Shown here one piece after another: positions 1 through 41,631 of a stretch of DNA of 41,631 bases. How positions within the stretch are numbered: the first letter of the stretch is position 1; each line of letters starts with the position of its first letter. Under the pieces are notes generated by a model that ran no database searches, was not told the origin of the DNA, and worked only from the letters and a program-made list of their open reading frames with translations. The position numbers and the translations under genes are program-made. This DNA comes from a virus, in IMG/VR virus record IMGVR_UViG_3300050821_002921, positions 1 through 41,631 of that record. One strand, 5' to 3'.

Positions 1-144
1 GGCTATGGCTCTGGCTCTGGCTATGGCTCTGGCTCTGGCGATGGCTCTGGCTATGGCTCTGGCTCTGGCGATGGCTCTGGCTCTGGCTCTGGCTATGGCC
101 CTGGCTCTGGCTCTGGCTATGGCTCTGGCGATGGCCCTGGCTCC
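1..144 (+). repeat. GGC-NNT hexanucleotide microsatellite, left block
   Basis: About 24 tandem hexamers of the form GGC followed by TCT, TAT, GAT, CCT or TCC. The same array occupies 41524-41631, so the window starts and ends inside one repeat. The wobble bases are almost invariant (Gly always GGC, Ser almost always TCT). This points to recent expansion of the DNA rather than selection on protein alone. Confidence 0.9.
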
Positions 145-147
145 TAA
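1..147 (+). CDS. Glycine-repeat protein, C-terminal part (gene cut by window ends)
   Basis: The frame is open from base 1 and stops with TAA at 145-147. It encodes strict Gly-X alternation with X = Ser, Tyr, Asp or Pro, ending in Gly-Pro-Gly-Ser. The 5' part lies at 41497-41631 in the same frame, so on a circular molecule the two join into one gene of about 93 codons. The junction gives two adjacent glycine codons, the only break in the Gly-X register, which suggests that repeat units were lost or collapsed at the assembly join. No signal peptide or membrane segment is visible. Low-complexity Gly/Tyr/Ser/Asp peptides of this kind have no function I can assign. The repeat may matter as DNA rather than protein. 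Confidence 0.6.
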   Translation, partial: GYGSGSGYGSGSGDGSGYGSGSGDGSGSGSGYGPGSGSGYGSGDGPGS

Positions 148-148
148 A

Positions 149-192
149 GAATAACCACCTTTTTAACGGGAGAGACGAGGATGAAAATAACA
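149..192 (+). repeat. 44-bp direct repeat, copy 1 (leader plus first codons)
   Basis: This stretch is identical to 353-396. Each copy starts at the end of the preceding gene. It contains a T-run, a purine-rich ribosome-binding region (GGGAGAGACGAGG), the ATG and the next three codons (Met-Lys-Ile-Thr), so both copies place the same translation-start cassette in front of different genes. Confidence 0.9.
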
Positions 193-354
193 TGGAAGCC
201 AGATGCAGATATCAGCCTTCAAAATAAGCTATTTTGGTATCTTGTTAAACCAGCGCTTTGGTACATAGATTTGTGTTCTAAGCTCTCAGGAAATGGAGAA
301 CAATATATTATAAATCTTCGTATTGGCGATGAAGCTCAATCAACAGATGTTTGA
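181..354 (+). CDS. Small early protein of unknown function (57 aa)
   Basis: The ATG follows a purine-rich ribosome-binding region inside the 44-bp repeat. The protein starts MKITWKPDADISL, has an aromatic-rich middle (LFWYLVKPALWYIDL, possibly membrane-associated) and a polar end. The stop (352-354) overlaps the start of the second repeat copy. I recognise no family. It belongs to the chain of small early genes between the glycine-repeat gene and the replication block. The middle is only weakly hydrophobic, so membrane insertion is uncertain. Confidence 0.6.
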   Translation: MKITWKPDADISLQNKLFWYLVKPALWYIDLCSKLSGNGEQYIINLRIGDEAQSTDV

Positions 355-396
355 ATAACCACCTTTTTAACGGGAGAGACGAGGATGAAAATAACA
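353..396 (+). repeat. 44-bp direct repeat, copy 2 (leader plus first codons)
   Basis: Exact copy of 149-192, 204 bp downstream. It supplies the ribosome-binding site and first four codons of the gene at 385. The perfect match, including non-coding bases, suggests recent duplication or selection on the leader as an RNA or DNA element. Confidence 0.9.
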
Positions 397-585
397 ACCA
401 AATTTAATTTCGGTGACTTAGTTGTGACACCGTTGAGTGCTAGACCAGCTAAAATAGTAGGCTTAGGCGCTTATGGTGAATACCATTTCTGGTATAATGT
501 GTATATAGAATGGCCATTGCGAACAGAGAATAAATTTAAAGGGACCGAATGCAGGTTCGCAGAGGAAGATTTAGTAAAAGCATGA
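385..585 (+). CDS. Small early protein, possible SH3-like fold (66 aa)
   Basis: Starts MKIT, as its upstream neighbour does, because the 44-bp leader repeat extends into the coding sequence. The text FNFGDLVVTP followed by PAKIVGLG and a closing EEDLV resembles small phage beta-barrel proteins (KOW/SH3-like), but this is inference from pattern only. The stop overlaps the next ATG as ATGA (582-585), so the next gene is probably translationally coupled. The rest of the protein beyond MKIT differs from the 57-aa neighbour, so the shared leader does not reflect gene paralogy that I can see. Confidence 0.7.
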   Translation: MKITTKFNFGDLVVTPLSARPAKIVGLGAYGEYHFWYNVYIEWPLRTENKFKGTECRFAEEDLVKA

Positions 586-860
586 CAACTCCCACCCAAC
601 ACATAAAGGCCGCATATGAGGCTTTGGACAAAGCACTCGGGCGTTTACTTGATGCCGGGGATGAGAATATTGAATTCTTAGAAGAAGCCCTCTCCCACCG
701 TGACGAAGTGCTGGCGGCAATAGAAACAATGCGGCAGGGATTATTCGACATAGCATACTATCCTATTCCGCCGAACGTAGATATTTATGATTGGAAGAAA
801 GTTAGGCACAGAGCAATGTTAGCACTTCCCCAATCACCAGAGCAGGAAGAAAAGCCATGA
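582..860 (+). CDS. Hypothetical helical early protein (92 aa)
   Basis: The start at 582 is chosen because it forms an ATGA overlap with the upstream stop. The frame is open a little further upstream (549), but that would overlap the neighbour by 37 bases. The sequence is largely helical and acidic (KAAYEALDKALGRLLDAGDE...), with a proline/aromatic patch (YYPIPPNVDIYDW) and a polar tail. No known domain is recognised. Its position in the early operon suggests host takeover or regulation, but nothing in the sequence proves it. Confidence 0.65.
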   Translation: MTTPTQHIKAAYEALDKALGRLLDAGDENIEFLEEALSHRDEVLAAIETMRQGLFDIAYYPIPPNVDIYDWKKVRHRAMLALPQSPEQEEKP

Positions 861-887
861 CCGTAGGCTATGAAGGGGAATAGGGGT

Positions 888-1079
888 ATGATAGATAAAA
901 TAGCTGCTATCCTTGATCGCCGCGCTATGATGGTATGGCCTTGGGAAAACCCTAAAAGTGAATATTTTGGTAAAGATTATGTACCGAGACGCCCGTCCCC
1001 TAAGGCTATAGAAAAGCGCCGTAGAGCCGCTCGAAAGAAAGCACGGGAGATTTTAAAGTTATTTGAACAGAAGGACTAG
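888..1079 (+). CDS. Small basic protein (63 aa)
   Basis: A start at 888 is preferred over 870 because a GGGGAATAGGGG purine tract lies directly upstream; the longer form would add six residues. The C-terminal half is strongly basic (KAIEKRRRAARKKAREILKLF), typical of a nucleic-acid-binding helix. The N-terminal half carries WPWENP. No family is recognised. It sits in the run of small early genes. Confidence 0.6.
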   Translation: MIDKIAAILDRRAMMVWPWENPKSEYFGKDYVPRRPSPKAIEKRRRAARKKAREILKLFEQKD

Positions 1080-1083
1080 CGCT

Positions 1084-1290
1084 ATGGATGATGAACGCAG
1101 GGCGTTTGAGGAGTGGTATGACGGCAACTTTGAAAAGATGCACCCAGCATCCAAAGAGCGTTGCTGGTTCGCATGGTATTGTCGCGCCGCCCTACAGCCT
1201 GCGGTTGATACCGTCCAGCACGAAGCTAAAGACGGTGCGCGGTGTCCGTCGGCGGTTGCGCCAAAACATAGCTGGAAGGATGATTTATGA
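1084..1290 (+). CDS. Small phage protein with Trp-rich FEEWY motif (68 aa)
   Basis: Starts MDDERRAFEEWYDGNF and continues ERCWFAWYCRAAL. The pattern of an acidic FEEWY followed by a W-x-AW segment is common in small phage and prophage proteins of unknown role. The stop overlaps the next gene by four bases (1287-1290). The start at 1084 avoids overlap with the preceding gene; 1063 is the upstream alternative. Function unknown. Confidence 0.6.
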   Translation: MDDERRAFEEWYDGNFEKMHPASKERCWFAWYCRAALQPAVDTVQHEAKDGARCPSAVAPKHSWKDDL

Positions 1291-1499
1291 AAGAGCAAGT
1301 ACCCTTCGTTTACGCCGCCTGGCGCGCGCGCATGGGCTGGAGTAAGCCCCAGGCTGCAGAAGCGTTGGGCGTGTCGCGCACACAGTATTGGAAATTGGAG
1401 AAGGCCGGCATGGGATCGCGCCTGGAAGGCTGGGCGGCGTACGGTATCGAGCAGTTTAAAATGCAGAATGGGGAACGAAGTGAATCTAATAACGCTTGA
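1287..1499 (+). CDS. Helix-turn-helix DNA-binding protein (70 aa)
   Basis: Residues about 9-40 read as a Cro/C1-type helix-turn-helix: MGWSKPQAAEALGVSRTQYWKLEKAG, where SKPQAAEALGV and SRTQYWKLE form the two helices. A good ribosome-binding site (GGAAGGATG) precedes the ATG. The protein is little longer than the HTH itself. It may act as a transcriptional regulator of the early arm. A temperate-type repressor is not implied, since no integrase or partner repressor is seen. The gene's end is overlapped by the open frame of the HNH gene. Confidence 0.75.
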   Translation: MKEQVPFVYAAWRARMGWSKPQAAEALGVSRTQYWKLEKAGMGSRLEGWAAYGIEQFKMQNGERSESNNA

Positions 1500-1530
1500 C
1501 GTTCCACAGATATTATGGTCTAGAGTAATT

Positions 1531-2031
1531 ATGTCTATTAAAAATACAAAGTTTAAATCACTAGCAGGTTTCTTTTCCCGGGTAGACTCTACGAGTCAGC
1601 CTAATGGGTGCTGGCTATGGATTGGGCCATTAAATAGTTCTGGGTATGGAAGTTTAAGTTGGGAGCAGGGTATCGTTGGGTCGCATGTTTTAGCATATGA
1701 GATTGAGTATGGCCCAGTACCAAAAGGCACATGCGTACTTCATAGGTGTGATGTGCGTTCTTGCTGTAGGCCCGAACATCTGTTTTTGGGTTCTAAAAGT
1801 GACAACTCTAAAGATGCTTGGGCTAAGGGTAGAAATTTTTACCAGTTACACCCAGAGTTGCGACCACGGGGTGCAAAACACACAAATGCTAAGCTAAACG
1901 CCGCACAGATAGTCGAGATAAGAGCGCGTTACAAAAGAGGGGAGCGTCAGATAGACATAGCAAAGGATTTTGGTGTTTCCCAGGGCACTATTTCGCATCT
2001 TATAGTTGGGAGAACTTACACATGCAACTAG
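1531..2031 (+). CDS. HNH homing-type endonuclease with C-terminal HTH
   Basis: The N-terminal part shows the HNH_3-like layout: NGCWLWIG, then GYG, then HRCDVRSCCRPEHLFLG followed by SKSDN. The Cys/His set suits metal binding, and the HR...H residues suit the beta-beta-alpha-metal active site. After a GAKHTNAKL linker, a helix-turn-helix (ERQIDIAKDFGVSQGTISHLI) probably gives DNA recognition. This architecture is typical of free-standing phage homing endonucleases. The frame extends up to 1468, but 1531 limits overlap with the HTH gene. It ends ten bases inside the DNA polymerase gene. It looks inserted between HTH and polymerase genes. Confidence 0.85.
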   Translation: MSIKNTKFKSLAGFFSRVDSTSQPNGCWLWIGPLNSSGYGSLSWEQGIVGSHVLAYEIEYGPVPKGTCVLHRCDVRSCCRPEHLFLGSKSDNSKDAWAKGRNFYQLHPELRPRGAKHTNAKLNAAQIVEIRARYKRGERQIDIAKDFGVSQGTISHLIVGRTYTCN

Positions 2032-3815
2032 TGTGCATCGATTTTGAAACTTTTTTTGACAAGGACTACACGTTATCGAAGATGACGACGGAGGCGTACG
2101 TCCGCGATCCGAGGTTTAAGGTGCATTGCTTGGGCGCGCGCCAGGATAAAACATTTGTTGTGCCTTTAATAAATAGGGATGATGATTTCTGCGGACGTTT
2201 AAATACAAGTGCAGTGCTTGCTCACCACGCCCAGTTCGACGGCCTGATCCTTTCGCACCATTATGGTATTCGCCCGGCTTTCTGGTTCGACACATTATCA
2301 ATGGCCAGACTGGTCATGCCGCACGCCAAGTCACATAGTCTTGGCGCGCTGGCGCAAGCGCTGGATATAGGAAAGAAAGACATACCGTACGAAGATTTTA
2401 AGGGTGTTCAGGATTTAAACAGCATACCGGGGTTATACGAAAAAGTAGCCGCTGGGTGCGCAGCTGACGTGGAGTTGACCTATGTCGTCTTTAAAAAGTT
2501 ATTACCATACGTGCCTGCTGAAGAGCTTCGCGTCATCGACCTCACCATACGGATGTTCACAGAGTCTTCCCTTAGGCTGGATAAGGATAGGCTCACAACG
2601 TATCTGCGGCAGACGCAAGCTGAAAAAGAAGACTTTCTACGACAGCTTGGTGTCACCAAGGCGGAACTTCAGTCCTCGGCCAAGTTTGCGGCACTGCTGG
2701 CACAGCTCGGGGTGGAGCCTCCTACAAAGCCAAGCCCTAGCAATCCGGGGGAGCAAATATTTGCGTTTTCCAAAACTGATGAAGGAATGAAAGGACTACT
2801 AGAACATGAAAACCAAACAATATCGGCTCTCGCAAGCGCGAGGCTTGGCCAGAAAAGCACTCTTGGCGAAACGCGCGCGCAGCGCCTATTGGGTATGGAT
2901 TCACGGGGTGCGCTTCCCGTGTACCTTAACTACTGCGGGGCACATACAACTCGCTGGTCGGGTGGCGATGCTGTCAACTGGCAAAATTTTACTAGGGGGT
3001 CGGAAATACGCAAATCCATCCTGGCGCCGGAAGGTTACCAGTTGGTTGTGGTGGACTTATCTCAGATTGAGTGCCGTATACTCAACTGGCTTGCGGGCGA
3101 AACCGCTATTTTAGAAGCTTTTAAACAGGGAAGGGACTTATATGCTGAAGGAGCTACCCGATTTTACGGTCGAGAAATTACTCGCGCAGATAAAATCGAA
3201 CGTCATCTTGGTAAAACTCTCGAGCTTGGATGCGGTTATGGAATGGGATGGGAAAATTTCCAGTATACGTGTCGACGGGGCGCGCTTGGAGGCGCACCAA
3301 TTGAACTTACTGAAAGTGAATCTAAGGCAGCTGTTAAATCATATAGAGCAAGTCACCCTGCCGTGACGCAGTTATGGAAGGACGCCAATACTGTATTGCA
3401 GTGGCTACACGGCAATCTTGAAAACTGGGAGTATAGTTGGGGGCCGATGGAGATACATACCCCGCGTATTCTCCTACCTAATGGCGCGTATCTCGATTAC
3501 TCAAACCTAACCGTAGTCGATAACGAATACGCCACTACTACACGCAAAGGCACGTCGAAGATGTACGGCGCGAAACTGGTAGAGAACGTCGTGCAGGCAC
3601 TAAGCCGGGCAATACTATCCCAGGCGATGCTGAAGATTGCCCAGCGCTACCGGATCGCGCTTACTTGCCATGACGAGCTGGTCTACCTGGCAAAGACACA
3701 AGAAGCCCCTGAAGCACTGGTGTGGGGCTTAGAGGTGATGAAAACCCCGCCGTCATGGTGCGCCGGTATACCACTTGATGCGGAGGGTTCTTATGACGTT
3801 CGCTATTCTAAATAA
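2022..3815 (+). CDS. Family A DNA polymerase with 3'-5' exonuclease
   Basis: 597 aa. The exonuclease domain comes first: Exo I CIDFETFFD (about 5-13), Exo II HHAQFDG (D73) and Exo III CAADV (D149). The polymerase motifs follow: A VVVDLSQIECRIL (about 340-350), B GKTLELGCGYGMG (about 395-407) and C TCHDELVYL (about 549). All catalytic carboxylates are present, so the enzyme should be active as the phage replicative polymerase. It lacks a 5'-3' exonuclease domain, as is usual for phage PolA enzymes of this size. The start has GGGAG about nine bases upstream, inside the HNH gene's tail. Its partners in the window are the primase-helicase (8676) and nucleases (4100, 4886). Confidence 0.97.
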   Translation: MQLVCIDFETFFDKDYTLSKMTTEAYVRDPRFKVHCLGARQDKTFVVPLINRDDDFCGRLNTSAVLAHHAQFDGLILSHHYGIRPAFWFDTLSMARLVMPHAKSHSLGALAQALDIGKKDIPYEDFKGVQDLNSIPGLYEKVAAGCAADVELTYVVFKKLLPYVPAEELRVIDLTIRMFTESSLRLDKDRLTTYLRQTQAEKEDFLRQLGVTKAELQSSAKFAALLAQLGVEPPTKPSPSNPGEQIFAFSKTDEGMKGLLEHENQTISALASARLGQKSTLGETRAQRLLGMDSRGALPVYLNYCGAHTTRWSGGDAVNWQNFTRGSEIRKSILAPEGYQLVVVDLSQIECRILNWLAGETAILEAFKQGRDLYAEGATRFYGREITRADKIERHLGKTLELGCGYGMGWENFQYTCRRGALGGAPIELTESESKAAVKSYRASHPAVTQLWKDANTVLQWLHGNLENWEYSWGPMEIHTPRILLPNGAYLDYSNLTVVDNEYATTTRKGTSKMYGAKLVENVVQALSRAILSQAMLKIAQRYRIALTCHDELVYLAKTQEAPEALVWGLEVMKTPPSWCAGIPLDAEGSYDVRYSK

Positions 3816-3906
3816 TTATTTTTCAACGCTGGTTGTCACCGCTTATACGGCTTTCTGGTCGGCGGTACCCTGGTCGTTTATCAGAGAAGATCGGGGGAAG
3901 AAATGA
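3793..3906 (+). CDS. Small single-span membrane peptide (37 aa)
   Basis: A strong ribosome-binding site (GGAGGG) lies eight bases before the ATG, within the 3' end of the polymerase gene. The peptide MTFAILNNYFSTLVVTAYTA... has one hydrophobic stretch followed by a charged end (REDRGKK). The stop overlaps the next ATG as ATGA (3903-3906). This coupling on both sides, with the strong ribosome-binding site, supports a real gene. Function unknown; it may be an early membrane-acting peptide. Confidence 0.65.
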   Translation: MTFAILNNYFSTLVVTAYTAFWSAVPWSFIREDRGKK

Positions 3907-4103
3907 ATAAAAATTACGATTATTGGCTTGTCGTATGGACATACGACAATGGAGAGGAAGTGTACGAACCTGTAGCTTTCCAGGTGGGGTTACAACCCCA
4001 ACCGTGGTGTGAGGCACTCATAGAGCAAAGCAACAACACCCGCGATGCTCGACGTGGGCGTTTGCACAGTTACAAATTATACCGTTTAGAATTAAAATTA
4101 TGA
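3903..4103 (+). CDS. Hypothetical early protein (66 aa)
   Basis: Starts MNKNYDYWLVVWTYDNGEEVYEP, which looks like beta structure, and ends with basic residues and LYRLELKL. It is coupled to the membrane peptide upstream (ATGA) and to the Cas4-like nuclease downstream (ATGA at 4100-4103). No family is recognised. Tight coupling to the nuclease gene suggests co-expression in stoichiometric amounts, but no functional link is shown. Confidence 0.7.
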   Translation: MNKNYDYWLVVWTYDNGEEVYEPVAFQVGLQPQPWCEALIEQSNNTRDARRGRLHSYKLYRLELKL

Positions 4104-4783
4104 ACCTCCCTCCATGGTCTTTCTCGATGCTGGATATGTTTTCTTCCTGCCCGAGGAAAGCTTTTCACAAATATCTGCTCAAAGAAAAAGAGCCGGAATC
4201 CGAAGCTATGCGAAAGGGTAATATCTTCGATAAGGCGATGGAAGCCCGGCTGAAGAACGGCACACCTCTGCCCGCTGAATACGCCACGTGGAATGATAAA
4301 GCCGCATCGGTGGCGTCGTTCTGCGAGAAAGGCGCCAAGCTGGCTACACAGATGAAGCTGGGCATAACCAAGGAGTTTAAACCGTGCGGCTTCTTCGATA
4401 AAGATGTATGGGGCCGCGGTGCGCTTGATGTCCTGATACTGAATTATCCGACCGCTATAGTGCTTGATTGGAAGACCGGGAAGAACAATGAGGGTAAACC
4501 ATGGTATAATGGTGGCTTACAGCTTAAAATATTCACTGCGTTTGTGCTTAAACACCACCCTAAGATTGACAAAATCCTGGCGTTTAACGTGTATGAGAAG
4601 GAGTACGGCAAGCCACTTCAATTCACGCGCGACGACCAGAAAACGTTATGGCAGGAGATACTGCCAAAGATCATCAAAATTGAGGAAGCTTTTAAGAAGC
4701 AGGAATGGCTTCCTTGTAAGGGGCCATTGTGTAATTTCTGCTCCGTCATCACATGTAACTTTCATCCGGAGAAAAAATTATGA
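4100..4783 (+). CDS. Cas4/RecB-like PD-(D/E)XK nuclease with Cys cluster
   Basis: 227 aa. An N-terminal SxLxxxxxCPRKAFHKYL motif carries the first cysteine. The nuclease core shows GRGALDVL (metal-binding Asp), IVLDWKTGK (D-x-K) and a following QLKIFTAF (QxxxY-like position). The C-terminus has CKGPLCNFCSVITC. One N-terminal plus three or more C-terminal cysteines is the layout of 4Fe-4S Cas4/AddB-type nucleases, although here four C-terminal cysteines are present. Phage members are thought to act in recombination or end processing. No CRISPR array lies in the window, so a replication/recombination role alongside the polymerase is more likely. Confidence 0.88.
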   Translation: MNLPPWSFSMLDMFSSCPRKAFHKYLLKEKEPESEAMRKGNIFDKAMEARLKNGTPLPAEYATWNDKAASVASFCEKGAKLATQMKLGITKEFKPCGFFDKDVWGRGALDVLILNYPTAIVLDWKTGKNNEGKPWYNGGLQLKIFTAFVLKHHPKIDKILAFNVYEKEYGKPLQFTRDDQKTLWQEILPKIIKIEEAFKKQEWLPCKGPLCNFCSVITCNFHPEKKL

Positions 4784-4884
4784 TTACGTTTATACTAGGT
4801 GTAGCGGCGGGGGTTTTATTGACCTTCGTCGGTATTACGTTGTGGGTGGTATTTGGTTGGGGTAATCCCTTCGGGAAGTATTGA
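4780..4884 (+). CDS. Small single-span membrane peptide (34 aa)
   Basis: GGAG precedes the ATG, which overlaps the nuclease stop as ATGA. The peptide is almost one transmembrane helix (MITFILGVAAGVLLTFVGIT, then LWVVFGW) with a short polar end. It ends one base before the ATG of the VRR-NUC gene. It is too compact to suggest a function beyond membrane insertion. It is one of four such peptides in the early arm. Confidence 0.65.
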   Translation: MITFILGVAAGVLLTFVGITLWVVFGWGNPFGKY

Positions 4885-4885
4885 T

Positions 4886-5182
4886 ATGACGCCTGAAGGA
4901 AAAGTAAAAGCTGAAGTAAAAGAATACCTGAACTTATTAGGGTCGGACTGCTGGTACTACATGCCGGTCCCGATGGGTTATGGGAAGCGCGGCGTGCCGG
5001 ATTTTGTATGTTGCATACGTGGACAATTCTATGGAATTGAATGTAAAGCCCCCGGCAAGCGAAGCGATTTAACTCCTTGGCAGAGTAAAGAACTGGACGC
5101 TATTCATGCCGCAGGGGGGTGTAGCGTCGTTATCGAAGCTGTAGACGGTATAAAGAAGTATTTCAATGCTCTACTCGGATAA
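4886..5182 (+). CDS. VRR-NUC domain nuclease (98 aa)
   Basis: The whole protein is one VRR-NUC domain: MTPEGKVKAEVKEYL, a GVPDFVCC strand carrying the metal-binding Asp, and GIECKAPGKRSDLTPWQ carrying the E-x-K pair. Stand-alone phage VRR-NUC proteins are Holliday-junction or flap-type nucleases, often encoded next to an SNF2-like helicase as here. The start at 4886 follows GGGAAG and the end of the membrane peptide; 4853 is open but would overlap that gene. The 3' end overlaps the helicase gene by 17 bases. Confidence 0.93.
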   Translation: MTPEGKVKAEVKEYLNLLGSDCWYYMPVPMGYGKRGVPDFVCCIRGQFYGIECKAPGKRSDLTPWQSKELDAIHAAGGCSVVIEAVDGIKKYFNALLG

Positions 5183-6755
5183 ACATAAAGTCATTCTCTA
5201 TGACTCACCGGATGTTCAGCGCATCCTGGCGGTGATACCCGAGGCGCGACCAATCAATGGCCATGCCGTTGTAGTGCCACATGACCTGCGCAACATGCAG
5301 ATTATGCGTTACCTAGGTTACCCAGCGTATAGCCCCATTCTTACGGACTATGACTGGCCGCGCAACCCGTTCAAGGTGCCTAACCCCTTCGCTCACCAGC
5401 TACAGATGTCAGCCTTTATGACACTTCACCCGCGCTGTTTTAACCTGTCAGAAATGCGTACCGGAAAAACGATGGCTACGCTATGGGCAGTGGACTACCT
5501 GATGAAGCTGGGGTATATCAAGAAAGCTCTTATATTATCTCCATTATCAACTATTTACAGGGTATGGGAAAATGAAATCAGAAATAATTTTCTTAGTCGC
5601 CGTGTGCACCGTGTCCTCTATGGCAGCCGGGATGAGCGTCTTCATGCTTTTGATAGCGGCGCAGATTTCTATGTTTGCAATCATGACGGTCTTGGGGTTG
5701 GTAGCAGCAAATCTAACCGTGGTATGGTTATCGGTGATCTCGCTGCTGCAATCAAACAAGACCCGGAACTTAACTGCGTCATCGTCGACGAAGGAAGCGT
5801 CTATAAAGACTCAGGAACCAACCGGTATAAAGTCCTTAGACAAGTCATATCCGATAAACCGTACGTTTATTGGCTCACAGGAACGCCCACCCCAGTAGAG
5901 CCGACCAATGCCTGGAGCCAGGCGCGCGCAGTGCGCAAGGATTATACCGAGAGTCAGGTGGCCTTTCGTGATCGGACCATGATGCGTATATCGCAGTTTA
6001 AATGGGTGCCCAAGCGTGAAGGGCCGCAGATCGCAGCACAAATATTACAACCAGCTATCCGCTTCACGCGTGCTGAGTGCTTCGGCAAAGAAACACCCCA
6101 GCTTGAGACGTACGATGTCGAGCTGTCGGCGCCGCAGAAGAAAGCCTACGAGCAGATGAAGCAGGAACTTCGCACTCAGGTCGGCGCTGGCGTCATCAAC
6201 GCAGTCAATGAAGCGACACTGCGCACCAAACTATTGCAGATTGTCTGCGGCGCCGTGTACGGGCCGGACCATGAAGTGCACCGGATTGACTGCGCGCCGC
6301 GGCTGGAAGCGCTGGAAGATATTGTCTCGGAAGCGGCTAGAAAGATAATTGTTTTTGCCCCCTTGACAAGCGTGGTAAACCTGTTATACCATGAATTAAG
6401 TAAGCATTATACGGTGGAAAGGATAACCGGCAATGTTAGCGCGAAGAAAAGAAACGACGTGTTCCAGCGGTTCTGCGAGACAGACCACCCACGCATTATT
6501 GTTGCCGACCCTGGATGCATGGCGCATGGCCTTGATCTGTCAGCGGCTGACACTATTGTGTGGTTTGGCCCTACTGACAAGCCTGAGATATACCAGCAAG
6601 CCAACGCCCGCATCGAAGGGCCTAAGCAAAAAAACCAAATGCTTATTGTCAGACTTGCAGCGACCGCAATCGAGCGTGAAGCATATCGGAGACTTGACAC
6701 TCGTGAAAAGATGCAGGGATTAATTTTAACCATGATAAAGGACGGATTGGTATGA
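5166..6755 (+). CDS. SNF2-type superfamily 2 DNA helicase/translocase
   Basis: 529 aa. Walker A is in EMRTGKTMA (about 97-105), motif II is VDEGS (about 206-210) in place of the usual DEAH, motif III is LTGTPTP (about 238), and motif VI sits in QQANARIEGPKQKNQ (about 477). The spacing is that of phage SNF2-like ATPases that pair with VRR-NUC. It probably remodels branched DNA or drives replication-fork or recombination intermediates. Motif II DEGS deviates from DEAH/DEAQ but keeps the catalytic Asp-Glu. The start overlaps the VRR-NUC gene and the stop overlaps the next gene as ATGA. Confidence 0.93.
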   Translation: MLYSDKHKVILYDSPDVQRILAVIPEARPINGHAVVVPHDLRNMQIMRYLGYPAYSPILTDYDWPRNPFKVPNPFAHQLQMSAFMTLHPRCFNLSEMRTGKTMATLWAVDYLMKLGYIKKALILSPLSTIYRVWENEIRNNFLSRRVHRVLYGSRDERLHAFDSGADFYVCNHDGLGVGSSKSNRGMVIGDLAAAIKQDPELNCVIVDEGSVYKDSGTNRYKVLRQVISDKPYVYWLTGTPTPVEPTNAWSQARAVRKDYTESQVAFRDRTMMRISQFKWVPKREGPQIAAQILQPAIRFTRAECFGKETPQLETYDVELSAPQKKAYEQMKQELRTQVGAGVINAVNEATLRTKLLQIVCGAVYGPDHEVHRIDCAPRLEALEDIVSEAARKIIVFAPLTSVVNLLYHELSKHYTVERITGNVSAKKRNDVFQRFCETDHPRIIVADPGCMAHGLDLSAADTIVWFGPTDKPEIYQQANARIEGPKQKNQMLIVRLAATAIEREAYRRLDTREKMQGLILTMIKDGLV

Positions 6756-7231
6756 GTTTTAGCATTGAAGAAATCATCGGCAAGTACGTCGAGCTGCGTG
6801 ATCGCAAGGCCGCGCTGGCCAAACAGCACGACGAGGAAATGAAGCAGTTCACCGAGCCGATGCAAAACATCGAGAATTTCCTCATGCACCAGATGAACAC
6901 GCTGGGTGTGAGCCAGCTAAAAGGTGAGACTGGGACAGCTTATAAGGCAGTCAGTACGTCGGTGCAGCTAAAAGAACCGGTAGAATTTAAATCGTTCGTG
7001 TTCGCGCCGGCAGCCGACGCAGTAATCAACCATTTGCGGTCGCTCGGTATTGACATACCACCTGTTGAGTCAACAAAAATATTTGAAATTATTTGCGACC
7101 TGCCGCGGTGGGATGTAGTAGACTTCCGAGCCTGCAAGAAGGGCATACAGGAATACCAGGAACACTCTAGCCAGGCGGTGCCCGGCGTGATGGTAAACTC
7201 AATCGCAACCGTCAATATCAGGAGATCTTAA
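6752..7231 (+). CDS. Conserved phage replication-block protein (159 aa)
   Basis: The N-terminal third is a charged helix, probably coiled coil (IIGKYVELRDRKAALAKQHDEEMKQF). A compact domain rich in short strands follows and ends SIATVNIRRS. From memory, proteins with this helix plus a terminal V-N-V/I-RRS occur beside helicase and SSB-like genes in other podoviruses, but I know no function. It is coupled to the helicase by ATGA and followed by a two-base gap to the next gene. It may bind DNA or assist single-strand annealing; this is inference. Confidence 0.8.
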   Translation: MSFSIEEIIGKYVELRDRKAALAKQHDEEMKQFTEPMQNIENFLMHQMNTLGVSQLKGETGTAYKAVSTSVQLKEPVEFKSFVFAPAADAVINHLRSLGIDIPPVESTKIFEIICDLPRWDVVDFRACKKGIQEYQEHSSQAVPGVMVNSIATVNIRRS

Positions 7232-7232
7232 C

Positions 7233-8417
7233 ATGAATAACGCACTTACCACTACGCACCTGCCGCAACATCTCGCAGTCCTGCGCCAGAACGCAGCGAT
7301 GCAGTCCATCAACCAGGACGCCGTCAAAGGCATTGGCACTGGCTCATGGCCGCGCATCTCGCTAAAAGGTGGCCGGTTCCGCCTGCAAGACCCGCAAGGG
7401 CAGGAAATCGTCGTGCCGGATTACTTCCTCGACGTGGTGCTGGTCGCGGTCAATCCGCACGGCCTGTCAAAGATATGGTACTCTGGGTCGTACGATCCCG
7501 CCGGTGACGGTACCGCGCCGGGCTGTTACAGTGATAATGGCGTCGCGCCGTCATCGCGCGCAACGTCGCCACAATCAAGCACTTGCGCTGCTTGCCCGCA
7601 TAACGTGTGGGGTTCCAAGATCACACCGTCGGGCGCGCAGGTTAAGGCGTGCGCCGACATCAAGAAAGTAGCTGTACTGCTAGCCAACAATACGTCGGGC
7701 CCAGTATTTGAGCTACGCATTCCTGCGGCGTCCCTCTCCAACTGGGGCGCGTATGTGCGGGGGCTGGACGCCGCAGGCATCCCCGCCGCGTCGGTGGTCA
7801 CCCGTCTGCAATTTGATACCGCCGCCGACTACCCCAAGCTGGTATTTGGCACGCCTGTCCTGCAAGACGGCCAGTCACCGTACATTACGCCGGAAATGCT
7901 GGCTGATGTTATGGAAGTGCTAGGTAGCAACGAGGTTAAGCAGTGCACCGGCGAGGATGATAAGCCTCTACAGGCAGGAACTGCGCCCGTACAGCCAACG
8001 CCTCTCGGCCCACCGCGCGCGCCGATGGTAGCTGCCGCGCCTCCTCCCCTCCGCGCGCCGCACGTATCCGGCCCGCCGTTACCACCCACTTCAGTTGGTC
8101 CGACGCCTCCGCCCAACCCTGCGTTCCCGCACTCTGGTCGTATGCCGAGAGGGGATTTACCGCCAGCAACTCCACATATGTCACCGACGCAAGGGCTTAA
8201 TTCGGGGCCTGTGAAGCGTACCCGCGGGCGCAAGTCAGCTGGCAACCCGGCGCAGGATCCTTTACCGCCATCGGGGTCCCATCTTGGAGGAGCTATGAAC
8301 CCGCCTCCTTTCCTTCATAACATGCCGAATACTGCGCGTGATGCCTCAGCACCGGTAAGTGTGGCGGTGACAGATTCCGCTATGGATGATCTTTTAGCCC
8401 GGGCGATGCAGACATGA
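7233..8417 (+). CDS. Probable single-stranded DNA-binding protein, Pro-rich tail
   Basis: 394 aa. Residues 1 to about 250 form a folded domain with a likely zinc site: a Cys in GCYSDNG, a CxxC in TCAACPHN and a Cys in KACADIKK. Strands such as FRLQDPQGQ and LDVVLVAVNPHGLSK flank it. Residues about 250-370 are a proline-rich, low-complexity linker (PLGPPRAPM, APPPLRAPH and similar). A short acidic tail (DSAMDDLLARAM) follows. Folded domain, disordered linker and acidic tip is the layout of SSB proteins that recruit partners, and the position between helicase and primase fits. No OB fold can be proved by eye. Confidence 0.65.
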   Translation: MNNALTTTHLPQHLAVLRQNAAMQSINQDAVKGIGTGSWPRISLKGGRFRLQDPQGQEIVVPDYFLDVVLVAVNPHGLSKIWYSGSYDPAGDGTAPGCYSDNGVAPSSRATSPQSSTCAACPHNVWGSKITPSGAQVKACADIKKVAVLLANNTSGPVFELRIPAASLSNWGAYVRGLDAAGIPAASVVTRLQFDTAADYPKLVFGTPVLQDGQSPYITPEMLADVMEVLGSNEVKQCTGEDDKPLQAGTAPVQPTPLGPPRAPMVAAAPPPLRAPHVSGPPLPPTSVGPTPPPNPAFPHSGRMPRGDLPPATPHMSPTQGLNSGPVKRTRGRKSAGNPAQDPLPPSGSHLGGAMNPPPFLHNMPNTARDASAPVSVAVTDSAMDDLLARAMQT

Positions 8418-8716
8418 TCAAGGATGATTTAGTCAAGGCATCGGATGAAGCTCAGTTTACGCAGCAGGACGTTGCTACGTGGCTGGAGTATGGCTTCTCG
8501 ACAGTGCAGAACTGGATGAGTGGCAACCATGACCCGATGCCGGTCAAGCAGCATCATATTGCCAAACGATTAAAGTTACTCCGACGAGTGATGCAGCACG
8601 AGAAAGGTGGCCTTCCTGTGCCTCCTTCTATTACCCAGTATGAACGCAAAGCTTACATAGAAGGAATCCGGGACCGTGCACTTAAAGGAATTTTTGAGCC
8701 GGGTACTGCCAACTGA
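8414..8716 (+). CDS. Helix-turn-helix protein (100 aa)
   Basis: TQQDVATWLEYGFSTVQNWMSGNHDPMPVKQ reads as a Cro/C1-like helix-turn-helix with the recognition helix STVQNWMSG. A basic stretch (KRLKLLRRVMQHEKGG) follows, then a short C-terminal helix. It is coupled to the SSB-like gene by ATGA, and its 3' end overlaps the primase gene by 41 bases. It could regulate early genes or load the primase at the origin. Being embedded in the replication operon, it is not an obvious lysogeny repressor. Confidence 0.75.
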   Translation: MIKDDLVKASDEAQFTQQDVATWLEYGFSTVQNWMSGNHDPMPVKQHHIAKRLKLLRRVMQHEKGGLPVPPSITQYERKAYIEGIRDRALKGIFEPGTAN

Positions 8717-11390
8717 TGGTTACAAATGCTGGGTCGAGATCACGCCAAGAAAAAGAGTTATCCAGGGATTTGTTACCACCACTGACGAACTCGCAGAAAA
8801 GCTACTCGAAATAGATTCGCGTGGCCGTGATGCCTATTTCGGCTGCGCGTCGTTCAAGACGCCAGATAATCGGCAAGGAGCCAATACTCTCGCGGCCAAG
8901 GCATTCTGGTTGGACATCGACGCTGGGGAAGGGAAACCATATGCTACCGCCGATGATGCAATTCAAGCATGTGACGCATTTTGCAATCGGCACAGCCTGC
9001 CTCTACCAGGTATCGTTCGGAGTGGAGGTGGTTGTCATGCTTACTGGATCCTTAGTAACAGCATTGACCGCGAGACATGGCTTGCAAACGCTGCTCACCT
9101 TAAACTACTTACAAACGCTTCGGGATTCTTTTGCGACCCATCGCGCACCGCCGACATCGCCTCCATCCTCCGTGCCCCTGGGACAAAAAATTATAAACTT
9201 TCCGTCCCCCGCCCTGTAGAAATTGATAGCGACGACGGTTGGGAGCCGGGTAATTTTTTAGGATTATTACAAGGTATAACTCCCCTATCGCCCCTCCAGA
9301 CTGGCAGTTTGGCTATAAATTCTCAAGGTGGAATTACCGGTTTACCAAGCAACGTAGATTTATTAGCAGGTACGAGCAAAGCCTTCGATTCAACTAAAGG
9401 TGTTGAAGCGGGCAGGCGCGGCAGTACGCAGCTTAAATATGCCGGTGAACTAGTGGCCAAGGGGCATCCTGAGGAAGAAGTTATCCGCTTGTGCTTGGAA
9501 TGGAACCAGCTATGCACACCACCGCAGGATGACAAGGAGGTAGTGCGCGTCGTACGCAGCGCATTCACCATGCACGCGCAGAAGCACCCGCCCGTACTGG
9601 CACCGGAAGAACTCCCAACATTGCCGGAGCTGCCCCACAATTTTAAGTGGGGGCCGCAGCAGCAACTACTGATAAAAGTTAAGGTAGCTCAGGACGACGG
9701 GAGCGAGAAGGAAGAGCTGAAAGTTGTATCGCCATACCCGGTGTACCTAGTTTCCATTATGAATAATGAAGGTGGCGCGCGTACTAACTCTTTCCTGTTC
9801 CGCCAATGGAGCGCGGTAGATGGCTGGAATGATTTCTCCATGAGTTCCGAGCAAATTAACTCGTCAGACTGGTATGCCCAGTGGGAAAAGAATGGTGGCA
9901 GTATCCACGCTGGCATGGATAAATATTTTAAAATCTACATAAGGGAGGCAATCATTATGTTGCGCGCGCAAGGGGAGACAACCCGGTATAGCCAGTTTGG
10001 CTGGAAAGAAAATGACAACGCTTTTCTGGTGGGCGATGTGCTGCTACGGAACTCCCAGCCGTCCAGGGCACACGGTACGGATAAGCTCGCAAACCTGATG
10101 CGCGGTATGGCGTTACCCAAAGAGGGGTCACTGGAAGAGTGGACAGCCACCGCGGACCAGTTTTTTGCGCCGGGGATGGAAGCCCACGGCTTCGCGTTGC
10201 TCTGCGGGTTCGCCGCGCCGCTGATCCATTTCTGTGCCGGTATGGGGGATGGTGGCGCTGTCTTATCGTTGATGAGTGAGGGCAGCGGCAATGGGAAGAC
10301 TCCTATAACTGAGGCTATCTCTAGTATATGGGGCGACCTGTCCTCCACTATCATGAGTGCTAGCTCGACCGAGAACAGCTTAATGGAGTCGGTGGTGCGC
10401 CATTGCCATTTGCCCGTGATCCGTGAAGAAATGAGTAAGGGTGACCCGGTCATTGTTGCGGAAAATATAAAGCGGTTCACTGTGGGTATCGACCGCGAGC
10501 GCCTCAACAAAGATGGCGCGGCTAAAGGTATATCCGAGAGGTATCAAACATTGTTGATATGTGTGTCCAATTTATCACTTTACGAAACCGTAGCTATGGC
10601 TGACCAGGCGGCTTCGCGCCGCATATTTGAGATAGATGTGAAGCGTCCTGACAGTGAAATATTTGACAACCTGGGCGGGTTAACCCGTGAGATGATGCGT
10701 TGCCGGGCTTATGCGGGACGTAGATACGCACAGCTACTCACCGCCCCGGGTTATCGCCAGTACTTGATAGAACACTTGACCGGCACGTCTAAAGATAAAG
10801 CAGGCAGCGTTATTATGAAATACCGCGGCGTTCTAGAAACTTCGGCGGAGCATCGTTTTATTGTGTGGCTTCTAGCCGCGGCTGAAGTGGCAGGGCGAAT
10901 AGTAGTTAACGATGGCATATTGCATTTCGACGTCGACCGGATAATGAATTGGGCAAAAGACCAAGCGTATGCCCGGGTACATGCTAAGGACGCCGACACT
11001 GCAGAGGGCAAACTGCAGCGCTTTCTTGGGGAAAATGTAGGCGGTATCCTGGTAGTGGCGGATGCGTTCACGCCAGGGAAGCCTTTACTCGTGCACACGG
11101 AACCTAAATACGCCTTGGTTGGCCGCGCCGAAATGAAGAGTAAGCTATTGTATATTTCCAGCGATGCCATGCGGCGCTGGTGCACAAAAAACAAATATCC
11201 TTTCCTCGGGCTGGGCAGGCACTTAGCAGAGCAAGGGATAATTCTCGAACGCAGTAAGCAGATTACGTTGGGCGCCGGCACTATGATCCCTTCGGCGCGT
11301 ACCTATTGCTGGGAAATCGACCTCGACCACCCTTCAATGAGTGGCACCCTGCAACAGGTGGCTAGTAACGTCATTCCAATAACTGCGTAA
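8676..11390 (+). CDS. AEP primase fused to DUF927-type helicase
   Basis: 904 aa. The archaeo-eukaryotic primase domain shows FWLDIDAGEG (D-x-D), RSGGGCHAYWIL (the conserved His) and an RAPGTKNYK segment, all within residues 1 to about 190. The middle links to a DUF927-like region and a P-loop ATPase with GSGNGKT (about 535) and acidic PVIREEM as motif B. This gives primase and helicase in one chain, as in many phages and plasmids. The start is GTG at 8676, because residues from there (FLSRVLPTDGYKCW) match the usual beginning of this primase family. It should work with the PolA at 2022. Confidence 0.93.
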   Translation: MHLKEFLSRVLPTDGYKCWVEITPRKRVIQGFVTTTDELAEKLLEIDSRGRDAYFGCASFKTPDNRQGANTLAAKAFWLDIDAGEGKPYATADDAIQACDAFCNRHSLPLPGIVRSGGGCHAYWILSNSIDRETWLANAAHLKLLTNASGFFCDPSRTADIASILRAPGTKNYKLSVPRPVEIDSDDGWEPGNFLGLLQGITPLSPLQTGSLAINSQGGITGLPSNVDLLAGTSKAFDSTKGVEAGRRGSTQLKYAGELVAKGHPEEEVIRLCLEWNQLCTPPQDDKEVVRVVRSAFTMHAQKHPPVLAPEELPTLPELPHNFKWGPQQQLLIKVKVAQDDGSEKEELKVVSPYPVYLVSIMNNEGGARTNSFLFRQWSAVDGWNDFSMSSEQINSSDWYAQWEKNGGSIHAGMDKYFKIYIREAIIMLRAQGETTRYSQFGWKENDNAFLVGDVLLRNSQPSRAHGTDKLANLMRGMALPKEGSLEEWTATADQFFAPGMEAHGFALLCGFAAPLIHFCAGMGDGGAVLSLMSEGSGNGKTPITEAISSIWGDLSSTIMSASSTENSLMESVVRHCHLPVIREEMSKGDPVIVAENIKRFTVGIDRERLNKDGAAKGISERYQTLLICVSNLSLYETVAMADQAASRRIFEIDVKRPDSEIFDNLGGLTREMMRCRAYAGRRYAQLLTAPGYRQYLIEHLTGTSKDKAGSVIMKYRGVLETSAEHRFIVWLLAAAEVAGRIVVNDGILHFDVDRIMNWAKDQAYARVHAKDADTAEGKLQRFLGENVGGILVVADAFTPGKPLLVHTEPKYALVGRAEMKSKLLYISSDAMRRWCTKNKYPFLGLGRHLAEQGIILERSKQITLGAGTMIPSARTYCWEIDLDHPSMSGTLQQVASNVIPITA

Positions 11391-11472
11391 ATTGCAGTTG
11401 CTATTACTTGTACCTATGGTAAAGTGCGTAGCTAAGGGCGGGGTTATAATATCATTTTAATAGGGGGAACCT
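11391..11472 (+). promoter_or_regulatory. Intergenic promoter candidate before cargo unit
   Basis: This 82-bp gap separates the replication block from the exported-protein/Wzy unit. A perfect TATAAT lies at 11445-11450, and GGGGGAA at 11463-11469 serves as the ribosome-binding site. No good TTGACA sits 17 bases upstream of the -10, so the promoter may be weak or activator-dependent. No terminator hairpin is seen. Confidence 0.5.
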
Positions 11473-12150
11473 ATGAAGTTTTCTAAATTAAAAGCGGCCA
11501 TAATGGTCTCTTTCCTTAGCTTATGCCTCTTCGTAGGGTACCAAGCAAAGTCAGCTATACAGCTTGGCGGGTCGATATTCCCTCTTACTTATATATCCAC
11601 CCCGAACATTAACACGACCGACGGTTTCAACCAAATGTTGTCGCTGCTCAACCAGCAGGTTGCGGCATTTCCTACTAACAAGCAAGGCGCAGCTTTCCAG
11701 ACCGCGCCGGGGTTGAACCCACTTATCCAATTATCCTACGTCGATATACCGGCTGAAAATGGTTTGCTGTCTCAAGGTAACGGCGTTACTAACAATATCC
11801 TTGTTGCTCCTACTACGGGCGTAACTATCTTTCCGGTAGGTGGTGGCGTTTCTATGTTTGCTTCCGGAGCGGAGACAACTGGTACGGGTGTTACAATCCT
11901 TTGTAGCCCAAGCGGTAATAAAATTATGACCCCTCAGGCGGCTTACCTGTTGAACAATCTCGTTATTGGCGGGTTCTTTTCGACTACCGCGGCGGTCACT
12001 TCCGCAGGTAATATCCCACTTGCATCAGCCTTCACCGCCGGTTGTCTATCCGGCGACGGCGTAGTTGCGTCGGGTAACAGCTCAACTAATATGGGTACCA
12101 TGACTGACCTGTTCATCAACTTTCCATACGTCACCTATACCGGTCGGTAA
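11473..12150 (+). CDS. Exported protein of unknown function (225 aa)
   Basis: A clear Sec signal peptide opens the protein: basic MKFSKLKAA, hydrophobic IMVSFLSLCLFVGY, and a cleavage-like site near QAKSAIQ. The mature part is low in charge and rich in Gly/Thr/Asn with alternating beta-like segments (GVTIFPVGGGVSMFASG), like fibre or surface-adhesin repeats. Two cysteines (CSPSG and GCLSG) could form a disulfide. It is followed two bases later by the Wzy-like gene. It is transcribed opposite to the virion genes, so a host-surface role is more likely than a structural one, but neither is proven. Confidence 0.75.
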   Translation: MKFSKLKAAIMVSFLSLCLFVGYQAKSAIQLGGSIFPLTYISTPNINTTDGFNQMLSLLNQQVAAFPTNKQGAAFQTAPGLNPLIQLSYVDIPAENGLLSQGNGVTNNILVAPTTGVTIFPVGGGVSMFASGAETTGTGVTILCSPSGNKIMTPQAAYLLNNLVIGGFFSTTAAVTSAGNIPLASAFTAGCLSGDGVVASGNSSTNMGTMTDLFINFPYVTYTGR

Positions 12151-12152
12151 TC

Positions 12153-13277
12153 GTGTACAGACTTGCGGGGGTCTTACACGCTATAGCACTAGCGACAGCA
12201 TTGTGCGTCCAGTCATTACATAGCCTTCTTGCGGGGGCTTGGATTCCATTCTACGCTACTGGGTGTGCTATACTTCTGGCCGAGTTCAAATACGAGCCAA
12301 AAAGAAACCTCCTCTGGTGGGCGGCGTTAGCATGGGCAATAGCACTAACATGCTCAACTTTCCTTATTAAACCAGTTCTTTCCGGCGCAGCTTATTATGT
12401 ATTGCTACTTCCATTGCCGACATTATTACTTTGCATGCACGAAAAAGCTCTGCATTGGTACATGCTTATTTTTAGTGCCGTCGTTATTCTTTATATCATA
12501 GGTGTCGACGGCCAGCTCCTGTTCGATGTCCACTACCATGGTTACGAAGCGGGTAATACGCGCACGTTGCATTCCTGGCCAGTGCTCGATCCCAACAATG
12601 CCGCAGCTATCATTTCGATTGCCGTCATCAGCTCATTATACGGCATGATGTACGTCAACACGGCGTGGGGCTGGTGGTTGTGGCCGACAGGACTTGCTTG
12701 GTACGCTACAGGAAGCCGGGGCGGTTTACTGGCCATTATGGTCGGGGTTTTTCTTTTACTATACCCTCGCATACGCCCGATGTTAGAACGGAAGCACTTA
12801 CCTATATTAGCCATGCTAGCCTTTATAGGAGGTATAAGTATAAGCGTCATCGGGCTCCACCTCTCCCCGGAATTCTTTCAATCCGTTGGCTTCCGCGCCG
12901 ATTTATGGATAACGACATGGCACATGATAGGTATGGAACCCTGGCGTGGTATAGGATTCGGGGAATTTTCCACTTACTATGCCCATTTAAGGAGCGAAGC
13001 CTATACCGCAGGATATTTCGCCCATAACGATCCCCTGCAATTCATCGCTGAGATGGGTATCCCGCTGGGGCTAGTGTTCTGGCTTATACCAATAGCTGTA
13101 TGGCGCACAACAGGTAAAGAAAATTATCTCGCGGCTGTATTGTTTTTTGTTATAGTATTGCAATCCTTTATCGAGTTTCAACTTTATGTTCCAGCTATAA
13201 GTATGCTCACCGGCTTGATACTGACTTACCATCACATTAACCGGCCGAAAGGGAAGAAAAAATGTTTACCGACTTGA
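12153..13277 (+). CDS. O-antigen polymerase/ligase-like membrane protein (Wzy/WaaL)
   Basis: 374 aa with about ten hydrophobic segments and a GTG start directly after the exported-protein gene. The C-terminal half has Wzy_C/O-antigen ligase-type features: GSRGGLLAIMVG (about 187), an outer loop with GIGFGEF and AHNDPLQFIAEMGIPLG (about 290), and closing membrane segments. Enzymes of this family polymerise or attach lipid-linked sugar repeats in the inner membrane. In a phage, the likely role is altering the host O-antigen to block superinfection or change serotype. A full-length, intact gene in a genome without an integrase is unusual. Polymerase and ligase cannot be told apart from sequence. 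Confidence 0.8.
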   Translation: MYRLAGVLHAIALATALCVQSLHSLLAGAWIPFYATGCAILLAEFKYEPKRNLLWWAALAWAIALTCSTFLIKPVLSGAAYYVLLLPLPTLLLCMHEKALHWYMLIFSAVVILYIIGVDGQLLFDVHYHGYEAGNTRTLHSWPVLDPNNAAAIISIAVISSLYGMMYVNTAWGWWLWPTGLAWYATGSRGGLLAIMVGVFLLLYPRIRPMLERKHLPILAMLAFIGGISISVIGLHLSPEFFQSVGFRADLWITTWHMIGMEPWRGIGFGEFSTYYAHLRSEAYTAGYFAHNDPLQFIAEMGIPLGLVFWLIPIAVWRTTGKENYLAAVLFFVIVLQSFIEFQLYVPAISMLTGLILTYHHINRPKGKKKCLPT

Positions 13278-13429
13278 TGGATGGTGAGTATGATGACTGC
13301 AATACGGACGCTACCGGAAGAATTATGCTGCTGCCTGCTAAGCCTACACCTGAGCAACTGGCTCGTGCTCGAGAAGCAACCCAGGGCGATGACCAATCGC
13401 TTTCCCCACCTGCTCATAAAGCTCCCTGA
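13262..13429 (+). CDS. Small protein at end of rightward arm (55 aa)
   Basis: The ATG at 13262 follows GGGAAGAAAA and overlaps the Wzy-like stop by 16 bases. The peptide begins MFTDLMDGEYDDCNTDATG and contains LLPAKPTPEQLARAREATQ, an amphipathic helix of the sort seen in small phage proteins. Its last 86 bases overlap, on the opposite strand, the end of the leftward arm. Both overlapping frames look protein-like. Function unknown. Confidence 0.5.
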   Translation: MFTDLMDGEYDDCNTDATGRIMLLPAKPTPEQLARAREATQGDDQSLSPPAHKAP

Positions 13430-13580
13430 GCGCGTCGCTCTCCCGCTTCCTAAAGGCATTCTCATCAGCTTTAAGCCGGGCAGTAACGCCACTCACGGCC
13501 ACATCCTTCTTTAATCCGACGACACGGATATAGTTAGGGTCGCTAGACGCAGGCGTCGGCATGTCCAGCACTTCCTCCAT
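13344..13580 (-). CDS. Terminal leftward ORF, start uncertain, unknown helical protein
   Basis: The C-terminal 90 or so residues of this frame look real: VASKSLKVMEEVLDMP, then YIRVVGLKKDVAVSGVTARLKADENAFR, then a charged helix. This resembles small helical phage DNA-binding proteins, and a small terminase is possible because none is found next to TerL. The only ATG in the convincing part is at 13580 (weak AAGG before it), giving 78 aa. Protein-like sequence continues upstream to about 13665, into the end of the PurD-like gene in the -1 frame, without ATG, GTG or TTG. A frameshift, sequence error or unusual start is possible. The end overlaps the convergent 55-aa gene. Confidence 0.5.
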   Translation of the reverse strand: MEEVLDMPTPASSDPNYIRVVGLKKDVAVSGVTARLKADENAFRKRESDALRELYEQVGKAIGHRPGLLLEHEPVAQV

Positions 13581-13630
13581 AACCTTAAGGCTCTTGCTGG
13601 CGACACGAGTGAGTAGCGCATGGTCTTGCT

Positions 13631-14947
13631 CTAATCGTAACTCATCCCGGTCGCGTATCCCATCGCTTGTAACTGGGGCAGTTGCTTCTTCAGGCGGTTC
13701 GATATATCGGTCCGGTACATTAAAGAATTGGGGATCTCGACTTTCTTGATAGCTTTGTACGCTGCCTTCTTCGCTTGCAATACGGTCTCCCCCGTCCCCG
13801 TTACCGTCATGATGTAATCGCCGGCGGTTACCAAACAGGGCTGCGTACTTATTGTCCCACCCTTCTTTATCGGTGCCGTGCCCAGCATCATCTGGCACGG
13901 GTGATAGTCCTGGTGGGGGACTAGGGGGACGTTGTAAACCGGTATCTCCTCCACGTCGCGCCCCGTCAGGCGGGAGTATGGGTAGTCCGGTATCGACAGC
14001 ACTACGCCGACCGCTACTTCGTCTAACCGGCGGTTTCGCGCGTCCTTGCCGTTTGCCAGGTCCATTAGCCATTCGATTGAATCCCCTTCATGCAGCGCCT
14101 GCTGAATGTTCACTGTCGGGTAACCAAACCGGCAAGTAAACTCAAGCGGCCACGGCGTGCCCTTTTCATCTATAATACAGTTTACGTCAATATCCCCGAT
14201 ATGTCCAGTCTTGGCAAGGGCTTCCTCCAGTGGCGCAAGCACTTTCTTAGCCAGCGATGACTTGGCGACGTAGCGGATTACCGTACCCTGCTCACCGGTG
14301 GCAACCCCAAGGTCGTCGTTCATTAGCTTTTTAAATTCCCAGTTTTCTTCCCAGCCGCGGTTGAATCCGCCCGGGCCAAACCAGCTCGCCACGGCCATTT
14401 CTATACCGGGCGTGAACTCTTGGAGCATGAAGGGCGGTTTTAACTTACCCAGCTTTTTCCACCGCTCGAGCATAAATACCATATCCTGCGGGGATTTTGA
14501 CACGTAAGAAAGTGCCTTGTCCGGGTTGTCGCCCGCGGGCTTAGACACAAAGCGCTGGTCTTGCTTCTTCACGTAGGCAATGGCCTTATCGTAGTTGTTA
14601 AACATGGTGTAGGGGAGCGTGTCGATGCCGTGGTCAGCGAAGATTTTCTGCCCGTATTCCCTGTCAATTTCCCATTTGGCGGATTCCTCGGTGGGGCCGA
14701 TGACAACACAGCCGTCGCGCCGCCAGGCGTCGGCTTCCTTCATGTACAGGTTATTCTGCGACAGGATGATGATGTCCGCCCACTTCACAAACGGCCGGTA
14801 CTCGCGGACTATCTTGGTCAGCCCCTTGCCAACTTTTGCGGTGTGTGGGGTATCCTTGATAAAGCGGCGCACGTCATGGCCATCGGTTACCGCGCGCCAT
14901 GCGAGATCGGTCAGCTCGCCATCCTGGTCTATAAAAAGAACTTTCAC
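13631..14947 (-). CDS. PurD-like ATP-grasp ligase
   Basis: 438 aa, the usual length of phosphoribosylamine-glycine ligase. The N-terminal Rossmann-like lobe (KVLFIDQDGELTDLAW) leads to VVIGPTEESAKWEIDREYG. The ATP-grasp core shows FVSKPAGDNPDKAL, FMLQEFTPGIEMAV and LEFTCRFGYPTVN (about 272), which parallels the EFNCRFGDPE signature of PurD. The C-terminal lobe (LVTAGDYIMTVTGTGETVLQAKKAAYKAI, then MYRTDIS) matches the PurD C-domain. PurD joins glycine to phosphoribosylamine in purine synthesis. Here it sits at the tail of the virion operon, with no other purine gene, and has diverged in loops such as DNPDKA, so a different amine/acid substrate is possible. GTG start overlapping the upstream stop. 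Confidence 0.85.
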   Translation of the reverse strand: MKVLFIDQDGELTDLAWRAVTDGHDVRRFIKDTPHTAKVGKGLTKIVREYRPFVKWADIIILSQNNLYMKEADAWRRDGCVVIGPTEESAKWEIDREYGQKIFADHGIDTLPYTMFNNYDKAIAYVKKQDQRFVSKPAGDNPDKALSYVSKSPQDMVFMLERWKKLGKLKPPFMLQEFTPGIEMAVASWFGPGGFNRGWEENWEFKKLMNDDLGVATGEQGTVIRYVAKSSLAKKVLAPLEEALAKTGHIGDIDVNCIIDEKGTPWPLEFTCRFGYPTVNIQQALHEGDSIEWLMDLANGKDARNRRLDEVAVGVVLSIPDYPYSRLTGRDVEEIPVYNVPLVPHQDYHPCQMMLGTAPIKKGGTISTQPCLVTAGDYIMTVTGTGETVLQAKKAAYKAIKKVEIPNSLMYRTDISNRLKKQLPQLQAMGYATGMSYD

Positions 14948-17928
14948 TGCGTTACCATATTTTCTATAAGGTTACCATGCTTGTCGCGGCTTTTTAGTTG
15001 CGCTTTTACTGATTTTAAATCCTGCACGTCCGTCGGGAACTTAATACCAATCTGCTCCAGCCACAAATCTTCCGGCGTGATCTGGCCACTTTGCAGCTGG
15101 CGCATCTTAAACACCGGCCCAAGCTTACCCGACAGCTCGTTGGCATAATCAAATCCTACTTGGCTAGGCGATTCGCCCGGGATTGATATAGGCTTCGCTA
15201 AATACGGGCTTACGCCGTAGGCGGCCATGATGCCTTGCGTAGCATAGCCCGGAGATAGTAGCGACTGGACGTCCTGCCCCGGGGTGCGCTGTCCTTCGTA
15301 TAACTTATCAGCCAGCTCTGGGAATACTTCATAGCCAAAATCGCTCATTACAGCGTCGGAATTGCCAGTGGCTTGCTGGATCCACGGATTGATGACGTGC
15401 TGGCCAAACTCATACAAAACGCCGATAGTTATAAGCTGGTCAAGGGAGTGGGGGTCTAGCTTGGCCGACCCCTTCAAAATATTGTACATCCCGTTTAACC
15501 GGCCATAAGCGTATTTGGGGAAATTAAGCCACGCTTGCCCCTGCAAAGCTTTCCCCATCCACCGCTTGTCACCTACGCGCGCAGGGGAGCGGTAATCCAT
15601 AAACGTCTTGGCTATCTTCTCTGTCGCCTGCGCACGCGACAGCCCCTTCCGTTGGTAGCCGCGCTCTAATGTTTGCTGCAACACATCTTGCCAGGAGAAA
15701 GTTGCTTTATGTGACATTTTAGACACATAGCTGTAAAACTTGGCAGGGTCGTCAAACCCGAACTCTTTTGCAAATTGCGCAAAACCGCGCGGGTCTTGTC
15801 GCATCTTCACACCCATCAGGTCAAGAGTCATGTTCTGGAAGTCTTCACCCGCCGCGTCTAGTCCACGCATCGGCACGCCGGCGCGCGCCTGTTGCATGTT
15901 AAATTTATCCCGGGTAGCCACGGACTTAATGGATTTTAGCAGGTCAAACGTCGTCCCCGGTAAATCTTTAGCAAGCCCGCCTAACCCCTTCGTCACCAGA
16001 AAAGCGTTGTTCATATTAAAAGCGTGGTAGGGGTTCGCCCAGAAGGTTGTATTCAAAGCGAATCGGTTAATACGGTCAAGCCGGTCAAGGTCGCCCGCAT
16101 CGAACTTGGCGTTATGTATAAAGTCTTCGATCTCTTCAGCGTAATGCGGCTCAAACCGGTAACCCTTAAATTCTGGTAGCCCGGGTATTTCACGCCAGTC
16201 AGACGGGACGTCGCCCCCTTTGGTGAACGGCGCACGTGCAATCAGGTTGAAATCCGGCGATGCCTTAACGTCGCGCAACATTTTAAGTGAGCGGATCGCG
16301 CGGCGCTGCTGCAATATATCCGTGCCGTAGGTGCCGAAGAAATTGTCGTGGTAGGCCACTTTACCGCCTGTAACGGATTCGATTTCCTTGCGCGTAGCCT
16401 CGACTAGGCGCGCGGGTTTACCGTCGGCCATAACTGGACTTTTTGAATCTTCGTCAAACCGGCCAAGCGGGTTACCCTTTTCTGAAGCGTCGAGGATATT
16501 TCCTTCGTCGTTGACATGGACAATCTGGCGTTTGCCATTATGGATGAGCGCCATCATGTTGCGCCCCTGGTAGGTGCCCGCCTTCGTAGACAGGCTGCGC
16601 CCACCTTCAGGAGGCCGCTCGGTAGTCTTTGTGCCGGTGAGCCTGTCCATAGGCGTGCCGACGCCTTTACGCTGCCTGATAGCCCCGCCCCTGCCTTCCT
16701 CCGGTGCAAAATATTTATCAGGTAGTTTATTCTGTTTGCGTAGCGCCGCCATCTCAGCCCGGTTGCGCTCAGACTCTTCAATCATCGGCTTGGCTGTACG
16801 GTCGAAAACCAGCTGTTCTTCGGAAGTGAGTGGCACGCCATTGGGGTCATCTACGTGGTCGAGGAACTTCTTCCCTACCTGTTGCGCCAGCCGGGGGTCT
16901 TTAAAGAATGGTTTGACGTTCTTCCCCATCCACTGCTGGAATTCTTTATAGTCGGCGCGCAGTCCACCGCGCTGTTGGTAAAGCCGGTCTGCCACACCTT
17001 TTACTAAACTACCAGGTTGGGTGGAAGCTACGTCCGTATCAGGGGAGAAGATTTTAGAGGGCTGCGGCGGAACTGGTGGTTTCTTCGCGGCTAATAAATC
17101 CTCGCTGTGCAGTTTCCCCGGTTCCATACCTTCTCCGGGTTTTACCTGCCCGGCTTTCTCTGCAATTTTTTCCCCTTCTTCCCGGCCAACAATCTTGCCC
17201 GTACCCGTTTGAAACTTCCTCTGTGCCTCCGGTACACCGGGCTGTATCTGCTCATGTGTAGCACCGCCAGCCTTAACCCCCTCCGGCGTAACGACGACAG
17301 GCTTCTCAATAACCGGCGGCTCACCGCGCAGCGGCTTCACCGGCGCGGGTTTCCCTCCGCGCGCAAGACCTATGGCCGATGCCACGTCGCCGGTGTCCTG
17401 CGCTATTTTCGGTATCTTTTCAGCGGGCACGCCCGCCTTCTCAGCCGCGAGTTTCTCCGTCGCTTCGCCTGCCGACCCCGCCAGCGATATTGCAGGGAAC
17501 ATGGATACTATATCGCCACCAATACGCGGTATATCCTCACCAGCTTGCTTTAGCCCCTGCTTCGTCTGAGCTAAGAATTCTTTCGTATTCTTTGGCACTG
17601 GTGGGCGCGGGCGCTCGCGCATTGCTTCGAGATCTTTTAGCGGGCGCATCTCGCGTTCGACGATAGGCTTAAACGGGGCGTAAGCATTGCTTAAGCCGGC
17701 GGAGATAGCTGACTTCCCAGTGAAGGGATTACCGCTGACGGGTGCTAATTTAAAGGGGTTGTGTCCAACCGGTTCGAGTTTTACACCCGGAACTTCTTCA
17801 GGATAAAGCTCACGCATTTTAGCGGCATTATCCGCCGACATTGGCTTTTCTTGGGGTGTGGCGAAGGGATTACCACTAACGGGTTGAAGTGAAAAAGGGT
17901 TACCTTCTACGGGTTGAAGCTGCGGCAT
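14944..17928 (-). CDS. Large internal virion (ejection) protein, 994 aa
   Basis: The N-terminus carries four repeats built on a LxPVxxNPF core (residues about 4-25 and 50-70). A long disordered Pro/Lys/Glu-rich region to about 310 follows, then a helical, largely polar body with a compact C-terminal region containing hydrophobic helices (SLDQLITIGVLYEFGQHVI). Length, order after two smaller Gly/Gln-rich proteins, and position after the tail and lysis genes fit a podoviral ejection protein delivered with the DNA. No lytic transglycosylase motif is obvious. The start is adjacent to the preceding stop. The NPF repeats could be a binding site for the portal or scaffold; this is inference. Confidence 0.75.
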   Translation of the reverse strand: MPQLQPVEGNPFSLQPVSGNPFATPQEKPMSADNAAKMRELYPEEVPGVKLEPVGHNPFKLAPVSGNPFTGKSAISAGLSNAYAPFKPIVEREMRPLKDLEAMRERPRPPVPKNTKEFLAQTKQGLKQAGEDIPRIGGDIVSMFPAISLAGSAGEATEKLAAEKAGVPAEKIPKIAQDTGDVASAIGLARGGKPAPVKPLRGEPPVIEKPVVVTPEGVKAGGATHEQIQPGVPEAQRKFQTGTGKIVGREEGEKIAEKAGQVKPGEGMEPGKLHSEDLLAAKKPPVPPQPSKIFSPDTDVASTQPGSLVKGVADRLYQQRGGLRADYKEFQQWMGKNVKPFFKDPRLAQQVGKKFLDHVDDPNGVPLTSEEQLVFDRTAKPMIEESERNRAEMAALRKQNKLPDKYFAPEEGRGGAIRQRKGVGTPMDRLTGTKTTERPPEGGRSLSTKAGTYQGRNMMALIHNGKRQIVHVNDEGNILDASEKGNPLGRFDEDSKSPVMADGKPARLVEATRKEIESVTGGKVAYHDNFFGTYGTDILQQRRAIRSLKMLRDVKASPDFNLIARAPFTKGGDVPSDWREIPGLPEFKGYRFEPHYAEEIEDFIHNAKFDAGDLDRLDRINRFALNTTFWANPYHAFNMNNAFLVTKGLGGLAKDLPGTTFDLLKSIKSVATRDKFNMQQARAGVPMRGLDAAGEDFQNMTLDLMGVKMRQDPRGFAQFAKEFGFDDPAKFYSYVSKMSHKATFSWQDVLQQTLERGYQRKGLSRAQATEKIAKTFMDYRSPARVGDKRWMGKALQGQAWLNFPKYAYGRLNGMYNILKGSAKLDPHSLDQLITIGVLYEFGQHVINPWIQQATGNSDAVMSDFGYEVFPELADKLYEGQRTPGQDVQSLLSPGYATQGIMAAYGVSPYLAKPISIPGESPSQVGFDYANELSGKLGPVFKMRQLQSGQITPEDLWLEQIGIKFPTDVQDLKSVKAQLKSRDKHGNLIENMVTQ

Positions 17929-18849
17929 TTATTCCCCGCCGGATGTATCCGCACCCGTGATTACTTTTGCAAATTTACCCGGCGAAGTCTCGACGTACCA
18001 ATTACCATCGGGTGCTTTCTTAGCCCCCGGCGCAGGTGGTACTTCGGCTTTCCCTCCTGTGGAAGACCCGGCACCTTTAAAATTTCTAGGCGGCATCCCG
18101 ACGTCTTTACGCTTATTCTGGATTGCATCCATGATTGCAGCTTCGCCATCAATAGCGTCCTGATAAGCCTTCTGGCCTTCGGTAGTCTTCATTGATTGAG
18201 GATTATTTCTAAAATTATTAGCCGTATTTGTATACGACGTGAGCATCCGGCCAAGGTCTACGCCGTCGGCTTTTCTAGCCTGCGCGGCAATGCTCTGGTA
18301 CGCGCGACTGTCCCGGTGAGCCTCTTGGTATACTGTTTTTGCCATCGCGCTAGTGTCGCGCATACCTTGCTGCTCCAGCCGTGATTGCATCTGGCCGTAT
18401 GGCCGCACGGTCTTCTCAGCATCCTGCCACGCGAGGAAGTCTTCCGGACCTTTATTCCCACCGCCGCCAAAAAATGCATTCATCATCTGTGGGTAGCTAA
18501 ATGGATCGCCGCTGGGTGCCTGCTGCGCGCCCGGGCTGAATGGCATCACGGCAGGCAGTGGCGCACCGTTCGGCCCGGTCGTAGCGCCAGGGGGCATACC
18601 AGTGCCTCCCTGAGGTGGTAAGGGTGCGCCGTTGGGACCCGTGATAGCGCCGGGCGGCATTTGCATCGGCGTACCGGCATTAGCGCCCTGCTGCGGCATA
18701 GCTGCAAAACCGGGCTGCTGACCTTGCGCTTGCATCTGCGCCATGCGCTGCGCAGCAATCCGCATAGCCTGTTGTTGCTGCATGTATTGCTGTTGCTCCC
18801 GGATAGCCGGAAGCGCCATACCATAAGGGGCAAACTGTGATAGATTCAT
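17929..18849 (-). CDS. Internal virion protein candidate, Gln/Pro/Gly-rich (306 aa)
   Basis: Residues 1 to about 50 are Gln/Met-rich helix (QQQYMQQQQAMRIAAQRMAQ). A Pro/Gly-rich segment with two copies of PPGAxTGPNGAPLP (about 65-100) follows. A charged helical domain (about 125-235) and a Gly/Ala-rich tail with DGNWYVETSPGKFAKV complete it. It lies between two other ejection-type proteins in the same operon and ends just before the next ATG. The composition fits a small ejection protein (P22 gp7/gp20-like in role, not by sequence). No enzyme motif seen. Confidence 0.65.
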   Translation of the reverse strand: MNLSQFAPYGMALPAIREQQQYMQQQQAMRIAAQRMAQMQAQGQQPGFAAMPQQGANAGTPMQMPPGAITGPNGAPLPPQGGTGMPPGATTGPNGAPLPAVMPFSPGAQQAPSGDPFSYPQMMNAFFGGGGNKGPEDFLAWQDAEKTVRPYGQMQSRLEQQGMRDTSAMAKTVYQEAHRDSRAYQSIAAQARKADGVDLGRMLTSYTNTANNFRNNPQSMKTTEGQKAYQDAIDGEAAIMDAIQNKRKDVGMPPRNFKGAGSSTGGKAEVPPAPGAKKAPDGNWYVETSPGKFAKVITGADTSGGE

Positions 18850-18852
18850 ATG

Positions 18853-19893
18853 CTAACCCGTAGACAGCCAAGGCAGATTTACATTGCTGCCGTTGTTTGA
18901 GAAGTCCCACAGCGCGGGCGTTATACCAGAGCTAGATACCTGTGAAGGATTTGACCCGCCACCGAACAGGTTACCCGCGAGCGCGCCAAACTGACCACCC
19001 AAACCAGCAAGCCCTGCTGCGCCGGCAGAATTGTTCGCAAGGTTCTGCGCGCCGATATTGGACGATGTCTGGGCTGCGCTGTTGCCGTAGCCGAGGTATT
19101 GCAGGATGTCACCGATAGTGCTTTGAGCCCCCGTGGTCGGGCCGTATAGGCTCGCAAGGTATGAATTAAGCGCGGTGTTCTGGTTACCGAGCATACTCTG
19201 CTGAGCGCCGTAGGGTACAGACCCGGCTTGCTCAGTAGCGCCCGCGCCCGCCGACCCAATATTGCCGGCTTGTGTGAGCGTGCCCGCCGTGGCCCCAAGC
19301 GATTTGTCTAACCCGCTTAACCCGGATAGTGCGCGCTGAAGCTGCTGGTTCTGCCAGTCGATATTAAAATTTGTGTCCGCTTGCTGTACGTTACCTGCCG
19401 CCTGTTGGCCGGTGAGACCGTATTGCGCGTTGGACACGTTCGCCTGGTCGTTCGTCTTCTGGAGCATTTGGTTGTAGAGCGCACTCTGCGGGTCAAACGC
19501 CATATTGAAGGTCGAGTACGCCGCGGGAATAGCGCCGAGTCCCGCCGCGCTTAATGCGCCGGCGTTGCCCATGTTCATGTTACCGACCTGGCCATACTGG
19601 CCACCGGCAGTATTAGCAGCTTGTTGGTACCCACCCGCCTGCGGAGAGTTTATACCGCTTTGGAAAAGCTGCTGGAAGTAAGGTGCAAGCTGGGAGTACG
19701 GATTATTGCCTGCGGGGTTTACGAGATTAAAGTCGCTGCTTAGCATCCCCGTGATGTTGGTATTCTGGTCTGCAAGCTGGCCGGGGCTAGGGCCAAACAT
19801 ATTAGCATTGTACCCGCCGCCCCCACCTCCCCCGCCGCTTAATAAAGACCCACCTATACTAGCAGCGGCTGATGCAATCGCGCCCCAAGGCAT
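18853..19893 (-). CDS. Internal virion/DNA-transfer protein candidate (346 aa)
   Basis: The N-terminus is small-residue rich and hydrophobic (WGAIASAAASIGGSLLSGGGGGGGG), a pattern common at the start of podoviral DNA-transfer proteins. The body is rich in Gln, Asn, Ala and Gly and predicted helical, with almost no charged residues. The end is LWDFSNNGSNVNLPWLSTG. The composition is like P22 gp16/gp20-type ejection proteins that cross membranes. It opens the three-gene block of ejection candidates that follows the lysis and sulfotransferase-like genes. Confidence 0.65.
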   Translation of the reverse strand: MPWGAIASAAASIGGSLLSGGGGGGGGYNANMFGPSPGQLADQNTNITGMLSSDFNLVNPAGNNPYSQLAPYFQQLFQSGINSPQAGGYQQAANTAGGQYGQVGNMNMGNAGALSAAGLGAIPAAYSTFNMAFDPQSALYNQMLQKTNDQANVSNAQYGLTGQQAAGNVQQADTNFNIDWQNQQLQRALSGLSGLDKSLGATAGTLTQAGNIGSAGAGATEQAGSVPYGAQQSMLGNQNTALNSYLASLYGPTTGAQSTIGDILQYLGYGNSAAQTSSNIGAQNLANNSAGAAGLAGLGGQFGALAGNLFGGGSNPSQVSSSGITPALWDFSNNGSNVNLPWLSTG

Positions 19894-19947
19894 ATAGTTC
19901 TCCTAACGTTTACACCTATTAGTAGCGTAATTCCGAGGCTAGCGCCA

Positions 19948-20475
19948 CTATTTTCTGGCGTTAAGTAGCGCGGCGATATGCGAGGGTATGCCCTTAGATA
20001 AGTCGAGCTGGATATTGGCGTCCTTCAGGCACCGCCACCACTTCACCGAAAACCGGCCAGTGCATAAGGTAGAGAGGCGATAACAAGTATTTAGGTCATT
20101 TAAGTCATCATAATTAATATGCAGCACACCGTCCACCGCGCGTAACTCCTCTAGTTTCTCGTTGAGCAGGTCAACATCTATGAGATGCGCTAGTCCTAAC
20201 TTTTTGAGGCTACCCTTCACATCCTGCGGTTTTCGATGGATGCATACTGCACGCGCAAATGGCATAAGTTTTTGCATATCCCGCCAGTACATGACCAGCC
20301 CCGTATCTACGATGCCGCGGTTAGGCTGCATAAGATAATCAGCTATGGGGGGCAGCGCGAGGTACTCCGCCAAGGGGTCATGCTTACACACCCACTCTCC
20401 GTAGGTCAGAAATTTAGACAGCCAGACGGTACGCGACCGTGGCAGAGCGAAGATTATAAAGGGGGGGCGCTTCAT
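19948..20475 (-). CDS. Sulfotransferase-like protein (175 aa)
   Basis: Two hallmark elements of P-loop sulfotransferases are visible. The first is an N-terminal FALPRSRTVWL (residues 9-19), like the PAPS 5'-phosphosulfate loop. The second is AVCIHRKPQDVKGSL (R81, S89), like the 3'-phosphate-binding RDPxDxxxS motif. The protein is short for the family, so it may be a minimal phage form. The start at 20475 (ATG) overlaps the lipoprotein stop as ATGA; a TTG at 20487 is the alternative. The substrate is unknown; virion, tail or cell-surface sugar are possible targets. Binding of a nucleotide other than PAPS cannot be excluded. Confidence 0.7.
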   Translation of the reverse strand: MKRPPFIIFALPRSRTVWLSKFLTYGEWVCKHDPLAEYLALPPIADYLMQPNRGIVDTGLVMYWRDMQKLMPFARAVCIHRKPQDVKGSLKKLGLAHLIDVDLLNEKLEELRAVDGVLHINYDDLNDLNTCYRLSTLCTGRFSVKWWRCLKDANIQLDLSKGIPSHIAALLNARK

Positions 20476-20624
20476 CCTATATCCCAATCTACAGGGATGG
20501 GGAATTCTATATCAAGGCAGTAACCCTCGAATCCAGAAGGACAAAGATTTGCGCAGGCGGTTAAGGCGAGCAGTGCTGCAACTGCTGAAGCACAGCACGT
20601 TGCTGCTCGAAATAGTCTGGACAT
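20472..20624 (-). CDS. Small lipoprotein, o-spanin (Rz1-like) candidate (50 aa)
   Basis: The peptide has a basic start (MSRLFRAATC), a hydrophobic core and the lipobox LTAC at residues 21-24, so the mature lipoprotein of 27 residues would begin at Cys24 (CANLCPSGFEGYCLD...). Its position directly after the holin candidate and endolysin genes is where outer-membrane spanins are found. Pro content is modest (three in the mature part). Two further cysteines could dimerise it. The stop overlaps the sulfotransferase-like ATG. The most likely inner-membrane partner is the gene at 21635. Confidence 0.75.
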   Translation of the reverse strand: MSRLFRAATCCASAVAALLALTACANLCPSGFEGYCLDIEFPIPVDWDIG

Positions 20625-20654
20625 TTGCAGCACCCCGTTAGTAGCAGCAAAAGG

Positions 20655-20828
20655 CTAAGAGTTCGCAACACCATGCCGGATAGTCATGCTCAGCACAGCC
20701 GTCAGGATAAGCTGGCCGGTCTGCTGCGGCGTGGTATCGCCCGTGAGATAGGAAGCGACCGCGCCGAGAATCCCTAGCCCGGCGACGATGTACGTCTTCT
20801 TTCCGCTTAGGCTGTTCCACAGCGGCAT
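20655..20828 (-). CDS. Holin candidate (57 aa)
   Basis: After a short basic N-terminus (MPLWNSLSGKKTY), a glycine/alanine-rich hydrophobic segment IVAGLGILGAVASYLTG is followed by a second, less hydrophobic one (GQLILTAVLSMTIRHGV). One or two membrane spans and a location between the endolysin and lipoprotein genes fit a small holin. The start at 20828 has AGGGG upstream and lies one base after the neighbour's stop; the longer frame to 20858 would overlap that gene. Similar small phage membrane proteins are often unannotated, so holin function is inferred from context. Confidence 0.6.
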   Translation of the reverse strand: MPLWNSLSGKKTYIVAGLGILGAVASYLTGDTTPQQTGQLILTAVLSMTIRHGVANS

Positions 20829-20829
20829 A

Positions 20830-21192
20830 TTAAGCCCCTGGAGCGATCTGTGCGGCAACTGCCGGGTCTATCGGTGCAGCTGCTGGAGCGGCCGGTATGG
20901 CAGCTTTAGCCTTCTGCAATGCTAGCTCAATCAACGTACGACCCTGTGACTCGATGAAAGGTAAGCCGTTGGCCACGACTTGCGTTTTAAAGACATCCAG
21001 AGCAGCCGTCATAGCCGCAGACCCGCCACCTGTTGCAGCGGCCGCACCTGCGGCAACACCTGCTTCAGCAGCGGCGATAAGGATCTGGCCGCCTTCGCTT
21101 TCAATAAGTGTGACGGCTGGCTTTAAAAAAGCCCAAACCGGACCGGAAAAGAAACCTTCGACATCGTCGCGTAGTTTTGTCCAGAGACTCAT
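20830..21192 (-). CDS. Lysis-region protein, Ala-rich (120 aa)
   Basis: The N-terminal amphipathic region (MSLWTKLRDDVEGFFSGPVWAFLKPAV) is followed by an Ala/Gly-rich weakly hydrophobic stretch (ILIAAAEAGVAAGAAAATGG). A helical part and an Ala/Pro-rich tail complete it. Such proteins are frequent in podoviral lysis regions and have unknown function. The Ala-rich segment might insert in membranes, so a holin or antiholin role is possible, but the 57-aa neighbour is the better holin. It is flanked by the endolysin and that neighbour. Confidence 0.6.
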   Translation of the reverse strand: MSLWTKLRDDVEGFFSGPVWAFLKPAVTLIESEGGQILIAAAEAGVAAGAAAATGGGSAAMTAALDVFKTQVVANGLPFIESQGRTLIELALQKAKAAIPAAPAAAPIDPAVAAQIAPGA

Positions 21193-21204
21193 AAAACTCC
21201 CCCT

Positions 21205-21645
21205 TTAGTTAACGTCTTTAAAAAATGTAAGTTTTCCAATTGTAACAGTTTTCGTAGCTGAGTCAACCCAATCCGGATCGCACACATTCAAATTGGCGTA
21301 ATGTGTAGCCCCCCGTACAATATCATCCTGCGGCGCTTCGCCAAGAGCCTCATTCACACAACCCCGGCATTGTACCAGTATAAGGTTGTTCTCATCTACC
21401 CGGAACATCTGGGAATAATTAGGGTCAAATACATTCCAGCAAGAAAACTGGCCATACTTATTACCCGCAGCGTGCATGGCGCAGCATTCTGCCAATGTCT
21501 CCCCGGAAAACCATTTACCTGCTTTATGACGGTTTACCATCGCAGCAGCGACGCCGAGCTGGGTAGTACGACTTTCTCCGCGCGCTTCACCGTACACAGT
21601 ACGCGCCATTATTTCTATATCAAAATCACTAGCGTCAGTGGCCAT
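21205..21645 (-). CDS. SleB-type cell-wall hydrolase (endolysin)
   Basis: 146 aa, the size of a stand-alone Hydrolase_2/SleB domain. The catalytic Glu is in ARTVYGEARGESRTTQ (about residues 14-29). Downstream family features include VAAAMVNRHKAGKWF and GATHYANLNVCDPDW. SleB enzymes cleave peptidoglycan glycan strands and are common phage lysins. No signal peptide is visible, so release would need the holin. The ribosome-binding site GAGGGAGAG is strong. Neighbours are the coiled-coil membrane protein (upstream, overlapping by 11 bases) and the holin/lipoprotein genes. Confidence 0.92.
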   Translation of the reverse strand: MATDASDFDIEIMARTVYGEARGESRTTQLGVAAAMVNRHKAGKWFSGETLAECCAMHAAGNKYGQFSCWNVFDPNYSQMFRVDENNLILVQCRGCVNEALGEAPQDDIVRGATHYANLNVCDPDWVDSATKTVTIGKLTFFKDVN

Positions 21646-21910
21646 CTCTCCCTCGCATCCATTGCTTTAAATCCTGTATATTAGAGGCGATATCGTCAAC
21701 TTTTTGTTCTGTGCGTGCAGCAGTTTGCTGGATATCATTTGTAGCTTGTTCTTGCTTATCCTGCCTAGAATTAATAGTTGCAAACTGCGTCTCGTGCTGT
21801 GCTAATTTATCAGTGATATTTGCCCATGCGACACCGCCAATAAAAATAGACGTAACCATCATGATTACTATGTCAAGGTGCCTACCGAATTGTTTCCAAA
21901 CTTTTTGCAT
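21635..21910 (-). CDS. Membrane-anchored coiled-coil protein, i-spanin candidate (91 aa)
   Basis: One transmembrane helix at about residues 13-30 (LDIVIMMVTSIFIGGVAW) is preceded by a short basic end. About 50 residues of coiled-coil-like sequence with Gln/Asp/Asn heptads follow (QFATINSRQDKQEQATNDIQQ). N-in single-span plus periplasmic coiled coil is the i-spanin layout. It opens the lysis cassette. In many phages spanin genes overlap or adjoin; here they are split by the endolysin, Ala-rich and holin genes, so pairing with the lipoprotein at 20472 is inferred. Confidence 0.6.
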   Translation of the reverse strand: MQKVWKQFGRHLDIVIMMVTSIFIGGVAWANITDKLAQHETQFATINSRQDKQEQATNDIQQTAARTEQKVDDIASNIQDLKQWMRGRDGH

Positions 21911-21914
21911 ACAA

Positions 21915-23204
21915 CTATTGTATTACATATTCTGTGACCGCAACAAATCCTGTACCGCCGGCACCGCCGGTTTTTCCTACTCCTGCCGCCGCTTCTACAG
22001 CACCGCCGCCGCCACCGCCCGTATTTGTTACGCCATTATTCCCATTTGATGCCGCTGCACCCGTCAATCCTGCCGCTCCGCCGCCAATAGATGAGGACCC
22101 GCCTGCCCCAGAAAATGACTGTAAAGCAGTATTACCATTCGTCGCACCGCCACCTGCCGCCCCCGTCCCGTTAAAATCCCCCCCACTGGCGTTTTGTCCT
22201 GCGCCGCCTGCTGCTGAAGCGTTATTCCCTCCTTGGCCGCCTAGCCCGCCTAGACAAGTGACAAGTGACCCTACCGAGCTAGTACCCCCCGTACCACCTG
22301 TCCCACCCGAATTAGATCCAGCTGTCCCGCTACCACCAATAGTAACCGCCTGCGATGCTCCTATAGTCGCTGCTGAAGCAATAAGTTTAGATTCGCTACC
22401 GGCAGCACCGCCGCCTCCAGCGGAACCTGATGACGTGCTCACTCCTCCACCGCCGCCTCCCCCGCCGATACACCATAATTCAGCATAAACCATTCCAGTC
22501 GACGGTGTATAAGTACCCGTCGAAGTAAATATTTGACGTTTTACCGTAATGATAGCTTTTAAAGCGGAAGAATTAAATGCTGTCACCGTCACGTCGGTAG
22601 GAAACGCCGCACTTCCCGTATTATTCATTTTTATTGTGTTAGCGTTCATCTTTGCCAATGACGCATTGGCAATAACACTAGGATTTATAAGGTCAAAAAA
22701 CGTACCATCAAAATAGAATACATACGCGTTTCCAGTAACTATCTCACCTCCTACTAAAGCCGTTAATCCTCCGCCGTTCTCAACCCGTACCGCTGTCGCT
22801 GCAAGGCCATTTACTGCCAAGGTTGTTGCGCCGGTATTGGTAAAGCCAGCTATGCCGGTAACAATATTGCCTGCCGTCAAAGCAAAATTTGATGGTACCA
22901 CCGTTGCTAGCGTCTGCGCGTTTCCAGACCCCCCAGTCGTCCCACCCACATAAATGGATGCTCCACCGAGCGAAGGCGCGAGAGGAATTGTCAACCCGGT
23001 CAGTGAGGTTATATCATTATTTGCGCCATTATGAGCGCCGTTCGTATTGGTGTTATTGACTATCTGATTAAAGTTAGCCATCACCTGTGTGGCGTCAGCA
23101 AGCGAACCGTTGGTTAGATTGTAGGGGAGAGAGTTGACAATAGTAGCGCTAGCCGTTGTGGCGAACAGCGCCAGCGCAGCAAATAAGGAAACAATCTTTT
23201 TCAC
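21915..23204 (-). CDS. Tail fibre/adhesin with signal-peptide N-terminus, Gly-rich
   Basis: 429 aa. The N-terminus is a textbook Sec signal (MKKIVSLFAALALFATTASA). It is followed by LPYNLTNGSLADATQVMANFNQIV, a tail-fibre anchor I recognise from other phages that carry the same odd leader. The middle is beta-rich. Residues from about 245 are glycine-rich with runs such as WCIGGGGGGGG, suggestive of a polyglycine-II adhesin tip, and end VAVTEYVIQ. It sits directly after the tail hub gene. A signal peptide on a virion protein is unexpected; it may be cleaved, or may be a hydrophobic assembly anchor. Confidence 0.75.
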   Translation of the reverse strand: MKKIVSLFAALALFATTASATIVNSLPYNLTNGSLADATQVMANFNQIVNNTNTNGAHNGANNDITSLTGLTIPLAPSLGGASIYVGGTTGGSGNAQTLATVVPSNFALTAGNIVTGIAGFTNTGATTLAVNGLAATAVRVENGGGLTALVGGEIVTGNAYVFYFDGTFFDLINPSVIANASLAKMNANTIKMNNTGSAAFPTDVTVTAFNSSALKAIITVKRQIFTSTGTYTPSTGMVYAELWCIGGGGGGGGVSTSSGSAGGGGAAGSESKLIASAATIGASQAVTIGGSGTAGSNSGGTGGTGGTSSVGSLVTCLGGLGGQGGNNASAAGGAGQNASGGDFNGTGAAGGGATNGNTALQSFSGAGGSSSIGGGAAGLTGAAASNGNNGVTNTGGGGGGAVEAAAGVGKTGGAGGTGFVAVTEYVIQ

Positions 23205-23211
23205 ACGCGCC

Positions 23212-24837
23212 TCACTGCAAAATATAATTCAGATGTTTGTATCCTACACGATACGCGCCAAGTTTCAATCCCAAAGCTGACGGTCCTGTACCAATAATAC
23301 TAAGCCGATTGAATACGATGTTCTGGTTCCAGGGTATATTGGTAGGCACCAGCCCGCCGACAGATGCGCCCCAATTAGCCGCGCCCCAATTGAAACCACC
23401 CCAAATTGTCTGACTAGTCGAAATCATAATAATACCGGTAGCCAGCGCTGTACCTGACTCATTCTGGGCAGTAAAGTTTAGCGTCTGACCGCTGGCGGGT
23501 ACTGCCATTTCAAGTGTCGTACGGTAAGCACAATTAGCATACAGATTGTCTAGATCTGTCATCGGCGCCGGTGTGTATATCCACTGCAACGCTGTGCCAT
23601 TCTCGGTAAAAGTATTCCCCGCATTTCCTTGATTCTGCACCGTATAGGAGTTCCACAACGCACCATTAATAGTGCTATCCGAAACCAAGAAATCGTTATT
23701 ATAACCGATGGCTAAGTCGTAAAAGAATGTATGAGGTCCAGTCCATCCCCGGCGACGGTAATCATACCAATAGTCCTGCCTCGGGGCCCCGGTCGCATTA
23801 TCATTTGTCACACAGATACGGTATATATTCCCGCTAAAAGCCGCAGCTACCCTCGAAGGTATGTCCGCAAAAATAAAAGGAGTTGACAAATCATCATTAG
23901 GAGTAGACACCACGCCAAAGAAATTCACGTCCCGTATACCGTCATTGGCCATGAAACGAACGCCTTCTGGTGTCGACACGACGGAACGGGGGGCCGACGT
24001 GCCGACAGAAGAACTAAGCTGGTTTAGCCCAAGTGGGGTGATACCGTTCGTACCCGTTCCCGTTGCGTCCCCCGTAATGAGAAACAACTGCGTACCTTTA
24101 TAAGAAAGCACGCCCTGGACTATGCCCTGCGAAGTTGTCCCTACTGGCAACGGAGCCATTGCCGTTATCTTTGTTAAATCACCGACCGTAAGACTTTGGT
24201 TACTGTTAGTCATATTCACAGCTAGCGTATCCGTATAATATGCTACGTTTACGCAGCCAAAATAGGTGCGGTTATTAAAAGTCTGGCACGCTTGCGGCAC
24301 CGACGGAAGCCCGTGTGTAGCGGTGTTACCCGCATTCCACGAGGGGGTAGTCGGAGTAGTTAAATCAAACCAGCCGAAGAAATGGGTGACTCCGTCAAAC
24401 CCAACATGAGTTAACATTAAATCCACGCCGGTTAGCGTCATCTGGGGGGGAGTCCACGCGCCTATAGATTGCGACGTGGGGCACTTGGCAGCCGTAATAC
24501 CGGACACGGTTAAAAATGCACCGGAAACTAAATTGTATGCGAAGGGGTAATCAAGCCCGGAAAAAGCCCCTGACGTAACCCCTATAAGACCATAAACAAT
24601 ACCATTTACCTGAAATGCCGCAGTAACAGGACCTAAAGTACCTGGCGCGCTACCCCAAGTGCTGAAATCAATCGCTTTCGTATTGGCTGGGCGGCAAACA
24701 AGAACGTTAGCCGTTGACTGATCCCATATAAGATTAGAAAGGGAAGTGCATCCCCCAGGCGCAGCATTATCGCCGATAACCGCATCAACCACCGAACGCG
24801 GCTTAAACCGTATCGAATGCTCTCCCTGCGTCGCCAT
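23212..24837 (-). CDS. Tail hub/tubular protein (beta-propeller-like), 541 aa
   Basis: The sequence is beta-rich with repeated short blades separated by Gly/Asn turns. It ends with aromatic segments (IWGGFNWGAANWGAS and YRVGYKHLNYILQ). Phage hub proteins in podoviruses, such as P22 gp10 or the T7 gp12 type, have this length and follow the adaptor gene as here. Blades such as VVSTPEGVRFMANDGIRDV and DYWYDYRRRGWTGPHTF recall the readout loops of such proteins. It probably closes the tail tube and carries the fibres encoded next. Assignment is by position, length and style, not by a catalytic motif. Confidence 0.75.
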   Translation of the reverse strand: MATQGEHSIRFKPRSVVDAVIGDNAAPGGCTSLSNLIWDQSTANVLVCRPANTKAIDFSTWGSAPGTLGPVTAAFQVNGIVYGLIGVTSGAFSGLDYPFAYNLVSGAFLTVSGITAAKCPTSQSIGAWTPPQMTLTGVDLMLTHVGFDGVTHFFGWFDLTTPTTPSWNAGNTATHGLPSVPQACQTFNNRTYFGCVNVAYYTDTLAVNMTNSNQSLTVGDLTKITAMAPLPVGTTSQGIVQGVLSYKGTQLFLITGDATGTGTNGITPLGLNQLSSSVGTSAPRSVVSTPEGVRFMANDGIRDVNFFGVVSTPNDDLSTPFIFADIPSRVAAAFSGNIYRICVTNDNATGAPRQDYWYDYRRRGWTGPHTFFYDLAIGYNNDFLVSDSTINGALWNSYTVQNQGNAGNTFTENGTALQWIYTPAPMTDLDNLYANCAYRTTLEMAVPASGQTLNFTAQNESGTALATGIIMISTSQTIWGGFNWGAANWGASVGGLVPTNIPWNQNIVFNRLSIIGTGPSALGLKLGAYRVGYKHLNYILQ

Positions 24838-24846
24838 ACATAGACC

Positions 24847-25554
24847 TTAAAACCCTGTCTTTTTTGACGGGGGGAAATCACTTCGTGGCCGGAATGTACG
24901 GGCGTCGAGTTTAACCGTGGCCGAGAAACCCTCCGTATCATCGGACATTATCATGTATTTTTTCATGCGACGCTCAACTTCAGCTTCCCAATTCTGTACG
25001 CGCGAATCATCAGCAAGCGACCCTGCCTCCAGGCAAAGCTCTTTTAAAAGGATCCGCTGGTTAGGAAACCACGGTATCGTCGAGCTAGTCTCCGGCGTCA
25101 CAATATCTGCCGTTTGCGGGCGATACCGTACCGTAACCGCTAGCGGTACTGATGTCGGAGGGTAAAAAGATATAGAGGGCGATGTTCCTGCCGTCGCCTG
25201 CGGATTCTGCGACATATCCGTAGCAAAACTCTCGGGATAATTATTAATGCCGCTACCAGTAAATTGCCGGTCGAGGTCTTTTAATTCGATCTGGTTAAGA
25301 TAAAACGGTTCTCCACTCACCAGATAAAACACGTCGTAAAAACGAAGATAGTCGCTAGGTAATGCGTAAAAATAAGGGATGATAGCTTGTGGAGAAATAT
25401 TAAGCGTAGTCGTCTTGCGGATAGTATCTTCATCCATTGTCTGCGCATGGTCGGCCAGAATCATATTAAGAAACTGACCGACCTGCGAAGTCCGCCCCGG
25501 AACATTGCAAATCTGGCAAGCCAGAGTTACTAATTGCGAAGCAGTATAGGACAT
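24847..25554 (-). CDS. Head-tail adaptor (tail tubular protein A-like)
   Basis: 235 aa. The region has helix-rich ends and a beta-rich middle. Features include ASQLVTLACQICNVPG at the N-terminus, IPYFYALPSDYLRFYDVFYL with YALPSDYLR, a common phrase in gp11/T7-adaptor-like proteins, and EAEVERRMKKYMI near the end. Its place before the hub gene supports assignment as the adaptor ring below the portal. The start directly follows the upstream stop. No internal oddities seen. Confidence 0.8.
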   Translation of the reverse strand: MSYTASQLVTLACQICNVPGRTSQVGQFLNMILADHAQTMDEDTIRKTTTLNISPQAIIPYFYALPSDYLRFYDVFYLVSGEPFYLNQIELKDLDRQFTGSGINNYPESFATDMSQNPQATAGTSPSISFYPPTSVPLAVTVRYRPQTADIVTPETSSTIPWFPNQRILLKELCLEAGSLADDSRVQNWEAEVERRMKKYMIMSDDTEGFSATVKLDARTFRPRSDFPPSKKTGF

Positions 25555-26088
25555 TTACCCCTCAACTTTTTCCAGCTCTTCAATTTCTTTCTTCAAACTG
25601 GCAATAGTAACTTCATGGATAGAAGCATTTGTCTTATGCTGGTCTATCAGCTGCTGTTGCTGAGTACTATGATTATGAGCTTGCGTTCGCATATTCTCAA
25701 TTTGTGCGGCAACTTGAGTACGAATTTTACCCGAATTACCACTTAAAGAAGCAGAATCCTCGCTAAGACGCTGCATCTCCGCTTCCATACCAGTTTTATA
25801 GTCGGCAAGCATCTTCTCCAATGCTAGCGACATCTTAACCTCAGCCTTATATTTAGCCTCAGAATCACGCATAATGACAAAAGCCTGCTGGCGATTTGTT
25901 GCCAGCCGAAGTTTGTCGAGTTCTCGGTTAAAATCTTTAAGATGCGCGCCTAGCGGTAGCGTACCTGAAATGGTAACCTGACGGCCATTACCGTAGTCCA
26001 TTACAAGATTTATAGCGTAACCGAAGGGTTTAGCTACTAAGTGGTCAGCATCAGCCTCCGCCACTTTTGACAGACTATCCTTGTTCAT
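25555..26088 (-). CDS. Coiled-coil protein between capsid and adaptor genes (177 aa)
   Basis: Residues 1-50 contain a beta segment (YAINLVMDYGNGRQVTISGTL). The rest is coiled coil with heptad-like Gln/Leu/Glu content and a final KKEIEELEKVEG. It could be a minor head or connector protein, or an assembly chaperone. It is in the operon between the 167-aa protein and the head-tail adaptor. I do not recognise the family. Its resemblance to the other leftward-arm coiled-coil protein (37415) is in style only. Confidence 0.7.
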   Translation of the reverse strand: MNKDSLSKVAEADADHLVAKPFGYAINLVMDYGNGRQVTISGTLPLGAHLKDFNRELDKLRLATNRQQAFVIMRDSEAKYKAEVKMSLALEKMLADYKTGMEAEMQRLSEDSASLSGNSGKIRTQVAAQIENMRTQAHNHSTQQQQLIDQHKTNASIHEVTIASLKKEIEELEKVEG

Positions 26089-26109
26089 AAGTACCCCGTT
26101 TAGTTTAAG

Positions 26110-26613
26110 TTAGGATACCTGCTGTAATCCGTACTGTCCGTCGTGCTGTTGTTTTAAAACAAAATTACGCTGTTGCTTCAAATTACCCCGTTGCTCAGGA
26201 CTAATCCTCGCGTATTCTTGTTCCCAGCCCCGGTGCATCTGGTCAAGCAGGACAGCCGCCACGCCGCGAGCAACCTTATATTTTCTGCCGCTGTGATAAA
26301 CTGCACCGTCAAGTATAAGGAATTTCGGATGTGATGCAAGTGACAGTTCTACTGTTATCAAATCTTCGCCCTTTGAATCTTTAGCCGAACGGAACAGCAT
26401 CTCTGCCTGAATGCGCTGCTTAGCGGCAAGTTTGAAGCGTTTTGACTGCGCCGCCTTCAACTGCTTCATCACTTCCGCGCGCGCTTCCTTTTCCAGCTCA
26501 AGCTTTTCTTCTTCCGTCAGCTCAACAGAAACATCTGACATTACCATATCAGGAACGTCATCGTCTTCGATAACAGGATTTCCAGAATCATCATTATTTT
26601 TACGTCTAGCCAT
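26110..26613 (-). CDS. Hypothetical head-region protein (167 aa)
   Basis: Starts MARRKNNDDSGNP with GGGGAG upstream. The longer frame to 26706 would swallow the 34-aa gene at 26615. An acidic segment (EDDDVPDMVMSDVSVELTEEEKLELEKEARA) and a helical basic part are followed by a domain with KFLILDGAVYHSGRKYKVARG. The last part reads like a strand-turn-helix domain used in capsid-associated proteins. No family is recognised. The operon position, after the MCP, suggests a capsid or connector role. Confidence 0.7.
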   Translation of the reverse strand: MARRKNNDDSGNPVIEDDDVPDMVMSDVSVELTEEEKLELEKEARAEVMKQLKAAQSKRFKLAAKQRIQAEMLFRSAKDSKGEDLITVELSLASHPKFLILDGAVYHSGRKYKVARGVAAVLLDQMHRGWEQEYARISPEQRGNLKQQRNFVLKQQHDGQYGLQQVS

Positions 26614-26614
26614 G

Positions 26615-26719
26615 TTACTTACTCCCCGTTTTAACTGGATTTTTCCTGCCGGATTGCTCACTACCCTTACCACGTACATAGCCGGAAGGTGTCGTCTGTA
26701 CGCCACTATTATCTGCCAT
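26615..26719 (-). CDS. Very small protein after the capsid gene (34 aa)
   Basis: A good ribosome-binding site (GGAGTAA) precedes the ATG at 26719. The peptide is MADNSGVQTTPSGYVRGKG... and ends KTGSK. It is polar, Gly/Ser/Lys-rich, probably disordered. Its stop is one base before the next ATG. Small Gly/Lys peptides of this kind are found next to capsid genes in other podoviruses, from memory. Function unknown. Confidence 0.6.
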   Translation of the reverse strand: MADNSGVQTTPSGYVRGKGSEQSGRKNPVKTGSK

Positions 26720-26737
26720 AAAATTACTCCGTATTAG

Positions 26738-26763
26738 AGGAAGGGCTAAATTTAGCCCTTCCT
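26738..26763 (-). terminator. Perfect hairpin after major capsid gene
   Basis: A 26-bp perfect palindrome (13-bp arms, AGGAAGGGCTAAA and its reverse complement) lies eight bases after the capsid stop. There is no long T-run after it on the minus strand, so it may be a partial terminator or an RNA-stability hairpin protecting capsid mRNA. Confidence 0.65.
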
Positions 26764-26770
26764 ATTAATA

Positions 26771-28150
26771 TCAACCAAACGCCGAACTAAAGTTCGAAGT
26801 AGATTCAATACGACCCATGAAATTATTATTCAAGATGATCGTATTCCACATGCATTTCCAACCCACCATGTACAACTGGTTAAGCGGGTCAATCTTCTCC
26901 GCTTTATCCAGGAAGTAAAACTTCATATCATCCAGCATCACTTGGCCATACGCATCCTTCCCGAACACGAAAGTCGGAAATACTATCACGTCTTCCGCAG
27001 GCGCGGCAGGCGGCGTACGCGATACTCCTACAGAAGTAAGGGTTATGGTAGTATTGGGCGCAATACCAACAGCCTGACCTGCTAGTGGGCCTACCGATGG
27101 CCCAGCGGAAGAAACACCTAGATGTACCGGTGCAGCCACCGTGTCGAGATACACCAGATAGTTATACCCGGTCACGTTAGGCGTCGTGATCGAGATAGAA
27201 CCTGATCCCGAACCACCAACCGTGATTGAACCTGAAGCGGCGCCAACTAAAGTTTCATACCCTAGCTGGGTCAACGCGCCAACAATCTGAACAAAATATG
27301 TGCCGGCAGCGAGCGAACCGCCCGTGCTAGCCGCCGTGTAGGAACCCTCATCACTAGCGCCACCGCCATTATTTGGCGCAGCATTGCCGACAAAATACGG
27401 CATCATGTTTGAGCGCACCCAGCGCACACCTGCCCAGTAACCTAGCTCATTATTGTAGAGCCGGTTTATGTCGGAATTTGCCCAGGCAAGCACGACCGTG
27501 CTATTCTCACGAAGGTCCGCCTCAACTTCGGGACGGCATACCGCGACATAATGTGAAAAACCTTTTGGGTCTTTCGATGCCATCGAAGGCTTCCCGGCGG
27601 TAACTTTCGAATCTTCTTCCATTTGACCGTTAAATTCGGCAGCGCCAATGATACGAAGCGCCGTAACCATGCGACCTACTTCATGAGAATTCATCACATC
27701 GCCCGCAACCAGCGATGCACGTGCGCCACGACTATTCACATAATTAATCTGTGTGTTAGCCATGAGGGCATTTGCGGTGTTGCGCTCGAGCGTTTCCTGC
27801 GCATTCATCGCGATAAGGTCTTTAGCGGTAACAAATAGCGGATGCTCGATGGAAAAATCCGCAATATCGGTCACGGTAATAGTGTCACCCCACTGCTGTG
27901 CAGTAACACTAACTGTAGCGATCGGGATAGTTTCACCGGTAGGCGGTACGCCTTCCGTTAGGGGGGCAAGCGGCAGATTTGTGCGGTCATATCGGGTTGC
28001 CTGATAAGAAAGCCCGCGCTGCTTCGGCAGGCGCAATGATTGGCCAAACTGATAGAGGACTAACTGGCGCTGGACGAGGGGTAACTTCTCCTTTTGGATA
28101 AAGTTCGATACGTCTGCGGCGTAGGTTGTCTGTGTGTTGACTGCGACCAT
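26771..28150 (-). CDS. Major capsid protein, N4-gp56 type, with inserted domain
   Basis: 459 aa. The front half shows the N4-gp56-family pattern: QFGQSLRLPKQRGLSYQATRYD, then GETIPIATVSVTAQQWGDTITVTDIADF, and later IGAAEFNG. The family's closing segment FGKDAYGQVMLDDMKFYFLDK and WKCMWNTIILNNNFMGRIES is also present. Between them, residues about 263-385 form a Gly/Ser/Thr-rich beta insertion (GGSLAAGTYFVQIVGAL, SGSGSISITTPN, NYLVYLDTV) that looks Ig-like and is not part of the core. Members without such an insert are shorter. It could decorate the capsid surface. Scaffold lies two genes upstream. Confidence 0.92.
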   Translation of the reverse strand: MVAVNTQTTYAADVSNFIQKEKLPLVQRQLVLYQFGQSLRLPKQRGLSYQATRYDRTNLPLAPLTEGVPPTGETIPIATVSVTAQQWGDTITVTDIADFSIEHPLFVTAKDLIAMNAQETLERNTANALMANTQINYVNSRGARASLVAGDVMNSHEVGRMVTALRIIGAAEFNGQMEEDSKVTAGKPSMASKDPKGFSHYVAVCRPEVEADLRENSTVVLAWANSDINRLYNNELGYWAGVRWVRSNMMPYFVGNAAPNNGGGASDEGSYTAASTGGSLAAGTYFVQIVGALTQLGYETLVGAASGSITVGGSGSGSISITTPNVTGYNYLVYLDTVAAPVHLGVSSAGPSVGPLAGQAVGIAPNTTITLTSVGVSRTPPAAPAEDVIVFPTFVFGKDAYGQVMLDDMKFYFLDKAEKIDPLNQLYMVGWKCMWNTIILNNNFMGRIESTSNFSSAFG

Positions 28151-28164
28151 GGTGAATTACTCCC

Positions 28165-28488
28165 TTATGAATGTTGCCATGAAGTTGAGAAAATAGAATT
28201 AGGGACAACAATCGGCCATCCCGCGCCGTCTACCATAATCCAGTCACCGGGCTGAAGCTGGATAGCTGGCACCGTCGTTACTGAATCTCTAGCTGGTAAA
28301 AAGAGGAATCCGTTTTCAAGGCGCCCGCAGCCTGTCGCGCCAGTGACGGATGCGCCAAAAGACCCTACAGTAGGGCTGCGCATCGCATTATTGATAGTTG
28401 CTAAATCCGCGGCGGAAACACCCGCAGGCTGCCATTGTATGACAGTAAGACTAGTAGTAGTTTTAGTACCGCCGGTTTTCGTAGCCAT
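28165..28488 (-). CDS. Small protein before capsid gene (107 aa), decoration candidate
   Basis: Begins MATKTGGTKTTTSLTVIQW with a strong GGGGAG site. Beta-like segments (GRLENGFLFLPARDSV, IQLQPGDWIMVDGAGWPIVV) close the protein. The location between scaffold and major capsid protein and the compact beta content suggest a capsid decoration or stabilising protein, but no family is recognised. A terminator-like hairpin lies upstream of it, so it is transcribed with the capsid gene at a different level from the scaffold. Confidence 0.7.
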   Translation of the reverse strand: MATKTGGTKTTTSLTVIQWQPAGVSAADLATINNAMRSPTVGSFGASVTGATGCGRLENGFLFLPARDSVTTVPAIQLQPGDWIMVDGAGWPIVVPNSIFSTSWQHS

Positions 28489-28506
28489 GCAACTCCCCTA
28501 TTAAAC

Positions 28507-28527
28507 CGGGGAGTTGTTGACTCCCCG
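28507..28527 (-). terminator. Hairpin after scaffold gene
   Basis: Eight-base perfect stem (CGGGGAGT/ACTCCCCG) with a five-base loop, immediately after the scaffold stop. On the minus strand it is followed by GTTTAATA, a weak U-rich tail, so partial termination is likelier than complete. Confidence 0.6.
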
Positions 28528-29307
28528 CTAGTTTACGTCCCCGCGCTCTTCGCGGTCTAAAATTCTCTGGCGAAGTGAATCTACGTCATCCCCACCCTTG
28601 CTAGTACCGCTTGCTCCCCCGCGCGCGCTTGTCGGTTTTGACTTCGACTGGTTCACACGCTCATTGGCCTGTTCTCGGCGCTGCTTCATATCTCTCTTTG
28701 CCCCACCCTTTTTAGCTGATTCACGCGCGTGTTTACCGATAACATAGTTCAGCAATGTTTCACGCGGCGCCGTTGACCCGTTCTTACGCATTTCGACTAA
28801 AAGCTGCTCTACTTCAGCCTTATACTTTGAAGCTACAGGGTCGTTCGTACACATAATCTCGTACGAATTTCTATCCTGCATATCTAAAAGAAGCATCTGC
28901 GTAGTACGTGCTTCATTTCTAAGCGCGCCTACTTCTTCCTTAGCTTCAAAAGCCATACGTTCTTCGGGCGACATCAACGCAAGTTTTTCCTCGCGCAGAC
29001 GGCGGGCCTCAGCTGTATCAACCGGGGGCTTCGGTGCTTTTAAAGAATCGCGCTCACCTTCAGTACGCGCTAATTTTTCACGAAGCTCCCGATTCTCACG
29101 GGCTTGGCGGGCATTACGGCTTTCCCTACGACTGGAAGATTGCTCTCCAGTATCTTCGGACTCTGTTTCTTCAGATTCCTCGGCGTCTGTTTCCTCAGCT
29201 TCTTCCGTAGATTCTTCAGTTTCTTCGGTCTCTTCCGTTGATTCCTCAGTTTCTGTCTCTTCGGTGTATACTTCAGACGCAGCATTATCGTCAGGCTCTT
29301 TAGCCAT
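28528..29307 (-). CDS. Scaffolding protein, acidic
   Basis: 259 aa starting MAKEPDDNAASEV behind GGGGGA. The first 60 residues are an extreme Glu/Thr repeat (TEETEESTEEAEETDAEESE-like). Helical, highly charged sequence follows (ENRELREKLARTEGERDSLK), and the C-terminus is basic (KKGGAKRDMKQRREQANERV). This charge layout, with a basic capsid-binding end and position between portal and capsid genes, is typical of podoviral scaffolds. The longer frame to 29337 adds ten residues with no ribosome-binding site. No protease is seen in the window. Confidence 0.85.
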   Translation of the reverse strand: MAKEPDDNAASEVYTEETETEESTEETEETEESTEEAEETDAEESEETESEDTGEQSSSRRESRNARQARENRELREKLARTEGERDSLKAPKPPVDTAEARRLREEKLALMSPEERMAFEAKEEVGALRNEARTTQMLLLDMQDRNSYEIMCTNDPVASKYKAEVEQLLVEMRKNGSTAPRETLLNYVIGKHARESAKKGGAKRDMKQRREQANERVNQSKSKPTSARGGASGTSKGGDDVDSLRQRILDREERGDVN

Positions 29308-29371
29308 AAATCCCCCATTAAGTGAATTACGTTCCACCAGTCGAAAACCTGTTCATTGCACGGTCAGGCAA

Positions 29372-29389
29372 AACCCCTTACGTGGGGCT
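29372..29389 (-). terminator. Hairpin between portal and scaffold genes
   Basis: On the minus strand AGCCCC and GGGGTT pair (with one G-U) around a six-base loop, followed by TTTT counted with the stem end. The stem is short. It sits in the 130-base gap that separates portal and scaffold, the longest gap in the virion operon. I see no clear promoter in the same gap. Confidence 0.4.
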
Positions 29390-29439
29390 AGTCGAACAGT
29401 CAACATACTACCAGAGGTAATTGTTAACGCAAGTATTAT

Positions 29440-31608
29440 TTACACCGCGCTTTTTCTAGGCTGGGATAAAGACATTGCATCAGGGCGAACTGCTCCAGCT
29501 GGCTGCTGTGGGTTTGTGGGCATCTGACCAGCGGCTCCCGATCGAGGTTGGCCAGGTAATCCCGGTCCCGCCCCACCCGGTGCACCCGGTAATCCTTTTG
29601 GTCCGCCCATCGCAGCTTCTGCTTTAGCTTTCATAGATTTTATATGCTCTAAAATGTGCCCACGTGCTAAATCAGCTATCGAATTCATACCTTGCGGCAA
29701 CTGCAACTCCATACGAAATGCTTGGGCATGGTCCATTATATGCTCTTGGTCATTGTCCATCTCGTGAACTTGCACCGGGAAGTTATTTCGTATCAGTTCA
29801 TCCTCGTCATACGCAGGGATAGTTAACTGGTGACGTTGGTCAACTAGCGTATGCACAGCAAGTTTAGGACCGCATAGCACTTCCGTGATATATTCCGCCA
29901 TCGGACCAAGGTCGAGCTTGCGCCCACCGAGCATTTGTGGAGGCATACCGCGCAACACATTACCCCACGAAATCATTTGTTGGATCTGCTGTGATGATTT
30001 TGATGCTTCAGTTCCATACCAGCGGAATTCAAACCGGCTACGTGTCTGCCAAGGTTCGACCCGGTCCATCGTCGCTTGAAGACCGAACTGACCATATTTC
30101 TTGATTGTAATTGGTTTTGTACGGTATTGGTAATCCAATTCATAGAACCATTCGAGGACTTGCGCAAACATCCCTTCCTGAATCAAAGCTACGTTATCAG
30201 CCGACGACTCTAAAGCTACCTGCTGTTCCTGCGCAACCTGTGCTTGGGAAGGTTTTTTACCCGCGTTCCCGTGGGGTATCATCGCCGGGTTTACACTTAG
30301 TGATTGGAAAATTTGTTCCTTACACGCCCCCACAAGACTAAAAGCATCCTTCCATAAAGCGGGCATGTTAACAAACTGAGTATCTTTAGGACTAGTCAGC
30401 CATACAGATGCCATAGCCAACACCATCGAGCCGGCACGTGGGTTTTTTTCCGGATCAGTCATAACGATAGGGAGCAAGGCGTACTGTGCCGAGTCAAAAC
30501 CCTCGTTTACAACATCATTAGCCTGGTACTGTAAAGACGCCACTGGTGCCGTCTGGCTCGCACCCCACACGCTATCAGGGTTAGGTTCTACGGGCTGTAA
30601 AAGTACCGGTACCCGGTCGCACCAGTATGGATTGCGCTTACACCCCAGCACCAAATCCTCGCTACCAAAATGCGTCACCATAAGGCGATGCTCCCCGCGG
30701 ATTTTTAGCCGCGTCCATACCTGCAACACGATAGCGATTTTACTACCTTTGCTATCCAGTCTTACCCCACACGCCGCAGCAGCCTCTTTTGCGACGTCCG
30801 GTAAATGCCGGGATACTGGCGTGCTGAAGTTAGCAAGCAAAGACTTTGCTGCCTTCTTCTCGAAAATGCCTTCTTTTATCCAGGCTTTTATTTTTGCTTT
30901 AGTGAAGGGTATCTGGATTGCTACAATGTCAGCGTCATCAATATCTTCAATACCCGCAGCAGGTAAAACCACTAACCTTCGTGGGTCAAGCACTGTCACG
31001 CCTGGGTAGCATTCCGTATCTTCTTCGTGTTCTACATCGTCATATTCTTCCGATCCATCAATCTCCGTACCTAGTTCAGTTGTCATTTCCTTACGCTTCA
31101 CCTTACTGGTGATGTGCCGCTTCTTTTCTACCCACTCCATGTACAGCGCGTAATTCCCCGAGACGTCGCCGGTGCGCACCAGCGCAGGTGCTACCTTCTG
31201 ACGGAGTTTTGCCTGTCTAACGTAATGGTCAAGCAAGGCATTAAGGTCGTGCGGAATAGTCCCATCAGTGCCAACCGTATCAGCGTAACGCCCAGCCTGA
31301 GGGAATAGCATATTAACGAAACGAGTCTCACGCGCGGCCAAGGCATCACGTACAATAGGAACGTAGACCTGCGACGTACCATAATATGATTGATTATGAT
31401 TAAGCTCACAGTGGTACATATCCCACCCCTCGCTTACCGTATCGTTAAACTCCTGCTTATCCTGAAAAGCTTTCTCTACCATTGGATAGAGTTCGCCAAG
31501 CTGGTCCTGTACATATTTTAGTTCGCTATAATCTTTCGTCCGGTCTTCGGTGTCCGCGTCGACGGTGTCATCTTCCTCATCGTCCGGTACTTCATTGATC
31601 GGTTTCAT
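29440..31608 (-). CDS. Portal protein
   Basis: 722 aa, the P22 portal size. The front is acidic (NEVPDDEEDDTVDADTEDRTK), followed by the helical clip/wing architecture: NQSYYGTSQVYVPIVRDALAARETRFVNMLFPQ, PNPDSVWGASQTAPVASLQYQANDVV, PRAGSMVLAMASVWL, and a C-terminal Gly/Pro-rich tail. SLQYQANDVV is a wording common in portals of this type. The ATG at 31608 has AGGAAG upstream; a TTG at 31626 is the alternative. It lies after TerL and two small genes and before the scaffold, the normal podovirus order. Confidence 0.92.
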   Translation of the reverse strand: MKPINEVPDDEEDDTVDADTEDRTKDYSELKYVQDQLGELYPMVEKAFQDKQEFNDTVSEGWDMYHCELNHNQSYYGTSQVYVPIVRDALAARETRFVNMLFPQAGRYADTVGTDGTIPHDLNALLDHYVRQAKLRQKVAPALVRTGDVSGNYALYMEWVEKKRHITSKVKRKEMTTELGTEIDGSEEYDDVEHEEDTECYPGVTVLDPRRLVVLPAAGIEDIDDADIVAIQIPFTKAKIKAWIKEGIFEKKAAKSLLANFSTPVSRHLPDVAKEAAAACGVRLDSKGSKIAIVLQVWTRLKIRGEHRLMVTHFGSEDLVLGCKRNPYWCDRVPVLLQPVEPNPDSVWGASQTAPVASLQYQANDVVNEGFDSAQYALLPIVMTDPEKNPRAGSMVLAMASVWLTSPKDTQFVNMPALWKDAFSLVGACKEQIFQSLSVNPAMIPHGNAGKKPSQAQVAQEQQVALESSADNVALIQEGMFAQVLEWFYELDYQYRTKPITIKKYGQFGLQATMDRVEPWQTRSRFEFRWYGTEASKSSQQIQQMISWGNVLRGMPPQMLGGRKLDLGPMAEYITEVLCGPKLAVHTLVDQRHQLTIPAYDEDELIRNNFPVQVHEMDNDQEHIMDHAQAFRMELQLPQGMNSIADLARGHILEHIKSMKAKAEAAMGGPKGLPGAPGGAGPGLPGQPRSGAAGQMPTNPQQPAGAVRPDAMSLSQPRKSAV

Positions 31609-31708
31609 TGTCGTCTTCCTCTTCAAGCCCGAACGTGTTCACGTCCTCACCGTCATCTAACAGGTCATACTCGCCGTCCTCGTCGCATGGATAATCAGGC
31701 ATCGCCAT
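31592..31708 (-). CDS. Tiny acidic protein between TerL block and portal (38 aa)
   Basis: The frame gives MAMPDYPCDEDGEYDLLDDG and continues acidic to its stop inside the first codons of the portal gene. It overlaps both neighbours (14 bases upstream, 17 downstream). No strong ribosome-binding site. Overlap on both sides suggests translational coupling to the portal, but the ORF is short and compositionally extreme, so it may not be expressed. Function unknown. Confidence 0.4.
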   Translation of the reverse strand: MAMPDYPCDEDGEYDLLDDGEDVNTFGLEEEDDNETDQ

Positions 31709-31940
31709 CACAACTGTCCCTAAGCGTTACATGCAAAGCTTTGTTAATAAGAGCTATAGCTGTGTTGTCAGTCATACGAGAACGTACTGTTTTACCGGTA
31801 CCTTTACCTTCGCCTACAATAACCATTTTTGTCCAGCCTTGTTCCGCCGCTTTACGCATAGCATAATTAAACGTACCCTTTATTCCGCCGCGTTCAGTCC
31901 GCCGTTTTATTTTTACTTCAATGACCCGCCCGTTATTCAT
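31695..31940 (-). CDS. Hypothetical basic protein after TerL (81 aa)
   Basis: Begins MNNGRVIEVKIKRRTERGGIKG; the ATG overlaps the TerL stop as ATGA. The middle has helix-strand alternation (FNYAMRKAAEQGWTKMVIVGEGKG) and the end is polar. A fold resembling small nucleotide- or nucleic-acid-binding domains is possible, but no motif is clear. It is a candidate connector or terminase accessory from its place between TerL and portal. Confidence 0.65.
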   Translation of the reverse strand: MNNGRVIEVKIKRRTERGGIKGTFNYAMRKAAEQGWTKMVIVGEGKGTGKTVRSRMTDNTAIALINKALHVTLRDSCDGDA

Positions 31941-33937
31941 TCTGGCCTCAGTGAATAGTAACTGCGCCCACCTGATGTACGGGCAAGTTTAAAACCATCA
32001 TCTTCCTGCATACTAGCAGATTTATCGAACCACGCCACAAAACTTTCAATAGCCTCCGCCACTACCCGGTACTGGTCGTCCGTTGGCTGCTCCATCAATT
32101 TGCCGTGCTTGTCGAGCTTACGCGCATAACCCAGTGCTAAACCGTTGATCGTCCAACGCGCGTCGGCGCGCACGAGAAACGCAGGCCCGCCGTGTATCTG
32201 CCTCCCCATCCAAGTGCGCAACGATCCTTCCGACGTGTGTGCCGTTGATAAGTGCACCGCCTGTAACTGCTCAGCGCGTATGGCAGCAGGTAGTCCAGTA
32301 TTAGTGTAATCGTTAAACTGGTCGGCTGGCGCCGCTATCTTTACACCCTTGCCAGCTTCCAGTATCGCTTCGCGCAGCATTCGACCGAAGCACTCCCGTG
32401 GTGGCTCGTTATATACCCAGTCTTTATAAATTTTTACTGCGTCGTCAGCGTACTGCAATAGCACGCCTGCTGTCATACTTGGCCGTGAAGACACGCATAA
32501 ATAAAGTGTGCCGTTAGGGTCAGGTTCAAGAACAGGAGCAATGTGCCGTACGCCAAAGTCTTCATACACCGGCCTCCCCGCACGTAAGCGCAGCGCGTAA
32601 GCCAGAGCATTAAGCACGTCAATGCGACCTGTAGGAAACTGTACAAGCTCAGACTCAAGATCAGGATGATGCTCGACATGGATAACTTCCCCCGCGATAT
32701 AAAATGGCTGTAACCCTTTAATAAAGCTAATCTTGTCCTTTGGTGCACGTACGTCCATATAAGGCATCGACCGGCCAATCTGTAAGCATTTCGACCGCAA
32801 TGGCTGAAGAATAAAATCTTCGAGACCCACAGCCTCTACCCCGATATGCACCGGTTTATATTTCTCATCCCACGCCACAATCTCATTGATAATCTCATCA
32901 GGCTTATGGAAATGCCCCACAGCCTTATGCACAATCAGTTTATTTCCAGACCATGACCACGCTGCATATCCCGTGCGCGCTGATTTATCCTTAGTAGTGC
33001 GCGCCGGGTCGACCATCATCTCGACCGGTAGGTAAGTTAGCGGCACGGGTTCCACCTTAATCATCGAAGGCTGAAACGGCTTCCCCGCTATATCCTCCGC
33101 CCGGCACATATACTCCTGTTCAAACTCGACGAAGTTTCCCGCATTCAAATAATCCTCTCGCATCTGCCTAACGTAGGACATGGGGAAGCGTGAAGGCCAG
33201 GTGGATTTTTCCTCTCCGGTTTCCTTGTCAATACGCACTAGTGGGAATATCGCGGCTTTCCAACGGGGGTCTTTCACCTTTCGGACAATCAAAGACTTTG
33301 GATGGATAGCGGTACCAACAAATCGCACACGTCGCCTCGTTGGGTGTAACGCCGGTATCAGCGTACCCATCAACCAGCGATCAGTTTTATGCCGCTGCGT
33401 ATCGGTAAGGATAGAATCCTCATCTTCAAGGTCATCAATCAGCGCAGCGTCGGGACGCTCGTCGTTATGCTTCTTTCCACGCATAGACTGTCCGGCGCCA
33501 ATAGCCTGTATCTTTGCACCGTTAGCCAAGCCGAGTTCCGTTGCTGACCACGGGTATGATTTTTGGTCACCGAACAAATCTATAAGCTTATCATTAGTTT
33601 CCAGCTCGTTACGCACCGGCGCCAGATGCTCTGCGGCCATTTCTTCCTTATAACTAATCATCAAGGGGAACACAAGTTCTTTGAATAACACCGAGAGCAA
33701 TAGCCATTCTTCTGCATAGGTGGACTTCGCCGCGCCGCGGAAAGCTAGCATTACGGCCATCTGGTCTTGGCTATAAAGCAGGTCGAGCATTTCATCTACA
33801 AACTCGGCATCCTCGTCTTTATGGCGGTGGGCAAAGAGAAATTTATGGGCAAGTTTCCGATCACGCTGGAACTGTTTTAATAAGTCCAGGCGGCGCTCTT
33901 CATCAGAACTAGCCCACGCGTCTGTAAGGGTAAACAT
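31937..33937 (-). CDS. Terminase large subunit
   Basis: 666 aa. The ATPase shows Walker A LAFRGAAKST (about 65-73; a deviant P-loop with AAKST) and Walker B AALIDDLED (164-172). The motor/nuclease linker contains VGTAIHPKSL, and the RNase H-like nuclease has MMVDPARTTKDKSARTGYAAWSW. These are the usual TerL parts, so it should package DNA and cut concatemers. The sequence is longer than T7 gp19, with an extra C-terminal ~150 residues. No canonical TerS is adjacent. Its start overlaps the KTSC gene by 29 bases. Confidence 0.95.
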   Translation of the reverse strand: MFTLTDAWASSDEERRLDLLKQFQRDRKLAHKFLFAHRHKDEDAEFVDEMLDLLYSQDQMAVMLAFRGAAKSTYAEEWLLLSVLFKELVFPLMISYKEEMAAEHLAPVRNELETNDKLIDLFGDQKSYPWSATELGLANGAKIQAIGAGQSMRGKKHNDERPDAALIDDLEDEDSILTDTQRHKTDRWLMGTLIPALHPTRRRVRFVGTAIHPKSLIVRKVKDPRWKAAIFPLVRIDKETGEEKSTWPSRFPMSYVRQMREDYLNAGNFVEFEQEYMCRAEDIAGKPFQPSMIKVEPVPLTYLPVEMMVDPARTTKDKSARTGYAAWSWSGNKLIVHKAVGHFHKPDEIINEIVAWDEKYKPVHIGVEAVGLEDFILQPLRSKCLQIGRSMPYMDVRAPKDKISFIKGLQPFYIAGEVIHVEHHPDLESELVQFPTGRIDVLNALAYALRLRAGRPVYEDFGVRHIAPVLEPDPNGTLYLCVSSRPSMTAGVLLQYADDAVKIYKDWVYNEPPRECFGRMLREAILEAGKGVKIAAPADQFNDYTNTGLPAAIRAEQLQAVHLSTAHTSEGSLRTWMGRQIHGGPAFLVRADARWTINGLALGYARKLDKHGKLMEQPTDDQYRVVAEAIESFVAWFDKSASMQEDDGFKLARTSGGRSYYSLRPE

Positions 33938-34121
33938 CCTTCACATTCTCCGCAAAAAATTCACCCGCGCTACTGGCACTAAGGAAGTCATCATATACGT
34001 CTAACGGGACACCTTCATAGGAATACCTCGAACGATTTTTAAATTCTACCGTCAGCACCTGTCTGTCGCGGTCATAGGCGATACCATTAATATTAGAAGA
34101 GGCGAGAGAGCGAAATTCCAT
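33909..34121 (-). CDS. KTSC-domain protein (70 aa)
   Basis: The sequence fits the KTSC domain: SSNINGIAYDRDRQVLTVEF, a YSYEGVPLDVYDDFLSASSAGEFF centre and a final VKDVYPYRRVG. KTSC proteins are small and widespread in phages, with unknown function; some are near lysyl-tRNA synthetases. The gene overlaps TerL's start, so the two may be translationally coupled. No active site is apparent. Confidence 0.9.
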   Translation of the reverse strand: MEFRSLASSNINGIAYDRDRQVLTVEFKNRSRYSYEGVPLDVYDDFLSASSAGEFFAENVKDVYPYRRVG

Positions 34122-34130
34122 AATACTACC

Positions 34131-35090
34131 TCACATAAATGCCAAGAAATTACCATTAGCCGCTGCACTACCAGGAGTGTAAGTAATAACAATAATCCCT
34201 TGGCCACCTGCCCCCCCAGCACCATTACCAGCACCACTGGCAGTTTCACCACCAGCACCACCTCCTCCGCCATATAAGCCACCAGCCGCACCGGCACCAC
34301 CAATACTACCTCCGCCACCTAATAACCCACCACCACCACCGCCGCCGCCACCCGAGCCGTGTGTGGCATCCCATTCATTACCTGTCCCGCCAGTACCGCC
34401 AGCGGCTGCGCTTGTACTTGAAAGGTTACAACAGCCGCCGCCGCCCCCACCAGATCCATTGCTACCATTTCCCCCAACAGTAGGAGAGGAACCCGCTGTA
34501 CCGCCCGCACCACCTGAAGTACCATCTTCAGCTTTTCCGCCTGTTCCGCCGCTAGCTCCTGCTGTGCCTGCGGTTGTGCTTCCACCACCGTTTCCGCCGC
34601 CACCGCCGCCGTTAACAGTATTACTTGCTCCACCCGCACCTCCTGCGGAACCATTACCATTTTTCCCTGCGGCACCGCCGCCACCCGCACCAGAAGTTAC
34701 ATTACTTCCAACACCGCCGCCATTTCCTCCTGAAAATGCTCCCGTAGAAGGCGTACAGGAGCCCGCCGCACCACCTTGCCCAGGCGTTCCATTGCCATTT
34801 GCAACGCCAGTTCCAGCTTTGGCTATAACAACATTAGTATTCCAAACAGTGTCAGTTCCTGAAGATGCCGCACTGCCTCCGGCACCGATAGTGATACCAT
34901 TAACTGTTGTTGAGGAACTATATGCTACCGATTTTATTGCATATGCCCCGGCACCACCGCCAACGCCAATATTAGAAGAGGTTCCCTGATTACCACCACC
35001 ACCGCCGCCAATAGCTTCAACGGTGATATTCGCACCGTTAGTAGCTACGCCGCCCCAAGATGTCCCTGATGTTAAAAATACAAAAGCCAT
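34131..35090 (-). CDS. Glycine-rich adhesin candidate (319 aa)
   Basis: About 40 percent glycine after a short beta start (MAFVFLTSGTSWGGVATNG). Long runs of GGG with Ser/Asn/Thr/Ala follow (for example GGGGGGGNGGG-like blocks), closing with a hydrophobic IIVITYTPGSAAANGNFLAFM. This resembles polyglycine-II receptor-binding tips (gp38-type adhesins of some T4-like phages). It may cap the long fibre encoded just upstream. Composition alone does not prove the fold. It is the second Gly-rich adhesin-like protein in the virion operon (the other at 21915). Confidence 0.6.
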   Translation of the reverse strand: MAFVFLTSGTSWGGVATNGANITVEAIGGGGGGNQGTSSNIGVGGGAGAYAIKSVAYSSSTTVNGITIGAGGSAASSGTDTVWNTNVVIAKAGTGVANGNGTPGQGGAAGSCTPSTGAFSGGNGGGVGSNVTSGAGGGGAAGKNGNGSAGGAGGASNTVNGGGGGGNGGGSTTAGTAGASGGTGGKAEDGTSGGAGGTAGSSPTVGGNGSNGSGGGGGGCCNLSSTSAAAGGTGGTGNEWDATHGSGGGGGGGGGLLGGGGSIGGAGAAGGLYGGGGGAGGETASGAGNGAGGAGGQGIIVITYTPGSAAANGNFLAFM

Positions 35091-35518
35091 TAATTACCTA
35101 CCGTTCCGGCTCCGGGCTTTAGTGGGCCTACGAAATCAGGAGGCGTTGTAAATACCCCATTAGAATATGTCCATCCGGGTGAGGCGGTATCGTGTTGAAT
35201 CATCTGGCAACCCACCATTTTGCCTTGTGGGTCATAATTTTTAGGGTCACAATCACCGCAAGCGGAGTCGCAAATACACGCCGATAGAACGTTACCATTC
35301 GCGTCCACCATTACATATCTGTCTTTAGAGGGTATTAAGCCGGTAATTTGATTTAAAGTAGCCTGCAAGGCATTTAAATCCTGTTTTGCATATGACATAT
35401 TGAATTGCTGCAAAGCCTCACCAGCAAGTAAATTACATATAATCTGCTCATTGGCTTGTGACGGCACCACGACTGAACGTATGCGACCTGTGGTTTGGCT
35501 ATATACTACGGAAATCAT
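35090..35518 (-). CDS. Tail-associated protein with cysteine cluster (142 aa)
   Basis: The start at 35518 overlaps the fibre stop as ATGA; the frame extends to 35539. The first 80 residues are beta/helix (MISVVYSQTTGRIRSVVVPS). A cysteine-rich bit (SACICDSACGDCDPKNYDPQGKMVGC) follows, which could bind metal or form disulfides. The end GWTYSNGVFTTPP is like the terminus of many short tail-fibre assembly proteins. Possibly a fibre chaperone or a tip protein. Family not recognised. Confidence 0.65.
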   Translation of the reverse strand: MISVVYSQTTGRIRSVVVPSQANEQIICNLLAGEALQQFNMSYAKQDLNALQATLNQITGLIPSKDRYVMVDANGNVLSACICDSACGDCDPKNYDPQGKMVGCQMIQHDTASPGWTYSNGVFTTPPDFVGPLKPGAGTVGN

Positions 35519-37266
35519 GCGACGGCCACGCATCTCCACTTGCTAGTAATTGTATTCCAAAAAAATCCCATATCCAGTCTAGCACTTGCTACTGTCGTCG
35601 TTGGTAAGGCAACTGTGCTTGCCTCGAATGATGTGCCGAAAGTTAACGCACGACCAGTTCCATCATCTGTCACACTAATCCTGAGTGTATCCCCATCTAC
35701 CGGCGTACCGGTCAAATTTGTTGTGAAGGATGTTATCGCAGCATTCTGCGCCGTGATATGCACCACATCCGTCGTATCGGTATTTATCGCCGGAGTAGCG
35801 GACCCGGCGGATAATGATGACACACGCTTAGTAATGCGTTTATTAGTAAGCGTTTGTGTCCCGGTAAGGGTAGCAAGTGTCGTAGGGTTAAGACTGAATT
35901 GTGTAAATGATAGCGGGTCTGTACCAACCGTAACAATGGCAGCAGTCTCAACCCATGAAGTATTAGCGTTTGCCGTTCCACTAATTACTGGGATAGCACC
36001 AGTGTTGTTTATGTCCGATGGCATATCATAATCTAACGCACGGGTGAAAATGTCTCCAGTGCCTACCGTATGCAAAGCCGTGAATAAATATACCCCGTTA
36101 AATGCCCCACTCGGGCTTTGCGTATCATTTTTAACTAGGACACGGGTAATCCCTACATCACCAACAACAAATGTATGACCGTCTATTGAGGTAGTCGCGT
36201 TATTGGCCCCCGTTAAAGTTGCGCCCACGCCACTTACGCCATTGCTATAAGTGAGTGCGCTAGTGTCTCCTGCGGCGGTCGTGGCATATTGAACTGCGAC
36301 GGCAGGATTTACTCCCGCTATGGCGTTATTAACTGCCGTCGTCACATACGCTGTAGACGCCCCCTTGGTTGAATTGTCCGAAGCAGATTGTGTCCCAACA
36401 ATCGGATTAGTAAACGTTTGCTGACCTGACCATGAATTTGCATGTCCTAAAGCAATTGAAGCTACAGCCGCGCCAGTTGTCGGGCTAATTGTTAGAGTGC
36501 CATCTGAATTTGAAACTGAAGAAACATACCCGCCAACAATACTGGAAGCGGAGTTTACTATCCAAATTAATCCTGACGAGCCAATTGTAATTGGACTTTG
36601 CGATGTCATAATGCAAAGCACACCTGCGTTTGTAGAGCCCTCGGAAACTACTGTTTCCGTGCCTTCAAATACCGAGCCTGCGGTTGAATTATCGTAATCA
36701 GATGTACGGGTAATTACCCAATTAGTAGAACCGCTTCCGGCATTTGTTACAGAATAAATTCCATTCTGAAAAGCGGTGCCCTGATTTTTAACGCATATAC
36801 GGTCGCCCACATTTAGATTTACACTATCAATAGAAAGGGTTACTTGCGCTCCAGCATTGGTTATGGTCGCACCGACGCCGGAAGAGCCGTTATTATAAGT
36901 AATGCTTCCTAAATCTACAGTAGTTGCGGCCCGAACAGATTTTAACCTGCCAAGAGGAGCCATAGCCGTAGTGAGGCCCTTACCATTGACTGTTGTTCCA
37001 TTGAATGTTCCGATATTAGAATTAACAGTTGCAAGCGTTGCCGCGAAACTGCCGGTTCCTGAACCGGTCACGTCACCAGTTAGCGTGATCGTTTGATCGC
37101 CGGTATTAGTCCCGGAACTCGTACCAGAAAAAGTTCCGTTCTGAGAGGCGAGACTTCCGACAGAAACCAGCACGTCTGTCGTGTTGTTGCGCACCGCCAC
37201 CACGGCATCAGTGCCAGAAGCTATCGCCCCACCTGAAGCTATCGCACTTAACTTAACATTGGTCAT
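35515..37266 (-). CDS. Long tail fibre, 583 aa
   Basis: Gly/Ser/Thr/Asn-rich repetitive beta sequence, low in charge. Two copies of a related block are visible: NGSSGVGATITNAG...VNLNVGDRICVKNQGTAFQNGIY (about 120-180) and NGVSGVGATLTGANN...HTFVVGDV...RVLVKND (about 335-390). Towards the C-terminus GTQTLTNKRITKRVSS resembles the LTNKTLT phrase common in phage fibres. It ends WRCVAVA. It lies in the first leftward genes, after the coiled-coil and small tail proteins. No enzymatic motif, so a fibre rather than a depolymerase spike is favoured. Confidence 0.8.
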   Translation of the reverse strand: MTNVKLSAIASGGAIASGTDAVVAVRNNTTDVLVSVGSLASQNGTFSGTSSGTNTGDQTITLTGDVTGSGTGSFAATLATVNSNIGTFNGTTVNGKGLTTAMAPLGRLKSVRAATTVDLGSITYNNGSSGVGATITNAGAQVTLSIDSVNLNVGDRICVKNQGTAFQNGIYSVTNAGSGSTNWVITRTSDYDNSTAGSVFEGTETVVSEGSTNAGVLCIMTSQSPITIGSSGLIWIVNSASSIVGGYVSSVSNSDGTLTISPTTGAAVASIALGHANSWSGQQTFTNPIVGTQSASDNSTKGASTAYVTTAVNNAIAGVNPAVAVQYATTAAGDTSALTYSNGVSGVGATLTGANNATTSIDGHTFVVGDVGITRVLVKNDTQSPSGAFNGVYLFTALHTVGTGDIFTRALDYDMPSDINNTGAIPVISGTANANTSWVETAAIVTVGTDPLSFTQFSLNPTTLATLTGTQTLTNKRITKRVSSLSAGSATPAINTDTTDVVHITAQNAAITSFTTNLTGTPVDGDTLRISVTDDGTGRALTFGTSFEASTVALPTTTVASARLDMGFFWNTITSKWRCVAVA

Positions 37267-37267
37267 A

Positions 37268-37411
37268 TCAGGTCTCCGTCACGTAAGGGGAAACCCCGTC
37301 CTCGGCTACATACACCGACACGCCATTTTCCGCCACGTACGTCCCCCCGGATATGATAGCGACCAGGGCTTCTAGCCAGAAATTAAAAGTGAGGGTGAGG
37401 GGTCCTTGCAC
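37268..37411 (-). CDS. Small tail-region peptide with two YVAE-G repeats (47 aa)
   Basis: Starts GTG at 37411, three bases after the coiled-coil gene stop, and ends one base before the fibre ATG. The sequence contains TYVAENGVSVYVAEDGVSPYV, a short repeat of the type Y-V-A-E-(N/D)-G that I recall in small phage structural peptides. A hydrophobic middle (FWLEALVAIISGG) precedes it. The ribosome-binding site is weak, but the tight spacing on both sides supports expression. Function unknown. Confidence 0.55.
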   Translation of the reverse strand: MQGPLTLTFNFWLEALVAIISGGTYVAENGVSVYVAEDGVSPYVTET

Positions 37412-37414
37412 ATT

Positions 37415-37918
37415 TTACCCGTTCACTGATAGTTTTAGGTTGCCATGCAATGCCGCGGCTGCGTTCTGCAACACTTGTTCGCGTTTAGTGATATCCGCCT
37501 GGTCAGCCCGAAGCTGTTCCTGCGCGTCCAGTAACTTCTGCCACTCGGAAGCGAAAGCTTTCTTAGCGGTTTCGTGCGTAGATTTATCCTGTTCAAAATT
37601 CCCAATATCCTGCTCAAGAATCTTTTGGGTGTTAAGAAGTCTCTGCATGTTGGAGTCATGCAACGCCTGTGCGGACTTTAAACTCGCCTGAGCATCATGC
37701 AACGCAGTTTCCCTATTGTCCAGGCCAGACTCCCTCTCGGTTAATTCAGACTTTAACTCAGAAGCCTGTGCTATTATATCTTTAGCTTTTTCCGCTTCAG
37801 CCAACTGTTCATCAGTCAGTGACACCGCCATATGCCATGTGGCCACCGCCTGCATGATGGCGTTACCTAGCGATGACGCTGCATTGCTCACCGGGACGTT
37901 TGACTGCATGCCTTGCAT
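37415..37918 (-). CDS. Coiled-coil protein, tail or capsid assembly (167 aa)
   Basis: A strong GGAG site precedes ATG at 37918. After SLGNAIMQAVATWHMAVSL, nearly all of residues 40-155 are predicted coiled coil rich in Glu, Lys, Gln and Asp (for example RESGLDNRETALHDAQASLK). It ends LHGNLKLSVNG. A trimerisation rod or assembly factor for the neighbouring fibre is plausible. No family recognised. Confidence 0.7.
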   Translation of the reverse strand: MQGMQSNVPVSNAASSLGNAIMQAVATWHMAVSLTDEQLAEAEKAKDIIAQASELKSELTERESGLDNRETALHDAQASLKSAQALHDSNMQRLLNTQKILEQDIGNFEQDKSTHETAKKAFASEWQKLLDAQEQLRADQADITKREQVLQNAAAALHGNLKLSVNG

Positions 37919-37926
37919 AAAATCTC

Positions 37927-38217
37927 CTAATCAAAAAATGTTGTCCAGCTGCCAGAACCGGATACGAGCTTTACATAAATCCCAAGATTTATCTTCGCGG
38001 GTATAGGATAAGACTGCCCTGCGGTTAGTGTGATACTGCCAGTGACCTGTATAGCACCAGCGGTGGCATCCGTACCCGTCGTATCCCATACCTGCACCAC
38101 GGCAGTGGAAGACGTCGCGCATATGATACCTTGTAATGCGGCGTACCCGGCAGCCTTTTTTATAAGGCCACTGGCGCTTTGCAGTAAGTATTGACTAGGA
38201 TTCCAACCGCCAAACAT
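37927..38217 (-). CDS. First leftward gene, small tail-type protein (96 aa)
   Basis: The start at 38217 is chosen for its GAGGAG site; the frame continues to 38358 but the added sequence looks non-coding. The protein MFGGWNPSQYLLQSASG ... is beta-rich with GAIQVTGSITLTAGQSYPIPAKINLGIYVKL, the pattern of small tail proteins near fibre genes. It opens the virion operon. The upstream AT-rich region should hold its promoter, but I see only weak candidates. Confidence 0.7.
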   Translation of the reverse strand: MFGGWNPSQYLLQSASGLIKKAAGYAALQGIICATSSTAVVQVWDTTGTDATAGAIQVTGSITLTAGQSYPIPAKINLGIYVKLVSGSGSWTTFFD

Positions 38218-39083
38218 TTCAGGCTCCTCGCAGGTTTTGAATATACTGCCACGCAACAGGGGTGAAGGCAAGAGATTTAAGAGGGTGGCCGGCGCGGGGG
38301 TTATAAAATAAAAAGTTAAAAAATATTCAGAAATATCGTAGGTGATACTAAAATTCAACCTTCCAGTCGGGCGCCCCCTATAAATCCCAAGTTAATATAT
38401 ATATATATATATATAATACAGTATGATATTATGATACCTTAACATACAACATTAAAGAATTGCGTTGACCTTCATACTATTCAATAGGTTATGAGACGCG
38501 CGGGCACAAAACATGCGTGCGTATAAAACTAACCTATTGAGATATATAGCCCGTTCACACAGTAGCACAATTATAGGTTGTAGTAATTGCCACTATGCAA
38601 CCGGTGTGTGTAGTAATGCTTGGAAAAAAGGTCAAAAAGCCGTGAAAGATATGCAACGGGGGAGCCATTGATTTATAAGGATTTATATATATATATAGCT
38701 ATACTACTACTTAATTACTTGTCTTTTAAAACTAGAGAGAAGGTTTTTGATTTTATTTTTTATTTTTTTCTCTATCCTTTCTTCCTATATATTCTATGTA
38801 CCCAAAAACTTCAAGTAGTACTCAACCAAAAATCAATAGGTTATAAGTAAAACGTTGATATACCTATGCTATCTTACTACTTACTCTGCCTATAAATGGC
38901 TTGAAACTGCTTTAAAGTTGTGCAGTACTCTATGCACTGGTCAACGAAAAATCAATAGGTTACTGTATCTGTTTACTATATATACATACAATGTTTCAGG
39001 GATACCCCGCTAAATACCCTCTTGACTGCCGCGAAACACTATGTTATGTTGGCGGTGGTTAGCAACTAAAGGAGATTGTTTAT
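38218..39083. other. AT-rich divergent control region, origin candidate
   Basis: 866 bp with no convincing gene, very AT-rich with TA dinucleotide runs (38396-38416 and 38686-38698) and T-tracts near 38750. Four exact copies of the 11-mer TCAATAGGTTA occur at 38481-38491, 38530-38540 (inverted), 38833-38843 and 38952-38962. The last two share a longer AAAAATCAATAGGTTA with a TCAAC just before. Both transcription arms start here. This fits a replication origin and/or operator cluster. A weak TATAAC on the minus strand (38300-38305) could serve the leftward arm. Confidence 0.6.
39022..39050 (+). promoter_or_regulatory. Sigma70-type promoter for rightward arm
   Basis: TTGACT at 39022-39027, 17-base spacer, TATGTT at 39045-39050. 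Good match to consensus (-35 five of six, -10 four of six), 34 bases before the first rightward gene, and the 38952 11-mer is just upstream. Suggests host RNA polymerase starts early transcription here. Confidence 0.7.
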
Positions 39084-39359
39084 ATGGTAAAAGAACGTAT
39101 TTATGTAGAAGTGGATTCAAACCTTAAACAGAAAGTGGAGGAAGCATCCTCCCTAATGTATATAAGCTTAGCCGCTTGGGTGACAACGGCTATGGTTGAG
39201 AAGCTTGGGAAGCAGAAGGTGAATAAACCCGCCTCTACTACTAAAATGCCTGCTCCGAAGTTAGCGTACGATAAATATTGTGCTGTTTGTAATGGCGGCC
39301 TTATTTCCGCCGAAGGAACTACCAGCATGTATTGCAGTTTTTGTGATACGTGGATTTAA
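39084..39359 (+). CDS. Ribbon-helix-helix plus zinc-ribbon regulator (91 aa)
   Basis: AAAGGAG gives a strong ribosome-binding site. Residues 1-45 fit a ribbon-helix-helix domain: a strand (RIYVEVDSNLKQ) then helices (KVEEASSLMYISLAAWVTTAMVEKLGK). A Lys/Pro linker is followed by CAVC (C66/C69) and CSFC (C84/C87), a zinc ribbon. RHH proteins bind operators as dimers, so this first early gene could bind the neighbouring 11-mers and regulate the divergent region. The RHH plus zinc-ribbon fusion is not one I know under a name. Confidence 0.8.
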   Translation: MVKERIYVEVDSNLKQKVEEASSLMYISLAAWVTTAMVEKLGKQKVNKPASTTKMPAPKLAYDKYCAVCNGGLISAEGTTSMYCSFCDTWI

Positions 39360-39459
39360 CCCCCTACCCCTTCCCATTCGCTCCATTTGCGGCATGTGAA
39401 GGGAAATAACCGTAGCAAGTACCACTGACAAGCGTCACACAACTTAAAGGATCGATTTT

Positions 39460-39681
39460 ATGAAACTACAAACTCAGGATATAATAGACAATGCAAGCCT
39501 TGGCTTTACTGACATGCCGGTGCGATTCTTTATCTACGACACAAGTGAAGACGGCGAAACGGATTTGTCGGAGTGCAATGAGCAAGCCTTTTTAGAAGCG
39601 GAGGGCGTGATCGAATATGAGCGCCATACGGTCTTTCAAAATGGCTGTAAGCAGATCTGCCTAACCAAAAACCCATACTAG
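39460..39681 (+). CDS. Small acidic early protein (73 aa)
   Basis: AAAGGA precedes the ATG. The protein is acidic (DTSEDGETDLSECNEQ) with two cysteines in different parts. It has a compact, probably globular sequence (RFFIYD, FLEAEGVIEYERHTVF). No known family. Acidic small early proteins may inhibit host enzymes, but nothing here shows that. About 100 bases without a gene precede it and hold no visible signal other than the ribosome-binding site. Confidence 0.65.
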   Translation: MKLQTQDIIDNASLGFTDMPVRFFIYDTSEDGETDLSECNEQAFLEAEGVIEYERHTVFQNGCKQICLTKNPY

Positions 39682-39694
39682 AAAGGACTGTCTT

Positions 39695-39904
39695 ATGTCA
39701 TCTCTCTCACAAGTTTTTGAGCTGCAATACCCCACACAGGATGAAGCGCGGCGTGCTTATACCTATGGCAGGGAAACCGGTGTGCTGAGCGACGACCACT
39801 GTAATATCAATTATAGTGGCAACTGCCTGTACCGCGGCTTCACGCCAATTAAGGGGTATACATTTATCAACATCGTAACGAAGGAGTATATTTATGCCGC
39901 GTAG
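39695..39904 (+). CDS. Small early protein (69 aa)
   Basis: Begins MSSLSQVFELQYPTQDEARRAYTYGRETG behind AAAGGA. It continues with a Cys/Tyr-rich region (DDHCNINYSGNCLYRGF) and ends TKEYIYAA. The gene overlaps the next by 11 bases. No family recognised. Confidence 0.65.
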   Translation: MSSLSQVFELQYPTQDEARRAYTYGRETGVLSDDHCNINYSGNCLYRGFTPIKGYTFINIVTKEYIYAA

Positions 39905-40082
39905 ACACTTCCCACGCAAGACTGCATACATAGTGTACCACAACGGTAAGGCCGTGGCCGCAGGCACGCAAGCCTTTTGCTGGCAGTGGATTAAGAATGA
40001 GGGATATAAGTATGTGGCGCAGCTGGTAGACGCCGGCTACCTGATCCTGCCTGCCGAACCAACGCTAAAGCGGAGGGATTGA
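39894..40082 (+). CDS. Small basic early protein (62 aa)
   Basis: AAGGAG lies before the ATG, inside the preceding gene. The sequence starts MPRRHFPRKTAYIVYHNGKAVAAG, then AFCWQWIKNEGYKYVAQL, and ends PTLKRRD. A small alpha/beta domain is likely. It resembles the 71-aa protein at 40270 only in its closing GYLILPAE/GGFIIFPQ phrase, hinting at distant paralogy. Function unknown. Confidence 0.65.
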   Translation: MPRRHFPRKTAYIVYHNGKAVAAGTQAFCWQWIKNEGYKYVAQLVDAGYLILPAEPTLKRRD

Positions 40083-40084
40083 CC

Positions 40085-40264
40085 ATGGACACGCAAAGCA
40101 CTCTCATACTCTGTGCCGTCTTCGTCATTGTCGCGGCGTTCCTGCAAGGCTATAGCGACAGGCTTGACCAGATTGACAAGGCAAGCATGGCTGATCGCCA
40201 GCGGGTGTATTGCTCGACGCCGCACCATTTAGATTCAATCTGTCCACCACTATATAAGGAGTAA
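40085..40264 (+). CDS. Small single-span membrane protein (59 aa)
   Basis: GGAGGG lies seven bases before ATG 40085, so I prefer this to the in-frame TTG at 40079. MDTQSTLILCAVFVIVAAFL is a membrane span near the N-terminus. A polar tail (QGYSDRLDQIDKASMADRQR) with two cysteines follows. It belongs with the other early small membrane proteins of unknown role. Confidence 0.65.
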   Translation: MDTQSTLILCAVFVIVAAFLQGYSDRLDQIDKASMADRQRVYCSTPHHLDSICPPLYKE

Positions 40265-40269
40265 GCACT

Positions 40270-40485
40270 ATGGCCAACTTCACAGCACGCTTGCCATTGC
40301 AGCTCAAAGAGCAAACGAAGTGGATAGCGCATGCACCACAACCCGCCGGCGGATGGTATGCGCCTATCCCGGCCTATACAAACCCATTGGTAGACCGTTT
40401 GCGCGCAAAGCTCAAGAAACAACGCTTTAAATACACAGAAGAAATTGATGGTGGGTTTATTATATTTCCCCAAGTGCAAAAATAA
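40270..40485 (+). CDS. Small basic early protein (71 aa)
   Basis: AAGGAG precedes the ATG. The protein MANFTARLPLQLKEQTKW... has a proline/aromatic middle (PQPAGGWYAPIPAY), a basic helix (VDRLRAKLKKQRFKY) and a closing GGFIIFPQVQK. No known family. The ending is similar in style to the 39894 product. Confidence 0.6.
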   Translation: MANFTARLPLQLKEQTKWIAHAPQPAGGWYAPIPAYTNPLVDRLRAKLKKQRFKYTEEIDGGFIIFPQVQK

Positions 40486-40525
40486 TCTTGCTTCTCCCTG
40501 TTAAACCTGCTAGACGTGGTAATCT

Positions 40526-40663
40526 ATGAAAACACTCGCGCGCTATTTAATGTATTTTGCCGCCGTGGCGCTGGTAATTTATTTTGTGTGCCTAGTCATT
40601 GATCTGGCTTTTTGGTCGGACGCACCGCGCAATAAATTCCAACTTGAGCGTGAGGGAGAATGA
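40526..40663 (+). CDS. Small single-span membrane peptide (45 aa)
   Basis: MKTLARYLMYFAAVALVIYF and following FVCLVIDLAF form one hydrophobic span; the tail is charged (RNKFQLEREGE). It ends as ATGA with the next gene. The ribosome-binding site is weak (GTGG). Confidence 0.55.
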   Translation: MKTLARYLMYFAAVALVIYFVCLVIDLAFWSDAPRNKFQLEREGE

Positions 40664-40770
40664 AAACTGACTTGTTCCAGCAAGCCGCAGTCGTGACGCT
40701 GGGTGCGATAGCGGTGCTGGCTAGTCTGATGTGGTGGAAACGCGGCGATGATACTCAGAGGAAACGGTAA
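40660..40770 (+). CDS. Small single-span membrane peptide (36 aa)
   Basis: The ATG overlaps the previous stop as ATGA and follows GAGGGAG. MKTDLFQQAAVVTLGAIAVL and following ASLMWW make one span, ending in a basic RGDDTQRKR. Its TAA shares one base with the next ATG. Small holin- or pinholin-like peptides look like this, but the early position argues against lysis. Confidence 0.6.
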   Translation: MKTDLFQQAAVVTLGAIAVLASLMWWKRGDDTQRKR

Positions 40771-41096
40771 TGACCGCCTATACCCGCATGGAACAGATTT
40801 GTTCAATAGCTAATAGCTATACAGCGGGTGAGGCGCACGAAACGACACGGATAAAAGAGATTTTGCGGGAAGTATTGGGGTTATGGCGCGACAGTATCAG
40901 CAACGAGGTTAATGCGTTAGAGGCACACCAGCGCGATTTAGACCTGTCGCAGTACGAATGGTGGGGCAAGGTGCCTGGCGGCGAGTTGGCCATTGAGACG
41001 CAGGACAAGATGGACGAAATGGGCGCTAGGATGGCGATACTGCATCAGACCGTGGCGCTGCTGAATAGCTTGTGCGGTAAAGGTAAGGAACGGTAA
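40770..41096 (+). CDS. Hypothetical helical early protein (108 aa)
   Basis: The sequence is helical and charged (RMEQICSIANSYTAGEAHE, then KEILREVLGLWRDSISNEVN), with an acidic centre and a closing LLNSLCGKGKER. It starts one base inside the preceding stop. No recognised domain; a dimeric helical bundle is likely. Confidence 0.65.
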   Translation: MTAYTRMEQICSIANSYTAGEAHETTRIKEILREVLGLWRDSISNEVNALEAHQRDLDLSQYEWWGKVPGGELAIETQDKMDEMGARMAILHQTVALLNSLCGKGKER

Positions 41097-41120
41097 TTTT
41101 AACAACCAAAGGAGGCTATA

Positions 41121-41513
41121 ATGTCTATCAATATTGATGAACTTACTATCGGTGAAGCAAAAGAATTAAGTTGCATGTTCGCACCACCAACCAAACTAAA
41201 GGAAACGGTTGGGAGTTGCGATTCTATGATTGGTAAAAAATGCATTTTTCGTAGCTATGCCTCTGGTGTGCATTATGGTGAACTTATCGAGAAGGATGGT
41301 AAGGAAGTCATCATCAAAAACGCCCGTCGTTTGTGGTATTGGGAAACCACTAATAAAGGGATTTCATTAAGCGAGGTTGCCCTTACTGGCGTTGCAAAGG
41401 ATAGTAAAGTTTGTGCAGCAGTAGATGCCATTTGGCTTGAAGCCATTGAGATTATTCCTTGCACAAAAGGGGCTATCAAAAATATTGAGGCTCAAGATGA
41501 ATTTAAAGCATAA
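41121..41513 (+). CDS. Hypothetical early protein, possible SH3-like barrel (130 aa)
   Basis: AAAGGAGG gives a strong ribosome-binding site. The first 35 residues (INIDELTIGEAKELSCMF) look like a helical lead. The rest reads like a small beta barrel: GKKCIFRSYASGVHYGELIEKDGKEVIIKNARRLWYW, then ISLSEVALTGV. The phrase KNARRLWYWE with GVHYGELI is common in phage proteins of unknown function. Its end overlaps the ATG of the glycine-repeat gene (41497). Confidence 0.75.
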   Translation: MSINIDELTIGEAKELSCMFAPPTKLKETVGSCDSMIGKKCIFRSYASGVHYGELIEKDGKEVIIKNARRLWYWETTNKGISLSEVALTGVAKDSKVCAAVDAIWLEAIEIIPCTKGAIKNIEAQDEFKA

Positions 41514-41631
41514 AGTTTTAAATTCTGGCTATGGCTATGGCTCTGGCTATGGCTCTGGCGGTGGCTCTGGCTCTGGCTATGGCTCTGGCGATGGCTCTGG
41601 CTCTGGCTCTGGCGATGGCTCTGGCTCTGGC
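41497..41631 (+). CDS. Glycine-repeat protein, N-terminal part (gene cut by window ends)
   Basis: The frame begins MNLKHKVLNSGYGYGSGYGS and continues Gly-X to the window end, open at the 3' end and in frame with base 1. The ATG lies 17 bases inside the preceding gene, with AGGCTCAAG upstream as a weak ribosome-binding site. On the circular molecule it joins the left part (1-147). The only non-repeat residues are the first ten. No function assignable. Confidence 0.6.
   Translation, partial: MNLKHKVLNSGYGYGSGYGSGGGSGSGYGSGDGSGSGSGDGSGSG
41524..41631 (+). repeat. GGC-NNT hexanucleotide microsatellite, right block
   Basis: About 18 hexamers of GGC plus TCT, TAT, GAT or GGT, running to the end of the window and continuous with the left block (1-144) if the molecule is circular. 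The true copy number is uncertain because short-read assembly commonly collapses such arrays. Confidence 0.9.

Follow-up and report, generated by a model that had tools for sequence, protein, structure and literature searches.

The DNA analysed here (the window) comprises 41,631 bases and constitutes a virus record of IMG/VR. Its plus arm carries replication genes, namely a family A polymerase, an SNF2-type helicase and a DUF927/PriCT primase, and its minus arm carries the structural, lysis and packaging genes. The plus arm ends with two genes, designated EXP and WZY, which directly follow the primase/helicase stop codon at 11390. Facing them, in convergent orientation, are a PurD-like ATP-grasp gene and a gene that is probably the small terminase. 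The slot that the pair occupies, flanked by the replication arm on one side and by packaging genes on the other, is hypervariable (Table 1). An earlier note on this DNA had described a separate two-gene unit at this place, and both open reading frames are indeed found on the plus strand after the primase/helicase gene, WZY starting with a GTG two bases past the EXP stop codon. Judging from their homologies, neither is a chance open reading frame, since WZY matches the Wzy_C family and the related phage G001 has a homologue of each gene in the corresponding position. The unit had also been credited with its own TATAAT; the hexamer is present in the leader, but no acceptable -35 element was found for it and a promoter scan does not list it, and a promoter belonging to the unit itself is possible. 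In agreement with the statement that the phage carries no visible integration module, a search with the tyrosine integrase family PF00589, the one model used for this purpose, found none in the 41.6-kb window (the record may be incomplete), while the same search detected integrases in three related phages. A lysis role for the unit was considered and rejected, as endolysin and spanin candidates are located elsewhere. Both ends of the record carry 12-nt tandem repeats (6-177 and 41490-41631), perhaps reflecting a circular genome cut inside a repeat, and a perfect 44-nt repeat lies near the left end (149-192 and 353-396).

Table 1. Positions in the window of the features of the EXP-WZY unit and of one late-arm gene
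Feature	Position	Strand	Basis or remark
Leader, 82 nt	11391..11472	+	Between primase stop and EXP
TATAAT hexamer	11445-11450	+	Within leader
Shine-Dalgarno AGGGGGAA	11462-11469	+	Ahead of EXP
EXP, 225 aa, exported fibre/decoration-like protein	11473..12150	+	ORF, ATG 11473; homologues in G001, L223, L225
Predicted Sec signal peptide, approximately residues 1-28 of EXP	11473..11556	+	Sequence, crude signal rule; cleavage site not certain
EXP N-terminal module, GGSIFPLTYI...DGFNQMLSLL	11557..11676	+	Similar to start of slot proteins c34a/c29a of relatives
EXP C-terminal domain	11713..12147	+	Common to WZY partners in L223 and L225
Cys144 of EXP	11902-11904	+	Invariant (EXP and G001, L223, L225 partners)
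Cys191 of EXP	12043-12045	+	Invariant (EXP and G001, L223, L225 partners)
WZY, 374 aa, integral membrane enzyme of the Wzy_C family, putative O-oligosaccharyltransferase	12153..13277	+	GTG start; Wzy_C, 7TPG profile match, tree
Putative WZY active-site stretch	12717..13025	+	Alignment with 7TPG
Arg189 of WZY	12717-12719	+	Aligned with R191 of 7TPG
Arg248 of WZY	12894-12896	+	Aligned with R265 of 7TPG
His291 of WZY	13023-13025	+	Aligned with H313 of 7TPG
Tail-fibre-type gene of late arm with signal peptide; possible second substrate	21915..23204	-	PHROG tail match 1e-23

The first gene fits the exported protein of the earlier description: EXP is rich in Thr, Ser, Gly and Asn, has a Sec-type N-terminus, and gave no match in Pfam, PHROGs, NCBIfam or PDB. 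No alternative start codon would remove its signal peptide, and the counterparts in G001, L223 and L225 carry one as well; here and below, signal peptides were judged by a home-made crude rule and genes by mechanical ORF calling. The identification of EXP as a type IV pilin was rejected, the protein having no GFTLIE-type motif and a signal of Sec type instead, and no glycosylation sequon was identified in it. The module following the signal is similar to the start of the slot proteins c34a/c29a of related phages (BLASTP 5e-5), with shuffle controls giving 2/400 for EXP and 0/400 for its G001 homologue; hhalign returned E 8.8e-5 at a probability of only 60%, and an HMM built by pooling the N-termini of all slot proteins failed to pick up EXP, the match being confined to the c34a/c29a type. 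These comparisons are moderate evidence that the EXP N-terminal module resembles fibre-type slot proteins of the relatives, some of which match PHROG tail or virion families. The earlier note had counted homology of both genes to tail parts against its own interpretation; such a likeness was found in part, for EXP, through this module. Single-sequence AlphaFold models of EXP (pLDDT 35) and WZY (pLDDT 45) were too poor for use.

WZY matches the Pfam family Wzy_C (PF04932) at 58.9 bits (E 6.4e-16; curated cut-off 31.7 bits) and its G001 homologue at 58.1 bits. A Pfam scan of WZY to E 1 gave Wzy_C alone, with no PglL_A (PF15864), Wzy_C_2 or TPR match. In a comparison with a WaaL structure, which had been suggested earlier, a profile of the window and G001 enzymes matches the solved WaaL structure 7TPG at 1.4e-6, with the Arg/Arg/His positions of the two aligned. 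The same motif in Escherichia coli WaaL (R215, R288 and H338) is listed as important (PMC3643930). R248 and H291 of WZY fall within a long loop (about aa 235-297) and are invariant in nine phage enzymes, and position 189 is variable, being Lys or Gln in other phage members.

The WZY profile was then searched in 369 Gammaproteobacteria, where it matched almost only Wzy_C proteins of 640-740 aa. Type IV pilin-like genes, several of them MSHA-like, lie near most of these proteins (L137-L156): among the best 20 matches, 14 have one within 5 kb, the distance being no more than 700 nt in 11 of them, compared with 0/20 within 5 kb for control Wzy_C proteins of 413-483 aa. The pilin-linked class, which has the HND motif in common with WZY and is its best match by profile and tree, scores 58-83 bits with the phage profile, versus at most 31 bits for WaaL/Wzy-sized proteins. 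A quick tree with long branches, in which SH-aLRT is the sole support measure (83 and 87 for the pilin-linked clade), places the phage proteins of the window's clade inside one where 19 of the 24 cellular members are pilin-linked within 5 kb, versus 0/31 outside; the members are related, so the p value of the pilin association overstates independence. By both profile scores and tree, WZY does not group with the WaaL/Wzy-sized proteins of 413-483 aa. The pilin association and the upstream-signal association described below were exploratory: each emerged from the data before it was tested, and the controls were drawn from the searches that had revealed it. The cellular class carries a C-terminal extension, with a TPR match in most of the ten proteins scanned, whereas the phage enzymes (350-381 aa) lack the extension; the O-oligosaccharyltransferase (O-OTase) activity of the cellular class is itself inferred from gene context. 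Of the earlier description of WZY as an O-antigen polymerase-like membrane protein, the assignment to the Wzy/WaaL superfamily of membrane enzymes stands, but an O-antigen polymerase of serotype conversion is not supported by its grouping with the long pilin-linked Wzy_C proteins.

Related phages were compared at the same slot. A terminase scan yielded 11 relatives, among which G001 alone has the EXP-WZY pair, in the same place (37% identity, E 9e-57 for WZY; 35%, E 6e-20 for EXP); other relatives hold fibre-type proteins there, some matching PHROG tail or virion families. A wider set was anchored on the PurD-like gene (13631-14947, minus strand), which adjoins the probable small terminase gene and is strongly conserved in the phage group, with 54-70% identity across six genomes; of the 369 viral loci that it matched, 80 were kept. 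The slot in these 80 loci ranges from nearly empty to 4.7 kb and may hold fibre-type genes, a DNA methyltransferase-like gene, an HNH-like protein or a tyrosine integrase. The integrase occupies the slot in L060, L062 and L097, and the wider phage group therefore probably includes temperate members. Contigs related to the window are also present in MAGs and in genomes of Paraburkholderia isolates, although these finds do not establish which host the window's phage infects; three of the Paraburkholderia contigs (L122, L123 and L124) have PurD-like, fibre-module and structural genes in common with the phage group and are likely prophages in those isolate genomes.

Neither EXP nor WZY gave a useful match in 50,697 phage records, and the pair matched nothing in PHROGs or from isolated phages. 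The wider Wzy_C family escaped scans of viral and genome collections that used one or two query sequences; the core alignment A6 alone recovered it. The core-alignment scan, whose pattern picks the HND motif only and describes that class rather than all phage Wzy proteins, revealed short Wzy_C genes in 13 loci beyond G001, representing about eight lineages and lying mostly in structural operons, among portal, major-capsid or terminase genes. The enzymes of the window, G001, L222, L223 and L225 form one phage clade inside the pilin-linked class (SH-aLRT 99), and those of L227, L228, L230 and L235 group apart (SH-aLRT 84). The latter four also mostly adjoin exported structural-type genes. The enzymes of L223 and L222, at 42% and 40% identity, are closer to WZY than the G001 enzyme is (35% in this comparison, 37% in the one above) despite 64% identity between the window and G001 terminases, and the gene thus appears, from these identities, to move between phages.

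The gene directly upstream of the enzyme bears a signal peptide in six of the seven scorable lineages (window/G001, L223, L225, L228, L230 and L235, the L230 case being read from the ORF list), the exception being L222, a member of the WZY clade. The background rate of signal peptides is 5.9% of genes of 100-360 aa (binomial p 3e-7 for 6/7), and a within-locus control counted 5/6 upstream genes with a signal versus 7/67 other genes (Fisher p 3e-4). The upstream genes of L223 and L225 encode homologues of the EXP family (E 3e-8 to 8e-19), that of L225 being linked to EXP through G001; for the C-terminal domain that these two proteins have in common with EXP and its G001 homologue, the significant pairs give E 2e-8 to 8e-19. 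The search for the pair in other phages that the earlier note had called for is thereby answered: besides G001, the unrelated L223 and L225 have an EXP homologue upstream of a WZY homologue. The EXP proteins of the window and G001 are 55% identical in the N-terminal module and 31% in the C-terminal domain, and the latter domain of G001 is 39% identical to that of the L223 partner, a pattern in keeping with an N-terminus particular to the lineage and fused to a C-terminal domain that moves together with WZY. An attempt to equate the EXP C-terminal domain with the small exported proteins of L228 and L235 failed (hhalign probability 3%). MT836207.1 (L236), a tblastn match labelled as a faecal phage, was dropped; it resembles a bacterial polysaccharide gene cluster.

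The substrate-specific O-OTases TfpO (PilO), TfpM and PglS are, like WZY, Wzy_C-superfamily membrane enzymes encoded beside an exported protein, and are often encoded near their substrate (PMC12645811). TfpO and TfpM are without PglL_A (PMC12645811), as is WZY, and the acceptor tag of PglS, printed between two cysteines (PMC12645811), loosely recalls the C144-C191 stretch of EXP. The acceptors of these enzymes are type IV pilins or ComP in bacteria, whereas EXP, the candidate acceptor here, is a fibre-like, non-pilin phage protein. The general O-OTase PglL, many genes for which adjoin a pilin gene (PMC3643930), belongs to the same superfamily and has the reaction type proposed here for WZY, but possesses PglL_A and Wzy_C_2, neither of which was detected in WZY.

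Two findings have the best support: WZY belongs to a class of enzymes resembling pilin OTases, and an exported partner recurs beside it. The substrate-specific O-OTases are laid out in the same way, and for this reason we propose that the unit is a mobile acceptor-plus-O-OTase cassette in which WZY glycosylates the exported fibre-like EXP in the periplasm, an explanation whose chances we put at about even. EXP would be made with its Sec signal and exported to the periplasm, where a Cys144-Cys191 disulfide may stabilise it; WZY would take a lipid-linked glycan of the host and transfer it to EXP, the acceptor encoded next door. Since EXP resembles fibre-type proteins of the relatives, the glycoprotein would be destined for the virion, after lysis, or for the cell surface. 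Several points count against such a cassette. EXP is no pilin and no sequon was identified in it, L222 is without an exported partner upstream, position 189 varies, and the phage enzymes lack the C-terminal extension of the cellular class; moreover, virions are assembled in the cytoplasm and EXP is exported, so that their joining is unexplained. A limited literature search found no description of a phage-encoded protein O-OTase with a dedicated acceptor. If the proposal is true, there are phages that use sugars of the host to glycosylate structural proteins which they themselves encode and export; this bears on receptor binding and virion recognition, and they supply short enzymes (350-380 aa) with non-pilin acceptors for glycan-protein coupling.

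Type IV pilin is a common phage receptor, and the main rival explanation is that WZY modifies the host surface, for example by glycosylating type IV pilin or altering LPS, and limits adsorption of competing phages; EXP would then be exported for a purpose of its own, perhaps as a fibre fragment that masks the receptor. We consider this less likely than the cassette, although the nearest cellular enzymes are pilin-linked and the unit sits with the replication arm, apart from the late genes. Phage-borne surface-polysaccharide polymerases that alter host polysaccharide do exist, as reported for WzyPh1 of Acinetobacter baumannii prophages (PMC9241936) and Wzy-beta of Pseudomonas aeruginosa (PMC4815439). 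WzyPh1 resides in prophages and acts on the host capsule, whereas the window has a conserved exported partner and no integrase that was found by PF00589; long-term conversion is for the latter reason unlikely. Host surface modification leaves unexplained why exported partners recur, why they are homologous across phages and why the enzyme genes of other phages sit in structural operons. The pilin-linked grouping and the exported structural-type neighbours in unrelated phages likewise mean that the earlier interpretation, an O-antigen polymerase excluding superinfecting phages, is not the one best supported; the unit may still block superinfection.

Considerably less probable is a role in serotype conversion, with WZY polymerising or ligating O-antigen on the LPS of the host. 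WZY shares its Pfam family with WaaL and its profile matches 7TPG, but the WaaL-sized homologues are more distant from it than the pilin-linked class in score, the tree puts the window's clade elsewhere, and no other glycan-pathway gene adjoins WZY; serotype-converting temperate phages, in addition, carry the integration module for which PF00589 found no counterpart in the window. Slightly more doubtful still is an incidental linkage, in which EXP simply adds to the variable fibre or decoration genes of the slot and WZY is an unrelated passenger: the slot is hypervariable in the relatives (fibre-type genes, integrases, a DNA methyltransferase) and L222 shows the enzyme without an exported partner upstream, but in three phage lineages the gene immediately preceding a WZY homologue is a homologue of EXP, and the upstream gene is signal-bearing in nearly all lineages scored.

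A possible second substrate of the enzyme is the product of the late-arm gene listed in Table 1. Several fibre-type proteins of the phage group carry signal peptides, this product among them. The homologues of that gene in G001, L064 and L116 have a signal peptide too, and in other relatives the protein starts directly with this module, at residue 1. Cysteines make up 1.15% of signal-bearing fibre and slot proteins versus 0.43% of signal-less ones (rank test p 0.0008, for rows that are not independent), and this higher content suggests that the signal-bearing proteins are really exported. Two cysteines flank the fibre module in three signal-bearing proteins. The question thus raised is why certain fibre genes of phages should encode a signal peptide in the first place. 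A tentative generalisation, in which we place rather low confidence, is that unrelated phages send fibre or decoration proteins through Sec to the periplasm, where phage-encoded Wzy_C enzymes add lipid-linked glycans of the host to them; the glycoproteins would join the virion after lysis, which would thereby gain host-like sugars.

Finally, a possible sulfotransferase-like gene lies on the minus strand of the window at 19948-20487 (PHROG hydrolase match 2e-16, weak Pfam sulfotransferase match), and in phage L226 a clear Sulfotransfer_1 gene (730-1563) stands directly after a Wzy_C fragment.
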